Source: Terriglobus roseus (GTDB taxonomy: Bacteria > Acidobacteriota > Terriglobia > Terriglobales > Acidobacteriaceae). Taken from it: a stretch of DNA of 64,000 nucleotides. A program made the position numbers and the translations under genes. The notes beneath the pieces were generated by a model. That model saw nothing but the letters and a program-made list of their open reading frames with translations. It was not told the DNA's origin and did not search any database. How positions within the stretch are numbered: position 1 is the stretch's first letter; each line of letters starts with the position of its first letter. This document shows positions 1-64,000 of this stretch, piece after piece. Where the stretch lies: contig NZ_LT629690.1 of the NCBI RefSeq assembly GCF_900102185.1, forward strand, positions 930,001 to 994,000, written 5' to 3'.

Positions 1-1424
1 GCGAGTGCTTCGGACAGATTGACGATTGTGCCCGTGTCACCGAAGCCGCCGCCATCAAGTATGTTGCCGAACACCGGAGTGCGCGTGCCTGGCGTGTTGG
101 AGTAGCTCGTACGAACAAACGCCTGGTCCTTCTGTGAAGCGTTGTAGTCCATACGGATGTCGAACTGCGTGGTGTTATCCACCGCGTTTCGGTTGCTGAA
201 GAAGTTGTTGCTGATCAGACCATTCACGCTCTGATTGGGAGCCGGATACATCTTGAGGATGTTCAGAGCGGTCTGGTTGATCTGACCTGGGCATAGGACG
301 TTGAGCTTGCCATTGCATGAAAGTGGAGTGGCAATGTTGCCGGAGTTGGGTTGTACAAGCTGCACGGGTGTGGCGCCGGTCAGGTTTGTGTTCAGTAGTT
401 CCGAGAAATCGCCTTGCCGCATCAGCGCTGTCGGAACAGTGTAGTTTCCGCTCTCGCCAAAGATGATGCGGTTCGCTTCAGCATCGCCGAAGAGGAAGAG
501 TTTGTCTTTGATGATGGGAAAGCCAATCGTTCCGCCAAACTGGTTCTGGCGATACTTCGGAACAACGCGATTGCCGAAGGATGCCCATTCGTGAATATCG
601 AACGCATCGTTACGGATGTATTCCCATGCGGAACCGTGAATGCGATTGGTGCCTGACTTCACAGATACGTTGATGACTGCACCCGCAGAGTGTCCATATT
701 CGGCACTGTAGGAGCCAGTCTGAACCTTGAACTCTGCCAGTGCTTCCGGTGGCGGCTTCACGCTGTAAGACGCACCGTTGAAGAAGTCCACCACGTTGAC
801 GTTGTTATCGACGCCATCAAGCAGGAAGTTGTTTTGCTCAGAACGCATGCCGTTGGCAGAGAAGTCACCCTTACCAGAACCACGCGAACCGTTGCCCGGC
901 GCGATACCTGCGGAAAGCTGCGCGATGAAGACGTAATTGCGACCATTCAGCGGCGTGTCCACGATGGTTTGTGCATCCACAACCTGGCCCGTCGAACCGT
1001 CTTCGGTCTGCAGTAGTGGAGCTTCGGTGGTTACCTGAACGGTCTCCTCGGAGCCAATCGCAAGGCCAATGTTCACACCGGTACGTTCGCCCACGTGAAG
1101 TTGCACATTGTCCTGCTGCTTTGTGATGAAGCCGGGGGCAGCCACCTTCACGCTATAGCGTCCGATCTTCAAAGGCGAGAAGGTGTAAATGCCTCCCGCG
1201 TCGGTCTTATCGGATTCGGTAAATCCCGTGTCCACGTTTGTGACGGTGACAGAGGCGTTGGGCACGACTGCGCCCGACGGATCGGTCACTGTTCCGGTGA
1301 TCGTGCCCTGATCCACTTGGGCATGAAGTGGGGGAATCGTGAGAAGTAGTGCTACTAGAAAAACAGCCCATATCCATTGCCTGTTTCCGCAATGGGTTTC
1401 TAAATAATCCCTGCTTGCTTTCAT
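1..1424 (-). CDS. TonB-dependent receptor, Oar-like, N-terminal part (runs off the window)
   Basis: The minus-strand frame is open from the ATG at 1424 to the window edge, about 474 residues. It begins with a signal peptide (hydrophobic stretch ending PPLHAQ), then a carboxypeptidase-regulatory-like domain (TGTVTDPSGAVVPNASV, about residues 45-120) and a plug-like region containing NGRNY and GVDNNVNVVDF. This order is typical of the large Oar-like outer-membrane receptors abundant in Acidobacteriota, which are thought to import oligomers or bind surface ligands. The barrel and C-terminus lie outside the window. It follows a LacI-symporter-beta-galactosidase set on the same strand but is separated from it by a terminator and has its own promoter and repeated operator-like sites. 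A role in importing the galactoside or oligosaccharide handled by those genes is inferred. Confidence 0.85.
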   Translation of the reverse strand, partial: MKASRDYLETHCGNRQWIWAVFLVALLLTIPPLHAQVDQGTITGTVTDPSGAVVPNASVTVTNVDTGFTESDKTDAGGIYTFSPLKIGRYSVKVAAPGFITKQQDNVQLHVGERTGVNIGLAIGSEETVQVTTEAPLLQTEDGSTGQVVDAQTIVDTPLNGRNYVFIAQLSAGIAPGNGSRGSGKGDFSANGMRSEQNNFLLDGVDNNVNVVDFFNGASYSVKPPPEALAEFKVQTGSYSAEYGHSAGAVINVSVKSGTNRIHGSAWEYIRNDAFDIHEWASFGNRVVPKYRQNQFGGTIGFPIIKDKLFLFGDAEANRIIFGESGNYTVPTALMRQGDFSELLNTNLTGATPVQLVQPNSGNIATPLSCNGKLNVLCPGQINQTALNILKMYPAPNQSVNGLISNNFFSNRNAVDNTTQFDIRMDYNASQKDQAFVRTSYSNTPGTRTPVFGNILDGGGFGDTGTIVNLSEAL

Positions 1425-1464
1425 GCAAATTGACCTCAAACGGTAAGAGGAACAAGAAGTGATG

Positions 1465-1520
1465 CAGAGCCTCTGAATTCGTATACAAAAGGGCAGCTCA
1501 GAGCCTCTGAATTCGTATAC
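1465..1520. repeat. Two 22-bp direct repeats, candidate operators
   Basis: Identical 22-bp copies at 1465-1486 and 1499-1520 repeat with a 34-bp period, about three helical turns. Each contains the palindromes GTATAC and GAATTC (GTATACGAATTC on the minus strand) followed by an imperfect dyad CAGAGGCTCTG. They lie between the predicted promoter and the receptor start codon, as expected for a repressor. A related site precedes the GH35 gene at 3602-3615. Confidence 0.6.
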
Positions 1521-1536
1521 ATCTACGTGGCCAGAG

Positions 1537-1566
1537 AAACTACTCAGCCGAACGATACAGTGTCAA
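1537..1566 (-). promoter_or_regulatory. Candidate sigma-70 promoter for the receptor gene
   Basis: On the minus strand a TTGACA box (1566-1561) and TAGTTT (1542-1537) are separated by 18 bp. A start near 1530 would place both 22-bp repeats within the first 65 transcribed bases. This is a sequence match only. Confidence 0.4.
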
Positions 1567-1646
1567 GTACATTATTTTGAGTCGTCTCAAAGGCTGAATG
1601 TGGGCTGTTGGCCTCTGTCAGGCAGGCGACTGTGCGTACACGACCA

Positions 1647-1690
1647 GCAAAAAACGGGGCGCACCCGAAAATGGGGTGCGCCGCTAAGTT
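1647..1690 (-). terminator. Rho-independent terminator after the GH35 gene
   Basis: Perfect 9-bp arms (GGCGCACCC at 1658-1666, GGGTGCGCC at 1674-1682) around a 7-nt loop. On the minus strand the stem is followed by C-C-C-G and then six Ts. It lies just past the GH35 stop and separates that transcript from the receptor gene. Confidence 0.8.
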
Positions 1691-1711
1691 TTTTACTGTT
1701 TTCAGGTCGGT

Positions 1712-3577
1712 TTATTGCGACTCACGGCTATGCGTTACGGAGCCGTACACAGGGTCTTGAACCGTGGTCAGCGATTCGTGTTGGCTATCGCCCTCAAGGT
1801 CAAACCAGGTGATGCGATTCGCTCCTGTGTGTAGCCATGGGGCCGGCGTATACAGGGTGAATTGCGGACCAATTGACCAGAAGCGACCCTGGTTGTGGGT
1901 GCCTAGCCAGAGTTGTCCTTTGTGAAGTCCACGCGTGTCGAGGAATGTATCCGCAGGGCGGTCAACCGTCATAGCGGTTCGAAAGAAGCAGGGACCAATG
2001 CAAGCGCTAGAGCGGAATTGCAGGTGTGAGAGATCCTGCATGGGAAGCGAGAACATCTCCCACTTCTTCACTTCTGTATCGCCTAGCAGCACCTTTCCCG
2101 TGATTCCAGTGCGTTCTGTCAGGATGGCGTGTGAGTAGTTGACGCGGCCTGTGTTCTCGACAAGAATGTAGAGCGCTGCGCCATCACGAATGCCTGAAGG
2201 CAATGTCACGGTGGACTGATCCAGTCTGCGGTCGAGAGTGCCGACCTGCTTTCGATCGACATAGACCACGGCGTAGTCATGAAGGCCGCTGATGGTGAGC
2301 GTACCTTTGGCGTGTGCAGGCAATGTGGAACGATAAAGCACGTAGCCGAAGTTCTGATCCAGATCTTCGAAAGTGAGTGGCGTTTCAGAATGTACGGGCT
2401 GAGGCAGATTGTCCCAGAGAGACGCCGATTCCTTTACTGCAGCGATCGGGAAGACACGACGTCCCGAACCTTTCGGCACTGGCATTGGCTTCGTGTGCGT
2501 TGCAGTCGCAATGGCTTGTTGCAGCAACGCGTACTTGTAACGAGGCGAGCCAGATTCATCCAGCGGCGCGTCGTAGTCGTAGCTGGTTGTATCCGGATGG
2601 TAGTCCTTTCCGGTGTGAGAATCTGCGCCGTTCATCCATCCAAAACTGCTGCCGCCATGGAACATGTACATGGAGACGGAGTAACCGTGCTCCAGCATCC
2701 ACTGAAACTCCTGCGCCTCCTTGCGTCCGTCAGTTTCGTGATGTTCTTCGCCCCATTTATCGAACCATCCGGCCCAGTATTCACCCACCATGCGCGGTCC
2801 GTTAGGGCGATATTTCTCCAGCATTGCGGTGGAGGCGGCTGCGTTACCCGAGCCGAAGTTCACAGCGGCGGGAAGATCTGGAAGCGACCCTTTTGCAAGG
2901 TCTGAAGCTTGATTCGATGTGAACATGAGGCCATCGCCAAGCCCTGCACTCACCATGTCATCCTTCACTTGCCGTAAATAGTTCAGGTCGTCTCCGAAGG
3001 CTCCATATTCGTTTTCGACCTGGATGGCGATGATGGGGCCGCCGTTCTTCAGCAGGAGTGGCTTCACTTCGGTAGCCAATCGCTTAAACCAACGCCGCAC
3101 GGCCGCATGGTATGCGGGATTTGTGGATCGCAAAATAAGCGAGCGGTCTTTCAGAAGCCAGGAGGGATAGCCGCCAAGTTCCCACTCAGCGCAGACGTAT
3201 GGTCCGGGACGCAGGATCACATTCAAGCCTTCGGCCTGCGCTGCACGGAGAAACGCTGCGAGGTCATTCTGCCCGCTGAAATCGTAGACTCCGGGATGCG
3301 GTTCATGCAGGTTCCAGAAGGCATATGTGGTGATAGTGTTCAGCCCCATGGCCTTTGCTTTTCGTAGCCGATCGCGCCAGTATTCACGGGGAATACGCGG
3401 ATAATGCATCTCGCCTGAAATGACCTGGTAAGGCTTACCGTCCATCAGAAAGTCTCGCCCGGAGACAGTGAAGGTATGAGCCGGCGCACGTTGCGCCTGA
3501 ACATGTTGTGAAAGAGCTGGGAAGAAAACTAATGCACATACAGCAAAGGCAGAAACGCGGAGAACAGGCAAAGTCAT
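1712..3577 (-). CDS. Secreted beta-galactosidase, glycoside hydrolase family 35
   Basis: A 621-residue protein with an N-terminal signal peptide (cleavage near HVQA-QR). The GH35 TIM barrel is clear: SGEMHYPRIP near residue 55, RPGPYVCAEWELGGYP near 123, the acid/base segment IQVENEYG (Glu190) and the nucleophile segment MVGEYWAGW (Glu266). Beta-sandwich and jelly-roll-like domains follow, as in other bacterial GH35 enzymes of 580-650 residues. It should release terminal beta-galactose from oligosaccharides or plant galactans in the periplasm or outside the cell. It lies 94 bp after the symporter gene on the same strand, and a GTATAC-type site lies about 25 bp before its ATG, so it may be controlled together with the receptor gene. 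The exact substrate cannot be read from sequence. Confidence 0.93.
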   Translation of the reverse strand: MTLPVLRVSAFAVCALVFFPALSQHVQAQRAPAHTFTVSGRDFLMDGKPYQVISGEMHYPRIPREYWRDRLRKAKAMGLNTITTYAFWNLHEPHPGVYDFSGQNDLAAFLRAAQAEGLNVILRPGPYVCAEWELGGYPSWLLKDRSLILRSTNPAYHAAVRRWFKRLATEVKPLLLKNGGPIIAIQVENEYGAFGDDLNYLRQVKDDMVSAGLGDGLMFTSNQASDLAKGSLPDLPAAVNFGSGNAAASTAMLEKYRPNGPRMVGEYWAGWFDKWGEEHHETDGRKEAQEFQWMLEHGYSVSMYMFHGGSSFGWMNGADSHTGKDYHPDTTSYDYDAPLDESGSPRYKYALLQQAIATATHTKPMPVPKGSGRRVFPIAAVKESASLWDNLPQPVHSETPLTFEDLDQNFGYVLYRSTLPAHAKGTLTISGLHDYAVVYVDRKQVGTLDRRLDQSTVTLPSGIRDGAALYILVENTGRVNYSHAILTERTGITGKVLLGDTEVKKWEMFSLPMQDLSHLQFRSSACIGPCFFRTAMTVDRPADTFLDTRGLHKGQLWLGTHNQGRFWSIGPQFTLYTPAPWLHTGANRITWFDLEGDSQHESLTTVQDPVYGSVTHSRESQ

Positions 3578-3601
3578 TGGAATACCCGTAAATTGTGAAG
3601 A

Positions 3602-3615
3602 TTGTATACGGATTC
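3602..3615. promoter_or_regulatory. GTATAC-type operator-like site before the GH35 gene
   Basis: TGTATACGGATTCA matches 13 of 14 bases of TGTATACGAATTCA found twice before the receptor gene. It lies between the symporter and GH35 genes. The orientation is opposite relative to the controlled gene, but the core is palindromic. Confidence 0.4.
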
Positions 3616-3671
3616 ATCATTTGCGGTCCGACCAGTGATATCAGGGTGCGTGTATCGGCGCCCTCAGGCTG

Positions 3672-5243
3672 CTAGAACCACCGCACGTTGAACCAAACGC
3701 ATGCGATAAGTAACAGCGCGGCCAGCAGCACAAGATATGCATTCGTGCGGGAAACAGTCACGGTGTTCCATTGAAGACGGCCAGCCGCAGCAACATGTTC
3801 TCGTGGGCTCATAAGCCATGCGGCAATTGCTGCGATCGTGAAGGCATAGACTGCGGAATGGAAATTGGCCGTCATTGTGCTGCCGTAGTGCAGCCATTCG
3901 CGCGAGACGAGCACAGAATGTGCGAACGAAAAGCTGGAACCCAGGAGAAAACCAAGGATGGCTCCACGTTCGTTTGTTCTACGCGTCAACATTCCCAGCA
4001 GAAATACTGCCCAGAAGGGTGCGGCGAACACGGAGAAGATCAACTGGATGTGTTCCATGAGGTCACGGAAGAGAAAATTCAGATACGAAGCCGACAAGCT
4101 CAGCAGCGTCGCAGCCAGAACTGCGAAGTGTCCCATACGGAGATAGTGGCGATCGTCACGGTTCTTGCAGATCGTGGTGCGATAGATGTCTTCCGTCCAA
4201 AGTGCAGCGAAAGCCGAGACGTTGGATGCGAGACTCGACATGAGACTTGCAGCAAGCGCAGTTAACCCCAGCCCTTGCAGCCATGGTGAATAGAGAACCG
4301 TCATCATCCGTGGCAGAGTGCGGTCATAGTGTTCCGCGGTTTGTGGCAGAACATGCAGGGCTGCGAGACCCGGAACAACGACCAACAACGAGAAGAACAG
4401 CTTGCCGAATCCAGCCCATAGGGGAACCTGTCGGGCGTCGTTCTCAGTCCGAGCGGCGAAGGCACGCTGCATCATGACAAAGTCCGTGCACCAGTAGCCA
4501 AAACCGAGTACGAAACCCAGACCTGCCACCACGCCGAAACCGTCCATGCGTGCTTGCGGTGCGAAGGCTTGCATACCGTGCCACAGGTGCAGGTTTTGCG
4601 ACACATCGGATGGCCCAGGAAGGTGCAGAAAGTGAAAGCTGCGCAGGGCGAGTGGTAGCAGACCCGCCACGATCACAAAGAACTGGAAGAGCTCGTTGTA
4701 GATGGTGGCCCGTATGCCGCCGAGGAAGACATAGACGATTACGATGGATGCGCAGCAGAGAATGCCCCATTCAAACGTTATGCCAACCGTGACGGTAAGT
4801 ACCTGTGCCATGGCATACAGGCTGATACCAGACAGCAGAAGCATGATGCATGCGGTGACACATGCGTTCAGCAGTCGCATGCGTGGCCCGTATCGCACCA
4901 TCTGATATTCCGGGACGCTGGTGATGCCGTTGTGCAGATAGACCGGCATCATCCATAACGAAAGGAAGATCATGCCGGGGATGGCACCGATTAGATAGAA
5001 GTGAAACGCAAGCGCGCCGTAATGCGCAGCCATGGCGCTGAGGCCGACAATCTCCAGCGCACCGCAATTGGAAGCGAGATAGGCGATGATGACAATGGGC
5101 AATGGCAGAGCGTGCGAGGCATTCAGGTATTCGCCGGCCGTGGTGAATCGCCTGCGCGACTTCCAGCCGATCAGCATGGTGATGAGGCCGTATACGGGCA
5201 GAAACCAGATGCCTAAACCAAAGCGGGAAATTCCGGTGATCAT
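3672..5243 (-). CDS. Sodium:solute symporter (SSS family)
   Basis: A 523-residue integral membrane protein with about 13-14 hydrophobic segments. The second helix carries the family-typical RRFTTAGEYLNASHALP loop followed by an unwound-helix region (IIAYLASNCGALEIVGLS). The length and the SSS-like pattern suggest Na+-coupled uptake of a sugar or similar solute across the inner membrane. The start codon overlaps the stop of the LacI-family gene (ATGA, 5240-5243), so the two are translationally coupled. Position between a LacI regulator and a beta-galactosidase suggests import of the released sugar. A sugar substrate is inferred from context; SSS members also carry amino acids and organic acids. 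Confidence 0.85.
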   Translation of the reverse strand: MITGISRFGLGIWFLPVYGLITMLIGWKSRRRFTTAGEYLNASHALPLPIVIIAYLASNCGALEIVGLSAMAAHYGALAFHFYLIGAIPGMIFLSLWMMPVYLHNGITSVPEYQMVRYGPRMRLLNACVTACIMLLLSGISLYAMAQVLTVTVGITFEWGILCCASIVIVYVFLGGIRATIYNELFQFFVIVAGLLPLALRSFHFLHLPGPSDVSQNLHLWHGMQAFAPQARMDGFGVVAGLGFVLGFGYWCTDFVMMQRAFAARTENDARQVPLWAGFGKLFFSLLVVVPGLAALHVLPQTAEHYDRTLPRMMTVLYSPWLQGLGLTALAASLMSSLASNVSAFAALWTEDIYRTTICKNRDDRHYLRMGHFAVLAATLLSLSASYLNFLFRDLMEHIQLIFSVFAAPFWAVFLLGMLTRRTNERGAILGFLLGSSFSFAHSVLVSREWLHYGSTMTANFHSAVYAFTIAAIAAWLMSPREHVAAAGRLQWNTVTVSRTNAYLVLLAALLLIACVWFNVRWF

Positions 5244-6274
5244 GATTTCCGGCGCGATGTTTTGCTGGTCCGCTCTCTGCGCCGCGGTGCGCCCGTTGTC
5301 TCACGCACGATCAGTTCTGTTGGAACGGAAAGCTGGACGCCTTTGCTTTCAATATTGGCTTTTGAGAAATCGAGCGCCTCAAGGCAGACTCTCGCAAGTC
5401 GTTTGCGCGGTGTACGAATCGTCGATAACGGAGGCTGACAGACCTCAGTGAGAAGAATGTCATCGAGGCCGATGATGGAAAGATCGCGTGGAGCAGACAG
5501 GCCCAGTCTGTGTAATCCATGCGTGGCTCCCAGAGCTGTCAAATCGTTTGCTGTAAGGATTGCTGTGGGAGGCTCAGCTTCCTTCATCAAAGCGGTTACC
5601 TCACGTTCTCCACCGGAAACGCGGTAGTTTCCAAGGCGCATCAGCTCAGGATGCAAGGTTAGTCCTGCACCGCGAATGGCTAGTTTGAAGGCATTTGCAC
5701 GGACCTCTGAGGTGTGAGGACCCTTCATGCCACCGATGTAGCCGACGCGAGTGTGACCCAGTGATACCAGGTGGCGGACAGCTTCCGCGAACCCGAGTTC
5801 ATAGTCGATTGAGACATCGCTGCAGCCCACATGAACGGTTCTGCGATCCACCGTGGTTAGCGGAACACGTCGCCGCAGCAGCGGCTCGACAGACTGTGTA
5901 TCGAACTCGGAAGCCATCAGTACGGCGCCGTCAACTTGCCGCATGAGCATCCGGCGGATGGACTTCAGCAGCTTCTCCGCTGTCTGCGCGCTGGTAAGAA
6001 GAACTTCGTGATCAATCTCAACCAGCAAATCTTCAAATGCTCCGAAGAACTCCGCGAAGAAGGGATTCAGCATATCCGGGACGATGAGTCCGTAGGTTTT
6101 GCTGCGCCCATACTTCAGCGTGGTGGCACTTGGATTGGGGATGAACTGGACTTCTTCCAGCACCTTGCGGACACGTTGCGCGGTGTCTTCGCGGACGATC
6201 GTGGAGCCGTTGATAACGCGCGAAACCGTGGCACTTGAAACTCCCGCCCGCCGTGCGATCTCGCGCATGTTCAT
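5240..6274 (-). CDS. LacI-family transcriptional regulator
   Basis: The frame is open further upstream, but the start chosen is ATG at 6274 (MNMREIARRAGVSS), which puts the LacI helix-turn-helix (AGVSSATVSRVING) at the N-terminus and gives 344 residues, the normal size. ATG 6298 is an alternative. The hinge region (NPSATTLKYGRSKTYGLIVP) and periplasmic-binding-protein-like effector domain follow (MLNPFFAEF; LGHTRVGYIGG; AILTANDLTALGA). It is the first gene of the symporter/GH35 operon and probably a sugar-responsive repressor of it. The gene on the other strand begins close by, so the promoter must lie within 6275-6350 or inside the neighbour's 5' end. Confidence 0.9.
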   Translation of the reverse strand: MNMREIARRAGVSSATVSRVINGSTIVREDTAQRVRKVLEEVQFIPNPSATTLKYGRSKTYGLIVPDMLNPFFAEFFGAFEDLLVEIDHEVLLTSAQTAEKLLKSIRRMLMRQVDGAVLMASEFDTQSVEPLLRRRVPLTTVDRRTVHVGCSDVSIDYELGFAEAVRHLVSLGHTRVGYIGGMKGPHTSEVRANAFKLAIRGAGLTLHPELMRLGNYRVSGGEREVTALMKEAEPPTAILTANDLTALGATHGLHRLGLSAPRDLSIIGLDDILLTEVCQPPLSTIRTPRKRLARVCLEALDFSKANIESKGVQLSVPTELIVRETTGAPRRRERTSKTSRRKS

Positions 6275-6350
6275 ATGGCATCCACTATAACCGGACATGT
6301 TTGGAACCGATTTGCCCGTTGTGGCGGGTATCGGGACCGTGATAGGTTCT

Positions 6351-8249
6351 ATGCTCGTCTGCACATCACTGCTGCAATTTCTGATCGGCAGGCATTTCAG
6401 GACCAGGTGTGTTCCTTTGAGATTGCGCTTTTTGTGTTGCCTGATGTTGTCGTCCTTGGCGGTGGCCAAATGCCACGCGCAGGGAGGATCGTCCAGCGGA
6501 CCACCGGCTGCGCCTGTCTATGGCGAGGACCACAAACCCATCACGGAAAGCGGTTTCGTTAAGTCCGGCCCCGTTGTTTTTAAAGAAGATGCGGCGACCG
6601 CGGGCCTGACGAGTTGGCACCACACCATGGGAACACCGGAGAAGTCATTGATCCTGGAGACGACTGGTTCGGGTGTGGCGATGATCGACTATGACCGCGA
6701 TGGTTGGCTGGATCTCTACTTCGTAAACGGTTCCACGTGGGATGCGGAGAAGGGCAAGGCACGCGCGCCGCATGCCGCGCTGTTCCATAACAATCATGAC
6801 GGAACCTTCACGGATGTGACAGCAAAGGCTGGCGTTGCGAATGATCGTTGGGGCTTTGGTGTCGCCGTCGGCGACTACGACAATGATGGTTGGCCCGACC
6901 TTTACGTTTCGAACTACGGTAAGAATCGGCTGTATCACAACAACCATGATGGTACGTTCACTGACGTTGCGGATAAGGCAGGAGTCACGCTCGGCAACTG
7001 GTCCACTGGTGCCACCTTCGGTGACTACGATGGCGACGGACGGCTGGACCTGTTTGTGCCCGGTTATGTTCATTTCGATATGAATCATCTGCCGCTGTCG
7101 GGCACTGCTGAAGTGGGATTCCTGAACTGCTCGTTTCGCGGAACGCACACGATGTGCGGCCCGAAAGGGCTTCGCGGCGAGCCAGACCATCTGTTCCACA
7201 ACAATGGTGATGGCACGTTTACCGACGTAAGTGAAAAGGCTGGTGTCGCGGATAAGAAAGGGAATTACGGTTTCAGTTCCACGTTTGTTGACATGGATGG
7301 CGATGGCAAGCAGGATCTGCTTGTTACCGATGACTCATCGCCGAACTATCTGTATCGCAACAAAGGCGACGGCACATTTGAAGATGTCAGCCTGATCTCG
7401 GGCTTCGCGTTAAACCAACAGGGGCGCGATCAGGCCAACATGGGACTAGCGATTGGTGACTACCGCAACAATGGTTTGCTTGATCTATACACGGGTACTT
7501 TCTCTGACGATTACAAGCCGCTGTTTCGTAATGAAGGTGATTTGAACTTCTCTGAGATCACGCCGGAGATGGGACTTGCTGCGGCCACTTACCCTTTTCT
7601 AACTTGGGCGACCGGATTTATTGATTTCGATAACGATGGCTGGAAAGACATCTTCCTGGTCAATGGTCACGTATATCCGCAGGCGGATCATTCTGACTGG
7701 GGCACGTCGTTTCGACAAAGGCCGCTGTTGTTCCACAACACAAATCAGGGAACGAAGTTCATCATGATGCCGCCAGTTGTGGGGTCGGGACTTGCCGAAG
7801 TGATTCCGGGACGCGGTGCAGCGTTCGGCGATCTGTTTAACGACGGCAGGATTGATGTGGTGATTAACAATCTTGATCAGTCGCCATCATTGTTGCGAAA
7901 TGTCGATAACAATACGAATCACTGGGTGGGACTACAGCTTGTAGGTTCAGGGAAGTCACCGAAGGACGCTACGGGAACAACGGTTTATCTGACTACTGGA
8001 AGCTTGCGGCAGCGTGGGGATGTGCTGAGCGGCGGAAGCTATGAATCGAATAATGATCCCCGCATTCACTTCGGATTTGGCAGTGCGAACAGCGTTGACG
8101 GTTTGGAGATTCACTGGACTGATGGAAGTGTAACGAAGCTTAAGTTGCCAGCGGTCGATCGCTTTTACACCATTGAAGAAGGGCGTGGGATTGTTGCTGG
8201 AGTGTACGATTCTCCTGCGCCAGTGCAGGCTGTTTCGAAAAACAAATAG
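6351..8249 (+). CDS. Secreted CRTAC1-family protein (FG-GAP/VCBS repeats, ASPIC/UnbV C-terminus)
   Basis: A 632-residue protein from the ATG at 6351. The frame is also open from ATG 6297, but that would leave only 22 bp to the divergent LacI start. An export signal ends near KCHAQGG. At least seven Asp-rich calcium-binding-like repeats are visible (DYDRDGWLDLYF, DYDNDGWPDLYV, DYDGDGRLDLFV, DMDGDGKQDLLV, DFDNDGWKDIFL, DLFNDGRIDVVI), which should form a beta-propeller. The C-terminus has the ASPIC/UnbV pattern (NHWVGLQL, IHFGFG, GLEIHWTDG). The biochemical role of bacterial CRTAC1 proteins is poorly known. It lies 15 bp before the multiheme-TPR gene and is probably cotranscribed with it. Confidence 0.85.
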   Translation: MLVCTSLLQFLIGRHFRTRCVPLRLRFLCCLMLSSLAVAKCHAQGGSSSGPPAAPVYGEDHKPITESGFVKSGPVVFKEDAATAGLTSWHHTMGTPEKSLILETTGSGVAMIDYDRDGWLDLYFVNGSTWDAEKGKARAPHAALFHNNHDGTFTDVTAKAGVANDRWGFGVAVGDYDNDGWPDLYVSNYGKNRLYHNNHDGTFTDVADKAGVTLGNWSTGATFGDYDGDGRLDLFVPGYVHFDMNHLPLSGTAEVGFLNCSFRGTHTMCGPKGLRGEPDHLFHNNGDGTFTDVSEKAGVADKKGNYGFSSTFVDMDGDGKQDLLVTDDSSPNYLYRNKGDGTFEDVSLISGFALNQQGRDQANMGLAIGDYRNNGLLDLYTGTFSDDYKPLFRNEGDLNFSEITPEMGLAAATYPFLTWATGFIDFDNDGWKDIFLVNGHVYPQADHSDWGTSFRQRPLLFHNTNQGTKFIMMPPVVGSGLAEVIPGRGAAFGDLFNDGRIDVVINNLDQSPSLLRNVDNNTNHWVGLQLVGSGKSPKDATGTTVYLTTGSLRQRGDVLSGGSYESNNDPRIHFGFGSANSVDGLEIHWTDGSVTKLKLPAVDRFYTIEEGRGIVAGVYDSPAPVQAVSKNK

Positions 8250-8264
8250 ACGAACACTATCGCT

Positions 8265-10604
8265 ATGGAACGACGTCTTCATCCGCAAACCGCAGGTCGC
8301 ATCCTTCTCGGATTCGGGATCCCCGCTCTACTTGTGTTCGCACTTCTTCCGGTTGGAAAGACGTTTGCAGGACAACAAAGTGCAACAGCAAATGGGGCTG
8401 CGGTACCTCAGTACACTACACCGGTTTATGTGCCTGCCACGATTCCTGCTCATGCGGAATTGAATCCAGAACGGAAGAAATGGGCTGACATGATTCGTCG
8501 GAGCTATGACTTTGGCGTGATGTCAGACAACATCTCGTTGCCCGGCAATGCGCAGGTGGAAGGCGGAGACTTTATTCAGCCAGGAGCTTTTCCTACTGCG
8601 CAGTATTGCGGATATTGCCACAAGGAAGCCTTTGCGGAGTGGCGTCAGTCATTGCATTCCAACTCATTCCGTACGCCGTTTTATCGCACCAGCGTCAATA
8701 TTGTTATCAACACGAAGGGTATTCAGTTTTCGCGTCATTGCGATAGCTGCCACAACCCCATTGCGGTGCTTTCAGGAGCGTTGACGAAGAACTCGATGGT
8801 GGATCGTCGCTTTGATCAGGACGGTGTGACCTGCATGACATGTCACTCCATTGGCCAGGTGCAATCCACGCTGGGCAATGGTGGTTATGTGATGAGCGTG
8901 CCTTCCGTCATGACCGATGCGCAGGGCAATCGCATACCTGGCCAAGTGCCTTACAAAGATATCCTCGCGCATCCTGATCGTCATGCCGCTGCTGTGATGC
9001 GTCCGCTGATGAAGCAACCCGAGTTCTGTGCCGCATGCCACAAGGCGAATCTTCCTGACTCGCTGAATGAGTACAAATGGATTCGCGCTTTTACGACTTA
9101 CGATGAGTGGCAGAACTCCAAGTTCTCAGAACAGAACCCGCTTACGTTTTACAAAGGGAACTACCTGGCCTGTCAGGGCTGCCACATGGAGCGCTTTGAT
9201 GCAACTCTTCCAGAGCCCGGAGCCAAGCATGGCAGTTTTGCATCGCATCGCTGGACTGCAGGAAATACTGCAGTGCCAACGTACTACGGATTCAATGAAC
9301 AGATCGACAAGACGCTCGCCTTCCTGAAACGCGGAACCTTCCTTAACGTTGACCTATTCGGTGTGAAGGTCAATGGCAGTAAGGAGCTTGTGGCACCGCT
9401 GGGCGAGAGGAACTTCAACGTAAAGCCGAATGATGTTGTGGAAGCATACGTTGTTGTCCAGAACAAGAACATCGGTCACTCGTTGATCCCTGAGGTACGC
9501 GATCTTTTTGAAGCATGGATGGAGTTCGAAGCCAAAGACGCTACCACTGGCAAGGTGATCTATCACAGTGGTTACCTCAAACCCGACGGATCGCTGGACG
9601 AATCAGCGCATAGCTTCACGAATCGTCCTGTGAACACTGGCGGCACTTTCGTCGACAACCATAAGGTGTGGACGATTCATTCCATGGCCTACGACAACAC
9701 CGTTCAGGCGGGGCGCTCTGTCCTCGTACGTTACGAGTTCCGCGTACCGGCCGATGTGAAGCAGGGTGTTTCCATTACGGCCCGCGTTAACTATCGGCAC
9801 CTTCGTCACAGTTATACCGACAACATCTTTGGTAAGGGGAGCGGCTACAAAGAATTGCCGGTTGTCGAAATCGCTTCACGCACTCGCCTTCTTTCGATGG
9901 GAGACAATCATCCGGAGCGCGCTGCTGCAGGTGATAATCCTGCGTGGATGCGCTGGAACAATCTTGGCATCGCGCTGCTGGATCAACTGCAGTATGGCGA
10001 CGCTCTCAACGCCTTTCGCGAAGCCGTAAATCTGCATCCAAGCGATGCGGACGGCTATACCAACATGGCGGTCACAAACATTCAGTGGGAGAAGTTTGCA
10101 CCAGCCCGTACTGCACTGGAGAAGGCTTTGGAGATAAGTCCAGGCAATGCGCGTGCCCTTTATTACCTTGCCCTAGTGGAGCGGCGTGACGGTAATACAT
10201 CGCAGGAGATCGCGGATCTTAAGCAGGTCGTCGCGCAGTATCCACGTTCCATCGACGCGAGAAGGGAACTGGGCGTTTCTTACTACCAGTCCGGCGATCA
10301 GAAGAGCGCTATGGAACAGTTCCAAGCTTTGCAGAACATTGATCCCGATGACGTGGCGGCACATTACAACCTGTCGCTGTTGTATCGCCGCAATGGAATG
10401 AAAGACAGTGCCAAGCAGCAGGGAGCGCTCTTTGCTCTTAAGAAGACCGATCCTGGCGCCCCAACATACTCGCAGGATTTTCTGCGGATGCATCCGGAGA
10501 TTTCTACCGAAAGCATTCCGTGGCATGTTCACTCGAGTCTGCATCACACGCATCCCACGGACGGCAGTGCAGTGACGGAAACACCATCGGGGAGTCTGCA
10601 CTGA
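8265..10604 (+). CDS. Pentaheme c-type cytochrome fused to TPR repeats
   Basis: A 779-residue exported protein with one N-terminal hydrophobic segment (residues about 12-32). Five heme-binding CxxCH motifs are present: CGYCH (115), CDSCH (159), CMTCH (190), CAACH (255) and CQGCH (303). The spacing resembles cytochrome c554-type multiheme proteins. A beta-rich middle part follows, then TPR repeats from about residue 560 (WMRWNNLGIALLDQLQYGDA; ADGYTNMAVTNIQWEKF; ARALYYLALVERRDG; AAHYNLSLLYRR). It should be periplasmic or surface-bound and transfer electrons, with the TPR part as a docking platform. The redox partner is unknown. It sits between the CRTAC1-type gene and a small secreted-protein gene that overlaps its stop codon, so the three look like one unit. 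Confidence 0.88.
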   Translation: MERRLHPQTAGRILLGFGIPALLVFALLPVGKTFAGQQSATANGAAVPQYTTPVYVPATIPAHAELNPERKKWADMIRRSYDFGVMSDNISLPGNAQVEGGDFIQPGAFPTAQYCGYCHKEAFAEWRQSLHSNSFRTPFYRTSVNIVINTKGIQFSRHCDSCHNPIAVLSGALTKNSMVDRRFDQDGVTCMTCHSIGQVQSTLGNGGYVMSVPSVMTDAQGNRIPGQVPYKDILAHPDRHAAAVMRPLMKQPEFCAACHKANLPDSLNEYKWIRAFTTYDEWQNSKFSEQNPLTFYKGNYLACQGCHMERFDATLPEPGAKHGSFASHRWTAGNTAVPTYYGFNEQIDKTLAFLKRGTFLNVDLFGVKVNGSKELVAPLGERNFNVKPNDVVEAYVVVQNKNIGHSLIPEVRDLFEAWMEFEAKDATTGKVIYHSGYLKPDGSLDESAHSFTNRPVNTGGTFVDNHKVWTIHSMAYDNTVQAGRSVLVRYEFRVPADVKQGVSITARVNYRHLRHSYTDNIFGKGSGYKELPVVEIASRTRLLSMGDNHPERAAAGDNPAWMRWNNLGIALLDQLQYGDALNAFREAVNLHPSDADGYTNMAVTNIQWEKFAPARTALEKALEISPGNARALYYLALVERRDGNTSQEIADLKQVVAQYPRSIDARRELGVSYYQSGDQKSAMEQFQALQNIDPDDVAAHYNLSLLYRRNGMKDSAKQQGALFALKKTDPGAPTYSQDFLRMHPEISTESIPWHVHSSLHHTHPTDGSAVTETPSGSLH

Positions 10605-11152
10605 TGCGCACTTCTCTGCGTTGGTTCACGTTGATGCTCTTCGTGACCCTTGTCCATGTTGCGCGTGGGCAATCATTGTGTCCGTGGCTGAATCAGGCAA
10701 CCGCTGGCGGTGCTCTGGGAGCCGACGTGTCCATGCACGTTACGTTATTGCCACAGCCATCACATCCCGCAAGATCGCCACAGCCGGCATATCCAGCAAG
10801 TGATCCACGGCCAGACGGCATGTGCGAGTTCTCGACGCATGATCAGCGGTCGACTCTGCGGATCCAGGTCGCGACGATGGCCAATCCGAAGAAGCAGTAT
10901 GAAGCTGCCATCCGATCTTCCTGCCCAGGCACATCCCATGTGTTGATCGGCGTGGGGAATCAGGCGATTACGTGCTCTACATCTAGCAACGGTGGAGTTG
11001 AGGACAGAGTGGTGGCATACGTCCGTAACCGCCTCATGCTATTGCGATGCAATCGCACATCCGTGACCACAATCCACTGGCAAGGGAGCGACGTAACCTC
11101 AGAAGCGGTTGTGCAGGCCCTCGCAGAGCAGATTGCCGGCTCCATGTACTGA
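10604..11152 (+). CDS. Small secreted protein of unknown function
   Basis: 182 residues from the ATG at 10604, which overlaps the TGA of the pentaheme gene by one base; this coupling fixes the start. A clear signal peptide (MRTSLRWFTLMLFVTLVHVARG) is followed by a mature chain with four cysteines (CPWLNQA, GMCEF, SSCPG, ITCSTS) plus one in LRCNRTS, which may form disulfides. I do not recognise a domain. Context suggests it is an accessory of the CRTAC1/multiheme pair. The C-terminus, TSEAVVQALAEQIAGSMY, is probably helical. Confidence 0.7.
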   Translation: MRTSLRWFTLMLFVTLVHVARGQSLCPWLNQATAGGALGADVSMHVTLLPQPSHPARSPQPAYPASDPRPDGMCEFSTHDQRSTLRIQVATMANPKKQYEAAIRSSCPGTSHVLIGVGNQAITCSTSSNGGVEDRVVAYVRNRLMLLRCNRTSVTTIHWQGSDVTSEAVVQALAEQIAGSMY

Positions 11153-11179
11153 AATTTCTACGCAAACTAACTCTGATCC

Positions 11180-11542
11180 CTATGCGTTGGGAAGTGGCTT
11201 ATTGCTCTCATTCAAAAGAACGACACGAGGCGTGTGTTCTTTGGCGGCGCTTTCTGGCATCCATGAGAATGCCGCAATGATAATCAGGTCGCCTACCTGC
11301 GCAAGCCTTGCTGCCGCTCCATTCACCTGAATTTGCCCTGTGCCTGCGAGCTGGGGGATGGCATATGTTTCCCAACGTTGGCCGGTATTCACGTTCCACA
11401 CATGTACGGCTTCGTTCACCAAAATGCCTGATTGATCAAGAAGATCCGTGTCGATGCCGATGCTGCCTTCGTAATGAAGATCCGATTGCGTCACCGTTGC
11501 ACGGTGCAGCTTGGACTTCATCATCTTCACACTTGCTTCCAT
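11180..11542 (-). CDS. panD: Aspartate 1-decarboxylase precursor
   Basis: A 120-residue frame that makes beta-alanine from L-aspartate for pantothenate synthesis. The self-processing site is visible as YEGSIGID: cleavage between Gly and Ser yields the pyruvoyl cofactor. Family landmarks KLHRATVTQ near the N-terminus and NGAAARLAQVGDLIIIAAFSWM follow. Translation may begin at Met7 or Met8 (MMKSKLHRA), which gives a more typical N-terminus. It faces panB-panC-coaBC from the opposite strand and has its own promoter, so beta-alanine supply is not in the same transcript as the other three enzymes. Confidence 0.95.
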   Translation of the reverse strand: MEASVKMMKSKLHRATVTQSDLHYEGSIGIDTDLLDQSGILVNEAVHVWNVNTGQRWETYAIPQLAGTGQIQVNGAAARLAQVGDLIIIAAFSWMPESAAKEHTPRVVLLNESNKPLPNA

Positions 11543-11721
11543 AACCCTCCGGCTAGTCGCTGCTCATGTGAGCGGTCGCCTGCCAAGGTTAAGTGTAAAA
11601 CGTGTGTCCCAAAGACTCTACCCACGCCGAGGGGCGTGGCTTTGAACCTTCTTCTCTCCCGCAGCTATACTTGTGGTACGGGCTGCATCCGCACATTGAC
11701 GGAGTGGCACCTGGAGTTGAG

Positions 11722-12636
11722 ATGAGTCAGACAGAGATCAGGGACGCTCTGCGCCCCGCGGTTGTGACAAAGGTCACGCCGCAAACGCTATTGCAAAGCA
11801 AGCGCGCTTTTACTCCCCTTACAGCTCTCACAGCGTACGACTATCCGACAGCTCGACTGGCGGATGAAGCAGGAATCGACATGATTCTTGTAGGCGATTC
11901 CGTTGGTACAGCTGTTCTCGGATACGACAATACGCTTAGCGTGACAATGGACGACATGTTGCATCATGCACGTGCTGTGCGGCGGGGAACGCAACGCGCA
12001 TTGCTTGTTGTGGATATGCCTTACGGCAGCTATCAAGTTTCAGTTGAAGATGCATTGAGAAACGGATTGCGCTTCCTTAAAGAGAGTGGAAGCGAAGCCG
12101 TCAAGCTGGAAGGCGGGATCGCTTATACACCGCACGTGAAGGCACTGACGCAGGCGGAGATACCCGTTGTTGGGCATATTGGTTTGACTCCACAGTCAAT
12201 CCACCGCATGGGAGGGTATCGCGTGCAGGGGCTATCAGAGTCAGCTGCGATGCAACTGCGCGATGATGCGCTGGCACTCGAAGATGCTGGTGTGATTGCG
12301 TTGGTGCTTGAGGGCATACCGAGAGAACTCGCTGCTCAAATCACAGATTCGCTTTCTGTCCCAACGATTGGTATTGGTGCTGGCCCTGATTGTGACGGTC
12401 AAATTCTGGTGTTCCATGACTTGTTCTCTCTGTCGTTCACACGAAAGCCGAAGTTCGTACGCTCCTTTGGCGACGGTCGATTGCTGATGGAGCAGGGGAT
12501 TAGAGATTTTCGTGATGCAGTTGTTGCAAGAACATTCCCGGATGATCGCGAGAGCTACCACATGCCCAAGGCCGAGGTATCTGGGGAACGTAGCGCTGCT
12601 TCTACGGAGCAAAGAGAATTGGCAGCATGCAAATAG
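11722..12636 (+). CDS. panB: 3-methyl-2-oxobutanoate hydroxymethyltransferase
   Basis: First enzyme of the pantoate branch: ketoisovalerate plus methylene-tetrahydrofolate to ketopantoate. The start chosen is ATG 11722 (MSQTEIRDAL), preceded by GGAG at a good distance; the upstream 40 codons are not PanB-like. 304 residues. Landmarks: TALTAYDYPTARLADEAG, the metal-binding VGDSVG and VVDMPYGSY segments, VKLEGG, and GHIGLTPQS. The C-terminus is somewhat longer than usual (EVSGERSAASTEQRELAACK). The end overlaps the start of panC by 10 bp. Confidence 0.96.
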   Translation: MSQTEIRDALRPAVVTKVTPQTLLQSKRAFTPLTALTAYDYPTARLADEAGIDMILVGDSVGTAVLGYDNTLSVTMDDMLHHARAVRRGTQRALLVVDMPYGSYQVSVEDALRNGLRFLKESGSEAVKLEGGIAYTPHVKALTQAEIPVVGHIGLTPQSIHRMGGYRVQGLSESAAMQLRDDALALEDAGVIALVLEGIPRELAAQITDSLSVPTIGIGAGPDCDGQILVFHDLFSLSFTRKPKFVRSFGDGRLLMEQGIRDFRDAVVARTFPDDRESYHMPKAEVSGERSAASTEQRELAACK

Positions 12637-13499
12637 TCTCATCGCCGTTGGAAATGCGTGCTGCTTGTAAAGCCTATCAACGCGCCAAGGAACAAGAGAC
12701 GATTGGCCTGGTGCCGACGATGGGTGCTCTGCACGAAGGCCATCTTTCATTGGTCCGTGCTTCACGGCAACGCTGCGATCGTACCGTAGTCAGCATCTTT
12801 GTTAATCCATTGCAGTTTGGTCCCACGGAAGATTTGGCACGCTATCCGCGCACATTTGAGCAGGACTGTCGGATGTTGGAAGAAGAAGGAGTTGATTTCC
12901 TTTTTGCACCTTCGCCTGAAGAGATGTACTCACCTGGATCGGAAACCATCGTGGATGTTCCTGTAACTGGCGGACGGTTGGACGGTGCTTCTAGACCAGG
13001 ACACTTCCGCGGTGTTGCTACAGTAGTCGCGAAGCTCTTCAATATCGTGCAGCCTGATTGCGCTTTCTTTGGAGAGAAGGATGCTGCGCAGGTTGCGGTG
13101 CTTCGCAAGATGGTTCGCGATTTGAATTTTGATCTGAATCTGATCGTTTGTCCGACCGTTCGCGAAGCAAGTGAATTGGCAATGAGTTCAAGAAATCGCT
13201 ACCTCAACGAACAAGAACGCGTTGAAGCCAAAACCCTTTCGCGTTCACTTCGTGCGGTTGCTGATGTTGTACGGCAAGGGGAACGACGTCTTCCGGTGAT
13301 ACGTGAGACGCTGCGCGAAACTCTTGCTCATTCGAGCTTATTGAAGGTGGATTACGCAGATCTCGTCGATCCAGAGACCTTGGCGGCTGTGGAAGAGGAT
13401 AAGTTGCCTGCTGAAACGCTTGTTGCTGTCGCAGGGTGGATTGGTACGACGCGTTTGATCGATAACTGTACGTTGCGGATCGATGGAGCAAACGAATGA
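12627..13499 (+). CDS. panC: Pantothenate synthetase (pantoate--beta-alanine ligase)
   Basis: 290 residues, the usual length. ATP-dependent condensation of pantoate with beta-alanine via a pantoyl-adenylate. The nucleotidyltransferase HIGH-like motif is in PTMGALHEGHLSLV, with further landmarks FVNPLQFGPTEDLARYPR, GHFRGVATVV, FFGEKDAAQ and the KMSKS-like ELAMSSRNRYL. It overlaps panB by 10 bp and coaBC by 4 bp (ATGA), so the three are translationally coupled. Confidence 0.97.
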   Translation: MQIVSSPLEMRAACKAYQRAKEQETIGLVPTMGALHEGHLSLVRASRQRCDRTVVSIFVNPLQFGPTEDLARYPRTFEQDCRMLEEEGVDFLFAPSPEEMYSPGSETIVDVPVTGGRLDGASRPGHFRGVATVVAKLFNIVQPDCAFFGEKDAAQVAVLRKMVRDLNFDLNLIVCPTVREASELAMSSRNRYLNEQERVEAKTLSRSLRAVADVVRQGERRLPVIRETLRETLAHSSLLKVDYADLVDPETLAAVEEDKLPAETLVAVAGWIGTTRLIDNCTLRIDGANE

Positions 13500-14713
13500 A
13501 GGTCATCCTTGGGGTATGTGGGGGAATCGCAGCCTACAAATCTGCAGAGCTTCTGCGTGAGCTTCAGCGGCGTGGTGCAACTGTGCAAGTGGCGATGACT
13601 GAGAATGCAGAGCGATTCATCACGCCACTAACCTTTGCTGCGCTAAGCGGTTCAAAGGTGATGACGTCGCTCTGGCAGACCTCTCACAATGACAATTCTA
13701 CGGGCGACGGAGAAGCTTTCGACATCGAGCACATTCAGGTGACTCAAGATGCTGATGTGTTGGTCGTGGCTCCGGCCACGGCAAACATGCTGGCGAAGAT
13801 GGCGCATGGATTTGCAGATGATTTTCTATCGGCAGCCGCTTTGGCCGCCACGATTCCGATTGTGGTTGCACCCGCGATGAATCGCCATATGTGGGATCAT
13901 CCTGCAACGCAAGCGAATCTGGAGATGCTACGACAACGTGGTGTCCACATCGTTGAGCCAGGCAGTGGCGAACTTGCTTGCGGAATGGTAGGTGCCGGAC
14001 GGCTCGCTGAGCCGAGCGTGATCGCAGATCGCGTTTTCGCCGTGATAAAGCGTACTCAAGATCTGGTGGGTGAAACGATCCTGATCACTGCTGGAGGAAC
14101 ACGTGAGCCCATTGATCCTGTTCGATTCATCGGGAATCGTTCCAGCGGAAAGATGGGAGTGGCACTTGCTGAAGCTGCGTTAGATCGTGGTGCGAAGGTG
14201 ATTCTTGTGGGTGCATCAATGGCTGTGCCTGCACCACCGCGATGTGAATCGATCCGAGTGACCACAGCGCAGGAGATGGAGGCTGCTGTCCTTAAGCTTC
14301 TTTCTGAAGCGTCCATCGTCATCATGGCTGCTGCGGTCTCGGACTATCGTGTGGTGTCTCCTGCGCCGGAAAAGCTTAAAAAGAAAGCCTCGCTCGAACT
14401 GACGCTGGAACCAACGCGAGATATTCTTCGCCAGATTGCGGAGCAGCGACAGGAAGGCACGATCGTTGTTGGGTTTGCCGCAGAAACGGAGAATCTACTT
14501 GAAGAGGGAAGGCGGAAGCTCCACGCGAAAGGCGCTGATTTGATTGTCGCGAACGACGTCTCGCAGGCAAACAGCGGATTCGAATCTGACGTAAATGAGG
14601 GCGTTCTCATCTCTCGTGATGCAGAGGAAGTTGTACCTCGGAGTTCAAAACGAGAGATGGCAGACCGCATTCTGGACTGGGCACGATCAGCTGCACGCGC
14701 TCGCACTATATGA
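13496..14713 (+). CDS. coaBC: Bifunctional phosphopantothenoylcysteine decarboxylase / phosphopantothenate--cysteine ligase
   Basis: 405 residues with two domains. The N-terminal CoaC flavoprotein (about 1-185) starts GVCGGIAAYKSAELLREL and contains PAMNRHMWDHPATQANL and the active-site cysteine loop ELACGMVGAGRLAEP. The C-terminal CoaB ligase (about 190-400) has TAGGTREPIDPVRFIGNRSS, AAVSDYRV and KLKKK. It converts 4'-phosphopantothenate to 4'-phosphopantetheine. The ATGA overlap with panC makes panB-panC-coaBC a compact CoA operon. It ends 6 bp before the convergent permease gene with no evident terminator. Confidence 0.97.
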   Translation: MKVILGVCGGIAAYKSAELLRELQRRGATVQVAMTENAERFITPLTFAALSGSKVMTSLWQTSHNDNSTGDGEAFDIEHIQVTQDADVLVVAPATANMLAKMAHGFADDFLSAAALAATIPIVVAPAMNRHMWDHPATQANLEMLRQRGVHIVEPGSGELACGMVGAGRLAEPSVIADRVFAVIKRTQDLVGETILITAGGTREPIDPVRFIGNRSSGKMGVALAEAALDRGAKVILVGASMAVPAPPRCESIRVTTAQEMEAAVLKLLSEASIVIMAAAVSDYRVVSPAPEKLKKKASLELTLEPTRDILRQIAEQRQEGTIVVGFAAETENLLEEGRRKLHAKGADLIVANDVSQANSGFESDVNEGVLISRDAEEVVPRSSKREMADRILDWARSAARARTI

Positions 14714-14719
14714 CCGGAT

Positions 14720-16105
14720 TTAAGCGGTCTTTGGTCTGCGTTGAAGTAGATACCGTGTTGCATAGATCATGAGGCCGCTGATGAGCACCAGGAGTGCCAG
14801 ACGGAACTCTGTGACGATCTTTGGGCGCGACAGCAGGATGAAGATAAATGTGCTGGTCGCAATGAGACTAGGTAGTGGGTAGAAAGGCATGCGGAATCGT
14901 CCGGCGCGTGTGCGTTCCGCTCTGTGCTTCGGAAGCAGAATGGCAATGCCTTGAAGTAAGAACTGAAAGACAATGCGCAGGACCACGAGCGATGCGATGA
15001 CCTCCTGCAGTCGGAAGAGGCAACAGATCAACGTAACAAGGCAGAGCACACTAAGTGAGACCACCGGAAACCCGTGACGAGGGTGCAACTTTTTGAAGAT
15101 GGCAGGGAAGTTTCCGTCTTGTGCAGCGGCGTAGGGGATGCGCGAGTAGCCAAGAAGAAGTGCATACACGGAAGCTAATGACGCAATTGCAATCAAGATG
15201 ACAGCGATTGATCCGGCGGCATGTGCCCATGTGTGCGAAGCAAACGCCGTTTGTACGAAGACAGCCATGGTGTACTGTCGTTCGCCACTGCTGCTATGCG
15301 TAAGCGACTGCCACGGAAGAACACCTAGCACGCTGATATTCATCAAAAGATAGAGCGTGCCAACGATGACGATGGCTCCGATCACCGCGCGCGGAATGGT
15401 GCGGCTTGGATCGCGTACTTCTGCACCCAGAAAACAGACGTTGTAGTAGCCCCAGTAGTCGTATGCGGCGACCAGAAGGCCGGCTCCAAGACCACTGAAG
15501 AATGAACTGTTCAGATGAAAGGCGTTGGGGGGGAAGCTAAATGCGAGTGAGGGCGAGAAGTGTGTGAAACCTATTGCAATGACCCCGAGCAGAGTTGCGA
15601 TTACGACACCGCCCAGAACACGCGTTACCGCACCAATCTTTCGAATGGGTTGGAAGAGGAGTGCCGTACAGATGAGACACGCGGCAAGAGCCAGAACGGT
15701 CTGCGCGGTGTGGCCAAAGCCAGGTAAAAACCACGTGGCGTACTGTGCGAAGCCAATACAACCAGAGGCGATGGAAAGCGGCGCAGAGAAGATGAGCTGC
15801 CACGCGTAGAGGAAGCTGAAAGCCCTTCCGATTTTGGGTGGGTAGGCTGACTTGAGATACGCGTAAGAGCCCCCGGCCTCTGGATATGCCGTGCCAAGCT
15901 CACTCCATGTGCAACCATCAGCAAGAGAGAGCAGTGCACCGAGCAGCCAGCCAAGCATGGCCTGCGGTCCTCCCATTGCGGTCACAATCAAGGGCAATGT
16001 GATGAACGGACCCACGCCAACCATATCAATGATGTTGGCGGAGAGTGCTCCCGTGAACCCGAGTTGTCGGCGAAGATGCGGCTCGGATGGATTAACTGCG
16101 TTCAT
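14720..16105 (-). CDS. APC-superfamily amino acid permease
   Basis: 461 residues from the ATG at 16105 (MNAVNPSEPHLRRQLGFTGA), about 12 hydrophobic segments. The first helix has a family-type unwound segment (IIDMVGVGPFITLPLIVTAMGGPQ), and the loop TWSELGTAYPEAGGSYAYLK matches the conserved APC E-x-P-x-x-G-G pattern. Probably a proton- or sodium-coupled amino acid transporter of the inner membrane. It lies 71 bp after the argininosuccinate-lyase-like gene on the same strand and is probably cotranscribed, suggesting import of an amino acid related to that enzyme's substrate or product. Substrate unknown. The longer open frame upstream (to 16264) runs into that neighbour and is not used. Confidence 0.88.
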   Translation of the reverse strand: MNAVNPSEPHLRRQLGFTGALSANIIDMVGVGPFITLPLIVTAMGGPQAMLGWLLGALLSLADGCTWSELGTAYPEAGGSYAYLKSAYPPKIGRAFSFLYAWQLIFSAPLSIASGCIGFAQYATWFLPGFGHTAQTVLALAACLICTALLFQPIRKIGAVTRVLGGVVIATLLGVIAIGFTHFSPSLAFSFPPNAFHLNSSFFSGLGAGLLVAAYDYWGYYNVCFLGAEVRDPSRTIPRAVIGAIVIVGTLYLLMNISVLGVLPWQSLTHSSSGERQYTMAVFVQTAFASHTWAHAAGSIAVILIAIASLASVYALLLGYSRIPYAAAQDGNFPAIFKKLHPRHGFPVVSLSVLCLVTLICCLFRLQEVIASLVVLRIVFQFLLQGIAILLPKHRAERTRAGRFRMPFYPLPSLIATSTFIFILLSRPKIVTEFRLALLVLISGLMIYATRYLLQRRPKTA

Positions 16106-16176
16106 CTGGCTCTCTGAATCAAGTAATGCAGGAAATGGTCGGGCTGGTTCCGTTTCGATAATCCTACAGCCGCCGG

Positions 16177-17655
16177 TCATCGGTGAGATTGGGTAATTAA
16201 CTCGCACTCGCGTTGAAGCAACGTCTTCGCCTTTTCCAGATTGGCTCGTGTTGCGGCCAACCACTGCTCGTCGACTTGGAGTTGCTGAGATGCATGGTCG
16301 ATCTGCGCTTGCATGGCTGACGATGCGGGGCCACCCGTAATGGTGCGGATGGCGACGAAGTGCTCTGGATCCATCGCTTGCCGCAGTTGCTGTTTCGTGA
16401 TGTTGAGCTTTGCTTCCTGCGTGCGTCGGAAAAGATCATCCACGAAAACGGAAACATCATCAGATGTGGCAGATCTGACTGCAGCGGAGGTGATTGTGTG
16501 AGCGTCGTGGAATGAAATGCCGGTCTGGCGCACGAGAGTGTCGGCAACTTCTGTGACGGGCAGAAAGTTGCCGCCAGCGCGTCGTCGCATCTCCTCCGTG
16601 TTGAAAGTGGCTTCGGAAAGAGCGCCCGCAATCAGCGTGAGCGCACGTTGCGCATCAGAGAAGGCAAGCGCGACGAGAGGCTGCAGCGAATCTTCGCCGT
16701 CATTCATGTCGGCGAAGGGTGTGTTGTGCAGTGAGCTCAACACAGATTGCGACTCAGTAAGCGCGCGGGATGAAAGGATACGCACATGTTCCAGCGGAAC
16801 CGGATTGCGCTTTTGCGGCATGATGCTGCTGATCTGTACGTATCCGTTGGATAGGCGCAGGAAGTTAAATTCAGCGGTAGACCACAACAACATGTCTTGT
16901 GTGAATCGACCAAGGCTAAGCATAGCCGTCGCCAATACACTGCATGCTTCAGCGACATAATCGACTGCGGCGATAGCCCCGTAGCTATTCACGACAAGAC
17001 CGTTGAAGCCAAGCAGGCGCATGGTGAGGTCACGCTGGATAGGGAAGCCGGTGGTAGTAATCGCGCAGGCTCCCAGCGGATTGCGATTTACACGCGCGAA
17101 GCAGGCAATAAGGCGCTCTGCGTCTCGTTCCAAAACCTCGGCCATCGCCATCATGTAGTGGCCTAATGTCGTTGGCTGTGCTGGTTGGTTGTGTGTGTAA
17201 GCCGGCATCAACGCGTCGCGGTATTGTGTCGCAATCGTTAGCAGCACCGAGCGCAGCTTAAGAGAAGCGCCGAGGATGTTCAATAGATTGGACCTAAGAA
17301 CCATGCGGTACATGGTTAGATCGATATCATTTCTCGAGCGGGCGGTGTGGAGTCTTCCAGCATGCTCTTGGCCTGCGATATCGGCGAGCTTCTTCTCGAC
17401 CAGGAAGAAGAGGTCTTCGACTGAGCCGTCGTAGATGGTGGAGCGGAGCTCTTCTAAATTCAGTGCATTAATACCTTGCAGGCAGGCGGCTGCAGTATCG
17501 CGTGTGATGATGCCGCTGCGGTGGAGCATAACTGCGTGCGCGCGATCAATCTCTAATAAAGACGGAAGAAAAAGATGCTGTGCATCCGCGAAGATGTGCG
17601 CAAGGACTTGTTCACGGTAGACCGGAGCGGGGAAAGAGGACGTGACGTTCGACAC
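16177..17655 (-). CDS. Argininosuccinate lyase family protein
   Basis: The start chosen is GTG 17655, with GGTGGAG about 7 bases before it; this gives 492 residues. Fumarase/aspartase superfamily landmarks: HTARSRNDID near residue 105, AYTHNQPAQPTTLGHY, the signature loop SSIMPQKRNPVPLEH, and the ArgH-type C-terminal segment GGPASSAM. The canonical reaction is argininosuccinate to arginine plus fumarate. It is not next to other arginine-synthesis genes but between a permease and a receptor, and the signature has KRNPVPLEH rather than the usual KKNPD form. It may therefore be a catabolic or divergent lyase for an imported amino-acid derivative. ArgH itself remains possible if no other copy exists in the genome. 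Confidence 0.8.
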   Translation of the reverse strand: MSNVTSSFPAPVYREQVLAHIFADAQHLFLPSLLEIDRAHAVMLHRSGIITRDTAAACLQGINALNLEELRSTIYDGSVEDLFFLVEKKLADIAGQEHAGRLHTARSRNDIDLTMYRMVLRSNLLNILGASLKLRSVLLTIATQYRDALMPAYTHNQPAQPTTLGHYMMAMAEVLERDAERLIACFARVNRNPLGACAITTTGFPIQRDLTMRLLGFNGLVVNSYGAIAAVDYVAEACSVLATAMLSLGRFTQDMLLWSTAEFNFLRLSNGYVQISSIMPQKRNPVPLEHVRILSSRALTESQSVLSSLHNTPFADMNDGEDSLQPLVALAFSDAQRALTLIAGALSEATFNTEEMRRRAGGNFLPVTEVADTLVRQTGISFHDAHTITSAAVRSATSDDVSVFVDDLFRRTQEAKLNITKQQLRQAMDPEHFVAIRTITGGPASSAMQAQIDHASQQLQVDEQWLAATRANLEKAKTLLQRECELITQSHR

Positions 17656-17694
17656 GGGGTAACTCCACCGTTGCTGCTTGAATGAAAGAGGACT

Positions 17695-17724
17695 AAAGAG
17701 GAGCGGTGATTGCCGCTCCTCTTT
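17695..17724 (-). terminator. Rho-independent terminator after the receptor gene
   Basis: Perfect 12-bp stem (AAAGAGGAGCGG / CCGCTCCTCTTT) with a 6-nt loop, immediately after the receptor stop at 17735. It partly insulates the lyase and permease genes downstream on the same strand. Confidence 0.8.
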
Positions 17725-17734
17725 ATGTTGTGAG

Positions 17735-20599
17735 TTAGAACTGTACGGCAACGCCCCATTGCACGATGCGCTGTTCCAGCACGGTACTGCGGTTGATGGT
17801 GGGCGCCACACTGGTGGCGATACCCGTTGCAGCGGTTACTGCCTGTGTGTAAGAGATGTTTGTGACGTTGTTGTGATTGAAGATATTGTTCGCTTCTAGC
17901 AGGAATGAAGGAGCAATCCGCTCCCAGATCTTCGGGAAGGTGCGCGTATAACGTGCATCTACCTGATAGACAGAAGGGCTACGAAGCGTGTTGCGTCCAA
18001 CGAAAGCTGGTCGGGCTATCGTCTGCGAGGCGTCGTTATAGAAAGTCTGGCTGGAGGCAAGAATCGTTGCCTGATCGCCTGACATTAGGTTTCCGAGGAC
18101 TGACAGCATGTTGTGATTGGCAAGTTCACGGCCGAATTTATTGTTGAAGTTAAACTGCGGCTCTAGAACTCCCGTTAGATTGAATGCATTCGGATGATTG
18201 ACGTTGGAGTTCCCGCGATCGAATTTACGGTTTAACGTGTTCGTGACATTTGCGTTCTGCTCAAATGAGTTCACGTCCGGTGCATCCGAAATGGTGTGCG
18301 ACCAGGTGTAATTTGCATTCAATGACATACCGCGTACCGGAGCCATTACAAAGTTCACGAACATGGCATTGAAGCTTGAGTTTGCTCCGGATTCGACACG
18401 ATTTACCTGGTTATAGCGGGCATCATAACGAGTAGCGCCGTTGATCGCACTGCTGAAGGTGGGACGGCCGTCTGCCAAAGAACCAGTTGGAATCCCGTTG
18501 ATGTTGTGCATCCACATCAGGTTCCGGCCATTCGACATGATGTAGCCGACTGTGACGGATGTCTTATTCGTGATCTGTTGAGCGACCTGCAGGTTTGCGT
18601 TCCAGGTGTATTCGTTCTTGAACCTGGGGCTCACGGTTGTGACGTTCTGCGTTGCCACTGTTCCCACGCTGGATGGAATCGTTGGATAGGCAGGAGCCCC
18701 AGCGGTGGTGGGCGTATACGTGTACGACGACGTTCGGTTTGAGCCATCAAGGGTCAACGCATTCGCCCAAAGATCGGTTGGCGTCTGTCCGTAGAAGATA
18801 CCGGACGAGAGCTTTACCGTCGTCGTATTGGTCGCACGATAGCTGAGGCCAAGGCGAGGTGCGAAGTCCGTGTTCGGGACGTTGAAGTTGCGAGAATCCG
18901 TATACGGCGCATTCGGATTAGCTTTCGGAGAGGCGAAGCGGTCCCAGCGCAGACCATATACCGCAGTCAAACGCGGGGATAAAGCCCAGGTGTCCTGAAC
19001 ATATCCACCGTAGAAGAGCGAAGCATACCCAATACCATTCGTATCGGTTTGCGACGCGAAGTTGTCATAGGAGTACAAGTTCGTGCCATTCTTCGCACTC
19101 AGATATGCAGCGACGGAAGCGAACGTATAGCGGTTATACGAAACCAGACGCTTACGGTTTTGAATCTGAGCCAGCAGGAATCCTGCCTTGAATGTATGCG
19201 CGCCGCGGATATAGCTGATGTTTTCAGATCCTGAGGGCTGCTTGTCGGTGTAGATATCGCCCGCGTTGCTGCTGCCATTGAAAGCCGCAATGCCAGTAAT
19301 CACGATGGCTGGACCCTTTCCTGTAGAGGGGCCAGCAAAGTGAGTGTTTGTGCGGTATGGCACGGAGAAACGGAATTCGTTGAGCAGATGGTCGCTGATG
19401 GCCGAGATCCACTGAACGCCGGCCACGTGTGCGCGATCCGAATAGTCCACACCAGCGCTGGTGGCATTGATGCCACCGACCTGCGTGTTGAACGGGAAGC
19501 TGTTTTTGAAGTAGTTGTAGCGCAGGAAGACGGAGTTCTTGGAGTTGATGTTGTAATCAACACGAAAGTCCATGAAAGTTCCATGGAGAAGACCGGGCGC
19601 CGTAACCAATTCTGATGACGGAAGACCAATCGCCGTGGCATTTGCCTGCGTAATGGTGACTACTGATGGGCTTCCGCGAAGAACATGCTCATAGGATCCG
19701 AAGAAGAACAGCTTGTTCTTCTTCACGGGGCCGCCAACGTTAACTGCATGATCTTCCAGGATCAAGTTTGGCTTTGTCGGATTCGTTGCCTTGTTCTGTA
19801 ACAACGGAAATGCCGTGGCATCCACCCACCGCTTGATGAATTCATACTTGCCGTGGAACTCGTTGCTACCTGAGTTCGAGATAACGTTGTACACATTTCC
19901 TGTCGTCCATCCATTTTCAGGCGCGGCCGGGTTCGAGATGGTTTGAACTTCCTTCACAAAGACATTGCCGATCGGGAAGAGACGCAAGCCGATACGATCC
20001 GCCTCTGTGTTTACCATGCCGTCCATCTGGTAGTTGATGCGATCCATCAGGCCGTTGGTGTTCAGCGTACGCGGAATGCCAAGCTCAGGATTCGGGTGGC
20101 CCGAAACGCCCGGCTGGAAGACGATGAAGTTATATGGATTGCGTGAGGTGAGCGGCGCGTTCTGAATTTCAGCGGTGGAAAGCGTACGCTCGACGTTCAA
20201 GTTCGTGGGATCGATTGACACATCGGATGCTTCCACTGTGACGGCAGTATCCGCGGAACCAACTTTAAGATCGCCATCGATTACGGATTCCGTACCCGCG
20301 TTTAAGTTGACTGCGGAAACATTTAGTGGAGAGAAACCAGGTGACGTGATCTTCACCGTATATGCACCCAACGGCAAATTGATGAGCACATAGTAACCAT
20401 CGGATCCCGTGGTTACAGTGCGCTCTACGCCAACAGCGGGATTCGTAACAGTGACGGTTGCGCCAGCGATTGCTGCGCCACTGGGGTCAGAGACCCGTCC
20501 GCGAATGGTTCCGTTAATGGATTGCGACTGGCTCCATGCAGCGGGAGCCGTCGAAAAGAGAATTGCGCACGAGACAAAAATCCTGGACAGCCTGGACAT
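17735..20599 (-). CDS. TonB-dependent receptor, Oar-like
   Basis: 954 residues from the ATG at 20599, chosen because AAGGAGGAG precedes it by a few bases; the open frame continues upstream without a signal peptide. The signal peptide ends near APAAWS-QS. A carboxypeptidase-regulatory domain (GRVSDPSGAAIAGATV, about 30-110) is followed by a plug and a barrel with many alternating beta strands, ending in GVAVQF with the terminal aromatic needed for barrel assembly. It lies 99 bp after a ROK regulator gene. Function as an outer-membrane importer is a family inference; the ligand is unknown. Confidence 0.9.
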   Translation of the reverse strand: MSRLSRIFVSCAILFSTAPAAWSQSQSINGTIRGRVSDPSGAAIAGATVTVTNPAVGVERTVTTGSDGYYVLINLPLGAYTVKITSPGFSPLNVSAVNLNAGTESVIDGDLKVGSADTAVTVEASDVSIDPTNLNVERTLSTAEIQNAPLTSRNPYNFIVFQPGVSGHPNPELGIPRTLNTNGLMDRINYQMDGMVNTEADRIGLRLFPIGNVFVKEVQTISNPAAPENGWTTGNVYNVISNSGSNEFHGKYEFIKRWVDATAFPLLQNKATNPTKPNLILEDHAVNVGGPVKKNKLFFFGSYEHVLRGSPSVVTITQANATAIGLPSSELVTAPGLLHGTFMDFRVDYNINSKNSVFLRYNYFKNSFPFNTQVGGINATSAGVDYSDRAHVAGVQWISAISDHLLNEFRFSVPYRTNTHFAGPSTGKGPAIVITGIAAFNGSSNAGDIYTDKQPSGSENISYIRGAHTFKAGFLLAQIQNRKRLVSYNRYTFASVAAYLSAKNGTNLYSYDNFASQTDTNGIGYASLFYGGYVQDTWALSPRLTAVYGLRWDRFASPKANPNAPYTDSRNFNVPNTDFAPRLGLSYRATNTTTVKLSSGIFYGQTPTDLWANALTLDGSNRTSSYTYTPTTAGAPAYPTIPSSVGTVATQNVTTVSPRFKNEYTWNANLQVAQQITNKTSVTVGYIMSNGRNLMWMHNINGIPTGSLADGRPTFSSAINGATRYDARYNQVNRVESGANSSFNAMFVNFVMAPVRGMSLNANYTWSHTISDAPDVNSFEQNANVTNTLNRKFDRGNSNVNHPNAFNLTGVLEPQFNFNNKFGRELANHNMLSVLGNLMSGDQATILASSQTFYNDASQTIARPAFVGRNTLRSPSVYQVDARYTRTFPKIWERIAPSFLLEANNIFNHNNVTNISYTQAVTAATGIATSVAPTINRSTVLEQRIVQWGVAVQF

Positions 20600-20698
20600 G
20601 AAACTCCTCCTTGAAAAGAGACAAGACAATGAACCGGATGCTGCAACTGCGAGTAATGTGAGAAACGCCAATAATTGCTGGCGAACACCGTGAAACGG

Positions 20699-21961
20699 TT
20701 AGAACAGCAGCTGTGTTTCGGTAGCAGCAAGGGATTGCGCGATAGCTCCGAATAGTTGGGCTTTTGTGCCCAGAGACGAAGAACGCAACCTTGGCAAAGC
20801 GAAATCGTTTTCGCGTAAACATCGCTCTGTAGCGCTACAGAGCGCCGGATGTGCACCCACACCTCCACCCAACACAATCAGTTCGGGGTTGAAGAGGAGC
20901 GAAATACTGCTGAGAGCGTCCGCCAGTACGCGTGACGTATTCTCAAGAATCTGTTCGGCAGTGGTGTCGCCTTCCAGAGCAAGATCGAAGATCTGGGTTG
21001 CGCGCATCTGCATGCGTGCCCGATCGTTTATGCCTGCTTGCCGAAGAAGTTTCTTCCATTGCAATTCGACACCTTCGCCACCAATGACGCGTTCAAGCTG
21101 ACCCGTATCGCGCATGCGGACGCGTTGGCGGTCCATCCCTACGACAGGGAGATAACCAATTTCGCCTGCAGACCAGTTCGCACCGCGATGGAGTGCGCCT
21201 CGCAAAAAGATGCCAGCGCCAACTCCCGTTCCAATCGCGATAAAGATGAAATCATCAACACCGCGCGCTACGCCTTCAGCAAACTCGCCCACGGAAGCAA
21301 GGTTCACATCGTTGTCAACGCCGGCGGAAATGTTTAGATCACGTTCCAGCAAAGTCTTAAAGGGAACGTCATTCCAACCCGAAAGGTTTGGGGCAGCCAA
21401 TACAACGCCGCGATCAATATCTGTCATGCCGGGAGCACCGGCTGTGATGTGGAGAATTCTACGCTTTTCCGGAAGGCTGGCCATCATCGCGTCCAGTCCC
21501 TGACGGATATGGGCAATGACACCCCGTGGCGTTTTTCCTTTTTCTGCCAGCTTGTCTTCCCATTCGGCAACCGGATTGCCGTTCAGATCAGCAAGCATCA
21601 TCCGTACGTATGTGCCGCCGATGTCGGCCGCTGCTACATAACCGTGCGATGCATTAAAGCGGAGCATTGCAGGCGGACGGCCTCCGGAAGATACGCCTTC
21701 TCCCCCATCCTCTACAAGTCCGCGCTCAATCAGGTCAGACACTGCAAGCGTGACCGTGGGAACAGCCAACCCTGAGATACGTGCCAGGTCAGCACGAGAG
21801 CAGGGGGAATGTTTGCGCATCAGGTGAAGCAGCAGGCGCTGATTGGTCTTGCGCAATTGCGCCGGACGCGCGGGCTCGCCCGTTACCTCTGTCTTGGTGC
21901 GCAGAGGGGCGGTGGTGCGAGTGGAAGGGCGACGGCGAGTTGGGACCAGGCGGCGTTTCAC
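20699..21961 (-). CDS. ROK-family transcriptional regulator
   Basis: 420 residues. An N-terminal winged helix-turn-helix (SRADLARISGLAVPTVTLAVSDLIERG, about 53-80) precedes the ROK sugar-kinase-like domain with a nucleotide-binding DIGGTYVRMMLAD and the GAGIFLRGALHRGANWSAGEIGY region. The canonical ROK zinc motif (CxCGxxGC) is not evident; the segment after GEIGY reads VVGMDRQRVRMRDTGQLE. It is probably a sugar-responsive repressor of itself and the receptor gene. The start is GTG 21961, with no clear ribosome-binding site. A TATAAT box at 21979-21974 predicts a transcript starting only about 6 bases before it, so translation may be nearly leaderless. Confidence 0.85.
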   Translation of the reverse strand: MKRRLVPTRRRPSTRTTAPLRTKTEVTGEPARPAQLRKTNQRLLLHLMRKHSPCSRADLARISGLAVPTVTLAVSDLIERGLVEDGGEGVSSGGRPPAMLRFNASHGYVAAADIGGTYVRMMLADLNGNPVAEWEDKLAEKGKTPRGVIAHIRQGLDAMMASLPEKRRILHITAGAPGMTDIDRGVVLAAPNLSGWNDVPFKTLLERDLNISAGVDNDVNLASVGEFAEGVARGVDDFIFIAIGTGVGAGIFLRGALHRGANWSAGEIGYLPVVGMDRQRVRMRDTGQLERVIGGEGVELQWKKLLRQAGINDRARMQMRATQIFDLALEGDTTAEQILENTSRVLADALSSISLLFNPELIVLGGGVGAHPALCSATERCLRENDFALPRLRSSSLGTKAQLFGAIAQSLAATETQLLF

Positions 21962-21987
21962 GGATTGAGAAGGATTATAAGGAATAT

Positions 21988-22013
21988 TTAAAAAGTTGGT
22001 GAAAACTTTTTAA
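21988..22013. promoter_or_regulatory. 26-bp perfect palindrome, candidate ROK operator
   Basis: Arms TTAAAAAGTT (21988-21997) and AACTTTTTAA (22004-22013) are perfect inverted repeats with a 6-bp spacer. The site lies between the ROK gene and the divergent PIG-L gene and overlaps the expected -35 position of the ROK promoter (TATAAT at 21979-21974). Confidence 0.6.
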
Positions 22014-22090
22014 TTGTCGTTTAGAAAGGTTGTCAACAAATGATTTCGTTCCGTCGGGCACGAATCGATGTGAGGGGGCAAGTGCGATCT

Positions 22091-24964
22091 ATGAGGCGAA
22101 TTGTGAGTGTTGAGAGCAGAAATAGAGCTGTACGCGCGTTCGTTTACTGTCTACCGCTTGCTGTTGTTGCGGTACAGGCGACTGCACAAACGCCTGTGAC
22201 TGAGCCGATGAAGATTGCTGTTGACGCGTCCTACGCTCAGCCCTTGCCGATTGAGCGCGGTGCTCCGGGACTGGCGGAATCGCTACGCAAATTACATACG
22301 CGGGCAAGTCTCATCCAGATCAACGCTCACCCGGATGACGAAGACGGAGGCATGCTGGCTTACGAGAGTCGTGGAGTCGGCGCAGATGTATCGTTGCTGG
22401 CCTTGAATCGTGGCGAAGGTGGTCAGAATGTGATGACCGGCGACTTCTGGGACCAGCTTGGCATCTTGCGGACGATGGAGCATCAGGCGGCAAACCGTTA
22501 TTACGGATCGCACCTGTTCTATACGCGTGTTGCGGATTTCGGTTTCTCAAAGACGCTTGAAGAAGCCTTGAAGCAGTGGAATCACGACCGCGTTCTGGAA
22601 GACGTGGTGCGCGTTGTACGAACGGTTCGCCCAATGGTGGTGACCAGTGTTTTTGCCGGATATGTTTCTGACGGCCACGGGCATCATCAGACCGCCGGTG
22701 TGATGGCTCAGGAAGTATTCAATGCTGCGGCCGATCCGAAGATGTTTCCGGACCAGATCAAGGAAGGCCTCCTGCCGTGGAAGCCGCTGAAGGTCTATGC
22801 ACGCGTGCCATTTGCGCAGGTCACTCCGAAGGGCATCTTCGACTATGCAACCAACAAGTGGGAGCCAGTTGCATTTAAGAACTATGTGACCGGAGAGCCC
22901 ATCCAGGGTGTTCCGTCGGTGACTCTGACTGTCCCAGAGAGTGAATACAACGCGTTGTATGGCCGCAACTATCTGCAGGTGGCGCGGGAAGGATTGAACG
23001 AGCAGAAGTCGCAGACGGGCGGCGTAGCCATTCCGCCACCGGGTAAATTCGACAGCCCATATCACCTTTACGCATCGCGCGTAACGGCAACAGTGCCTGC
23101 TCATGAGGAATCGTTCTTCGATGGCATCGACACATCGCTACCTGCGATTGCTAGTTATCTTCCGACCGGCGCACAAGCAGAAGTTCGCATGAAGTTAGAG
23201 GCGATCGCCGCGACCGTTGATGAGGCTACGCAGAAATACAACGCAAATGATCCATCGGCGAGTGCGCCAGCATTGGCAAAGGGCCTGTCGTTGACGCGTG
23301 GACTTATCGCCGAGTTGAAAGCGTCAAAGCTTCCAGATGAAGCTCGTTACAACGCATTGCATGAGTTGCAGATCAAGGAAGGGCAGTTTAACTTCGCGCT
23401 GGGACAGGCGCTTGGCGCTTCATTGCTGGCGAGTGTGCAGACGTCACTCCCAGGCCAGAGCCAGGGGCGATCTGGTCCCATGGGTGGGGGAGACAATGTT
23501 TTCTCCACTGCTTCCGGCAGTCCGACGGCGATTCCTGGACAAGCGCTGTTAGTGGGAGTGCATGTCGCCGCGCAGGGAAGCCAGCCATTGCAGGTGGATG
23601 CTGTGGCATTGTCACCCAATACGGGTGGCGAATGGAAAATGACGGAGCAGAAGGGAATCACTGGCTCTATCGCAGCAGGAACGGCGCAGGATGCGTATAT
23701 CGCTGCGACTGTGCCACTGAATGCTCCATACACGGCGCCTTACTTTGAACGACCCAACCTCGAGCAGAGCTACTACAACCTCACATCGCCCCAATACGTC
23801 ACGTTGCCTGTGATGTCCTATCCACTGACGGCGGTTGCTACGTACACCTACAACGGTGTGAAGGGCGAGCTTCGCAGTGTGGTGCAGACAGCGCATCGTT
23901 ATAACGGTCTGGGCGTAGTGATGGAACCCTTGCTGGTTGCCCCAGCCATCAGTGTTCGGGTGACTCCACCCGCTGGCGTTATGCCTTTGAAGGCTGGCAG
24001 CGTATCACTCGATGTGACAGTGCATTCGGATGTTAAAGGGCCTGCGCAGGGGACGTTGGAATTGAAGCTACCAAGCGGATGGACAGCTTCTCCTGCAACG
24101 CAGACCTTTGCCACCAAACGCGATGGAGAAGATATGAATCTCCATTTTGTGATCACGCCGAAGAATGTGGAAGCGAAGACGTACGAGATTGCCGCGGTGG
24201 CGAAGTACGCTGGCAAGGAGTATGCAAGCGGCTTCCAAACCATCGGCTATGCCGGTATCACGCCCTATCCGCAGTACAGAGATGCGAAGTTCCGTACGAC
24301 GGGTGTCGACGTGACAGTGGCTCCGAACCTGAAGATCGCTTACATCATGGGAACGGGCGAGGAGGTTCCGCAGTCGCTGAAGGATATCGGCATTAACGTA
24401 ACGCAGCTGTCCAGTGATGACATTGCAAAGGCCGACCTCAACGGATACGACTGCATCATTCTTGGCATTCGTACCTATGCAGCGCGACCAGAGCTTCGCA
24501 CCTACAATCAGCGCCTACTGGATTACGTGAAGAACGGCGGCGTGGTCGTAAGCGAGTATCAGTCGCCAGAGTACGAGCGGGACTTTGCCCCTTATGTGAT
24601 TCCAGTGACACGCGAGGCGGAGAAGGTGGTGGAGGAAGATGCAAAGGTAAGCATCTTGAAGCCGAATGATCCTTTGTTTACCTGGCCAAACCATATCGTT
24701 CCCGCCGACTTCAACAATTGGGTGGAAGAGCGTGGCCACGGTTTTCCGGGGGCGTTCGATCCGAAGTATGTTGCGTTGACCGAAGTACATGATCAAGGCC
24801 AGGATCCACAGCAGGGCGGCCTGATCTATGCGCAGTACGGTAAAGGATATTACGTATATCTAGCCTATGCATTCTTCCGGCAGATGCCGGAAGGCGTGCC
24901 GGGAAGCTTCCGCATCATGGCGAATCTGATCAGTGCAAAGAAAAACCCCAATCTCTCGCACTGA
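22091..24964 (+). CDS. Secreted PIG-L/LmbE deacetylase-family protein with C-terminal additions
   Basis: 957 residues from ATG 22091 (ATG 22040 is possible). The signal peptide (LPLAVVAVQATAQ) is followed by a PIG-L domain with the zinc motif NAHPDDEDGG and the later GHGHHQTAG metal-binding segment, about residues 60-260. Such enzymes remove N-acetyl groups from sugars. A middle helical part (MKLEAIAATVDEATQKYNAN) and Ig-like beta domains follow (ISVRVTPPAGVMPLKAGSV; WTASPATQTF). From about residue 740 a flavodoxin/amidotransferase-like fold is suggested by IAYIMGTGEEVPQSLKDIG and LLDYVKNGGVVVSEY. At more than 900 residues it is far larger than single-domain LmbE proteins. Periplasmic or extracellular processing of an N-acetylated glycan is inferred. 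It is divergent from the ROK gene across the palindrome and may share its regulator. Confidence 0.83.
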   Translation: MRRIVSVESRNRAVRAFVYCLPLAVVAVQATAQTPVTEPMKIAVDASYAQPLPIERGAPGLAESLRKLHTRASLIQINAHPDDEDGGMLAYESRGVGADVSLLALNRGEGGQNVMTGDFWDQLGILRTMEHQAANRYYGSHLFYTRVADFGFSKTLEEALKQWNHDRVLEDVVRVVRTVRPMVVTSVFAGYVSDGHGHHQTAGVMAQEVFNAAADPKMFPDQIKEGLLPWKPLKVYARVPFAQVTPKGIFDYATNKWEPVAFKNYVTGEPIQGVPSVTLTVPESEYNALYGRNYLQVAREGLNEQKSQTGGVAIPPPGKFDSPYHLYASRVTATVPAHEESFFDGIDTSLPAIASYLPTGAQAEVRMKLEAIAATVDEATQKYNANDPSASAPALAKGLSLTRGLIAELKASKLPDEARYNALHELQIKEGQFNFALGQALGASLLASVQTSLPGQSQGRSGPMGGGDNVFSTASGSPTAIPGQALLVGVHVAAQGSQPLQVDAVALSPNTGGEWKMTEQKGITGSIAAGTAQDAYIAATVPLNAPYTAPYFERPNLEQSYYNLTSPQYVTLPVMSYPLTAVATYTYNGVKGELRSVVQTAHRYNGLGVVMEPLLVAPAISVRVTPPAGVMPLKAGSVSLDVTVHSDVKGPAQGTLELKLPSGWTASPATQTFATKRDGEDMNLHFVITPKNVEAKTYEIAAVAKYAGKEYASGFQTIGYAGITPYPQYRDAKFRTTGVDVTVAPNLKIAYIMGTGEEVPQSLKDIGINVTQLSSDDIAKADLNGYDCIILGIRTYAARPELRTYNQRLLDYVKNGGVVVSEYQSPEYERDFAPYVIPVTREAEKVVEEDAKVSILKPNDPLFTWPNHIVPADFNNWVEERGHGFPGAFDPKYVALTEVHDQGQDPQQGGLIYAQYGKGYYVYLAYAFFRQMPEGVPGSFRIMANLISAKKNPNLSH

Positions 24965-24998
24965 TTAAGTATCAGAGAGTTCCCTGTGCTCGGAAGTG

Positions 24999-25832
24999 CT
25001 AGTGCGTGGCTTGGCCGTGTAGGCGAAGATACGTTGCTAGCTCTTCCGGGCGATTTGTCTGGATGCCATTAGCTCCTTGGTCGATTGCTCTCTGCCAGAA
25101 TTCGGGCGTATCGGCTTCGTCCAGGCGATCGACGAATATCTGTGCGTGTGCTTCTTTTGCGACCAGAATCGCTGGTTTCAGGAAGTCGTCGTTATCGAAT
25201 GCAAGGACGGCGATCGGCATGGAATGCAAAAGGAATCGGCTTACATCAGCATTCTGCGCTTCGGGCATCAACCGCAGGGCTGGCAGAATTTTGTGCACTT
25301 CATATAGAAAAAACGAATTGCCGTAGATGACTACGTGATCCTGCATGTCGTGTCGGACGATTGTGTCCACGAGCTGCTGTGGATCGGCGTCTTTGGTGTC
25401 GACGTAGACATTGATTTTGTTGCGAGCAAGATCGAGAGCCTCGTCGAAGGTTGGGACCTTGGTTCCTGTGAATGATGGCGAAAACTTAACGCCCGCATCT
25501 AGTGATCGAATCTGGTCGAATGTGTGGCTCTTTACGTCTCCTTTGCCGTCGGTTGTCCTGTCGAGCGTCCTGTCGTGCATCAGAATCAATTTGCCGTCAG
25601 AGGTGGTACGCACGTCCAGTTCAAAGTAATCCGCGCCAGCATCCGCGGCGGCTTGAAAGGCCACCAATGTGTTTTCAGGGTGGTGCAGATGCTCTCCACG
25701 GTGCGCAATAACCACGATCTTTCCCGGTGCTTGAGCTAATGCAGGGGCTGGCCGATACGCAGCCTTAGGCGATTGAGCAAAAGGACTGTTAGTGCTCATG
25801 GCCAGAAAGAAAATGACAGTTGCGTTCAACAC
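24999..25832 (-). CDS. Secreted glycerophosphodiester phosphodiesterase
   Basis: 277 residues with a short signal peptide (MLNATVIFFLAMSTNSPFAQ). GDPD TIM-barrel motifs are clear: VVIAHRGEHLHHPENTLVAF (catalytic His and metal-binding Glu), ELDVRTTSDGKLILMHD (second catalytic His) and LDRTTDGKGDV. It hydrolyses glycerophosphodiesters to glycerol-3-phosphate and an alcohol, probably in the periplasm. Convergent with the PIG-L gene and divergent from the BNR gene; no functional link is evident. Confidence 0.92.
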   Translation of the reverse strand: MLNATVIFFLAMSTNSPFAQSPKAAYRPAPALAQAPGKIVVIAHRGEHLHHPENTLVAFQAAADAGADYFELDVRTTSDGKLILMHDRTLDRTTDGKGDVKSHTFDQIRSLDAGVKFSPSFTGTKVPTFDEALDLARNKINVYVDTKDADPQQLVDTIVRHDMQDHVVIYGNSFFLYEVHKILPALRLMPEAQNADVSRFLLHSMPIAVLAFDNDDFLKPAILVAKEAHAQIFVDRLDEADTPEFWQRAIDQGANGIQTNRPEELATYLRLHGQATH

Positions 25833-26047
25833 GAAGAGGATTCCTCCGAAATTTTGATCGAGCTCACGCGATAACAGATGCCAGTGCAGCGCTGTATCAC
25901 GGATACTTTCATGCAGCGAGGAGTTCTATCCACTGGTTCATTCTCAAGAGCGGAGATTACAGGTTAATGAGCCCCAGTGTTCCGCGAGCGAGACTCGGAT
26001 GGATACGATGTTGCGGTCCAGAGAATGATGAATCGGAGAGTGCCGAA

Positions 26048-27241
26048 ATGAGGATGTATCGGATAGCTGCGGGCATGCTGTTGGCTTCATTGAGTGTGGC
26101 AGGAAACAGCCAGACGAAGAACGCGGAGTCGACGGCGGCAGTGGACGCTCCGGATGGTCTTTCGGCAACGTTATCTCCTGATAAAGATTTACCGAGGGCC
26201 AAGTCTGCCTTCCTTCCGGAATTATTTGCCTCCTCGCATGCTTCGAATTTGCTTCAACTTAAGAACGGCGATCTTCTTTGCGTATGGTTTTCGGGTACTG
26301 CGGAAGGGCAATCGGATGTAGCCATTGTTGTCTCGATTTTGCCCAAGGGATCAATGACATGGGGTAAGACTGTCCGGGTGGATCATGATCCGGCCAAGTC
26401 CTACCAAAACCCTGTTGCCTATCAGGCTCCGAACGGAGATATCTGGATACTGCACACAGCGCAGACAGCAGGCAAAGGACAGGCCGATGCGCAGGTTTTG
26501 AAGACTGTTTCCAAAGATGGCGGAAAGACCTGGAGCGCGCCTGTTGTTCTTTTCGCGGAAGCCGGGGCTTTCACGCGCCAACCCTTTGTTCATGGCGAAC
26601 GCAACGACCTTCTACTTCCTACCTATTACTCAACCAGCGCAGGCATCACGAAGGGCGCGGAGACAAACTATCCCGTTGTTAAATTGAGCGCGGATGGAGG
26701 CCAGACATGGAAGGAGTGCGCTGTTCCCAAAGCTGAGGGCATGGTGCAGATGAGCATTGTGAAGCAGGCACCGGGACGTTATGCTGCGTTTTACCGCAGC
26801 CGTTTTGCAGACAAGATCCATCGTTCAACATCCACCGATGGCTGCAACTGGACGGCTCCCGTGCCAACGCCGTTACCGAATAACAATGCTTCCATTCAGG
26901 CGGCGAAGCTTCGTGATGGGAACATCGTCGTGGTGTTCAACAACACCTCTGGGCATAAACCGGGGCACGTGACCCAGTCGGGTGAACGAGTTCCGGTCTC
27001 GATTGCACTTTCCAGTGATGGCGGTGTTACGTGGAAGTATGTTCGCGATATGGAGACACGCGACAGCCATGCACCACTACCAAAAGGGCAGCGTATGGAA
27101 TACAGCTATCCTGCGGTTCTGCAGCTTGCGAATGGAAAGATCATGGCGAGTTATACATATCGTCGCTTGGGGATAAAAACTGTTCTGATAGATGAGAACT
27201 GGATCAAGCAGGGCACTACAACGGGAGAGTACAAGCCGTAA
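26048..27241 (+). CDS. Secreted sialidase-like BNR/Asp-box protein
   Basis: 397 residues from ATG 26048 (preceded by GGAGAG); the open frame extends to 25820 without a signal. The export signal is MYRIAAGMLLASLSVAGNSQ. Four Asp-box type turns are visible (SKDGGKTWS, SADGGQTWK, STDGCNWT, SSDGGVTWK) in a six-bladed propeller, together with KNGDLLCVWFSGTAEG and FYRSRFADKIHRSTSTDG, as in exo-alpha-sialidase-like proteins of glycan-degrading bacteria. True sialidase activity is uncertain because the arginine triad cannot be assigned safely by eye. It lies near PIG-L and GDPD genes, consistent with degradation of surface or environmental glycans. Confidence 0.82.
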   Translation: MRMYRIAAGMLLASLSVAGNSQTKNAESTAAVDAPDGLSATLSPDKDLPRAKSAFLPELFASSHASNLLQLKNGDLLCVWFSGTAEGQSDVAIVVSILPKGSMTWGKTVRVDHDPAKSYQNPVAYQAPNGDIWILHTAQTAGKGQADAQVLKTVSKDGGKTWSAPVVLFAEAGAFTRQPFVHGERNDLLLPTYYSTSAGITKGAETNYPVVKLSADGGQTWKECAVPKAEGMVQMSIVKQAPGRYAAFYRSRFADKIHRSTSTDGCNWTAPVPTPLPNNNASIQAAKLRDGNIVVVFNNTSGHKPGHVTQSGERVPVSIALSSDGGVTWKYVRDMETRDSHAPLPKGQRMEYSYPAVLQLANGKIMASYTYRRLGIKTVLIDENWIKQGTTTGEYKP

Positions 27242-27318
27242 GACTGCAAGTAACCAACTTCGAGCAAAATGCAATGAAGACGTGGCATCCTGCATAAGCG
27301 GCATGGAGGCAGCGGAAG

Positions 27319-27723
27319 ATGGCTACGGTAAGACTATGGACAGACGATGATGTGGCAGCGGATGCGAGATGCAAAGCTGTGTTCGATGACATTCGCGCGA
27401 CGCGCAAATCAGATTTTGTCAATAACTTCTGGCGGGCACTGGCCAATCAGCCGGACCTTTTGGAACAGACATGGGCTCGTGTGAAGAAGGTAATGATTGA
27501 GCCTGGGACGCTTGATCCGCTCACAAAGGAACTGATCTATATCGCAGTTTCCACGATGAATAGTTGCACGTATTGCACGCATTCACATACAGCGGCGGCG
27601 CGTGCCAAAGGGCTCACTGAGGAGCAGTACGCAGAGTTTCTTGCAGTAGTCAGCATGGCAGCTCATACCAATTCGCTTGCCAATGCACTCCAGATTCCTG
27701 TGGACAATGAGTTTCTTGCGTAA
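27319..27723 (+). CDS. Carboxymuconolactone decarboxylase family (AhpD-like) protein
   Basis: 134 residues. The core MNSCTYCTHSHTAAARAKG contains the CxxC-x-x-x-H arrangement of AhpD-like peroxidase/disulfide reductases, followed by LTEEQYAEFLAVVSMAAHTN. Such proteins act in peroxide defence or as small oxidoreductases; the decarboxylase name is historical. It follows the BNR gene by 77 bp on the same strand and ends at a bidirectional terminator. Confidence 0.85.
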   Translation: MATVRLWTDDDVAADARCKAVFDDIRATRKSDFVNNFWRALANQPDLLEQTWARVKKVMIEPGTLDPLTKELIYIAVSTMNSCTYCTHSHTAAARAKGLTEEQYAEFLAVVSMAAHTNSLANALQIPVDNEFLA

Positions 27724-27782
27724 GAGCTGAAAGACGTTTCGTGTTGTATAAACTCAACGCTTCCAGATTGTTTGCATAAAGT

Positions 27783-27816
27783 AAGGTGGCGGCCAGGATT
27801 TCCGGGCCGCCACCTT
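27783..27816. terminator. Bidirectional terminator between convergent genes
   Basis: Perfect 12-bp stem AAGGTGGCGGCC / GGCCGCCACCTT with a 10-nt loop and a TTTT tail on the plus side. It separates the AhpD-like gene from the convergent TlpA-like gene. Confidence 0.85.
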
Positions 27817-27832
27817 TTCCGTATTGCTACGT

Positions 27833-29146
27833 TTAGTTCAGCTGCGCGCTTTGGCTGGGAACAGGTTGCGCAAGCATTTTCTCTACCAGTGTTGTGACTT
27901 CGTGTTCTAGCGCAATGTGGCCAGCAGTATTGCCCGGACCTGCAAAGCCTGCGTGGGTTTCCTTTACCAATCCATCACGACCGACAAAGAACGATGTCGG
28001 CCAGCAATTGAGATTGACGCCCTGCGGGATCTTTTCATTGAGCTGGTCCGTTGTTCCGGCAAGAAGCACGGGATAGGTGATGCCATAGTGCTGAATGAAG
28101 GCCTTCAGTCGAGATGAGTCGGTTTCCGGATCGCCCTGTTCAAAGTCGAGATTCACGATCTCAAGCCCTTTGGAATGAAAACGCTTATAGAGACTCACGA
28201 GAAGACCTGCTTCATCGTGGCAGTTGGGGCACCAGGAGCCACCAATTGCAACGATGACAACTTTGCCTCGGAACTGCGGATCTCTGTTAGAGAGCACCTT
28301 GCCATTCAGGTCAGGAAAGCTGAAGGCGAACGGAGCATTTGGGTCTTTGATAGATGTCTGTTGTGTCGTATCGGTAGGAGCAGGCAAGTTTAGCTTCCGT
28401 GCTTCGTCCGGCCGATGCGCGACGAATTCTGGAGACGAGCCATGCACTCCGCCGAGAAGGCTCTTCACCACGAGTGTTCCATCGGCCTGAGGTGTTACGG
28501 AATAGGCTGCGCCGCCTGCTGCAGTGAAATGACCGAGAGTGTAGCTGGTTCCATTCCATGTGCCCCATAGGCCGCCTGTGTCGCCGTCGATACGCTGAAT
28601 CGCCGCTTTGATCACGGGTGATCTGCCGGTTGGCGGATCCACTCGAAGCTCCCATGCACCTTCACCCTTGTTGCTCTTTGTGGCGATCTCCCACGAGCCA
28701 GAGATATTCGGAGCGTTGGGAGATGAGGTTGGATCAGACAGCTTACCGATGCGTTTCGCTGTAAATGTCGAAGGAGGAGAGGGGCGCTTGCCCGGATGTG
28801 TTGCGCCATAGGTTCCTGTCAACGAATCACCTTCAAACGTAGCGTCGAGTGTGCGCGCGAAATAATCGAACGACGCAACGAGATGATTCCCTTCCAGCGT
28901 TACCGCACTTGCCGGAGATACATCGGGATTTGTAGCAGGGCCATTGAGAAATGCTGCTTCCAGCTTTGAACCGTTGCGCGTAATGCGGATGGTGACGGGA
29001 ATTTCAGTGTCACGTACTTTTGCCACACCCTGCCACACGCCGGTTGTTAGTTTTGCTGGTGAGGTTTGTGCAAGCAACGCAGGCGTGAGCTGCACGAGAG
29101 ACACAGCAGCCAAAGAGGATGCGAGGACGCGTCCAGAAAGCTTCAT
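27833..29146 (-). CDS. TlpA-like thioredoxin-fold protein with N-terminal beta domains (paralogue 1)
   Basis: 437 residues, exported (signal ending TPALLAQ). Residues about 30-130 and 145-245 form two beta-rich domains (GVWQGVAKVRDTEIPVTI; SGSWEIATKSNKGEGAWEL). From about 270 a TlpA/AlkD-type thioredoxin domain follows, with the active site GGSWCPNCHDEAGLLV and cis-proline region NCWPTSFFVGRDG. It probably reduces or isomerises disulfides, or carries electrons, in the periplasm. A paralogue of the same architecture lies at 33220-34599. The gene is preceded by a four-cysteine leader reading frame (29291-29253), suggesting control by cysteine supply. ATG 29146 has CGGAG before it. Confidence 0.88.
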   Translation of the reverse strand: MKLSGRVLASSLAAVSLVQLTPALLAQTSPAKLTTGVWQGVAKVRDTEIPVTIRITRNGSKLEAAFLNGPATNPDVSPASAVTLEGNHLVASFDYFARTLDATFEGDSLTGTYGATHPGKRPSPPSTFTAKRIGKLSDPTSSPNAPNISGSWEIATKSNKGEGAWELRVDPPTGRSPVIKAAIQRIDGDTGGLWGTWNGTSYTLGHFTAAGGAAYSVTPQADGTLVVKSLLGGVHGSSPEFVAHRPDEARKLNLPAPTDTTQQTSIKDPNAPFAFSFPDLNGKVLSNRDPQFRGKVVIVAIGGSWCPNCHDEAGLLVSLYKRFHSKGLEIVNLDFEQGDPETDSSRLKAFIQHYGITYPVLLAGTTDQLNEKIPQGVNLNCWPTSFFVGRDGLVKETHAGFAGPGNTAGHIALEHEVTTLVEKMLAQPVPSQSAQLN

Positions 29147-29252
29147 GACGAAGGCTCCGTTTAGATCAGGTTTTTAGGTGTGAGTCAGAAGATTTGGTCG
29201 TAAGACGCGCCCGCTCTTTCTGGGCCGCACAAACGACTGTGTGGTGCCTGCG

Positions 29253-29291
29253 TTAGCGGCAACAACAACACAGTCTGGAAGCAGTGTGCAT
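29253..29291 (-). CDS. Cysteine-rich leader peptide 1, MHTASRLCCCCR
   Basis: A 12-codon frame with four consecutive Cys codons (TGT TGT TGT TGC), then Arg and stop, 106 bp before the TlpA-like gene on the same strand. A TTGACT / TACTTT promoter with 17-bp spacing would start transcription at or within a base of its ATG, so it is predicted to be leaderless. Runs of one amino acid in tiny leader frames are the hallmark of translation-dependent attenuation. Too short for standard gene calling; evidence is the codon run plus promoter placement and the similar frame on the other strand. Confidence 0.6.
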   Translation of the reverse strand: MHTASRLCCCCR

Positions 29292-29297
29292 GCGGTA

Positions 29298-29326
29298 AAA
29301 GTAAACAGCCTCTAGCTAGGAGTCAA
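29298..29326 (-). promoter_or_regulatory. Candidate promoter for leader 1 and the TlpA-like gene
   Basis: Minus strand: TTGACT at 29326-29321, 17-bp spacer, TACTTT at 29303-29298, then 6 bases to the leader ATG at 29291. Confidence 0.5.
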
Positions 29327-29465
29327 GTAGACGCTTCAAGAAGGATCTAATTATCGAATGGAAAACTACACGAGGACGTTTATTTTTCTTTCAGTTACAG
29401 AGCTTAGTTACAGCGATGGAACATTCACTTTTGGCTCTTCAAGATTCTCGAGATAATCAACAGAC

Positions 29466-29506
29466 TTGACATCTGTAACGCATGTGTTAACGTTTCTCAC
29501 ATGCGT
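29466..29506 (+). promoter_or_regulatory. Candidate promoter with a 9-bp inverted repeat, for leader 2 and the CHRD operon
   Basis: TTGACA (29466-29471), 16-bp spacer, TAACGT (29488-29493), 7 bases to the leader ATG at 29501. A perfect inverted repeat, ACGCATGTG (29478-29486) and CACATGCGT (29498-29506), spans the spacer and the start codon. It could be a repressor operator or, if transcription began upstream, a hairpin masking the ATG. Confidence 0.5.
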
Positions 29507-29539
29507 ACTCTCTCGCAGCTTTGTTGTTGCTTCCGATAG
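29501..29539 (+). CDS. Cysteine-rich leader peptide 2, MRTLSQLCCCFR
   Basis: A 12-codon frame with three consecutive Cys codons (TGT TGT TGC), then Phe, Arg and stop, 141 bp before the first CHRD gene. It has the same length and layout as leader 1 on the opposite strand (M-x-T-x-S-x-L-CCC-x-R), which argues against chance. The predicted transcript starts at or next to the ATG. No anti-Shine-Dalgarno match precedes it, consistent with leaderless translation. Confidence 0.62.
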   Translation: MRTLSQLCCCFR

Positions 29540-29680
29540 GTTTTCACCTATAGGTAGAGCGTCATGCGCCTACGAGTTTCGCTTCCCACACATCAATGAA
29601 TGCCGACTGTGGCCCGCATTTGAGCGGACGCAGCTTATAGCGATTCAACGCTTTTGGCATTGCAATGCACAGGTGATTTC
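29536..29680 (+). other. Structured leader RNA after leader peptide 2
   Basis: Three possible folds lie between the leader stop and the CHRD gene: ATAGGT / ACCTAT (29536-29551), a bulged hairpin at 29553-29572 (GTAG-A-GCG pairing with CGC-CTAC), and the palindrome GCATTGCAATGC (29657-29668) just before the AGGTGA ribosome-binding site. The last could regulate access to that site. No classical terminator with a T run is seen. I recognise no known riboswitch. Confidence 0.35.
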
Positions 29681-30175
29681 ATGTCATCGTCTCAACGACG
29701 TTTCATATTTGTTGTAGGCCTTGCACTACTACTGGTTGCAAATCCGGTATCTGCCAGCGGAAGGAAGAAGGAACTCCGATCGTCTCCGGAACCGCTAGCG
29801 AAAGTGTATTTATTCAAAGCCGATCTGGATGGCGCAATCGCTTTGCCAGGTAATAGCGAGCCAGCAAGCGGAGACGTAGCCGCCACCTATGATGCGGAAA
29901 CCCATGTTTTGCGATTTAATGCGCGTTTCCTCAACCTTTCTGGGCCGGCGACGAACGCGAAGTTCTTTTCGGCAGCGGCTATTGATCGAGTGGGGTGGGC
30001 CACGGTGGCAGCGGCGCGGCCGGACGCAAGGTTGGTAACGGGAACCGCGTGGCTTGATCAGGAAGAAGAACAGGAGCTTCTTGCAGGGCGTTGGTATTTC
30101 AATGTGGCAACCGAAAAGCATCCGAACGGTGAAATTCGCGGAGCCGTACGGTTAGTAAACAAAACGAATGAGTGA
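29681..30175 (+). CDS. CHRD-domain protein, exported (copy 1)
   Basis: 164 residues from ATG 29681 (AGGTGA just upstream). The signal peptide (FIFVVGLALLLVANPVSA) is followed by one CHRD domain: LDGAIALPGNSEPASGDVAATYDAETHVLRFN and the C-terminal AGRWYFNVATEKHPNGEIRGAV. CHRD domains were named from chordin; bacterial members are secreted beta proteins of unknown role. The central His-Phe-His-Gly segment present in copy 2 is replaced here by AKFFSAAA, so a metal- or ligand-binding property may be lost. First gene of a four-gene run ending at 31514. Confidence 0.82.
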   Translation: MSSSQRRFIFVVGLALLLVANPVSASGRKKELRSSPEPLAKVYLFKADLDGAIALPGNSEPASGDVAATYDAETHVLRFNARFLNLSGPATNAKFFSAAAIDRVGWATVAAARPDARLVTGTAWLDQEEEQELLAGRWYFNVATEKHPNGEIRGAVRLVNKTNE

Positions 30176-30185
30176 GGGAGAAAGA

Positions 30186-30614
30186 ATGAAAAAGCTTCAG
30201 GTATTGGCAGCTACATTTGCAATCGGTTTCGCATCGCTTTCCTTGCATGCCGAGTCCATCAAGTTGAAGGCCACTCTTACCGGTGGTGAGGAAGTTCCTG
30301 CTAGGCAGGTGTCGGGAACAGGAACACTGACCGCAACGTTGGATACAGATACGAATACGTTGAAGTATCACGTGGAGTACCAGGGACTGACTGGGCCAGT
30401 CGTTGCGGCCCACTTTCACGGTCCCGCAGCTCAGGGCGTGAATGCTAAACCGCAGATTCCCGTGAAAGCACCCTTTGATAGCCCTGTCGATGGCACTGCA
30501 AGCATTACGGCGGATCAGGCGAAGGATCTGCTGGACGGGAAGTGGTATTTCAACTTGCATACTTCGGCTAACCCCGGTGGTGAGATCCGCGGGCAGGTTG
30601 TGAAGGCGCAATGA
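30186..30614 (+). CDS. CHRD-domain protein, exported (copy 2)
   Basis: 142 residues from ATG 30186, preceded by GAGGGAGAAAG. The signal peptide (VLAATFAIGFASLSLHA) is followed by a canonical CHRD domain: LTGGEEVPARQVSGTGTLTA, the VVAAHFHGPAAQG histidine segment, and GKWYFNLHTSANPGGEIRGQV. Function unknown. It starts 10 bp after copy 1 and its stop overlaps the next start codon (ATGATG at 30611), so these genes are cotranslated. Confidence 0.87.
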   Translation: MKKLQVLAATFAIGFASLSLHAESIKLKATLTGGEEVPARQVSGTGTLTATLDTDTNTLKYHVEYQGLTGPVVAAHFHGPAAQGVNAKPQIPVKAPFDSPVDGTASITADQAKDLLDGKWYFNLHTSANPGGEIRGQVVKAQ

Positions 30615-31048
30615 TGCGATTACGCATGAGGCCGTGGTTTGTTACAGGCGTGCTGGGGCTGTCGTTTGTGGCGAAAGGGGCGATCACTTATCTCCATGCG
30701 GAGACCGGCTCATTCGCTCAAACCACAGCGCTGCCAAAGCCAACAAACCTAAGGGTGTTGCCTAAGGCCTCATCGCTTCCTGATGTCTACACACGTATGG
30801 CTCAGATTCAGAAAGACCTTGGCGTCGATTGCAGTTTCTGCCATGACCAGGATCCTGATTCCAAACAGGTCAACTATGCATCAGATGAGAACCCGAGGAA
30901 AGAGACGGCAAGGGCCATGATGCGTATGACTCAGGACATTAATGAAAAGTATCTGGGGGCACTGGGAGATCGACAATATTCGCCGCCTATTACATGCGGA
31001 AATTGCCATCTAGGGCAAATGCATCCGCCGCAATTTGAAGGGAAGTAA
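30611..31048 (+). CDS. Diheme c-type cytochrome, reaction-centre cytochrome-like
   Basis: 145 residues with an N-terminal membrane or signal segment (VTGVLGLSFVAKGAITYLHA). Two CxxCH sites: CSFCHDQDPDSKQ near residue 76 and CGNCHLGQMHPPQ near 130, separated by TARAMMRMTQDINEKYLG. The paired M-x-x-M-T/x-x-I-N pattern between hemes is the one seen in photosynthetic reaction-centre cytochrome c subunit-like proteins of Acidobacteriota. It should be a periplasmic electron carrier. It overlaps the CHRD gene and precedes the DsbD-alpha-like gene by 4 bp. Confidence 0.85.
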   Translation: MMRLRMRPWFVTGVLGLSFVAKGAITYLHAETGSFAQTTALPKPTNLRVLPKASSLPDVYTRMAQIQKDLGVDCSFCHDQDPDSKQVNYASDENPRKETARAMMRMTQDINEKYLGALGDRQYSPPITCGNCHLGQMHPPQFEGK

Positions 31049-31052
31049 TGAG

Positions 31053-31514
31053 ATGAGAAAAGTACTTGCAGCACTCGCAGTTCTTCTAATCTCCACAGCT
31101 GGCGCTACCGCACAGCGACCAGGGAGCGTGCAGTGGAGTGCATCAGTGAAACCCTCAGCGCATGCGGGGGAATATGTTGTCGAATTGCATGCTGATGTGG
31201 AGAGCGGATGGCATGTGTACTCAGCGAAGCAGGCACCCGGCGGCCCGTTGCCGCTGGTGATCCGTGTGGAGCAGGGAGCGCCATTCTCATTGGATGGAGC
31301 GATCACAGGGAGCAATCCAATCCAGCATCATGATGCGAGTTTCAATCTTGATACCGAATACTTCACTGGAACTTTTCTTCTGGATGTTCCAGTGAAGTCC
31401 ACAACGCAAGGCCCTGGAGATGTTCCTCTTGCTGTGCGGTTTCAGATGTGCAGCGATACAACATGCATGCCACCGCGAACGATTCATTTAGTGGCAAAGG
31501 TTAATGCTTCTTAG
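31053..31514 (+). CDS. DsbD N-terminal (alpha) domain-like periplasmic protein
   Basis: 153 residues from ATG 31053 (GGAAG upstream). The signal peptide (VLAALAVLLISTAGATA) precedes an immunoglobulin-like domain with GWHVYSAKQAPGGPLPL and the paired cysteines of VRFQMCSDTTCMPPRTI, as in DsbD-alpha. In DsbD this domain passes electrons to periplasmic thiol proteins. Here it is free-standing, with no membrane or thioredoxin domain attached, so its electron source must be another protein. TlpA-like proteins nearby are candidate partners. Confidence 0.84.
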   Translation: MRKVLAALAVLLISTAGATAQRPGSVQWSASVKPSAHAGEYVVELHADVESGWHVYSAKQAPGGPLPLVIRVEQGAPFSLDGAITGSNPIQHHDASFNLDTEYFTGTFLLDVPVKSTTQGPGDVPLAVRFQMCSDTTCMPPRTIHLVAKVNAS

Positions 31515-31544
31515 ATTCGTTGAGTTGTTAATACGGGAGTCGAG

Positions 31545-31613
31545 ATGAACAAAGGTTGTTGTTCCATCCACAACACGAATGACGAGAGGGTGAAGCGTAT
31601 GCGCGCGCCATAA
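31545..31613 (+). CDS. Short leader frame 3, begins MNKGCCSIH and ends RVKRMRAP
   Basis: A 22-codon frame with a good ribosome-binding site (GGGAG, 6 bases before ATG), adjacent Cys codons at positions 5-6, and a C-terminal Arg-Ala-Pro before the stop. Two terminator-like hairpins and then the monoheme-protein gene follow. The terminal RAP resembles the RAP-type endings of known ribosome-arrest peptides, but that similarity is only three residues. It lies 30 bp after the DsbD-alpha-like gene and may act as an internal attenuator in a longer operon. Confidence 0.45.
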   Translation: MNKGCCSIHNTNDERVKRMRAP

Positions 31614-31636
31614 ACGCCGCGCACGAATAACACCGC

Positions 31637-31668
31637 AGCCCGCTCGTCAGCTCATGCTGGAGCGGGCT
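31637..31668 (+). terminator. Terminator-like hairpin A in the leader of the monoheme-protein gene
   Basis: Arms AGCCCGCTC (31637-31645) and GAGCGGGCT (31660-31668) are perfect; the loop itself can pair (CAGC/GCTG). The tail is only TTCT, so termination may be partial. Confidence 0.55.
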
Positions 31669-31705
31669 TTCTGGTGGCTGCAATTTGTTGCACCTGCAGT
31701 ATTGA

Positions 31706-31743
31706 AATCCACCTCGGCATTTGCCTGAGGTGGATTTTCTTTT
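31706..31743 (+). terminator. Terminator-like hairpin B just before the monoheme-protein gene
   Basis: Arms AATCCACCTC (31706-31715) and GAGGTGGATT (31727-31736) with an 11-nt loop, then TTCTTTTG. It ends 11 bp before ATG 31755, leaving no room for a promoter between, so readthrough must occur for the gene to be expressed. GGTGG at 31673-31677 could pair with CCACC in the left arm as a short competing structure. Confidence 0.6.
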
Positions 31744-31754
31744 GCGAGTTCGAA

Positions 31755-33182
31755 ATGAAAGGCGGCAATACGGATATGGATAACAAGCGATCAGTTGGAA
31801 AGCGTGTGCAACGCAGCGTCGTAATGCCACTTGTGATTGCGGGCGGAGCTTTGTTGCTATCAAAGGCGCAGATCGCCGTGAAGAACCAAGGATACGTTCC
31901 TTTCAGCGACGCGCCTATCAACTATCGTTCCGAAAATCTTAATGACCCGGTGGCGAAGCTGCAGCAACGTCTTGATCGTGGCGAAGCGGCGTTGAGTTAT
32001 GAGCCTGAGCACGGCTATCTCCGCTCTGTCTTGAAAGAGTTGAATATTCCAGTTGATTCGCAGACGCTCGTGTTTTCCAAGACAAGCTTTCAATACAAGA
32101 AAATCTCACCAGAGCATCCGCGAGCGCTGTACTTCAATGACGATGTCTACATCGGACAGGTCCACGAAGGAAAGGCGATTGAAGTTGTCTCCTTTGATCC
32201 GATGCAAGGTGCGATCTTCTACCTCTTAGACGAGCACCAGGTAGAAAAACCGAAGTTTGAGCGAGCAGAGCTTGATTGCACACAATGTCATATTGCTGCA
32301 GGAACGCGTGGTGTACCGGGGGTATTGCTGCGATCGATCTACCCGACGTCGACAGGAACGCAGGCTACCAGCACGCGATCTTTCATCACGGATCAAGAAA
32401 GCCAAATCAAGAATCGCTGGGGCGGATGGTATGTGACAGGGAAGTTCAGCTCCGCACCTGAGCTGTCGATTGGTAACTCTGTTGTGCCAGATGGCGATAA
32501 CGCTGGCGATGAAAAGCTGACACTCATTGCGGCAAAGTTCGACAAGAAGAGTTATCTCACTGCGGATAGTGACGTTGTTGCACACCTGGTGCTGGCTCAT
32601 CAGACGCAGGCGCATAACCTGATCACTCTTACAAACTACCGAACACGGATTGCAGAGTTTCAGGCTGCAAAGCCCAACGACGGTAAGCCTGTGGATGCGG
32701 CTTCTCTGTCCGAGAGCATTCGACAGCAATACGAACGCCCAGCCGAGCAATTGGTGCGCTACCTAGTATTCGCAAACGAAGCATCGCTTGCGGGCATGGA
32801 CTTTGAAGCGGATGCGAAGTCCGATTTTGCCCGTGATTTTACTGCGCATGGGCCACGAGATGCGAAGGGCCGGTCTCTTCGTGATTTTGACCTGAAGGTG
32901 CATACCTTCCGCTATCCGTGCAGTTACCTCATCTACACAGAATCGTTTGACAACATTCCAGAGCCGGCGAAGGGGTATGTGTATCACCGGCTATTTCAAG
33001 TGTTGACCGGAGAAGACCAGAGCCAGGACTTTGCGGGCACAAGCCCTGAAGCAAAGCGCGCGGCATTGGAAATTCTGCTGGCTACAAAGCGTGGGCTGCC
33101 AGAGGAATGGCGGAGCTACGCGCAATCCAAGCGCCTGCGAATTGCGGCTCAGCCGGTTGGCTCGAGCCATATCCATGGCTAA
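31755..33182 (+). CDS. Periplasmic monoheme protein of unknown function
   Basis: 475 residues from ATG 31755 (ATG 31776 is an alternative). An N-terminal hydrophobic anchor (VVMPLVIAGGALLLSKAQIAV) is followed by a soluble chain with a single heme motif, ELDCTQCHIAAGTRG, near residue 175. Conserved-looking segments include ALYFNDDVYIGQVH and TFRYPCSYLIYTESF. I know no named family with a proven function; similar proteins are seen in Acidobacteriota and Planctomycetota. The gene is preceded by a cysteine-containing leader frame and two hairpins and followed 37 bp later by a TlpA-like gene, so a role in periplasmic redox chemistry is likely. Confidence 0.75.
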   Translation: MKGGNTDMDNKRSVGKRVQRSVVMPLVIAGGALLLSKAQIAVKNQGYVPFSDAPINYRSENLNDPVAKLQQRLDRGEAALSYEPEHGYLRSVLKELNIPVDSQTLVFSKTSFQYKKISPEHPRALYFNDDVYIGQVHEGKAIEVVSFDPMQGAIFYLLDEHQVEKPKFERAELDCTQCHIAAGTRGVPGVLLRSIYPTSTGTQATSTRSFITDQESQIKNRWGGWYVTGKFSSAPELSIGNSVVPDGDNAGDEKLTLIAAKFDKKSYLTADSDVVAHLVLAHQTQAHNLITLTNYRTRIAEFQAAKPNDGKPVDAASLSESIRQQYERPAEQLVRYLVFANEASLAGMDFEADAKSDFARDFTAHGPRDAKGRSLRDFDLKVHTFRYPCSYLIYTESFDNIPEPAKGYVYHRLFQVLTGEDQSQDFAGTSPEAKRAALEILLATKRGLPEEWRSYAQSKRLRIAAQPVGSSHIHG

Positions 33183-33219
33183 GACACACCACGTTGTATC
33201 AACCACTCGCGAGGTCACT

Positions 33220-34599
33220 ATGAAGACGATGCTGAAATACACAGGTGTTGCGATTGCCTTGGCAGGATTGGGCACAACCGCAGCGTTGGCACAGAACCCA
33301 ACAAAGTCAATTGATGGTCGATGGGATGCTGCCCTGGTTCGACCGAATGGAGAGACTGTTCCGTTCCGGCTGGACATTTCTGGCAGTGGGAACAACGTCA
33401 AAGGCACTTTTTACAACGGATTCCAGCCGTTCGATAGTACGACCGGCGGTTCCTTTGCGAACAATGAACTAACGCTCAACATCGATCACTATCTCACTGC
33501 GATCCACGCCAAGTTAAACGGAGATCAGCTTGCAGGCGATGTCTCCACACAGAATCGTGCCTCGACCGCAGCGTATCAGTTCAAAGCCACCCGTCATGTA
33601 GATGAGAACGTGAATGTCTCAAACGTGCCACAGATTGGTGGAGCTTACATCCTGCCACTGGAAACACCTTCTTCGAAGGGCGAAAAGGCCTTCCACTTTA
33701 TTGTGGAGCAGAGAGGTGCAGAGGTTGCTGCGACAATCCTTCGCGTCGATGGAGATACCGGCGCGTATACCGGAACTTATCACGATGGTAAGTGGCGTTT
33801 AAGTCATTTTGATGGTTCTCGCCCCGGTGTTATCGAAGTGACTCCACAAGCCGATGGTACGCTTGCGGTGGAGCAGAACCCCGGTTCGAAGCCGTCGGTG
33901 CAAAAGGCTGTTGCGGAGAAAACCGCGAGTGCCAAGGCATATGGTGAGGAGCCACCTGTCGATAGCCGCTATACGCCGAAGCTTGTGGCCTATCGTGAAG
34001 ATGTTGCACGCGCAAAGGGCTTGCCGCAGCCTGAGAACTACAGCACTCATACGACTGTTCGCGATCAAAACGAGAAGTTCGCGTTTAACTTTCCCGACGT
34101 GAACGGAAAGCTAATATCCGAGGACGATCCGCGCTTCAAAGGCAAGGTGGTTGTTGCAGTTGTGACTGGTACGTGGTGCCCGAACTGCCACGACGAGGCG
34201 CAGTACCTTGTTCAGCTGGACAAGAAGTACCGGGACAAGGGACTAGCGATTGTTGCGTTGGATTTCGAGGAACCAGAGCAGCAGAGCGGCTTGGAGCGCG
34301 AGAAGGCTTTTGTGAAGCAGTATGGTGTGGATTACACCTACCTCATCGCAGGAGCACCCGCAGAGATGTGGGAGAAGGTGCCGCAGGCGGTCAACTTAAA
34401 CACATGGCCTGCTACGTTGTTCATTGGGCGTGATGGTCACGTGAAGTCAGTGCATTCAGGTTTCGCATCGCCTGCCAGCGGTAAGTTCAATGATGAGCTG
34501 AAAGCAGAGTTCACCGCCACCATCGAGAAGCTATTGGCAGAAAAGCCCGCCCAGCAGACGGCATCTGTTGGGATCCAGGTAATTCACGAAGGCGAGTAG
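33220..34599 (+). CDS. TlpA-like thioredoxin-fold protein with N-terminal beta domains (paralogue 2)
   Basis: 459 residues from ATG 33220 (GCGAGG upstream). The signal peptide (GVAIALAGLGTTAALA) precedes two beta domains (DGRWDAALVRPNGETVPFRL; GGAYILPLETPSSKGEKAFH) and a C-terminal thioredoxin domain with GTWCPNCHDEAQYLVQL and NTWPATLFIGRDG. The layout matches the protein at 27833-29146 almost domain for domain, including RVDGDTGAYTGTYHDGKW against RIDGDTGGLWGTWNGTSY. The two paralogues bracket the cytochrome/CHRD genes, so the cluster may use them on different branches or under different conditions. Confidence 0.88.
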   Translation: MKTMLKYTGVAIALAGLGTTAALAQNPTKSIDGRWDAALVRPNGETVPFRLDISGSGNNVKGTFYNGFQPFDSTTGGSFANNELTLNIDHYLTAIHAKLNGDQLAGDVSTQNRASTAAYQFKATRHVDENVNVSNVPQIGGAYILPLETPSSKGEKAFHFIVEQRGAEVAATILRVDGDTGAYTGTYHDGKWRLSHFDGSRPGVIEVTPQADGTLAVEQNPGSKPSVQKAVAEKTASAKAYGEEPPVDSRYTPKLVAYREDVARAKGLPQPENYSTHTTVRDQNEKFAFNFPDVNGKLISEDDPRFKGKVVVAVVTGTWCPNCHDEAQYLVQLDKKYRDKGLAIVALDFEEPEQQSGLEREKAFVKQYGVDYTYLIAGAPAEMWEKVPQAVNLNTWPATLFIGRDGHVKSVHSGFASPASGKFNDELKAEFTATIEKLLAEKPAQQTASVGIQVIHEGE

Positions 34600-34613
34600 C
34601 TTAACCTATGCAT

Positions 34614-34657
34614 AAATAAGAGCCGCCGGAATCGCAGTGATCCGGCGGCTCTTATTT
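34614..34657. terminator. Bidirectional terminator between convergent genes
   Basis: Perfect 17-bp stem (AAATAAGAGCCGCCGGA / TCCGGCGGCTCTTATTT) with a 10-nt loop, between the TlpA-like and sulfatase genes. Confidence 0.9.
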
Positions 34658-34668
34658 GTATCTTGCTC

Positions 34669-36138
34669 TTAAGCTTTTCTTTCCGGAATTTCCGTTAGAA
34701 GCTTTGCGAGTCGGGCCTCGAGGTCTTTCTGAATCGCGGCATATTTCGGATCGCCATAAAGGTTATGGGCCTCGTTGGGATCGTTCTTAAGGTCGTAGAG
34801 TTCAAATTCCTGAGGCGATTGCGTATACCACTGAATGAACTTGTGTGTGTCCGTACGCACACCGCGGTGTGGTGCTACGTTTTCCGCGCCTGGGAACTCG
34901 TAGTAGTCATAAAGCCATTCCTTGCGCCATGCCGGGCCCTTGTTGTCTACAACGTCCAACATGGACCGGCCCTGGAACTGCTTGGGGATTGGAAGACCAA
35001 CAAGGTCCATGACCGTGGGAGCAATGTCGACGTCCAACACCATCTCCTTCTTCACCGCACCGGCTTTCACGCGGTTGGGATAACGGATGGCCATGGGAAC
35101 GCGGATGGATGGTTCGTGCATCAGGCGCTTGTCGAACAGGCGCCACTCACCCAAGAGATACCCGTGGTCTGAACTGTGAATGACGGCAGTGTCATCCATC
35201 GCCTTGGTGTCGTCTAGGTGCTTGAAGATGCGCCCCACGTTCTCGTCGATGGCAACAAGACCGGAGTAGTAGTCCTTGCATAGTTCTTCGATGGAGCGCA
35301 CGGCATCGCCGGTGTCCGTGGTGCCAATCTTGTTGTCCGCTGTCTTGAACGGAGTGGGCTTGCCGGGATATCCCTTGAGGTCGTCATCGAACGATGCGGG
35401 CTTGGGAATCTTCACGCCGTTGTACAGGTCGAGATGGCGGCGCGCACGGAAGTACGGTGCATGCGGTGTCATGTACCAGAGGAGCAGGGCGAATGGTTTC
35501 TCGCGAGGCTGCTTCAGCCAGTCGAGAACGCGATCCGTGACGAAGTCATCGCAGTAGCCTTCGTTCCACACTTGGACTGGACCGATCTTGCCATTCTTTC
35601 CTTCGGCCATCTTCGGCTTGTAATAGTTCGTCGCCGGAGCATTTACGCCCAAGTAGTAATCCCAGTGCTTTTCCTTCATGCCGTTACGCATGTGTACCTT
35701 GCCAACAACGCAGGTTTCGTAACCGGCTTCGAGCAGATAGTCGGTGAAGACGGGAATGTCGGATGGCAGCGGTGTGTTGACTGTCTTGTTGTCCAGAGCT
35801 CCGGTGGAGCGTGACCACATGCCCGTCATGGCGGAGGCACGTGCTGGGGCGCAGAGTGCGTTCGTGCAGAAGGCGTTTTCAAACTTCACACCTTCGTGTG
35901 CAATGCGATCCATGTTTGGAGTTTTCAGCAGGGGGTGACCCGCACTGCTAAGGCAGTCCCAACGCTGTCCTTCTGTGTACAGGAAGATCAGGTTTGGCTT
36001 CTTGCCATCTTTCGCAGGTGCTTCTTCCTCTATGGGAAGTGCCCGTGCGAGGTTTGGTGCTACTGCTGCACCCAGTGCCGCCGCTGCGCCTCCCTGAACA
36101 AACTGTCGCCTATCAAACTGCTTGCCGATCGAATCCAT
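34669..36138 (-). CDS. Tat-exported sulfatase
   Basis: 489 residues. A twin-arginine signal (RRQFVQGGAAAALGAAVAP) targets the folded enzyme to the periplasm. The sulfatase signature CAPAR (Cys96-Arg100) carries the cysteine that must become formylglycine, and metal-binding KPNLIFLYTEGQRWD, GKVHM and HSSDHGYLLGEW follow. It removes sulfate esters; the substrate (sulfated glycan, choline sulfate or another) is not readable. Its export in folded form through Tat implies cytoplasmic maturation by a formylglycine-generating enzyme encoded elsewhere. It could supply sulfate for cysteine synthesis, which would fit the cysteine-leader genes next door, or act with the receptor at 37912-41442 on sulfated polysaccharide. 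Operator-like repeats lie about 160-190 bp upstream. Confidence 0.92.
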   Translation of the reverse strand: MDSIGKQFDRRQFVQGGAAAALGAAVAPNLARALPIEEEAPAKDGKKPNLIFLYTEGQRWDCLSSAGHPLLKTPNMDRIAHEGVKFENAFCTNALCAPARASAMTGMWSRSTGALDNKTVNTPLPSDIPVFTDYLLEAGYETCVVGKVHMRNGMKEKHWDYYLGVNAPATNYYKPKMAEGKNGKIGPVQVWNEGYCDDFVTDRVLDWLKQPREKPFALLLWYMTPHAPYFRARRHLDLYNGVKIPKPASFDDDLKGYPGKPTPFKTADNKIGTTDTGDAVRSIEELCKDYYSGLVAIDENVGRIFKHLDDTKAMDDTAVIHSSDHGYLLGEWRLFDKRLMHEPSIRVPMAIRYPNRVKAGAVKKEMVLDVDIAPTVMDLVGLPIPKQFQGRSMLDVVDNKGPAWRKEWLYDYYEFPGAENVAPHRGVRTDTHKFIQWYTQSPQEFELYDLKNDPNEAHNLYGDPKYAAIQKDLEARLAKLLTEIPERKA

Positions 36139-36205
36139 GTTGTCCCTTCTCTAAGCCAAGTCTTTTCGCTGGACGATTCACAGCGAAATCGAATGCGGTT
36201 CTGTA

Positions 36206-36222
36206 GCGATAGCGGTTATCGC
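36206..36222. promoter_or_regulatory. Small inverted repeat upstream of the sulfatase gene
   Basis: GCGATA / TATCGC with a 5-bp spacer, about 70-85 bp before the sulfatase start. Possibly regulatory; no known consensus recognised. Confidence 0.25.
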
Positions 36223-36295
36223 ATATGGCTCTAAGTCAGTGCAACGGACATCGAAAGAAATGAAAAATCATAAGCCTTTTGTAATGAATGTTTAG

Positions 36296-36330
36296 CACGG
36301 TGTTGTCACCGTATTGTTCTGAGTGACACG
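36296..36330. promoter_or_regulatory. CACGGTG/CACCGT dyad plus TGACACG half-site upstream of the sulfatase gene
   Basis: CACGGTG (36296-36302), TTGT, CACCGT (36307-36312), then TGACACG (36324-36330). The same elements occur as CACGGTG-ACACG-CACCGTG and TGACACG-CAC-CGTGTCA at 37763-37784 on the other side of the regulator gene. Confidence 0.45.
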
Positions 36331-36338
36331 GGTGAAAA

Positions 36339-37715
36339 CTAATGAATATGGTAAGCGACGACTGTCGTGTTGCTGACTTCATCCTTCACGAAATCACTTC
36401 TCAACACGACTTCGAAGCCGTGGAGCTTCCCGTTGATGGTGGCAGCATTAAGGATGGGTTGCCACATGCGTTGCGTGAAGAGAAAGTGTTCCGCGGCATA
36501 CACACTGCCCATGGTGGAACCGCCAAGGAGAAGGACATGTTCGTTCCCGCTGGGCGTGTCCGTCAGCGCTACCGTGGTCAATGCCTGGGCGTCGTTCTTC
36601 GTGATGATTGCCGCTTCACCGTTGCGCGGAGCACGGTTCACCACCTGAAAGGTGTAGTGCTCGTAACCGCGGTCCAGATGGAAATCAAGGTTAGAGTCGT
36701 AAATAGAAGACCACGGGTTGAATGTGGAAGTGCCGAGCAGGATAAGGTTGGCACCTTGCAGATCACCCTGGTTTACATCGCGTGCGTAACGAACCTCCAC
36801 ATCCTTGTCAGAAGTTGGGAGATTTAGACGGTAGGGAATACGCACCAGTTCCGAAGTGAGTTTCAGGTCGGCCATGGTGGCTGCATTCACTCGGGATAAC
36901 AACCCCGGACCCTCTGGTGAAATTGCCTGGATGGCGGGATCGTTCTGATAACGCTGCTCCATATATACAAGCAAGGGAACCGGTTGATGCGTATATGCGG
37001 TGTATAGATTGAGTGCGGCATCGCCAGCAACAATCACTGTACGACGGTTTCCCTGAAAGAGTGTTTTCCATAGCAGCAATGAACCGTAGTCGCGTTCTGC
37101 CTGCGCTTGCCGGTTATGTTGCCATAGAAAAAATCCAACAATGGCGACAGCTAGAAGCGGGATCGCTGTCCAGAGCCAGAATCGTTTTCCTGCCTTCTGC
37201 AGGATTTGAATCGGATGCGACTCCGTTGTATCCCGCTCGGAAATATTTGGCTCGGAAGTAGACGTGGCGTCTTCAAACCGAGCCACATAACCACCTTTGG
37301 GAACAAGAATTCGTCCGGGGTTATGTTTGCCTTCGGTTCCGTAATACAGATCGAGACGTTTGCGAAGATGGCGAGCGCTACCGCGAACAATCGCATCTTC
37401 GCCTGCATTGAACCCTGGTGGGCGATGAAAGAAGTGGATACCAATCTGCTGTTCGCTCAGCTCATCTACATGACCGGCCCACGTACGTTCGCAGATGTGC
37501 TTGAGCAACGCTGCCAGTCGCGGTGATTTGGAAAACGTGTCGCTGTGAACGATGCGATCCAATTCTTCCGTGCGCGGATCGCAGTTGTTGCCATCCTGCA
37601 TCGCCTGCGTTTGCGGCGAGCTGGTTTCGGGTATGATCTCTTTACTCACAGACAGCGATGTTTTCCCTCCTCCATCCCGTGCATCGCAGCTTCTCACACT
37701 GTTGTCGCTAGACAC
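36339..37715 (-). CDS. Membrane-anchored putative transcriptional regulator
   Basis: Up to 458 residues from GTG 37715; ATG 37601 (MQDGNNCDPRTEELDR) is a possible later start. Residues about 50-150 match a cytoplasmic module common in Acidobacteriota: LAALLKHICERTWAG, GEDAIVRGSARHLRKRLDLYY and RILVPKGGYVARFED, which looks like a winged-helix DNA-binding domain. One transmembrane helix (FWLWTAIPLLAVAIVGFFLW) and a periplasmic part of about 270 residues follow (LLLWKTLFQGNRRTVIVAGDA; GANLILLGTSTFNPW; VLLLGGSTMGSVYAAEHFL), perhaps a ligand sensor. It lies between a sulfatase and a receptor transcribed away from it; nearly the same dyad repeats flank the gene, so it probably controls both. Function is inferred. 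Confidence 0.6.
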   Translation of the reverse strand: MSSDNSVRSCDARDGGGKTSLSVSKEIIPETSSPQTQAMQDGNNCDPRTEELDRIVHSDTFSKSPRLAALLKHICERTWAGHVDELSEQQIGIHFFHRPPGFNAGEDAIVRGSARHLRKRLDLYYGTEGKHNPGRILVPKGGYVARFEDATSTSEPNISERDTTESHPIQILQKAGKRFWLWTAIPLLAVAIVGFFLWQHNRQAQAERDYGSLLLWKTLFQGNRRTVIVAGDAALNLYTAYTHQPVPLLVYMEQRYQNDPAIQAISPEGPGLLSRVNAATMADLKLTSELVRIPYRLNLPTSDKDVEVRYARDVNQGDLQGANLILLGTSTFNPWSSIYDSNLDFHLDRGYEHYTFQVVNRAPRNGEAAIITKNDAQALTTVALTDTPSGNEHVLLLGGSTMGSVYAAEHFLFTQRMWQPILNAATINGKLHGFEVVLRSDFVKDEVSNTTVVAYHIH

Positions 37716-37762
37716 AAGAACACCCTCTCTTTCCTGAAAAATCCAAGAAAACGCAGGCAGCG

Positions 37763-37784
37763 CACGGTGACACGCACCGTGTCA
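37763..37784. promoter_or_regulatory. Nested palindromes between the regulator and receptor genes
   Basis: CACGGTG-ACACG-CACCGTG (37763-37781) and TGACACG-CAC-CGTGTCA (37768-37784) are perfect overlapping dyads. They lie 128-149 bp before the receptor ATG and about 50 bp before the regulator start. A TTGACC box follows at 37792. Confidence 0.55.
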
Positions 37785-37911
37785 TAGCAGGTTTGACCTT
37801 TCCGGTTGCTGCTATGGCTCGTTAGATTCGTTGGGTTTTTGAAATCCAACGAGGATCGATGCGAAATTCGCTCGATCCCCTTAGCAATCACCCTTTTCGA
37901 GGTCAGACACT

Positions 37912-40900
37912 ATGCATCGCCGAACTCCTGCTTTTTCCAGGCGCACCGTGGGCAGGGCGCTTTCGAACTCTGTTCTTTCTTTCTCTCTGGTCTTGCCGAT
38001 TGGTCTAGCTGCTGTGACGGCGCTTCCTTCTGCAGCGCAGGTAGTTACAGCTTCTTTGCGTGGAACGGTTCAGGATCCTGCGGGCGCACCCATTGCGAAT
38101 GCGCAAGTGAAGGTCGTTAACACAGCCACCAACGTTGCCACGGAGGCGCATACCGACGAGAACGGACGATTCGTCTTCGCCTCGCTGGAACCCGGCGGGC
38201 CCTACACACTGTCGATTGCTGCTCCGGGCTTCAAGACGAACCAGCGTACCGGCATCACCCTCACGGTAAGCCAGGTCGCTGATATCCAGGTGCCGCTTCA
38301 GATTGGTTCGGCCTCTGAGACCGTGGAGGTTCAGGCGGACGTCCCTCAGATTGAGACATCTACGGGTGCTATATCCGGATTGGTGGAGAATCGCAGCATC
38401 GTCAATCTCCCGTTGAACCAGCGCAACCCCTATGCACTGGTATTCCTCCTGCCGGGATCGGTTGGCAGTGTGGGAACGGCATACAACTCATCCAACATCT
38501 CCATCAATGGTGGTCGCCCGGGCAGCGCGGACATTCTGGTGGACGGCATTCCAGCATCGCCTCCTCTTGCAAACCCGATCAACGGCTTTGCTGTATTCCC
38601 ATCCGTCGACGCTGTAGATGAGTTCAAAGTCCTGACGAACGGCTACAGCGCCGAGTTTGGTCGCAGCGGCAGCGGCATCATCAATCTGATTCTCAAGTCG
38701 GGTACAAACAAGCCACACGGCAGCTTGTATGACTTCGTGCGCAACTCGGCGATGGATGCGAACGACTGGTTCAGCAAGCTGAATAACCGCGCGCTTCCGC
38801 AGTTCACTCGAAATCAGTTTGGTGGAAGCATCCAGGCTCCTGTAGTGATCCCGCATCTGTACAACGGACGCGACAAGACCTTCTTCCTGTTCTCGTATGA
38901 AGGTTTGAGGCAGGGAACGGGAACATCCACAAACATGGTGGTGCCCACTGTAGCAGAGCGCACCGGCGATTTCTCAGCCAGCGGCCTTCCCGTAATCTAT
39001 GACCCGACGACGACAGTGGCTGTTGGTAGCGCTTATACGCGCACAGCCTTTGCCGGCAACATGATCCCGAAAACCCGCCTCGATCCGGTGGCGCAAAACA
39101 TTGTGAAGTACTGGCCGCTTCCGAATATTGCGAACGCTGCCTATGGAGCGAACAACTACTTCGCAACCGGCGTTAACCAGGTCAACATCAACACGTATGA
39201 CGCGAAGGTGGACCAGGTCTTCAACGAACGCAACAGCATGTTCGCGCGCTATTCCGGCCGCCGACTTTCGCAGCCCGCAACGCTATTTGAGGATCCATCG
39301 ATAGCCGTCGCGCAAAACAATGCAGGACAGCAACCGCAGAATTCCAACTCTGTTGCGGTAGATTACACTCGCACGCAGTCGCCTACGTTGGTGTTTGAAG
39401 CCCGTTACGGCTACTCACGCGTGGCGCTGGATTTCCGCTCGGTCAGCGATGGTTTCGATCCGTCGGCAAATCTCGGTATGCCCAGCTATATCTCAGCGAA
39501 CGCTGATCATCTGCAGTTCCCGGGTATTGCTCCGGCAAATTATCAAGGATTGGGCAGCGCCGGGCAGGGAACTACGCGCCATGCAGGTTATGAAGCGCAT
39601 CTCCTAGGCTTGAACATCACCAAGGTCAAGGGCAACCATGTCCTGAAGTTCGGTGGAGAAGGACGCCTTATGCGGGCGAATGATACCGAATCTGGTAATT
39701 CCGTTGGAGGCTTCTCGTTCCCCAAGACGCACACACAACAGAACCCCAATAATGCTGTAGGCGGTGATGGTTTTGCCAGCTTCCTCTTGGGGCTTGGCAC
39801 AGGCACCATGACTATCAACAGCAAGGATGGCGCGACGCAGAGCTTTTACTATGCGGGCTACATACAGGACGACTGGAAGGCGAATTCGAAGCTGACCCTG
39901 AATTTGGGATTGCGTTGGGATGTGGAGATCCCGCGCACCGAACGTCATGATCGCATGGAGGTCTTCGATCCCAGTGCAACATCTCCTCTGGCGTCGGTGT
40001 ATTCAGGAGCTAAAGGTGGTCTACGGTTTATGGGCGTGAACGGCGCAAGCCGCCGTCAGTTTGAGCCTCGCTGGAAGGACTGGGCACCCCGCTTCGGATT
40101 TGCCTATCAGGTGGATTCAAAGACGGCCATCCGCGGCGCCTATGGCATCTATTTCAATCCGTCGATGCGCGCCGCTGCTGCGACCATTGGCAACGTAGGT
40201 TTCAGCGCTTCAACGACCTTTGACGCGGTTCCGGGTAACGTAACACTTTCCGGAGCAACGCTTAGCAATCCCTTCCCGAATGGCATTGCTAAGCCTGTTG
40301 GTAGCTCGCAGGGACTGTCCACGGCGATTGGGCAGACGTTTGAAACGCCGTTAGCGGGCGACAACAAGGTGGGCTACACCCAGAGCTATGACCTGGATGT
40401 GCAACGGCAGTTGCCTTGGTCTGTGTTGGTGGAAGCAGCGTACGTGGGAAGCCACGGTGTTCACTTGAATCGTGCGGGTGAAAACGACTTCCTTCTGAAC
40501 CAGCTACCCATCTCCGTCGTGCAGCAATACGGAACGGGACTGCAGCAGTCAGTTTCTAACCCCTTCTATGGAACGATCACCACTGGAACACTTTCGACGC
40601 AGACCATTGCGCGACGGTATCTTCTGGCACCGTTTCCTCAGTATGTGCAGGTGCAGGGGTCGTACCCAACCGGCGGTTTCAGCCAATACGATTCGTTTCA
40701 GTTGAAGGTGACCAAACGCGCCGCACACGGACTCACACTGCTGCTGGCATTCACAGGTTCGAAGTTATTTGATAACTACTCGAACATCTCAAACGTTGGC
40801 AATCAGGCCGGTGGCATACAGGACATCTACAACGCTGCTGGTGACCGCGCAGTATCTGCTAACGATGTCTCGCATAAGCTGACCATCAGTGGTGTCTACG

Positions 40901-41442
40901 AGCTTCCGTTTGGACGAGGCAAGCACTTCGGTGGCAATTGGAATCCCTTCGTGGATGCGTTCCTCGGTGGATGGCAAGCGAACGGCATTTACACACAACA
41001 AAGCGGATTCCCGCTTGCAATCACAACGCAGGACACGTCGCAGGCTGGCGGTAATGTGCTGCGGCCGAATCTGACAGGACAAGACCCTCGCACACACGGC
41101 CCCATTTCGCAGCGCCTTGGCACTGCGAATCACAAGGCCAATGGTGCTTACATCAATCCGGCAGCCTTCTCTCAACCTGCGGCGTTTACGTTTGGCAACG
41201 CACCGCGAACCATCAGCAATCTCCGTGCGCCTTCTTATGAAAATGTGGACTTCTCCCTCTTCAAGAACTTCACTTTGAAGAATGAACTCAAGCTACAGAT
41301 TCGAGGCGAGGCCTTTAACGCACTCAACCAAGTGGTATTCGGCTCTCCTGTGACGAATCTTTCCAACGCGCAGTTTGGCCAGATCAGTGCTCAAAGCAAT
41401 ACACCACGACAGTTGCAGTTTGCAGCGAAACTGCTTTTCTAG
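37912..41442 (+). CDS. TonB-dependent receptor, Oar-like, large
   Basis: 1176 residues; ATG 37912 is preceded by GAGG. The signal peptide (VLSFSLVLPIGLAAVTALPSAAQ) is followed by a carboxypeptidase-regulatory domain (RGTVQDPAGAPIANAQVKV), a plug with LPLNQRNPYALVFLLPG and SAEFGRSGSGIINLILKSG, and a long barrel ending RQLQFAAKLLF with the terminal Phe. The plug and barrel are intact. It is probably an importer of a sulfated or other complex glycan given the nearby sulfatase and membrane-anchored regulator; that link is contextual. A 17-bp terminator stem follows directly. Confidence 0.92.
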   Translation: MHRRTPAFSRRTVGRALSNSVLSFSLVLPIGLAAVTALPSAAQVVTASLRGTVQDPAGAPIANAQVKVVNTATNVATEAHTDENGRFVFASLEPGGPYTLSIAAPGFKTNQRTGITLTVSQVADIQVPLQIGSASETVEVQADVPQIETSTGAISGLVENRSIVNLPLNQRNPYALVFLLPGSVGSVGTAYNSSNISINGGRPGSADILVDGIPASPPLANPINGFAVFPSVDAVDEFKVLTNGYSAEFGRSGSGIINLILKSGTNKPHGSLYDFVRNSAMDANDWFSKLNNRALPQFTRNQFGGSIQAPVVIPHLYNGRDKTFFLFSYEGLRQGTGTSTNMVVPTVAERTGDFSASGLPVIYDPTTTVAVGSAYTRTAFAGNMIPKTRLDPVAQNIVKYWPLPNIANAAYGANNYFATGVNQVNINTYDAKVDQVFNERNSMFARYSGRRLSQPATLFEDPSIAVAQNNAGQQPQNSNSVAVDYTRTQSPTLVFEARYGYSRVALDFRSVSDGFDPSANLGMPSYISANADHLQFPGIAPANYQGLGSAGQGTTRHAGYEAHLLGLNITKVKGNHVLKFGGEGRLMRANDTESGNSVGGFSFPKTHTQQNPNNAVGGDGFASFLLGLGTGTMTINSKDGATQSFYYAGYIQDDWKANSKLTLNLGLRWDVEIPRTERHDRMEVFDPSATSPLASVYSGAKGGLRFMGVNGASRRQFEPRWKDWAPRFGFAYQVDSKTAIRGAYGIYFNPSMRAAAATIGNVGFSASTTFDAVPGNVTLSGATLSNPFPNGIAKPVGSSQGLSTAIGQTFETPLAGDNKVGYTQSYDLDVQRQLPWSVLVEAAYVGSHGVHLNRAGENDFLLNQLPISVVQQYGTGLQQSVSNPFYGTITTGTLSTQTIARRYLLAPFPQYVQVQGSYPTGGFSQYDSFQLKVTKRAAHGLTLLLAFTGSKLFDNYSNISNVGNQAGGIQDIYNAAGDRAVSANDVSHKLTISGVYELPFGRGKHFGGNWNPFVDAFLGGWQANGIYTQQSGFPLAITTQDTSQAGGNVLRPNLTGQDPRTHGPISQRLGTANHKANGAYINPAAFSQPAAFTFGNAPRTISNLRAPSYENVDFSLFKNFTLKNELKLQIRGEAFNALNQVVFGSPVTNLSNAQFGQISAQSNTPRQLQFAAKLLF

Positions 41443-41456
41443 GTGGTGGAGAAACA

Positions 41457-41494
41457 AAATGGTGGCGGCAACAGAATTGTTGCCGCCACCATTT
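41457..41494. terminator. Bidirectional terminator
   Basis: Perfect 17-bp stem (AAATGGTGGCGGCAACA / TGTTGCCGCCACCATTT) with loop GAAT, between the receptor and the convergent gntP remnant. Confidence 0.92.
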
Positions 41495-41508
41495 CATTTG
41501 GTCGTTAT

Positions 41509-42863
41509 TTAGTTAAGGATGAGTTGCAGCAAGCAGACTAAGCCGAAAGCGACCAGGGACAATATGGTTTCTACCACTGTCCATGACTTCAACGTGTCTG
41601 CGACCGACATGCCACTGTATTCCTTGACAAGCCAGAAGCCGCCGTCGTTCACATGCGAAAAGCCAGTTGCGCCTGCGCCGGTGGCAATCGCAAGAAACTC
41701 AGGTCGAACTCCCGTCATGGCAAGAGCCATAGGAGCGACGATGCTGCTGGCAGTCGCCATGGCAACTGTCGTGGAACCCGTAGCCAAGCGGATGAATGTT
41801 GCAAGCAGCCATGCTAAAAGAAGCAATGGAACATGCGTCTTCAATGCATAGCCGAGCAGCACGCTGCTGACTCCGCTGTCGATGAGACGCGGCCGAAGCC
41901 GCCGCCTGCACCGACCAACAATGTCACAGTGGCGGTGGGAGCGAGGCACTCGTTCGTAAATCGGAGTATTTGATCGCGCTTGAAGCCGCGGCGCAGGCCG
42001 AGTTGATACATGCTCAAGAGCGTCGCGATCAGAAGAGCTACGTCCGCATTGCCAAGGAAGTGCAATAGCAGATTCATGCGGCTTCCGATCGCGGTGAATT
42101 TATCTGCCCAACTGCCAACGAGCATCAACAGTACAGGCAGAAGGATCATCGACACGCTGGTGAGAAACGATGGAAGCTCACGCTTCTGGTCGGAATGCAC
42201 GAACGCATCGCTCAGCGCCGTGTGCTGTGGCGCCGCGATGTGTTTTGAGATGAAGCCGGACCAGATGGGACCAGCAAGAATTGCGGCTGGGATGCCTACG
42301 AGCAGAGCCCACCCGATGGTCTTACCGAGATCTGCTTGAAACGCCGTTGCTGCCATCAACGCTGCAGGATGGGGTGGAAGTAGGCCATGCACCATCGCAA
42401 CACCGGCGGCCATGGGAAGTAAGGTCGTGACGAGAGAGCGGTTCGTCTTTTTTGCCACGTTATAAGCGAGCGGCATCAGCAGGACGAGCGCGACCTCAAA
42501 GAATACGGGGATGCCAACGATGATGCCAGCGCACAACATGGCCCACGGAACATGCCGCGGTCCGAACGCATCCACAAGGCTTTGAGCGATACGCTCGGCA
42601 GCACCAGACTCTGCCAGCATCTTTCCAAGCATGGTGCCAAGTGCGACCACAATGGCGACATGGCCAAGCGTGTTGCCGAGGCCAGTCTCAAAGGAACTGA
42701 CCACTTTGGGTAGGGCCATGCCTGAAGCTATGGCCAGTCCAATAGAGCACAGGATAAGCGTAAGAAACGGATTTAACCGCACCCACACGATGAGCAGGAT
42801 CAACACAACGACTGAGATCGCTGCAGTGCTAAGCAAAAAGATCGAGTGGGTGTCGGTCATCAT
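41509..42863 (-). pseudogene. GntP-family gluconate:H+ symporter gene with a single-base frameshift
   Basis: Two frames together encode one complete GntP-type permease. The first (42863 to 41841) gives the N-terminal ~325 residues (IFLLSTAAISVVVLILLIVW to LVGAGGGFGRV) and then runs into unrelated sequence. The second, offset by one base (from about 41886 to 41509), resumes with LIDSGVSSVLLGYALKTHVP and continues to the normal C-terminus (AIATGAGATGFSHVNDGGFW). Adding one base near 41886 restores the family sequence GGGFGRVLIDSG. So the gene is interrupted by one missing base, a real mutation or a sequencing error. GntP proteins carry gluconate, D-serine or related acids; beside D-amino-acid enzymes a D-amino acid or lactate-like substrate is plausible. 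Confidence 0.85.
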
Positions 42864-42866
42864 CCT

Positions 42867-43259
42867 TTACTTAGCGGGATCCTTGTAAGCAACACAATCG
42901 ATTTCAACCTTGCAATCCACCACCATCTTTGTTTCCACGCATGCACGTGCCGGGGGATTTTCGCCGAAGTATTGGCGGAAGACGCCGTTGAATGCAGCGA
43001 AGTCGCGCGCATCATCAAGCCACACGCCACAACGAACGATATGTTCCGGACCGTAGCCTGCTTCTTCCACGATGGCCATCATGTTCTTGATTGCCTGGTG
43101 CGACTGTGCAACGACATTGCCAACGATGACTTCGCCATTCACCATGGGAACCTGGCCGCTGACGAACAGCCATCCATTTGCCTCCACTGCTCTCGCAAAG
43201 GGCATATGCGAACCGCCCTGTCCTTTACCGCCTTCTACTCCGTAACGCTTGATGCTCAT
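42867..43259 (-). CDS. RidA family (YjgF/YER057c/UK114) deaminase
   Basis: 130 residues from ATG 43259, preceded by AGGAG. The family core is present: FARAVEANGWLFVSGQVPM and the conserved Arg and Glu of NPPARACVETKMVVDCKVEID. RidA hydrolyses reactive enamine/imine intermediates released by PLP enzymes and amino acid oxidases. It lies between a D-aminoacylase and a GntP-type permease and close to a D-amino-acid PLP enzyme, so it probably clears imines from D-amino-acid breakdown. The ORF is 3 bp upstream of the permease remnant. Confidence 0.92.
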   Translation of the reverse strand: MSIKRYGVEGGKGQGGSHMPFARAVEANGWLFVSGQVPMVNGEVIVGNVVAQSHQAIKNMMAIVEEAGYGPEHIVRCGVWLDDARDFAAFNGVFRQYFGENPPARACVETKMVVDCKVEIDCVAYKDPAK

Positions 43260-43281
43260 ACCTTCTCCTGTTGCAAATGGT

Positions 43282-44733
43282 TCATGCTGCATGCGATTGC
43301 CGCGGCAGGAACTTGCCACCGCGTTGTGTTGTGACTGTACCGTTTGTGATGGAAGCTATTCCGTTGACCCACACGTGATGAATGCCAAGGCTGGGTTGTG
43401 TTGAATCCGTCCACGTTGCTGCATCGCGCACAGTTGCCGGATCGAAGAGAACAAGGTCAGCGGCGAAACCTTCGCGGATCAATCCGCGATCACGCAATCC
43501 AAGCGTTTTCGCCGATAGCCCAGTCATCTTATGTACGGCAGTCGGAAGATCGAAGAGTTGCTCTTGCCGACTGTAGTATCCAAGAACTCGGGGGAACGTT
43601 CCCCACAGGCGTGGATGCGGACGTGGATCATGCGGAAGGCCATCGCTCCCGACCATCACCGCAGGGTGTTGCAGAACGCGCTTCACATCCTCCGGCGACA
43701 TGTTGTGATAAATCGCACCGGCCGGCATCAGTGCTTTCGCGGCTTCGAGTTGTGTCTTATTCCATCCTGCCGCGATTTCTGCAAGTGACTTCCCTGAAAC
43801 CTCTGGATGCGGCTCGCTCCACGTGATGCGAATCTCGATGCGCTCATCCACTTGGCGGAGATCAAGCATGCTGCTGCTGGCGGTGTAGGGATAGCAGTCG
43901 CAATGTACCGTTTGTTTCGCGCGAGCCTTATCCAGCAGGGCAAGGACATCACTTGTGCGTCCCCAGTTATCAGGGCCCGCGCATTTCAGATGCGAGATCA
44001 ACACGGGTACGGGATGCGACGAGCGTCCCACCGCGAAGCTCTCTTCCATTGCATCCAGAATGGCAGCGGTCTCGCTGCGCATGTGCGTTGCGTACATGGC
44101 ACCTGCGTTACTGAGAGGTTCGGCTACGCCAAGCACCTCTTCCAGTGTGGCGGAGTACGCCGAAAGATAAGCAAGTCCGGTGCTTAGACCCAATGCGCCA
44201 TGCTGAAGTGCGTCTTGCAGTTGTGCTCGCATCGCGTTGACTTCATTGCTTGTAGCTGCGCGGTCGAGACGGTCAAGATGATTCGCGCGCAGTGTCGTGT
44301 GCCCTACTAACGCCATGACGTTTACGGATGGGTTCGCTGCGTTGACCGCATCAATATAGTCCGGGAAGCTGCGATACTGCATCATCGCTGGCTTTCCTAA
44401 GAGCTCCATCGGATCGGGAAGGGGATTGGCGGGTAGCACAGGTGATGCGCTGATGCCGCAATTGCCGACCACAACCGTGGTGACTCCCTGTGTCAATTTG
44501 GGCAGCATCGCTGGAGTTTCGATGACGCTGGTGTCGTCGTGCGTGTGCGTGTCAATGAACCCCGGCGACAGCACAAGGCCTTTCGCATCGACAGTACTTT
44601 CCCCGCGCCATGTGCTGTCTGCATCGACGCGTGCAATACGTCCCGCAAGTACAGCAACATTGCTTTCACGAGGAGCGGAACCGCTGCCGTCGATCAGAAG
44701 CGCTCCGCGGATCAGCAGATCACATTCCGGCAT
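43282..44733 (-). CDS. N-acyl-D-amino-acid deacylase (D-aminoacylase)
   Basis: 483 residues from ATG 44733, preceded by GGAGGCC. Amidohydrolase-fold landmarks: the metal-binding PGFIDTHTHDD, GNCGIS (metal-ligand Cys typical of D-aminoacylases), ALVGHTTLR, LSTGLAYLSAYSATLEE, ATHMRSE, VLISHLKCAG and VMVGSDGLPHDPRPHPRLWG. It hydrolyses N-acyl-D-amino acids to free D-amino acids. It is the first gene of a deacylase-RidA-permease set; the intergenic gap to RidA is 22 bp. A divergent D-amino-acid PLP enzyme gene lies 84 bp away and should act on the released product. Confidence 0.93.
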   Translation of the reverse strand: MPECDLLIRGALLIDGSGSAPRESNVAVLAGRIARVDADSTWRGESTVDAKGLVLSPGFIDTHTHDDTSVIETPAMLPKLTQGVTTVVVGNCGISASPVLPANPLPDPMELLGKPAMMQYRSFPDYIDAVNAANPSVNVMALVGHTTLRANHLDRLDRAATSNEVNAMRAQLQDALQHGALGLSTGLAYLSAYSATLEEVLGVAEPLSNAGAMYATHMRSETAAILDAMEESFAVGRSSHPVPVLISHLKCAGPDNWGRTSDVLALLDKARAKQTVHCDCYPYTASSSMLDLRQVDERIEIRITWSEPHPEVSGKSLAEIAAGWNKTQLEAAKALMPAGAIYHNMSPEDVKRVLQHPAVMVGSDGLPHDPRPHPRLWGTFPRVLGYYSRQEQLFDLPTAVHKMTGLSAKTLGLRDRGLIREGFAADLVLFDPATVRDAATWTDSTQPSLGIHHVWVNGIASITNGTVTTQRGGKFLPRQSHAA

Positions 44734-44817
44734 GGTGGCCTCCGCTGGTCTGGATTTGGTCGTCGGCGATATGCTCAAAGTTAGTCACAGATAAAGCATC
44801 GCAAATGTGGAGGCAGC

Positions 44818-46074
44818 TTGGCCAGCGAACAGATTTTCCCCAAAGGGCTCGGCGGTTTAAGAACCGAAGAAGAAATTGAGGCAGTGGGCACGCGCGGATG
44901 GAACTTGCTGCGTGAGGATTTGAGCCTACCAGCCGCTGTTCTGGTCAAGCCGCGGGTCGAACATAATCTCCGTTGGATGACGGACTTTGTTCACAAATAT
45001 GGCGTATTCCTGGCGCCGCATGGCAAAACGACCATGGCTGCGAAGCTGTTTGCTCGCCAGATGGATGCGGGCGCATGGGGTATTACGCTGGCGACTGCGC
45101 AGCAGTGCGTGGTGGCTCACGCCCATGGTGTGCGACGCATCCTGATGGCAAATGAGCTTGTGGGGCGTGCGAATTTCGAACTAGTGAGTGACATTATTGC
45201 CGGTGGGACCACCTTTTATACGTTGGTGGATTCGCCCGATCTGGTTCATCAACTCGGATCGTTTTTCCAGGGCAAAGGACAGCAGCTTCGTGTGTTAGTG
45301 GAGTTGGGTGTCACTGGTGGGCGCACTGGTACTCGCACGGACGAGCAGACACGGGCAGTCGTGGATGCCATCGCGCAATGGAATGGCAGTCTCCTGCTGT
45401 GTGGTGTTGAGATCTACGAAGGTGTGCTGAAGGACGAAGCCAGCATACGTGAATATCTTGGTTGGGCCGTCGATACTGTGAAGCAATTGCAAAAGCAGGG
45501 AGCCTTTGCTAAGGGTGAGCGAGTGATCCTGAGCGGTGCAGGCTCTGCTTGGTATGACGTGGTGGCTGATGTCTTTGCCGCCGTCCGTGACGAGCTGGAT
45601 GTTGTTCTGCGGCCTGGATGTTACCTGACTTCAGACGCAGGTATTTACCGTGTTGCACAGCGGGAGATCGGACAACGAAACGACATCGCTCGAGCGGTGG
45701 ATGCGGACTGTGGTGCGACATTACAGTCCGCTCTGGAAGTGTGGGCTTATGTGCAGTCAGTACCGGAGCCGGGGCTTGCCATTGTGGGCATGGGGAAGCG
45801 AGATGTTGCTTTTGACTCGGGATTACCTGTAGCCGTCTGGCATTTTCGTCCGGGCGTTCATAAGGAGCCGTTGCGTGCTTCTTCCGCATGGGAGACAGTC
45901 AAGCTGATGGACCAGCACGCCTATCTGCATGTCCCGCATGATGCCGATATCAAGGTTGGAGACATGCTTGGGTTTGAGATATCTCACCCCTGTCTCACTT
46001 TTGATAAGTGGCGCTACGTCACGATGGTGGACGAAAGTTACAACGTACTGGAAGCCATACCGACTTACTTCTGA
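44818..46074 (+). CDS. D-threonine aldolase/D-serine dehydratase-like PLP enzyme (fold type III)
   Basis: 418 residues from TTG 44818, with GGAGG about 7 bases upstream. Alanine-racemase-like fold: PLP lysine in APHGKTTMAAKLF, GVEIYEGV, GAGSAWYDVV and a C-terminal metal-site segment HPCLTFDKWRYV (His...Cys) typical of the DSD1 family. Candidate reactions are D-serine or D-threonine deamination, or cleavage of beta-hydroxy D-amino acids; the choice cannot be made by eye. It is divergent from the D-aminoacylase gene and should use its product. Confidence 0.87.
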   Translation: MASEQIFPKGLGGLRTEEEIEAVGTRGWNLLREDLSLPAAVLVKPRVEHNLRWMTDFVHKYGVFLAPHGKTTMAAKLFARQMDAGAWGITLATAQQCVVAHAHGVRRILMANELVGRANFELVSDIIAGGTTFYTLVDSPDLVHQLGSFFQGKGQQLRVLVELGVTGGRTGTRTDEQTRAVVDAIAQWNGSLLLCGVEIYEGVLKDEASIREYLGWAVDTVKQLQKQGAFAKGERVILSGAGSAWYDVVADVFAAVRDELDVVLRPGCYLTSDAGIYRVAQREIGQRNDIARAVDADCGATLQSALEVWAYVQSVPEPGLAIVGMGKRDVAFDSGLPVAVWHFRPGVHKEPLRASSAWETVKLMDQHAYLHVPHDADIKVGDMLGFEISHPCLTFDKWRYVTMVDESYNVLEAIPTYF

Positions 46075-46077
46075 TTT

Positions 46078-46111
46078 GTGTGTAGGCTCCAGCAACCTGG
46101 AGCCTACACAC
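46078..46111. terminator. Terminator between the DSD1-type gene and kdpC
   Basis: Perfect 14-bp stem GTGTGTAGGCTCCA / TGGAGCCTACACAC, 6-nt loop, then TTTCTGTTT. Four bases after the DSD1-type stop; convergent with kdpC. Confidence 0.9.
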
Positions 46112-46122
46112 TTTCTGTTTGC

Positions 46123-46677
46123 TCAGTGAGCGGCGTTCGAGAGAGCTAGATTCAATGCAAGGACGTTGACTCGTGGCTCACCCAGAATGCCAAGCTGTCT
46201 TGGTTGAATCTGCCGTGCGATGAGTGCGTTAACGGTGTCCTGTGAGATGTGGCGCTGTTGCGCGATGCGTGGAGCCTGATAATACGCGGCTGCTGGGCTG
46301 ATATCTGGGTCCAGACCAGATCCTGAAGCTGTCACCAAATCTACCGGAATTGGATTGCCCATAGACTCCGTCTTTACGCTAGCTGCGACACGATCCGTTA
46401 GTGCCTTGTTGGTCGGGCCGTAGTTCGATCCGGAAGAAGCGCTAGCATCGTAGCCCGTGCCTGCAGCAGAGGGGCGGCTGTGAAAGTAGCCGCCTCCTGT
46501 GAAGGGCTGTCCAATGATTGCAGAGCCTATGGTTTCGCCGTTGTGTGTAACCATCTGTCCATTTGCCTTTGCCTTCATGGTGAGCTGGGCAATTGCCGTG
46601 ATGGCAAGCGGATAAGCGATGCCGAGAAGAAATGCCGTGACCACCGTATAGATACACGCGATTCGTATGAGTTTCAT
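46123..46677 (-). CDS. kdpC: Potassium-transporting ATPase C chain
   Basis: 184 residues from ATG 46677. One N-terminal transmembrane helix (IACIYTVVTAFLLGIAYPLAIT) and a periplasmic domain with GSAIIGQPFTGGGYFHSRPSAAG, NYGPTNKAL, VTASGSGLDPDISPAAAYYQAPRIA and NVLALNLAL, all canonical for KdpC. It stabilises the KdpFABC complex. Last gene of the operon, 22 bp after kdpB. Confidence 0.97.
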   Translation of the reverse strand: MKLIRIACIYTVVTAFLLGIAYPLAITAIAQLTMKAKANGQMVTHNGETIGSAIIGQPFTGGGYFHSRPSAAGTGYDASASSGSNYGPTNKALTDRVAASVKTESMGNPIPVDLVTASGSGLDPDISPAAAYYQAPRIAQQRHISQDTVNALIARQIQPRQLGILGEPRVNVLALNLALSNAAH

Positions 46678-46699
46678 TTCAAGGTTTCCCTCTCTGGCG

Positions 46700-48742
46700 T
46701 TACGCCAGGTGCAGTGCAACAATGGCCATGTCCAGCAGCTTGATTCCGATGAACGGAACGATGATTCCACCCAAGCCGTAGACGATGAGATTGCGCTGAA
46801 GAAGTGCCGCGGCGGACATAGGACGATATTTCACACCGCGTAGAGCCAGCGGAATTAGACCAACAATAACCAGCGCATTGAAGATCACGGCTGACAGAAC
46901 TGCCGATTCCGCATTGTGCAGGTGCATGATGTTGAGTGCGTTCAAGACAGGGAATACACCAGCAAACATCGCGGGAATAATCGCGAAGTATTTTGCGACG
47001 TCGTTCGAAATTGAGAACGTTGTGAGTGCACCGCGTGTCATGAGCAGTTGTTTGCCGATACCCACGATCTCGATGAGTTTCGTTGGGTTGGAATCCAGGT
47101 CAACCATGTTGCCAGCTTCTTTTGCGGCTTGGGTGCCAGTGTTCATTGCAACACCTACGTCCGCCTGAGCGAGAGCCGGTGCGTCGTTTGTGCCGTCCCC
47201 GGTCATCGCGACGAGTTTGCCTTCCGACTGCTCGCGCTTGATCAGGTCCATCTTGTCTTTCGGCTTTGCTTCTGCGAGGAAGTCATCCACGCCTGCTTCG
47301 CGCGCGATCGCCGCTGCAGTCAGAGGGTTGTCGCCGGTGATCATAATGGTGCGAATGCCCATGGCGCGAAGGTGATCGAAACGTTCCTTCATACCGCCTT
47401 TGACCACATCCTTCAGATGAATCACGCCAAGCGCGCGGCCGTTTTCGGCTACTACGAGTGGAGTCCCACCTTTTCTCGCGATCTCTTCAACAGAGATGCG
47501 GACGGCTTCTGGCATGGAAGAGTTGTGTTCGGAAAGATAGCGAGCGATTGCATCCACTGCTCCCTTGCGAATAGAACGACCCTCAACTTCAATGCCACTC
47601 ATACGCGTGGTTGCAGAGAAGGGAACAAACTCCGCGTGCAACTCGCCTAGCTCACGCCCGCGAAGGTTGTACTGTTCTTTCGCAAGCACAACGATGGAAC
47701 GCCCTTCTGGAGTTTCATCAGATAGTGAGGAGAGTTGCGATGCGTCTGCAAGCTGTTCTGCAGTGACTCCAGGTGCTGGCACGAACTCGGATGCCTGTCG
47801 GTTGCCGATGGTAATGGTTCCGGTCTTATCCAGCAGCAAAGTATTCACGTCACCCGCTGCTTCCACCGCGCGACCTGATGTTGCCAGGACATTGTGTTGC
47901 ACCAGTCGATCCATACCTGCAATTCCGATAGCTGAAAGTAGGCCACCGATCGTAGTTGGAATGAGGCAGACCAGAAGAGAAATCAGGACAAAGGCTGTCT
48001 GCGGTGCGCTGGAGTAGATAGCGAATGGTTGCAGAGTAACCACTGCGAGTAGGAAGGTGATGGTGAGTCCTGCAAGCAGAATGTTCAATGCAATTTCGTT
48101 TGGTGTCTTTTGCCGCTCTGCACCTTCCACGAGGGCAATCATGCGATCCAAGAACGTCTCGCCGGGATTGGAAGTGATCCGGATCGTGAGAATGTCCGAC
48201 AGGACGCGTGTGCCGCCGGTTACTGCAGAACGATCTCCGCCTGCTTCTCGAATCACTGGTGCGGATTCCCCTGTGATCGCGGATTCGTCGACGGAAGCTG
48301 CGCCCTCTGTGACTTCGCCATCGCCTGGAATCATTTGTCCCGCTGCAACTCGTACAACGTCACCTGAACGCAGGTGAGAGCTAGGGACCTCTTCGACTGT
48401 GCCCGACTTCGAAAGTCGATGAGCTGTTGTCTCTGACTTGGCCTGCCGTAACGCATCCGCTTGTGCTTTGCCACGACCTTCGGCCATGGCTTCTGCAAAG
48501 TTTGCGAACAAGACAGTGAACCACAGCCAAAGTGTGATCTGTAAGTTGAAGCGGAAGTGGCCATCGTGTGTGGACATGCTCACCAAGAGTAGGACTGTAG
48601 TGAGAATGCTGCCCAGCTCTACGACGAACATGACAGGGTTTTTCATCATCACGCGCGGATGAAGCTTTGCAAGCGCGTCCCATATCGCGCGACGCATGAT
48701 GTTCGGGTCGAACAGGGAGCGGCGTTTTGCTTGACTAGACAT
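46700..48742 (-). CDS. kdpB: Potassium-transporting ATPase B chain (P-type ATPase)
   Basis: 680 residues, normal length. Phosphorylation loop [22 protein letters not shown]-binding [11 protein letters not shown], hinge [25 protein letters not shown] loop [17 protein letters not shown] and the N-terminal membrane entry [20 protein letters not shown]. It drives K+ uptake by ATP hydrolysis. It follows kdpA by 19 bp. Confidence 0.98.
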
Positions 48743-48761
48743 ACTTGTATCTCTTTCTCAG

Positions 48762-50525
48762 CTAGAAGAGTTGGCCGGCGCGCATCAGCAAGTGTTCCAG
48801 GATGGGGCCAAGCGAAAGGACAGGGAAGAAAGTGAGAGCGCCCACGATCAGGATCACGCCGACGAGAAGAATGGTGAACAACGGCGTGGTCACCGGAAAT
48901 GTTCCCGAAGATGCAGGGACGATCTTCTTGTTCGCAAGATTTCCGGCGATGGCCAACATGGGAATGATCATCATGAAGCGACCGAAAAACATCGCGATGC
49001 CGAGTGTGTAGTTGTACCAGTGGGTGTTGGCGTTCAAGCCTGCGAAGGCCGATCCGTTATTTCCAGTTGCTGAAGCATAGGCATAGAGGATTTCGCTAAG
49101 GCCATGCGGCCCGTGGTTTGCCAGGCTGCTGAGACCCAGGTTCGGCATCAACACGGAGACAGCGGCAAATCCAAGAATGATCATTGGGAAGATGAGCAGA
49201 TACAACATTGCCATCTGCACATCAAATGCTTCGATCTTCTTGCCAAGATATTCTGGCGTTCTGCCGACCATGAGTCCCGCAATGAACACCGCAAGGACGA
49301 CGAACACTAACATCCCGTAGAGGCCTGCGCCGACGCCTCCGAAGACGACTTCACCCAGTAGGATGTTTGTCATCGGAACCAAACCGCCGAGCGGTGTGAA
49401 GCTGTCATGCATACCGTTGACGGCGCCGCAGCTTGCATCAGTTGTTACGGCTGCGAAGAGAGCCGAGTTCGTGATGCCGAAGCGGACCTCTTTGCCCTCC
49501 ATGTTGCCGCCCGATTGCATCTGAGAGGCCTTGGCGTCGACATTGTGAATCAGCGGGTTGCCGTGCGACTCCGCCCAATATGTGGTGAAGGTTCCAGCGA
49601 ACCACAGCACTGTCATTGCGCCGAGGATGGCCCATCCATGCTTCGGAGCCTTGACCATCTGGCCCAGCGTGACGCAAAGTCCAGCGGGCAACAAAAAGAT
49701 CGCTAACATCTCCAGAAAGTTTGAGAGGGGAGTTGGATTTTCAAAAGGATGGGCGCTATTGGCATTGAAGAATCCGCCGCCATTGGTGCCCAGCATCTTA
49801 ATCGCTTCCTGCGAGGCAACAGGACCTTGTGCAATGCTCTGCGTAGTAACTGTAGCGGGCTTGCCATCGCTGCCGGTCACTGTTTGTGATTCAACGAGCT
49901 TCACGGTGTCATAAGGCTTCAGGTTCTGAATAACTCCCTGAGAGACCAGCAGGAGTGACAGGACAATGGAAAGAGGAAGCAAGATCCAGAGCGTGCCTCG
50001 TGTGAGGTCAAACCAGAAGTTGCCAATCGTTTTGCTTTCCTTGCGCGCGATGCCACGAACGAATGCCATTGCGAGCGCAAGCCCGACAGCTGCAGACCAG
50101 AAATTATGCGTGGCCAATGCGAGCATCTGAGTGAGATAGCTCATGGTCGTTTCTGGTACATAAGACTGCCAGTTTGTATTGGTTGTAAATGAGATTGCTG
50201 TGTTCCAGGCGAGTGAAGACTCAACACCATGTAGATGTTGCGGATTCCATGGAAGACGCCCTTGCACTCTTTGAACAATGTAGGTAAGCAGCAAGGTCGC
50301 GGCACTGAAGATCAGCATGGCAAGGCCATACTTTGTCCAATGCATCTCCTCATCCGGATCAATACCAGAAACCCGGTATAGGATTCGCTCACATGGCCCA
50401 AGAATGGGATCGAGAAAGGTCTTGCGACGTTCAAATACTGCGGTCATATAGCTGCCTACTGGCTTTGCCAGTAAAAGGACAGCTGCGATGAAGATTGTGA
50501 TTTGGAGCCAGCCGTTCAAACTCAT
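48762..50525 (-). CDS. kdpA: Potassium-transporting ATPase A chain
   Basis: 587 residues from ATG 50525 (MSLNGWLQITIFIAAVLLL); the longer open frame upstream overlaps kdpF and is rejected. About ten transmembrane helices with selectivity-filter segments such as SFTTNTNWQSY, GTNGGGFFNANSAHPFENP and TTDASCGAVNGMHDSFTPLGG. It is the K+-binding and conducting subunit. It starts 2 bp after kdpF. Confidence 0.98.
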   Translation of the reverse strand: MSLNGWLQITIFIAAVLLLAKPVGSYMTAVFERRKTFLDPILGPCERILYRVSGIDPDEEMHWTKYGLAMLIFSAATLLLTYIVQRVQGRLPWNPQHLHGVESSLAWNTAISFTTNTNWQSYVPETTMSYLTQMLALATHNFWSAAVGLALAMAFVRGIARKESKTIGNFWFDLTRGTLWILLPLSIVLSLLLVSQGVIQNLKPYDTVKLVESQTVTGSDGKPATVTTQSIAQGPVASQEAIKMLGTNGGGFFNANSAHPFENPTPLSNFLEMLAIFLLPAGLCVTLGQMVKAPKHGWAILGAMTVLWFAGTFTTYWAESHGNPLIHNVDAKASQMQSGGNMEGKEVRFGITNSALFAAVTTDASCGAVNGMHDSFTPLGGLVPMTNILLGEVVFGGVGAGLYGMLVFVVLAVFIAGLMVGRTPEYLGKKIEAFDVQMAMLYLLIFPMIILGFAAVSVLMPNLGLSSLANHGPHGLSEILYAYASATGNNGSAFAGLNANTHWYNYTLGIAMFFGRFMMIIPMLAIAGNLANKKIVPASSGTFPVTTPLFTILLVGVILIVGALTFFPVLSLGPILEHLLMRAGQLF

Positions 50526-50527
50526 GA

Positions 50528-50614
50528 CTAGAACTTCTCCGGGCGAAGTAAAGCGTAGACAAGGTAGACCATCAGCAATGCCGACAGGGTGAGAAGAATC
50601 ACATTGAGAATCAT
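50528..50614 (-). CDS. kdpF: Potassium-transporting ATPase F chain (small membrane peptide)
   Basis: 28 residues: a single hydrophobic helix (MILNVILLTLSALLMVYLVY) with a short basic tail ending RPEKF. Length, composition and position just before kdpA match KdpF, which stabilises the complex. AAAGGA precedes the ATG, and the ATG overlaps the stop of the next upstream small gene. Confidence 0.9.
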   Translation of the reverse strand: MILNVILLTLSALLMVYLVYALLRPEKF

Positions 50615-50709
50615 GGACGTGTTCCTTTGAGGCGGTTACAGCCGTGGACATACGCCACAGCAAGACTGAAGACGAATGTGAGTGAAACGATTGCAATGAG
50701 ATCGAGCAT
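50611..50709 (-). CDS. Small membrane protein coupled to kdpF (unnamed)
   Basis: 32 residues with one transmembrane segment (MLDLIAIVSLTFVFSLAVAY) followed by VHGCNRLKGTRP. It has a strong AGGAGG ribosome-binding site, and its TGA overlaps the kdpF ATG (ATGA, 50611-50614), so the two are translationally coupled. It is about the size of KdpF and probably a second small subunit or an assembly factor of the Kdp complex; function inferred from context only. Confidence 0.72.
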   Translation of the reverse strand: MLDLIAIVSLTFVFSLAVAYVHGCNRLKGTRP

Positions 50710-50719
50710 CAATGCCTCC

Positions 50720-52129
50720 TTACCAACTGCCTTGTTTTGTGCCCCACCAATACATCAGCCCCAGTGTGGCGGTTGTTTGTGCATGGAGCAGGGAGCCTTC
50801 GGTGTCGCTGAGAAAATAGCGTTGATTGGACCAGTCGCGGCGGTACTCTGCGCGAGCAATAAAGCCTGGCGCAAAGGTACGATCAAGTGAAACGGTAGCC
50901 TCTTTGAGTGCTTGCGTGGTGCCGCTGAATAGGCCTCCACGATCGTCAAAGTATTCCGTGCGTGCGCCAAGATTCCAATCGTGTGGCAGTGCGTACTTAG
51001 CAGTAAGGCTGCCGATCACCACACGGCCCGGTTGCTGCTCTTGAACAGTACGATTCAAGACATAGTCGGCTTCGCCAATGAATGTCAGCTTTGTCGTCGG
51101 CCGCCAGGTGGCATAGGTGTCGAAGATGTGTTCACGCCCGTTAGGTGCGGGAGAAATGTTCGCGATGGGTAATCCCGGTGGAACGAGAGAAGGCGTCGTT
51201 GGAGAATTTGTCGATGGAAGAACATCACGTGCTTCCTGCCCAAAGTAGTAGTTCACGTTCCACGTCAGAGAAGATGCCGGATGCAGAGTGAAGAGGAAGC
51301 CCTGCGACTTGAAACCGTTAAAGTCTTCTGTCTCATTCGCACCATTCACTAGCCAATAAGTGAAGTTCAGCTTGGGAGTGAAGTTGTAAGACGCACGAAG
51401 GCCCATGTGGTAGAAGGGCAGATAGTCAAAGCTATAAGCGCGCGAATAGAGGATTTGATCTTTGCTGTAATTGCCTTCGTTCCCAAGTGAGCTTGCAAAC
51501 TTTCCGAAGTCCAGTTGAATCCCTGTGCCGACGGGAGCCAGATAGGATCCGTAGCTCTGGAAGAGATTGCGCCATACTTGGGGACGCTGTTCGTTAGCAG
51601 GAGAGCCCTGTAGTGTTTCCGTGGCCTGCCCGAACTGAAGGTCAATGCGACCACCAAGACGGCTCTCCGGCGTTGGGAGATGTTCCACTACGAGATTCAC
51701 CTGATTCAGTGAGAAGTTGTTGCTGGTGACGTCGAAAGCGCGCAACAGATTGACTCGGCCTACCGGCGCGTTAAAGTTGTAGCCGTAGTAACCATCTACG
51801 CCAAAGCTAAGCGTTGTACCGCGGAGAAAAGAAAGGCCGTGGGAATCGGTTGCTGTGATGAATGCTGGAGTGGTTTCTACGGCGGGCGGTGTTGCCGGAG
51901 CAGCGACAGATTCGGGAGAATTGGTCGTCGTGGAAGCTTGATGGTTCTCTGCTTCAAGTTGTTCTAAGCGGTCGGAAATTACTTTCAGCTGTTGCCGAAG
52001 ACTACGTAGCTCAGCCTCACGATCGCTCTGTCTTGTGACCTCTTGGGTTGAGATCACTGCTTGTGCGGGGAGCGCGGTTGCCGATGCAAGCAGCATCAAG
52101 CATACAAGTCCTATCGTGCGGAACTTCAT
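50720..52129 (-). CDS. Outer-membrane porin-like beta-barrel protein in the kdp operon
   Basis: 469 residues from ATG 52129 (AGGAGG upstream). The signal peptide (IGLVCLMLLASATALPAQA) is followed by a coiled-coil stretch rich in heptads (DREAELRSLRQQLKVISDRL, about residues 35-65), typical of porins that attach to peptidoglycan or form trimers, and then a barrel (LRGTTLSFGVDGYYGYNFN ... TTATLGLMYWWGTKQGSW). It resembles the BBP2-type barrels of Acidobacteriota. It ends 10 bp before the small kdp gene, so K+ passage across the outer membrane is a reasonable guess. Confidence 0.82.
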   Translation of the reverse strand: MKFRTIGLVCLMLLASATALPAQAVISTQEVTRQSDREAELRSLRQQLKVISDRLEQLEAENHQASTTTNSPESVAAPATPPAVETTPAFITATDSHGLSFLRGTTLSFGVDGYYGYNFNAPVGRVNLLRAFDVTSNNFSLNQVNLVVEHLPTPESRLGGRIDLQFGQATETLQGSPANEQRPQVWRNLFQSYGSYLAPVGTGIQLDFGKFASSLGNEGNYSKDQILYSRAYSFDYLPFYHMGLRASYNFTPKLNFTYWLVNGANETEDFNGFKSQGFLFTLHPASSLTWNVNYYFGQEARDVLPSTNSPTTPSLVPPGLPIANISPAPNGREHIFDTYATWRPTTKLTFIGEADYVLNRTVQEQQPGRVVIGSLTAKYALPHDWNLGARTEYFDDRGGLFSGTTQALKEATVSLDRTFAPGFIARAEYRRDWSNQRYFLSDTEGSLLHAQTTATLGLMYWWGTKQGSW

Positions 52130-52184
52130 ACCTGCCTCCTTGACCATTGAAGGCGAGGGGTGCGTAGAAAGTCCGTAGGGAATT

Positions 52185-52201
52185 CATAAAGAAGTTGTAA
52201 A
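52185..52201 (-). promoter_or_regulatory. kdpE: Candidate KdpE-binding direct repeat
   Basis: On the minus strand: TTTACA, 5 bp, TTTATG. The E. coli KdpE site is TTTATA-N5-TTTACA, with the same spacing and length. It lies 56-72 bp before the porin gene start and just after kdpE. Confidence 0.45.
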
Positions 52202-52209
52202 ACTGACCG

Positions 52210-52905
52210 CTAATCAGATGCGGTTGTGCCTTCCGCAATCAATCGATAGCCAATCCAAGGTTCGCTTTGGATGTAGCGCGTGCCTGCGCCACGATCCAAT
52301 TTCTTTCTCAACTGGCCGATCAATACGCGAATGTATTCGGGTTGCGATTCTCCGGCTGGGCCCCAGATATGTCGAAGCAGAGCTTTGTGCGTCATCACCC
52401 GGCCAGCATTCTGAAGAAGGAAGACGAGCAACTCAAACTCTTTGGGCGTCAGATGAAGTTCAGTCCCTTTCAGCAACACACGATGCGCCGCGAGGTCCAC
52501 CTCAAAATCACCTTCTTGTAAGGCGGTCTCTGTAGGAGCGGGCGGAGCATTACGCCTGAGCAATGCGCGAACTCGGGCGAGCAGTTCGTTCATGCTGAAG
52601 GGCTTGGTGAGGTAGTCATCCGCGCCTTCATCCAGTGCTTTGACTTTCATTGTGTCGCTGTCGCGCACACTAAGAACCAAGATGGGAGTAGTAGCTACCC
52701 CCCGAACGGCCTGTGTCAATTCCAAGCCATTCATCTCCGGCATCGATAGATCTGTGATGATGAGGTCCGGTCTGTGAGCCTCGAACTTCTCAAACGCTTC
52801 TAAACCGTTGCTTGCTGTTTCAACCTGATATCCGCTGCTCTGCAGAGAGGTACGGAGAATCAGGGTGATTTGTTTTTCGTCGTCGACTACAAGAATGCGA
52901 TTCAT
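52210..52905 (-). CDS. kdpE: KDP operon response regulator
   Basis: 231 residues of the OmpR/PhoB class. The receiver domain (RILVVDDEKQITLILRTSL; phosphoacceptor Asp in PDLIITDLSMPEMNG; VLSVRDSD; KPFSMNELLARVRALLRR) is followed by a winged-helix domain (LHLTPKEFELLVFLLQNAGRVM; YIRVLIGQLRKKL; EPWIGYRL). It activates kdp genes under K+ limitation. The start overlaps the stop of the KdpD N-terminal gene (52902-52905). Confidence 0.95.
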   Translation of the reverse strand: MNRILVVDDEKQITLILRTSLQSSGYQVETASNGLEAFEKFEAHRPDLIITDLSMPEMNGLELTQAVRGVATTPILVLSVRDSDTMKVKALDEGADDYLTKPFSMNELLARVRALLRRNAPPAPTETALQEGDFEVDLAAHRVLLKGTELHLTPKEFELLVFLLQNAGRVMTHKALLRHIWGPAGESQPEYIRVLIGQLRKKLDRGAGTRYIQSEPWIGYRLIAEGTTASD

Positions 52906-54044
52906 TGTGCCTCTCGCGTGACGATGTGGAGATCAACATTGGGAGCTTCTGCCATAAATTTCTGCAATGCGTAGTAGTAGAGATAGGACCGTAAACCATG
53001 TGTTGCTGAACGGCCGACGATTGCTTGTGTGATCCGTTGCTCTCGTATGTATGCGCCCGTAATTTTCGCAGCATCTCCCGCAGGAAGGCTAACGATTTGC
53101 GCTCCAAGATGACGTGCAAAAGAGAAGCTGCTCTCAAGCATTTTTTGTCGTTCTTCTTCCGAGTCTCCGTCATCGCTGACATGGAGCACATAAAACTCCG
53201 CATCAAGGGCATCGGCTAGTCTTGCCCCACGAGCGATGAGGTCGCGTGCCTGCGGACCAGCGCTGATGCAGACGGCAACCTTTTCCGCCACAAGCCAATG
53301 CGATCCCAGCTTCTTCCGTTTCACGTACTCGTCGAGCGTACGATCGACTGCGCGCGTAACGCGTTGCAATGCCATCTCTCGTAGTGCAATCAGATTTCCG
53401 CGCCGGAAGAAGTTTGCCAGGGATCGCTCAATACGGTCTTGGGGGTAAATATCGCCGCGTTGCATGCGCGTCACGAGCGCTTCTGGCGTTACGTCGCTGA
53501 TAACAATCTCATCGGCGCGATCCAATACCCAATCCGGAACCTGTTCACGAACGACCACGCCGGTAAGGGCCTGCACGCGAGGTGTCAAGCTCTCTACATG
53601 CTGAATGTTTACGGTCGATAGAATATCGATCTTGTTTTCCAGCAGGAAGAGAACATCTTCATATCGCTTGGCAAAGCGGCTGCCTTCGATGTTTGTATGC
53701 GCCAGCTCATCTACCAGAACCACTTGAGGGAGCCTGGCGAGAATGGCATCAACATCCATTTCACCAAACATAGTGCCTTTGTATTCCATTAGGCGGCGAG
53801 GAATTTGTTCGAGCTTGTCCGCCAGTTCTGCGGTGCCGGCGCGTCCGTGTGTTTCCACAACGCCAATCACGACATCTTCACCGCGGCTGCGTCGGCGGAT
53901 TCCTTCGCTCAGCATGCTGAATGTTTTGCCGACACCAGGCGCATAGCCAAGGAAGATTTTGAAACGACCTCGTTCCTTTTCTGTCTCGCTGGAGTGGAGC
54001 CAGTCTTCTGGAGACTTTCTTCCGGGTTCATCCGTTTCAGGCAC
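52902..54044 (-). CDS. KdpD N-terminal half as a separate protein (KdpD and USP domains only)
   Basis: 380 residues from GTG 54044 (GGGGA upstream); an ATG at 54092 would overlap the divergent gene by 31 bp. The KdpD domain has a Walker A (FLGYAPGVGKTFSMLSEG), Walker B (VVLVDELAHTNIEGSRFAKRYED) and LSTVNIQHVESL. A universal-stress-like domain follows (VAVCISAGPQARDLIARGARLADAL to AIVGRSATHGLRSYLYY). There are no membrane helices and no kinase, so it must act with the protein at 54062-55504, encoded head to head. Full-length KdpD is normally about 900 residues; Deinococcus and some cyanobacteria carry N-terminal-only forms. Confidence 0.9.
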   Translation of the reverse strand: MPETDEPGRKSPEDWLHSSETEKERGRFKIFLGYAPGVGKTFSMLSEGIRRRSRGEDVVIGVVETHGRAGTAELADKLEQIPRRLMEYKGTMFGEMDVDAILARLPQVVLVDELAHTNIEGSRFAKRYEDVLFLLENKIDILSTVNIQHVESLTPRVQALTGVVVREQVPDWVLDRADEIVISDVTPEALVTRMQRGDIYPQDRIERSLANFFRRGNLIALREMALQRVTRAVDRTLDEYVKRKKLGSHWLVAEKVAVCISAGPQARDLIARGARLADALDAEFYVLHVSDDGDSEEERQKMLESSFSFARHLGAQIVSLPAGDAAKITGAYIREQRITQAIVGRSATHGLRSYLYYYALQKFMAEAPNVDLHIVTREAQ

Positions 54045-54061
54045 GCTGTACAATTCCCCGC

Positions 54062-55504
54062 ATGAACTCACGACGCTTGGTGACAGTAACATACTGGCTG
54101 TCTACGTTTGGCGCTCTGGCCGTCATTCTACTCATATACGGCCTATGGCTTCACGTAAATCCGACGACCGTAGCTCTCACTTTGGTGCTCTATGTGTTGA
54201 TTGTGGCCGCCCAGTTGAGGCTACGATATGCCGTCGTTGCATCTGTCGTTGCTACTGCTTGCTACAACTTTTTCTTTCTTCCACCCGTTGGAACATTCAC
54301 AATTGCTGACCCACAAAACTGGTTGACTCTGCTTACTTTTCTTTCCACCAGCGTGATTGGGAGCAGGCTTTCGCAGACGGCACGAGACGAAGCGGACCAG
54401 GCAAAGGCGAGTCAGCGTGAGTTGGAAGTGTTGTTCTCACTCAGTCGCGAATTCCTACGGACGGACAAGTTGGCTGATATCACGGAGGCTCTTCCGTCTC
54501 TCATCAACATCGCCGCCCACGCACAAGGTTCAACCCTCTATCTGCTGGATGGGGATCGTGTATTTCAGGCGGGCGAGCAGCAGATTTCAGGAATCGAGAT
54601 TTCACATTTTCGCCAACTTGCGCTGAGTTTGTCGGAGCCGGAAGTGCTGTCAGACGGAACCGTGCATGTGCCGATTCGTGCTGGTGTTCGTCCGCGCGGC
54701 CTGCTTGAAATTGTCGGACTGAAGCTGTCTCAAGAAACTTTGCGGGCCATTGGAGGACTTGCGGCAATCGCGCTGGATCGCGTTCAGGCGTTAGAAGAGA
54801 TTGCGCGCAGCGAAGCTAACAAAGAGAGCGAACGCCTACGTAATCTGATTCTCGATTCGATCACGCACGAATTGAGGACGCCACTCACTTCGATCAAAGG
54901 TGCAGCGGGAACCCTATTGATGAGCCACGTAAGCGCAGAGGATCAGAGATCGTTGATCAAAATCATTGATGAAGAGGCTGACAGGATTAATCAGTTGGTG
55001 GGGCAGGCTGTAGAGATGGCTCAGCTTGAAGCAAGAGAAGTGCACATGGATGTCCAGCCGGTCGATTTCAAAGAGATAGTGGCTGAGGCAAAAGAAAATA
55101 GCGCTTGGATATGGGGAAGCCATCCTGTGGAGATATCCATTCCTCCATTGCCGAAAGTGGATGTGGATCCGAACATGATCGCGAAGGTGTTGTGCAATCT
55201 TCTGGAGAACGCGGCGAAGTATTCAGAGCCTCAATCCCCAATCCGTATTTCAGCAGAGCAGAAGGGAGGAATGATTGTGGCAGCGGTTGCGGATCGCGGT
55301 GTCGGAATCGACCCACTTGAGCAGGATCTCGTGTTTGACCGCTTGTATCGGTCACGGGAGCACAGCCAGAAGAAGCCTGGCACTGGGATGGGACTTCCCA
55401 TCAGTCGCGCCATCATTGAATCGCATCATGGCACCCTCACCGTAACAAGCCAGAGGGGCTACGGGTCGGTGTTTAGCTTCACGCTCCCCATCCATAAGAA
55501 TTGA
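54062..55504 (+). CDS. KdpD C-terminal half as a separate protein (membrane, GAF and histidine kinase domains)
   Basis: 480 residues, start ATG 54062. Four DUF4118-type transmembrane helices (VTYWLSTFGALAVILLIYGL to YNFFFLPPVGTFTIADPQNW) are followed by a GAF-like domain (LADITEALPSLINIAAHAQG; RGLLEIVGLKL), a HisKA H-box (SITHELRTPLTSIKGAAGTL), an HATPase N-box (LLENAAKYSEP) and the G boxes (DRGVGIDP, GTGMGLPISRAI). It is the sensor kinase for KdpE. It is transcribed divergently from the N-terminal half with only 17 bp between chosen starts. Confidence 0.9.
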   Translation: MNSRRLVTVTYWLSTFGALAVILLIYGLWLHVNPTTVALTLVLYVLIVAAQLRLRYAVVASVVATACYNFFFLPPVGTFTIADPQNWLTLLTFLSTSVIGSRLSQTARDEADQAKASQRELEVLFSLSREFLRTDKLADITEALPSLINIAAHAQGSTLYLLDGDRVFQAGEQQISGIEISHFRQLALSLSEPEVLSDGTVHVPIRAGVRPRGLLEIVGLKLSQETLRAIGGLAAIALDRVQALEEIARSEANKESERLRNLILDSITHELRTPLTSIKGAAGTLLMSHVSAEDQRSLIKIIDEEADRINQLVGQAVEMAQLEAREVHMDVQPVDFKEIVAEAKENSAWIWGSHPVEISIPPLPKVDVDPNMIAKVLCNLLENAAKYSEPQSPIRISAEQKGGMIVAAVADRGVGIDPLEQDLVFDRLYRSREHSQKKPGTGMGLPISRAIIESHHGTLTVTSQRGYGSVFSFTLPIHKN

Positions 55505-55658
55505 TATCGCTGGGCTTACCCGTTCATCAGCCCTGCGAGCCACATTCAGGGACGAGCCTGTGATATAAATTGAATATCCCAGTCCGGCTGGTATCCACGG
55601 ACTGCTCTTCGTATCACGCTGTAACGAAATTAGTTACGCATCTAGAAGAGCCAAGATC

Positions 55659-55733
55659 GGGCGCATAACTCAGCGGTAGAGTGCCACCTTCACACGGTGG
55701 AAGTCGTAGGTTCGAATCCTGCTGTGCCCACCA
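55659..55733 (+). tRNA. tRNA-Val (anticodon CAC)
   Basis: Cloverleaf readable by eye: acceptor GGGCGCA/TGTGCCC, D stem ACTC/GAGT, anticodon stem CCACC/GGTGG with loop TTCACAC (anticodon CAC), T stem GTAGG/CCTGC with TTCGAAT, and an encoded CCA. 75 nt. A small inverted repeat GTAAC/GTTAC lies upstream at 55621-55637. No integration remnant is seen beside it. Confidence 0.95.
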
Positions 55734-55846
55734 TTAAATCAATCACTTACAAACGCAGCCAAGTTCGCAAGGTTACGGAAGTTTCCCTTCGGTTCTCCCG
55801 TTGATCCAGAAGCTTTCATGGGCGCCGGAAATCCGCCAGCCATCGC
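55734..55846. other. Spacer between tRNA-Val and the sensor kinase gene
   Basis: 113 bp after the tRNA with no convincing gene, terminator or repeat. An overlapping minus-strand open frame at 55773-56033 is a shadow of the kinase gene. Confidence 0.4.
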
Positions 55847-58800
55847 TTAGTAGATTGCGCGAGAGAAGGCAGCCCGCAGGTTGCGTGACCAGCTTTGGCC
55901 TAGACCCACTTGCCGGTAGACACGTGATGCTGGAACCGTGATAGTGATCGTCGTGCCGCGGGAAAGCTGGCTGTGGATGTCGAGTGTTCCCCTCAGCGTT
56001 CGTGCTCTTTCTTTCATCCCTTGAAGACCCCAATGATTGACGAGTACCTCAGCCTTAATGCGGTCTTCTGGAATCCCTATTCCATCATCTGCGACAACGG
56101 CTTGAAACTCGAGTAGTGCGTAACGAAGAGAGATCTGGATTGAGTGTGCTTTGGCATGAATGACAGCGTTCCTCATGGCTTCTGTTACCACCAGAAGAAT
56201 CTCTTCTTCAGTCTCAGCAAGCAACTCAGTCGGTTTGCCTTCAACCAGAACAGAAATACTTAACCCAGACCCTGCTGCAAGTTCTGCTGAGAGATGGCGA
56301 ATGCGTTCCTGCAAGCTCGCATGCTCACTCTTGACCATTCGAAGACTGCGAACGCGGTCACGGCCTTCTGCAATCACCTTGTCACTGCTATCGATCGCCT
56401 TGTCCAGTTCCAACTTGGTCGCAGACCCGCTTGGCATTCCGTCCGAAAGTGCCTTCAGTTGCAATGTAAGTGCGAAGATTCCCTGCAACAGCGTGTCATG
56501 CAATTCTCGAGCGATCCGCTCGCGCTCGGAGAGTCTTTCCATGTGCAGGCGGTGCAGTCTTTCTCGTTCCTGGTGCAGTCGCAATTGCAGCATGCCGAAC
56601 AAGGCGGAGACTCCAACGAGCACAAGAAGACCCCGGAACCACCATGTCTGGTAGAACGCTGGAACAACAATCAGTCCTTGGACGGCCGCGACGCTGCTCC
56701 AGTGCTGCCCATCTTCCGATGCGATGACTTCAAATTGATGTGATCCGGGCGCAAGCTTCGTATAAGAGGCCTCACGCACCATACCTGCATCCTGCCAGTT
56801 CTCGTCGACTCCGCTGAGATGGTAGCGAAAGCGGACGCGTGCAGGATCGTTTGCTCCAAGTGCGGTAAAGGCGATGGTAAGGCGCGCTGGGCGCGGTGGA
56901 ATTCGCACACTCGACGATATTGGAAATTTTTTGCCTGAGGCAGTGACTGAGACGATAGCGACACTTGGCGGGATGCGGTTGCCCTTAGCGTTAAAGTCAG
57001 CCAGTGAGAGTGACGCGATGTCCTTTGTTGTTGCAAACAGAAGATGATCACCATCCAGGGATTCAACGAGCGAAGGCTCAGGGATACGCTCTGATGAAAG
57101 GCCGGGGAGACCATCATTGGAGTCCAGCCGCAACGCTCGAAACGCATGGCTATTAGATGAGATCCAGTCACGGACTTCCGACGCCGCAACATGAACGCCG
57201 CCCGAAAAGGTGTTGAGCCATAGATCTCCGTCAGAGGATTCAACGACTCCTGAGATTCGGCCAGGAAAATCTCGGTCTTGCCATGTAGGTTTTCGGAAGG
57301 CGCCATCTTTGAATAAGACCAGTCCGCCTCGGCCAGCGAGCCATACATGGCGATTTTTCACGGCCATGGTGGCTACTGAAACATTGAGCGATGCATCCTG
57401 AAAGCCAGACTGGTGATAAGCTGCCCCATCCCATTGGAACAACTTATTTGAGAATGCAATCCAGATATTGCCATCACCATCGGATGTCATCGCGCCCAGA
57501 ACTCCAGGCCTTTTCTTAAGGATGTTGCTTTGGTCTTGCCACGCCCCTTCAGAAAAGCGGAACACGTCGCCACCACGCGTCATGATCCACGGATTATTTC
57601 CCCGATCAAATGCAATCGAGAGAATCGGTTCTGAATCTTCCTCAGGGTAGTTAACTACGTGAACTGTTTCAGACTCGACATAGCTGAGGCGGGGAGAACT
57701 TGAACTCGCACACCAGATTCTGCCGAGAGCGTCTCTGCGGAGAGTCAGTACTGATTTGATCGCTGGGTATGTCTTATAGACGCCATCTTTAGTTAACGAC
57801 GTCAGTTCGGTTGTTGCATTTCCAAACCAGGTCTTATCTCCAGCCGCAACGACCGCGAACTCATCCTCAGACCTACCTTGAGTGGTGAGGGGTTTAAGCA
57901 ACGTGCGATGGAAATTATCTAAACCTCCATTGGTCCCGATCCAGAGTCCACCGCTCTCATCAACGAACGGCCTCCAGTTGGTGCTGGACGACAGACCGTC
58001 GGATGGCAAAATTGCCTTCATTTGTTTTACGGATTGCAGTGGTTGAGGACCAGGCAATTGAATCAAGCCGCCCCTCGCCGCTATCCAGAGATTCCCGCTC
58101 TTTTCGAAGGTGAAATCACCAAATGGCGCAGTGAAATCGCCAAGCGTGGTTACGGGAGCGGAATGTGTTGGGGTGCCTGTGGGAGTTGTCAGTTGGCGAA
58201 TGCCGCTTTGGTCAGAAATCCAGATGCTTCTGTCCGGCGCCTGGTGCATGTGCGCAACGCTGGATGCTGGAAGAGCGTCGTTACCCCACAGTTGAAATTT
58301 TTCGCTATTCGTCTGTCGGACGAGAAGAGAACCGTTCGATGTCTTGACCCAAACAACGCCCTTGTCGTCAACGAAGACGGAGGCGGGCATACCTTTCGGA
58401 ACACCAGACTCTGGCCCGAGCAGTTTGCACGTTGTGCCGCTGAGATGGGAAAGCCCTGCAGCAGCTTGCATCCATAGGCTGCCATCATGGCCTTCAGCGA
58501 TGCCATCGCCTACGACGGTGGGTGTACACCGTCGATCTGGAAACTCCTGGAGTCGTTCGTCGCGCCAGAGCAACATTCCGGCGGTGCGAGTGACTAGCCA
58601 GACGCCGCCCTCATGCGAAGGGAATGCAGACAACACATCGTTGTCGTTGACACGACCGTGCGTTACATCTCGCAGAGATTCGAAAGTTACACCGTCGAAC
58701 CTACGGACACCCAGTGATGACGTGATCCAAAGGAAGCCGACGTTGTCCTGATGAACTGAGAAGACAGCTCCAATCTCACCATTAGAGGGCCAGGATACAT

Positions 58801-58918
58801 GTCTAAAATTACCGATTTGATTGCGAGTTGAGAGCGGCTGTTGGGCTGGACACGCAAGACTAAGCGAAAGAGCTATGAATGCACTAAGCGTGGCGAGTCT
58901 GTTGAGAATGTAGAGCAT
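55847..58918 (-). CDS. Two-component sensor histidine kinase with Reg_prop propeller and Y_Y_Y domain
   Basis: 1023 residues, ATG 58918. The signal peptide (LATLSAFIALSLSLACPAQ) is followed by a periplasmic two-propeller sensor with Reg_prop-type repeats (GFLWITSSLGVRRFDG, GSLWMQAAAGLSHLSG, GGLWIGTNGGLDNF) to about residue 690, then the Y_Y_Y domain (RVRFRYHLSGVDENWQDAG; ASYTKLAPGSHQFEVIA), one transmembrane helix (WWFRGLLVLVGVSALFGMLQL), and a HisKA_3 kinase (RERIARELHDTLLQG) with HATPase (EAMRNAVIHAKA, ADDGIGIPE, WGLQGMKERA). It senses a periplasmic ligand, possibly a carbohydrate by analogy to related gut-bacterial sensors. Its partner is the NarL-type gene 147 bp upstream (59066-59677). 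The two genes share an upstream repeat. Confidence 0.9.
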   Translation of the reverse strand: MLYILNRLATLSAFIALSLSLACPAQQPLSTRNQIGNFRHVSWPSNGEIGAVFSVHQDNVGFLWITSSLGVRRFDGVTFESLRDVTHGRVNDNDVLSAFPSHEGGVWLVTRTAGMLLWRDERLQEFPDRRCTPTVVGDGIAEGHDGSLWMQAAAGLSHLSGTTCKLLGPESGVPKGMPASVFVDDKGVVWVKTSNGSLLVRQTNSEKFQLWGNDALPASSVAHMHQAPDRSIWISDQSGIRQLTTPTGTPTHSAPVTTLGDFTAPFGDFTFEKSGNLWIAARGGLIQLPGPQPLQSVKQMKAILPSDGLSSSTNWRPFVDESGGLWIGTNGGLDNFHRTLLKPLTTQGRSEDEFAVVAAGDKTWFGNATTELTSLTKDGVYKTYPAIKSVLTLRRDALGRIWCASSSSPRLSYVESETVHVVNYPEEDSEPILSIAFDRGNNPWIMTRGGDVFRFSEGAWQDQSNILKKRPGVLGAMTSDGDGNIWIAFSNKLFQWDGAAYHQSGFQDASLNVSVATMAVKNRHVWLAGRGGLVLFKDGAFRKPTWQDRDFPGRISGVVESSDGDLWLNTFSGGVHVAASEVRDWISSNSHAFRALRLDSNDGLPGLSSERIPEPSLVESLDGDHLLFATTKDIASLSLADFNAKGNRIPPSVAIVSVTASGKKFPISSSVRIPPRPARLTIAFTALGANDPARVRFRYHLSGVDENWQDAGMVREASYTKLAPGSHQFEVIASEDGQHWSSVAAVQGLIVVPAFYQTWWFRGLLVLVGVSALFGMLQLRLHQERERLHRLHMERLSERERIARELHDTLLQGIFALTLQLKALSDGMPSGSATKLELDKAIDSSDKVIAEGRDRVRSLRMVKSEHASLQERIRHLSAELAAGSGLSISVLVEGKPTELLAETEEEILLVVTEAMRNAVIHAKAHSIQISLRYALLEFQAVVADDGIGIPEDRIKAEVLVNHWGLQGMKERARTLRGTLDIHSQLSRGTTITITVPASRVYRQVGLGQSWSRNLRAAFSRAIY

Positions 58919-58968
58919 AGTGCAGGAGGCCCAAAGCTCTCATTTGGCAGTCAGTTCCGTGTGTGCTG

Positions 58969-59042
58969 AGTGTAGCAGAGCGATCTCAATCGCGACCCTC
59001 GCCCTTGGGGCGTTTCAGAATGAGAAGAAAGAGGGGGTTGAC
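58969..59042 (-). promoter_or_regulatory. Promoter region of the sensor kinase gene with upstream repeat
   Basis: Minus strand: extended -10 TGCTACACT (58977-58969) preceded 38 bp upstream by a 27-bp repeat (59042-59016; contains TCTTTCTTCTCATTCTG). The same arrangement precedes the response regulator gene. The transcript would start about 44 bases before the kinase ATG. Confidence 0.55.
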
Positions 59043-59065
59043 TCCGGCATTTGAGATTAGGGATA

Positions 59066-59677
59066 TCAGTGGAAGAAGCCGCGGCTCATTGCGATTGTCA
59101 CAGCATGTGTCCGATCATTGGCATTCAGTTTGCCGAGGATGTTCTTCAGATGCCCCTTCACGGTGTGTTCGGAAAGATTGAGATCGTAGGCAATCATCTT
59201 GTTCGCTTTGCCAGCAGAGACGTGACGAAGAATCTCAACTTCACGATCTGACAGAATGTCTTCGCCCGCGTGCTCTGCCATCATCGCGGCGATATCAGCA
59301 GGAACTCTTTTCATGCCAGCATGTACGCTGCGGATCGTATCAATGAGTTCTGTGCGCAACATGTTTTTTAGTAGGTAACCAGAAGCCCCGGCCTGAAACG
59401 CGCGGAGTGCCTGAACATCGCCTGCGTACGTGGTTAGGACAATCATGCGGGCTCGTGGAAATTCGGCGCGGATCTCCGTAATAGCTTCGATTCCACTTTT
59501 GCCAGGCAATCGCAAATCCATCACGGTAACGTCTGGTCGATGGTTGCGAAACTGCTGGATCGCCTCTTCTCCAGTAGCTGCTTCCCCCACAACCGTCATG
59601 TCAGCTTGTGCGTTGATTGATGCAATGACACCTGCTCTGAGAAGCGGATGATCGTCGACGGCCAAGACTCGAATCAT
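59066..59677 (-). CDS. NarL/FixJ-family response regulator
   Basis: 203 residues from ATG 59677 (GGGGTG upstream); the open frame continues to 59881 without homology. The receiver domain (VLAVDDHPLLRAGV; phosphoacceptor Asp54 in VTVMDLRLPGKSG; LTTYAGD; Lys in YLLKNML) is followed by a LuxR-type helix-turn-helix (LSDREVEILRHVSAGKANK; LSEHTVKGHLKNILGKLNA). It is the partner of the kinase downstream. Likely target: the repeat found before both genes. Confidence 0.93.
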   Translation of the reverse strand: MIRVLAVDDHPLLRAGVIASINAQADMTVVGEAATGEEAIQQFRNHRPDVTVMDLRLPGKSGIEAITEIRAEFPRARMIVLTTYAGDVQALRAFQAGASGYLLKNMLRTELIDTIRSVHAGMKRVPADIAAMMAEHAGEDILSDREVEILRHVSAGKANKMIAYDLNLSEHTVKGHLKNILGKLNANDRTHAVTIAMSRGFFH

Positions 59678-59709
59678 ATTGCACCCCCAGGCGAAGATCG
59701 GGTGAGGCG

Positions 59710-59781
59710 AGTGTAGCAAAAGAGAGTGGTTCTTCGTGACTGGTATGGGGCAGAACAGAATGAGAAGAAAGAGGGGTTGAC
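59710..59781 (-). promoter_or_regulatory. Promoter region of the response regulator gene with upstream repeat
   Basis: Minus strand: TGCTACACT (59718-59710), preceded 37 bp upstream by a 26-bp repeat (59781-59756), matching the kinase promoter copy except for one G. Expected transcript start about 26 bases before the ATG. Confidence 0.55.
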
Positions 59782-59928
59782 GTCGCCAACACGGACTGGT
59801 TCTCGACCGTGTCGATGTAGTCCCTCGAAAGAGCCGTTGTGTGGCTATCCGTATGAGGATTTGCAGATGCCCAGCTCTCACCTACCCTCCGAAGAGTCGG
59901 TACAAACCTACCTGCCAGGAGCGAAGCT

Positions 59929-60387
59929 ATGTTCATCACACTCATTGTTGGAATTGTTGCGGGCTTACGTGCTCTGACCCCTCTTGCCGCAGTGAGCTGG
60001 GCTGCGAGGCTGGGAATTCTCCATCTCAACGGAACATGGATCGCATTTCTTGGCTACCGATGGTCTCCCTGGATCTTCTCGTTGTTGGCGCTGGCGGAGA
60101 TCGTGAACGATAAGCTTCCGCAGACACCGAGTCGCAAAGTGCCCGTGCAGTTTGCGACAAGAATCATCACTGGGGCATTTGCGGGGATGGCCATCGGCAC
60201 ACCCGAGGGTCTTGGCATTGCTTTCGCAGTGGTGGGAGCGATTGGAGCTGTGATCGGAACGTTGGTGGGAGCATGGACCCGTGCAAGTCTGGTCAAGGCA
60301 ATTGGAGGCCGCGATCTTCCGATTGCGTTATTGGAAGACTGTATCGCAGTGGGAACTGCGGCCCTGGCAATGAGCGTGCTTGGATGA
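59929..60387 (+). CDS. DUF4126 membrane protein
   Basis: 152 residues with about four hydrophobic segments, starting MFITLIVGIVAGLRALTPLAAVSWAARLG. Landmarks of DUF4126: LRALTPL, EIVNDKLPQTPSR, GAFAGMAIG and the C-terminal ALLEDCIAVGTAALAM. Function unknown. The stop codon overlaps the start of the flavoprotein gene (ATGA, 60384-60387), so they are cotranslated. Confidence 0.85.
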   Translation: MFITLIVGIVAGLRALTPLAAVSWAARLGILHLNGTWIAFLGYRWSPWIFSLLALAEIVNDKLPQTPSRKVPVQFATRIITGAFAGMAIGTPEGLGIAFAVVGAIGAVIGTLVGAWTRASLVKAIGGRDLPIALLEDCIAVGTAALAMSVLG

Positions 60388-61763
60388 GTCGTTCTTTTGA
60401 CGCGATTGTGATCGGAGCCGGTCAGGCAGGCATTCCTCTTGCCGCACGGCTTGCCGAGGCGGGGCGATCCGTTGCTCTCATTGAGAAGCACATGCTGGGA
60501 GGAACGTGTGTCAACACTGGTTGTACCCCCACAAAGAGCATGATCGCGAGCGCGTACGTGGCTCATGCGGCGCGCAGAGCAAATGAATTCGGCGTGCAAC
60601 TTCCTAGCTCGGTGAACGTTGATCTAGCAGCTGTAGTGAAACGCAAAGATGAGATCGTTGCACAGTCACGAGCTAGTCTCAGCACCTGGATCCAGAGCCT
60701 GCATGGGCTAGAACATATCGTTGGGAAAGCGCAGTTCGCTGACGACTTCACAGTCGTAGTCAACGGTGAATCACTGACGTCGAAACAGATTTTTCTGAAC
60801 GTAGGCACTCGCCCTTCTTTCCCTGTGATGCCAGGGATTGATGAGATCAACCCACTCACCAGTGATTCAATTCTTCATCTGAAAGAACTGCCAGAACATC
60901 TTGTGATCGTTGGTGGGGGATATGTCGGGCTAGAGTTCGCCCAGATGTTTCGTCGGTTTGGAAGCGAGGTGACGATTGTCGAGATGAGCGATAGCCTTCT
61001 TCCGCGGGAGGATCGAGATTTCGCTGATGGGATAGAAGCAATCCTGAGTGGCGAAGGCATAACCGTTTTCACAGGAGCCAAATGCATCGCCTTCCAACGT
61101 GAAAACGGATTGCCGGCTGTCCGCTTTGAGAAAAATGCTGAACATCAACTGGTAAGTGGATCGCACGTTTTAGTTGCAGTCGGTCGCACACCCAATACGG
61201 ACACGTTGAATCTGGTCAACACACAGATCGCTGCTGATGAGCATGGACACATCGTGGTGGACGAACACCTGGAAACATCCGTTCCTGGCGTGTGGGCTCT
61301 AGGCGACTGTAACGGACGCGGAGCGTTTACTCACACCTCATATAACGACTACGAGATCGTTGCCAGCAATCTGCTCGATGGTAAGACCCGGAGAGTCTGC
61401 GAGCGAATTCAGGCACACGCACTTTATATTGATCCTCCTTTGGCGCAGATCGGAATGACGGAGAGGGAAGTGCGAGTCTCTGGTCGCCGCGTTCTTATCG
61501 CAACTCGTCCTATGGTTCGTGTCGGACGAGCGGTTGAAAGAGGGGAAAGCCTGGGGTTCATGAAGGTTCTTGTAGATGCTGAAACTCACATGATTCTGGG
61601 AGCTGGCATCCTCGGGGTTGGGGGAGACGAAGCGATCCACGGCATGCTGGACATTATGTATGCGGGAATGCCATACACCACCATCACTCAGGCCGTTCAT
61701 ATCCACCCCACTGTTTCGGAACTTATTCCAACCCTTCTCGAAGATCTGAAACCTCTTGTTTAG
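60384..61763 (+). CDS. Pyridine nucleotide-disulfide oxidoreductase, mercuric-reductase-like
   Basis: 459 residues from ATG 60384. FAD-binding AIVIGAGQAGIPLAARLAEAG, redox-active disulfide GGTCVNTGCTPTKSM, NAD(P)-binding IVGGGYVGLEFAQMFRRFGS, FAD segment GVWALGDCNGRGAFTHTS and a C-terminal dimerisation domain with AVHIHPTVSELIPTLLEDL. The C-x-x-x-x-C redox pair and family-type HPT motif place it in the dihydrolipoamide-dehydrogenase/MerA class. No MerA C-terminal cysteine pair or N-terminal heavy-metal domain is seen, so general disulfide reduction is more likely than mercury reduction. Confidence 0.88.
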   Translation: MSRSFDAIVIGAGQAGIPLAARLAEAGRSVALIEKHMLGGTCVNTGCTPTKSMIASAYVAHAARRANEFGVQLPSSVNVDLAAVVKRKDEIVAQSRASLSTWIQSLHGLEHIVGKAQFADDFTVVVNGESLTSKQIFLNVGTRPSFPVMPGIDEINPLTSDSILHLKELPEHLVIVGGGYVGLEFAQMFRRFGSEVTIVEMSDSLLPREDRDFADGIEAILSGEGITVFTGAKCIAFQRENGLPAVRFEKNAEHQLVSGSHVLVAVGRTPNTDTLNLVNTQIAADEHGHIVVDEHLETSVPGVWALGDCNGRGAFTHTSYNDYEIVASNLLDGKTRRVCERIQAHALYIDPPLAQIGMTEREVRVSGRRVLIATRPMVRVGRAVERGESLGFMKVLVDAETHMILGAGILGVGGDEAIHGMLDIMYAGMPYTTITQAVHIHPTVSELIPTLLEDLKPLV

Positions 61764-61868
61764 AAAGTGGATTTTCTCCGGTTACATCGAATCGCTCAGC
61801 ACTCCCGCGGCATTGATCGCTTTGGTGGCGTAATCCAAAAGCCGAATCAGCGCTGGAATTAGTGGAGC

Positions 61869-62492
61869 TCACCCGTTTGACGCTGTCGCGTTCAATGAAA
61901 CAGACGGCTCCCTTAGCGCTGTCATGAGGTGGTGTCTTGCCCGAAACAGGCGAGATTTCGCAGCCGTCATGGTGAGTCCACGCTTTTTCGCCAGGACCGA
62001 GATAGGCAATTCCTCACGAAAATGATCGTGCACCACATCTCTGAATGTCTTGGGCAACTGGCGCATCGCAGTCCGGAGACGTTCCTTTTCTGAAGCATCC
62101 ACACACAATCTTTCTGGCGTTGCACTCGGATCGGCAACTGTAAGCGAGCTGGACCCTTCCGGTCCCATGAGCTCGTCGAGGGAAGACACTGGCCGCGCCT
62201 TCTTCTGACGAAGGTGCATCAGGGACTGGTTGATCACGATCCTCGTAAGCCACGTAGAGAAGGCGGCAGTTCCTTCGAAGGTGTCGATTTTGATATACGC
62301 GCGAATCGACGCTTCCTGCACAGCGTCCTCAGCGTCGTCAATGTTCTTCAGAATTCCGAAGGCCGTCCGTCTCATAAGCCGGATATATCGCCGGAGAAGT
62401 TCGTCGAATGCGGTTCTGTCACCGGAACGCACCAGTTGAACGAGCGTCTCGGAGCTTGTCTCGCCGTAGGTGTGACTGTCTTGTCCAAACAC
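61869..62492 (-). CDS. ECF-type RNA polymerase sigma factor
   Basis: 207 residues from GTG 62492, preceded by AGGAGG at ideal distance. Region 2 (RSGDRTAFDELLRRYIRLMRR; DAEDAVQEASIRAYIKIDTFEG) and region 4 (MRQLPKTFRDVVHDHFREEL; ISVLAKKRGLTMTAAKSRLFRARHHLM) are clear. No anti-sigma gene follows on the same strand, so its control is not evident here. It is convergent with the flavoprotein gene. Confidence 0.92.
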   Translation of the reverse strand: MFGQDSHTYGETSSETLVQLVRSGDRTAFDELLRRYIRLMRRTAFGILKNIDDAEDAVQEASIRAYIKIDTFEGTAAFSTWLTRIVINQSLMHLRQKKARPVSSLDELMGPEGSSSLTVADPSATPERLCVDASEKERLRTAMRQLPKTFRDVVHDHFREELPISVLAKKRGLTMTAAKSRLFRARHHLMTALREPSVSLNATASNG

Positions 62493-63224
62493 TTGGAACC
62501 TCCTGGATGCACACTGAGGATGTCATCGGATGAGCCAGCGTTTTAGCCTCATTTGGGTGGTTCTGAAATGCCTTCTTCGGCGGATATCTATATTCACCGG
62601 GGAAGACGTGACCACAGTCGACACAACACGGCGATATTTGGGGAGGGACGCGTCGAGACCCCCTCACGGGATGTAAAAAGATATATCGCAATGCTTGGGG
62701 GCGCCTAACAACTTCGAAAGGAAGACTTTCGTATGTACAGGACGGTTTCGCAGAGGTAGCAGCCGAATATTTCCAGGTTTGCTGGGGCATTATCACAGAG
62801 TCCAAAACGGGACTCCCAGACGTCATCTGTGAACACTTCTGGTCACTGGCCAGGAACCATTCGTCACGTGTATGTATACCAAGTTCGGACTTTTCGAGAC
62901 GAGGAATCCATGAACAAAAATATTTGGATTTAATTCGGATTAAGTATCTAAGAATGAGAGCTATAAGCGCAATTACTTCAAGTTTTGCATCGATTGCGAT
63001 CGTCTCACTAAAACTGTTTAGTTAACAGTCATCCTCATATGGAAGGTTTTGTTTTTGTAACACAAAAGTTTTCCCTATTTGACCGCAGGTAACCGCCTGT
63101 AGAATAAGGATTAAATCGCTAGTAGACTTCGGAAGACATCCTTCAGGTGAACTGTGTCATCGATCAGGGTGGAGTAGACGGAGCAAAAAACTGGTTTTAC
63201 ATCACCCACCCTCTAAGGGGTTCT
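62493..63224. other. AT-rich intergenic region before the exopolysaccharide gene
   Basis: 732 bp without a convincing gene. From about 62,880 the base composition becomes visibly richer in A and T. Features seen: hairpin CGAAAG/CTTTCG (62715-62731), small inverted repeat CTGTT/AACAG near 63014-63028, hairpin TTTTGT/ACAAAA (63053-63067), and a weak TTGACC (63079-63084) / TAGAAT (63100-63105) promoter pair with a 15-bp spacer containing CAGG/CCTG. It probably holds the control region of the sugar-transferase gene. Confidence 0.4.
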
Positions 63225-64000
63225 ATGCTTCAACGTAGTGCATCGCTTAAGAACACAGCCTATCGAAATATGCGTGGACTCGCTCTCAGCACTGATACTC
63301 GCTCGAATGAATCCTTTGAATCCTTCGGGTACGACCATGTAGTTCCGTTAGACCTCATTCGTTCTGCGAATGCCAAAACTTCATCTTTCACGTACAGGGT
63401 CGTTAAGCGGTCTGTTGATTTGCTTGGCTGTCTCCTACTTCTTCCGGTAGTTCTTCCCGTGTTTCTGGCTGTAGCTCTCTTAGTCCGATTGAGCTCACCA
63501 GGTCCTGTTTTTTATCGTGAGATCAGGCGCGGTAGAAATGGGCGCGAGTTTGAAATTCTCAAATTTCGTTCGATGCACACCAAAGAACATCTTCGGGAAG
63601 TGCTTTCTTATAACGAATGCGAGATGACGCAGATGAAGCGCCGGCAGGAAGAGAAGCACATTGAGGATCCGCGTGTCACATCTATTGGCCGGTATCTTCG
63701 CAAATTCAGTCTCGATGAGGTGCCGCAGATCATTAATGTGCTGCGAGGTGAGATGTCGTTTGTAGGCCCCCGTCCGGTGGTATCGGCTGAGCTTGAGCGT
63801 TACGGCGTAAACGCTCATTTCTACAAGCTGCTGGTTCCTGGAATTACTGGTCTCTGGCAGGTTTCGGGGCGAAATGATGTGAGTTACGAGCAGCGAGTGC
63901 AGTTCGATGTGCAGTACTGCAGCGAGTGGAGCGCCTTGCTCGATATGTCGATCTTTCTTCGTACGATTCCGGCTGTTCTCAAGGGGAAGGGCGCTTACTA
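63225..64000 (+). CDS. Undecaprenyl-phosphate sugar phosphotransferase, N-terminal part (cut by window end)
   Basis: The frame is open from ATG 63225 (AAGGGG just upstream) to the window edge, about 258 residues. After a 60-residue N-terminus, one transmembrane helix ([20 protein letters not shown]) is followed by the bacterial sugar transferase core: [57 protein letters not shown] and [22 protein letters not shown]. It should transfer a sugar-1-phosphate to undecaprenyl phosphate, starting exopolysaccharide or O-antigen synthesis. It is a shorter single-helix form without the multi-helix WbaP-like N-terminal half, and it probably opens a polysaccharide locus outside the window. Confidence 0.9.

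Follow-up and report, generated by a model that had tools for sequence, protein, structure and literature searches.

Divergent cysteine-run leader frames between a TlpA-like gene and a CHRD operon of Terriglobus roseus: candidates for a cysteine-sensing regulon in Acidobacteriota

The stretch of DNA analysed here, called the window, comprises 64,000 nucleotides of the genome of Terriglobus roseus and contains a gap of 534 bp between the start of a TlpA-like gene (29146) and that of a CHRD gene (29681). The minus-strand gene (27833–29146) encodes a TlpA/ResA-like thiol-disulfide protein of 437 aa that falls in Pfam AhpC-TSA/Redoxin and is ResA-like both by NCBIfam models (below their cut-offs) and among solved structures. 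The plus-strand operon begins with a CHRD-domain protein (29681–30175; Pfam CHRD) and continues with a second CHRD-domain protein (30186–30614; Pfam CHRD), a c-type cytochrome (30611–31048; Pfam CytoC_RC, and NCBIfam NF033196, c-type cytochrome, over its cut-off), a DsbD N-terminal-domain-like protein (31053–31514; Pfam DsbD_N) and a 470-aa protein that belongs to no Pfam family and carries a CxxCH motif (31770–33182); a second TlpA/ResA-like protein (33172–34599, start codon provisional) ends the run. The pairing of a gene of the 31770–33182 type with a TlpA-like gene is seen here, in other members of the genus and in a Bryobacterales MAG (L118).

The gap holds two short frames of 12 codons each on opposite strands: MHTASRLCCCCR on the minus strand, before the TlpA-like gene (29253–29291), and MRTLSQLCCCFR on the plus strand, before the CHRD operon (29501–29539). 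Each is preceded by a promoter-like element, TTGACT-17-TACTTT for the former (29298–29326, minus strand, 6 nt to the ATG) and TTGACA-16-TAACGT for the latter (29466–29493, plus strand, 7 nt to the ATG), and both elements would set the +1 at or beside the leader ATG. The frames, their positions and the hexamers are as a sequence-only reading of the locus had described them. A stricter consensus promoter scan at the window called neither element (0 found vs 0.6 expected in shuffles).

The degenerate pattern M-x-T-x-S-x-L-C-C has two exact matches in the whole 4.85-Mb genome, namely MHTASRLCCCCR and MRTLSQLCCCFR. With one mismatch allowed there are 18 matches, both window frames counted, vs 5 for the same pattern read backwards, and one of the 18, MHAISRLCCCCR, precedes a TlpA-like paralog that is 78% identical. 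In a sample of 464 kb (the window plus 20 stretches of 20 kb drawn from the genome), the only intergenic Cys-cluster frames with TTGA 33–41 nt upstream are the two in the window, and the three further distinct matches all lie within larger frames. The window pair is not, on this evidence from the DNA, a product of chance, because its members are the only exact matches in the genome and because such frames recur in relatives.

The minus-strand leader was followed by a search of 41 genomes for the TlpA-like protein and a reading of the DNA upstream of the 17 best loci, one per genome (L027–L043; 16 of the genus, the window's own included, and G025 of another family). A short frame containing CC lies upstream at 16 of the 17, within the stretch scanned, and at the remaining locus (G004) the leader MHMSLQARCC..RCCAHLCQAN heads a two-gene operon that ends in TlpA. 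The leader in G007 and G013 is MHIASRLCCCCR; others of the set are MKPAPRRHCCCR, MTPSVQTCCCRSRT, MKTVRNACCRRRCTL and those that begin with MFTRAILGCCCRCCS, MSQYAIHACCCRCCCPQQ and MSSQTCCCRCCS. Another, MIRSFQRCCCC, that of G025 (L043), has no TTGAC. CC by itself is a weak mark: in the same scan, five further loci carry chance CC frames on their reverse strand. A third TlpA homolog in the window's genome (L198) has no Cys leader. In G004 a second divergent pair of Cys frames was observed (L030:605-839), MHMSLQARCC.. and MLPLTANCC.., each with TTGAC 35–36 nt upstream.

The closest copies of this leader can be compared base by base. The stretch that opens with TCCAGACTG, spans the four Cys codons and closes with CACACAGTCGT is identical across G000, G007, G013 and the paralog, and it includes a predicted hairpin around the Cys codons, GACUGUGU...ACACAGUC (29235–29275, minus strand), likewise unchanged in all four copies (three species plus the paralog), whose promoter spacers and remaining 5′ UTRs vary. 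What was found for the minus-strand leader is therefore the opposite of a Cys run that is lost while its flanks are conserved. The hairpin has folding z-scores of −0.9 to −2.5 in the four window-type copies and is weak on average among relatives (mean −0.67, with 9 of 28 segments above zero). These scores were taken in place of a covariation count because, in the alignment of 27 loci, the outer stem of the window type lies two columns out of register with that of the Edaphobacter type; alignment A1 covers 14 of the 17 loci. The Edaphobacter-type hairpin has a possible alternative pairing, judged by eye. Single-sequence folds gave no clear masked SD.

The plus-strand leader has a narrower distribution. 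At the equivalent place in G007 and G013 stands MRTLSQLCCCSR, and both genomes retain the TTGACAT of its promoter-like element; close matches (at least 85%) to the DsbD_N gene of the operon occur in only these three genomes among 41. The DsbD_N homolog loci of other species are different operons with redoxin-like genes upstream, and their first genes have no recognisable leader; the G017 stretch from this survey incidentally contained a peroxiredoxin leader. Homologs of the 31770–33182 gene are present in 9 of the 41 genomes. In four of these (G002, G008, G015 and G017) there are short frames some 200 nt upstream that end in ..LCGCCRSR, ..FCGCCLPR or ..LRGCCCPR; they have no TTGA at leaderless distance and failed the promoter-anchored scan, and the homolog of G012 has no such frame.

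A wider survey took the best 80 of 486 named relatives, 79 of which have enough upstream DNA (L107 was left out), and counted frames with an ATG or GTG start, at most 45 codons and CCC within 400 nt upstream on the gene strand. Of the first 42 named loci, mostly Acidobacteriaceae and all drawn from those 80, 29 have such a frame. The controls gave none of the 42 when the opposite strand was read, 0.2 with shuffled DNA and 7 when 680 other stretches from these loci were scanned. Cys frames recur upstream of TlpA-like genes both in the smaller set (17 of 17) and among these named relatives. When TTGAC 33–39 nt upstream is also required, 20 of the 42 remain, and none is found on the reverse strand, in shuffles or in the 680 other stretches. 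Six of the 42 (L057, L058, L085, L093, L094 and L097) have no CC frame within 400 nt, and none of the 37 more distant loci has a CCC frame within that distance. CC together with TTGAC occurs in 5 of these 37 vs 2 of 596 other stretches; all five belong to Acidobacteria MAGs either titled gp6 or unclassified, and their leaders are of the kind MNVIRC-RVCSCCPAGD... The named set and the smaller one are not independent, given that L079, L080, L081, L086, L087, L092, L095 and L098 lie on the same contigs as G loci.

A looser, promoter-anchored search (TTGA at 33–40 nt) gave a Cys leader in 39 of the 80 loci, including weak cases such as L131, with only CMC, and L062 and L078, with CRRC or CRC; at L098 it matched a different frame from that of the CCC survey. 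The TTGA lies 35–36 nt before the start in 26 of these 39 leaders, all of which had been picked with TTGA at 33–40 nt, and an SD-like motif precedes 1 of the 39. The leaders of relatives therefore have what appears to be a leaderless geometry, with TTGA 35–36 nt before the start and mostly no SD. An Rfam 15 scan of 26 sources found no leader family, only tRNA and tRNA-Sec genes, and three leaders submitted to NCBIfam (from relatives and from cysD) gave nothing over the cut-off; with 12 residues, the window leaders fall below the length that this method can handle. Two further leaders were observed in the course of the survey: MYYLTGGLRCCCCL, immediately upstream of a GAF-ANTAR gene in a Solibacter MAG (L135:2418-2462), and MKFITLRMHCCPCECSFGSRDRYADG (L121:5342-5422), followed by a strong intrinsic terminator and then by a 159-aa protein that belongs to no Pfam family.

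Cysteine leaders also stand before genes of sulfate assimilation. The family PF01507 was searched in 31 genomes, and 16 of the 17 cysD loci of the genus were counted (L185 of G016 was left out because its start is unclear; for L182 the start was chosen by hand). A short CC frame lies within 300 nt in all 16, and a tighter cluster in 13 of them, vs 0 on the reverse strand and 1.86 (CC) or 0.18 (tighter cluster) in shuffles; outside the genus, 2 of 10 loci of the cysD family have a leader. In the window's own genome the leader is MRACCQCRNCCPACPVAVCCRVR, before cysD-cysN-cysH, each gene of which is named by NCBIfam models over their cut-offs. The earlier proposal that the mechanism governs a redox operon rather than a standard cysteine-biosynthesis operon largely holds, with a correction to its 'rather than': redox genes are among the predicted targets, and, with MRACCQCRNCCPACPVAVCCRVR in the same genome, so are those of cysteine biosynthesis. 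At L171, L180, L184 and other cysD leaders, a TGAATC...TAGAAT-like element was seen upstream by eye, unlike the TTGAC of the TlpA leaders.

The third group of targets is a unit in which a 1-Cys peroxiredoxin gene (PF10417; under the NCBIfam cut-offs) is followed by a tRNA gene. The peroxiredoxin was found in 17 of the 19 genus genomes at E 1e-60; a Cys leader precedes it at all 17 loci vs 0.22 in shuffles, and in all 17 genomes having the gene a tRNA-Cys(GCA) lies 29–196 nt behind it on the same strand. In the window's genome this tRNA gene (L216:2214-2289; C1:3888401-3888476) lies 56 nt behind the peroxiredoxin gene, whose leader has both Cys codons and a terminator, and the genome contains only one full-length match to it, as judged from a similarity match. 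The Cys leaders recognised in this genome include the two of the window and those before the TlpA paralog, before cysD-cysN-cysH and before the peroxiredoxin–tRNA-Cys unit. Beyond the genus, a peroxiredoxin gene of another genus in the same family (L231 of G024) has a Cys-run leader; homologs in other families (L230, L232) and second copies in G006 and G002 (L233, L234) are without one.

Some gene neighbourhoods of related interest were observed. In G024 a tRNA-Sec lies near the peroxiredoxin gene (L231:2786-2883), in place of the tRNA-Cys of the genus. In Bryobacterales and Acidiferrales MAGs (L097, L100, L118 and L121) the TlpA-like gene and tRNA-Cys lie close together: the order is TlpA, rhodanese (PF00581), a small frame and tRNA-Cys in L097 and L100; a gene of the 31770 type, TlpA, a hydrolase-like gene, tRNA-Cys, carbonic anhydrase and 1-Cys peroxiredoxin in L118; and tRNA-Cys before TlpA in L121. 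In L105 the tRNA-Cys is on the other strand.

The region between leader and gene was passed through one terminator filter for all sets (39 TlpA leaders, 4 window-type loci, 16 cysD and 17 peroxiredoxin loci). An intrinsic terminator is present at 15 of the 17 peroxiredoxin loci vs 0–1 of 17 in five shuffles, and at 6 of the 39 TlpA leaders of relatives vs 0–1 in shuffles, where one of the six is L089 (Acidobacteriaceae) and the other five are Acidobacteria MAGs, unclassified or of gp6 type. None was found at the 4 window-type loci, between either window leader and its gene, at the paralog or at the 16 cysD loci, and the hairpin GGCCCG...CGGGCC of G004 failed the filter. The claim that the window frames are leaders is independent of the share of terminators among TlpA leaders. 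In a folding model that covered 23 loci with a terminator, out of 26 submitted, the 5′ arm of the terminator shows more upstream pairing with the ribosome set on the Cys codons than with the ribosome at the stop codon, with a mean difference of 0.48 vs 0.14 in shuffles; 5 of the 23 loci reach p 0.05, and the combined p of about 1e-6 overstates the case, as the loci are related and those of TlpA were chosen for a terminator already seen.

The presence of Cys codons, of a start that lacks an SD and stands at a fixed distance from a promoter-like element, and of terminators in part of the copies is the anatomy expected of ribosome-mediated attenuation that reads Cys-tRNA. The two frames of the window are thus probably, with a likelihood that we put at about 0.8, leader peptides that belong to a regulon of Acidobacteriota which senses cysteine and is directed by the ribosome, through stalling and an off form of the RNA. 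According to this scheme, RNA polymerase would start at or next to the leader ATG, and a ribosome would load on the leaderless start and read the Cys codons. With ample Cys-tRNA(Cys) the ribosome would read through, the downstream RNA would adopt its off form and gene expression would be low; with scarce Cys-tRNA(Cys) it would stall on the run and cover the 5′ arm of the Cys-codon hairpin, and the downstream gene would be expressed. An intrinsic terminator would serve as the off form at the 1-Cys peroxiredoxin–tRNA-Cys unit and, in gp6-type and certain other Acidobacteria, at the TlpA-like genes; the window loci and cysD, where no terminator was found, would rely instead on termination by Rho or on a masked ribosome-binding site. 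The putative leaders, their conservation, their leaderless geometry, the target genes and the terminators in part of the copies can be read from the DNA; stalling, the cysteine response and the output step of the window loci are what we infer, cysteine being taken as the signal because of the Cys codons and of the cysD and tRNA-Cys neighbours.

Another way of looking at these leaders is to consider that the nascent Cys-rich peptide itself, and not charged tRNA-Cys, is sensed, whether by oxidation of its thiols, by a metal (copper, zinc or mercury) bound to it or by arrest within the exit tunnel. The redox nature of many targets (thiol-redox proteins, cytochrome and peroxiredoxin) would fit such a sensor, as would the Arg that is kept right after the Cys run in many leader copies; nevertheless, the position, number and neighbours of the Cys residues vary widely (MKPAPRRHCCCR, MTPSVQTCCCRSRT, MRRVFTDRCCCLL, MTTHSANLRMCCRCCCCGPVRVCG), unlike those of an arrest peptide, and the leaders that precede sulfate assimilation and the tRNA-Cys unit fit a response to cysteine supply. 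Moreover, a peptide of 12 residues is too short to leave the ribosome tunnel and would stay inside it, and a nascent-peptide sensor is, on balance, unlikely. It has also to be considered whether the leaderless frame does nothing but feed ribosomes to the operon by translational coupling, with the Cys run as an incidental feature. The window loci, which have no terminator, and the main genes, which often have no clear SD (it is present in 14 of 39), would agree with this, but the distance from leader stop to gene, 32–298 nt, is long for coupling, the Cys codons are the most shared feature of leaders that have otherwise diverged, and intrinsic terminators stand between leader and gene at part of the sister loci, all of which makes coupling alone very improbable. 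That these are chance frames within conserved intergenic DNA is scarcely credible, since, short as the window leaders are (just 12 codons) and though Cys-cluster frames are not rare in the genome (43 of 2640 stretches of 300 nt), the frames are enriched over shuffles, the reverse strand and other stretches, occur at several separate gene loci (TlpA, cysD and peroxiredoxin) and keep identical Cys codons while their flanks change. Conservation through close kinship alone was rejected as well, because Cys clusters recur in otherwise different leaders and at separate loci.

The preferred reading, a ribosome that reads Cys codons in a leader, has precedents. Classical attenuators of the trp type consist of control codons, alternative hairpins and a terminator, and these parts are matched in the peroxiredoxin copies and in the gp6-type TlpA copies; the predicted leaderless start, and the window and cysD copies that have no terminator, depart from that type. 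In mycobacterial polycysteine leaders, a stalled ribosome frees the masked ribosome-binding site of the next gene. The main paper on the mycobacterial polycysteine leaders is reportedly Canestrari 2020.

In mycobacteria, leaderless polycysteine short ORFs head operons of sulfur genes, several per genome, according to one report (Shell 2015, PMC4633059), and the freeing of a masked ribosome-binding site by the stalled ribosome is described in another (PMC13236596). The frames described here are similarly short, carry Cys runs at the heads of operons, occur several times per genome and stand on sulfur genes, with a leaderless start that is predicted; they differ in belonging to another phylum, in their targets (TlpA-like, CHRD/cytochrome/DsbD_N and peroxiredoxin–tRNA-Cys) and in having some intrinsic terminators. 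Cys-run leaders that show no obvious terminators are also reported (PMC1262725) for the cys operons of Mycobacterium and P. acnes and for cbs of Bifidobacterium longum; these share with the window loci the Cys-codon runs and the lack of a terminator, and belong to cysteine-biosynthesis genes of Actinobacteria. A Rho-dependent or translational output has been suggested for the actinobacterial leaders that have no terminators (PMC1262725, PMC13236596). Finally, the uORFC-8-2 motif before cysS of Rhodobacterales combines tandem Cys codons, a stem over them and an intrinsic terminator, with Cys-tRNA sensing predicted (PMC8632094). The likeness lies in the tandem Cys codons of a short leader, the stem that holds them and the terminator (here in part of the copies); uORFC-8-2 is, however, limited to cysS and one order of Alphaproteobacteria, and here there are several operons, a predicted leaderless start and a unit with a tRNA gene.

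The sequence-only reading had envisaged in Acidobacteriota an equivalent of the actinobacterial control by cysteine-run leaders. The conservation and the terminators of sister leaders favour that equivalence, and the lack of a terminator at the window loci does not; taken as a predicted mode of control comparable to the actinobacterial one, it is well supported. Among the matches listed in the open-licence literature there is no report of Cys leaders in Acidobacteriota. Cys-run leaders themselves are known, and what appears to be new is the phylum, the set of thiol-redox, cytochrome, peroxiredoxin and tRNA-Cys targets, and the mix of copies with and without terminators.

If the preferred reading is correct, cysteine-codon attenuation would extend to another phylum of soil bacteria, and the list of candidate targets would tie cysteine supply to thiol redox, to peroxiredoxin and to the tRNA-Cys gene. 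It would also imply that Acidobacteriota translate short frames from leaderless start codons. A bolder and more tentative proposal, which we hold at a little below even odds, is that the leaders make up a cysteine ribulon, one branch of which is an attenuator that reads Cys codons before 1-Cys peroxiredoxin and tRNA-Cys(GCA) and so closes a direct loop. The peroxiredoxin–tRNA-Cys unit poses in this way a testable question, namely, whether a ribosome-read attenuator controls the gene of the very tRNA that it senses; if it does, the amount of charged tRNA-Cys would govern how much of that tRNA is made, and likewise the output of peroxiredoxin, sulfate assimilation and the thiol-redox genes, the window pair among them.
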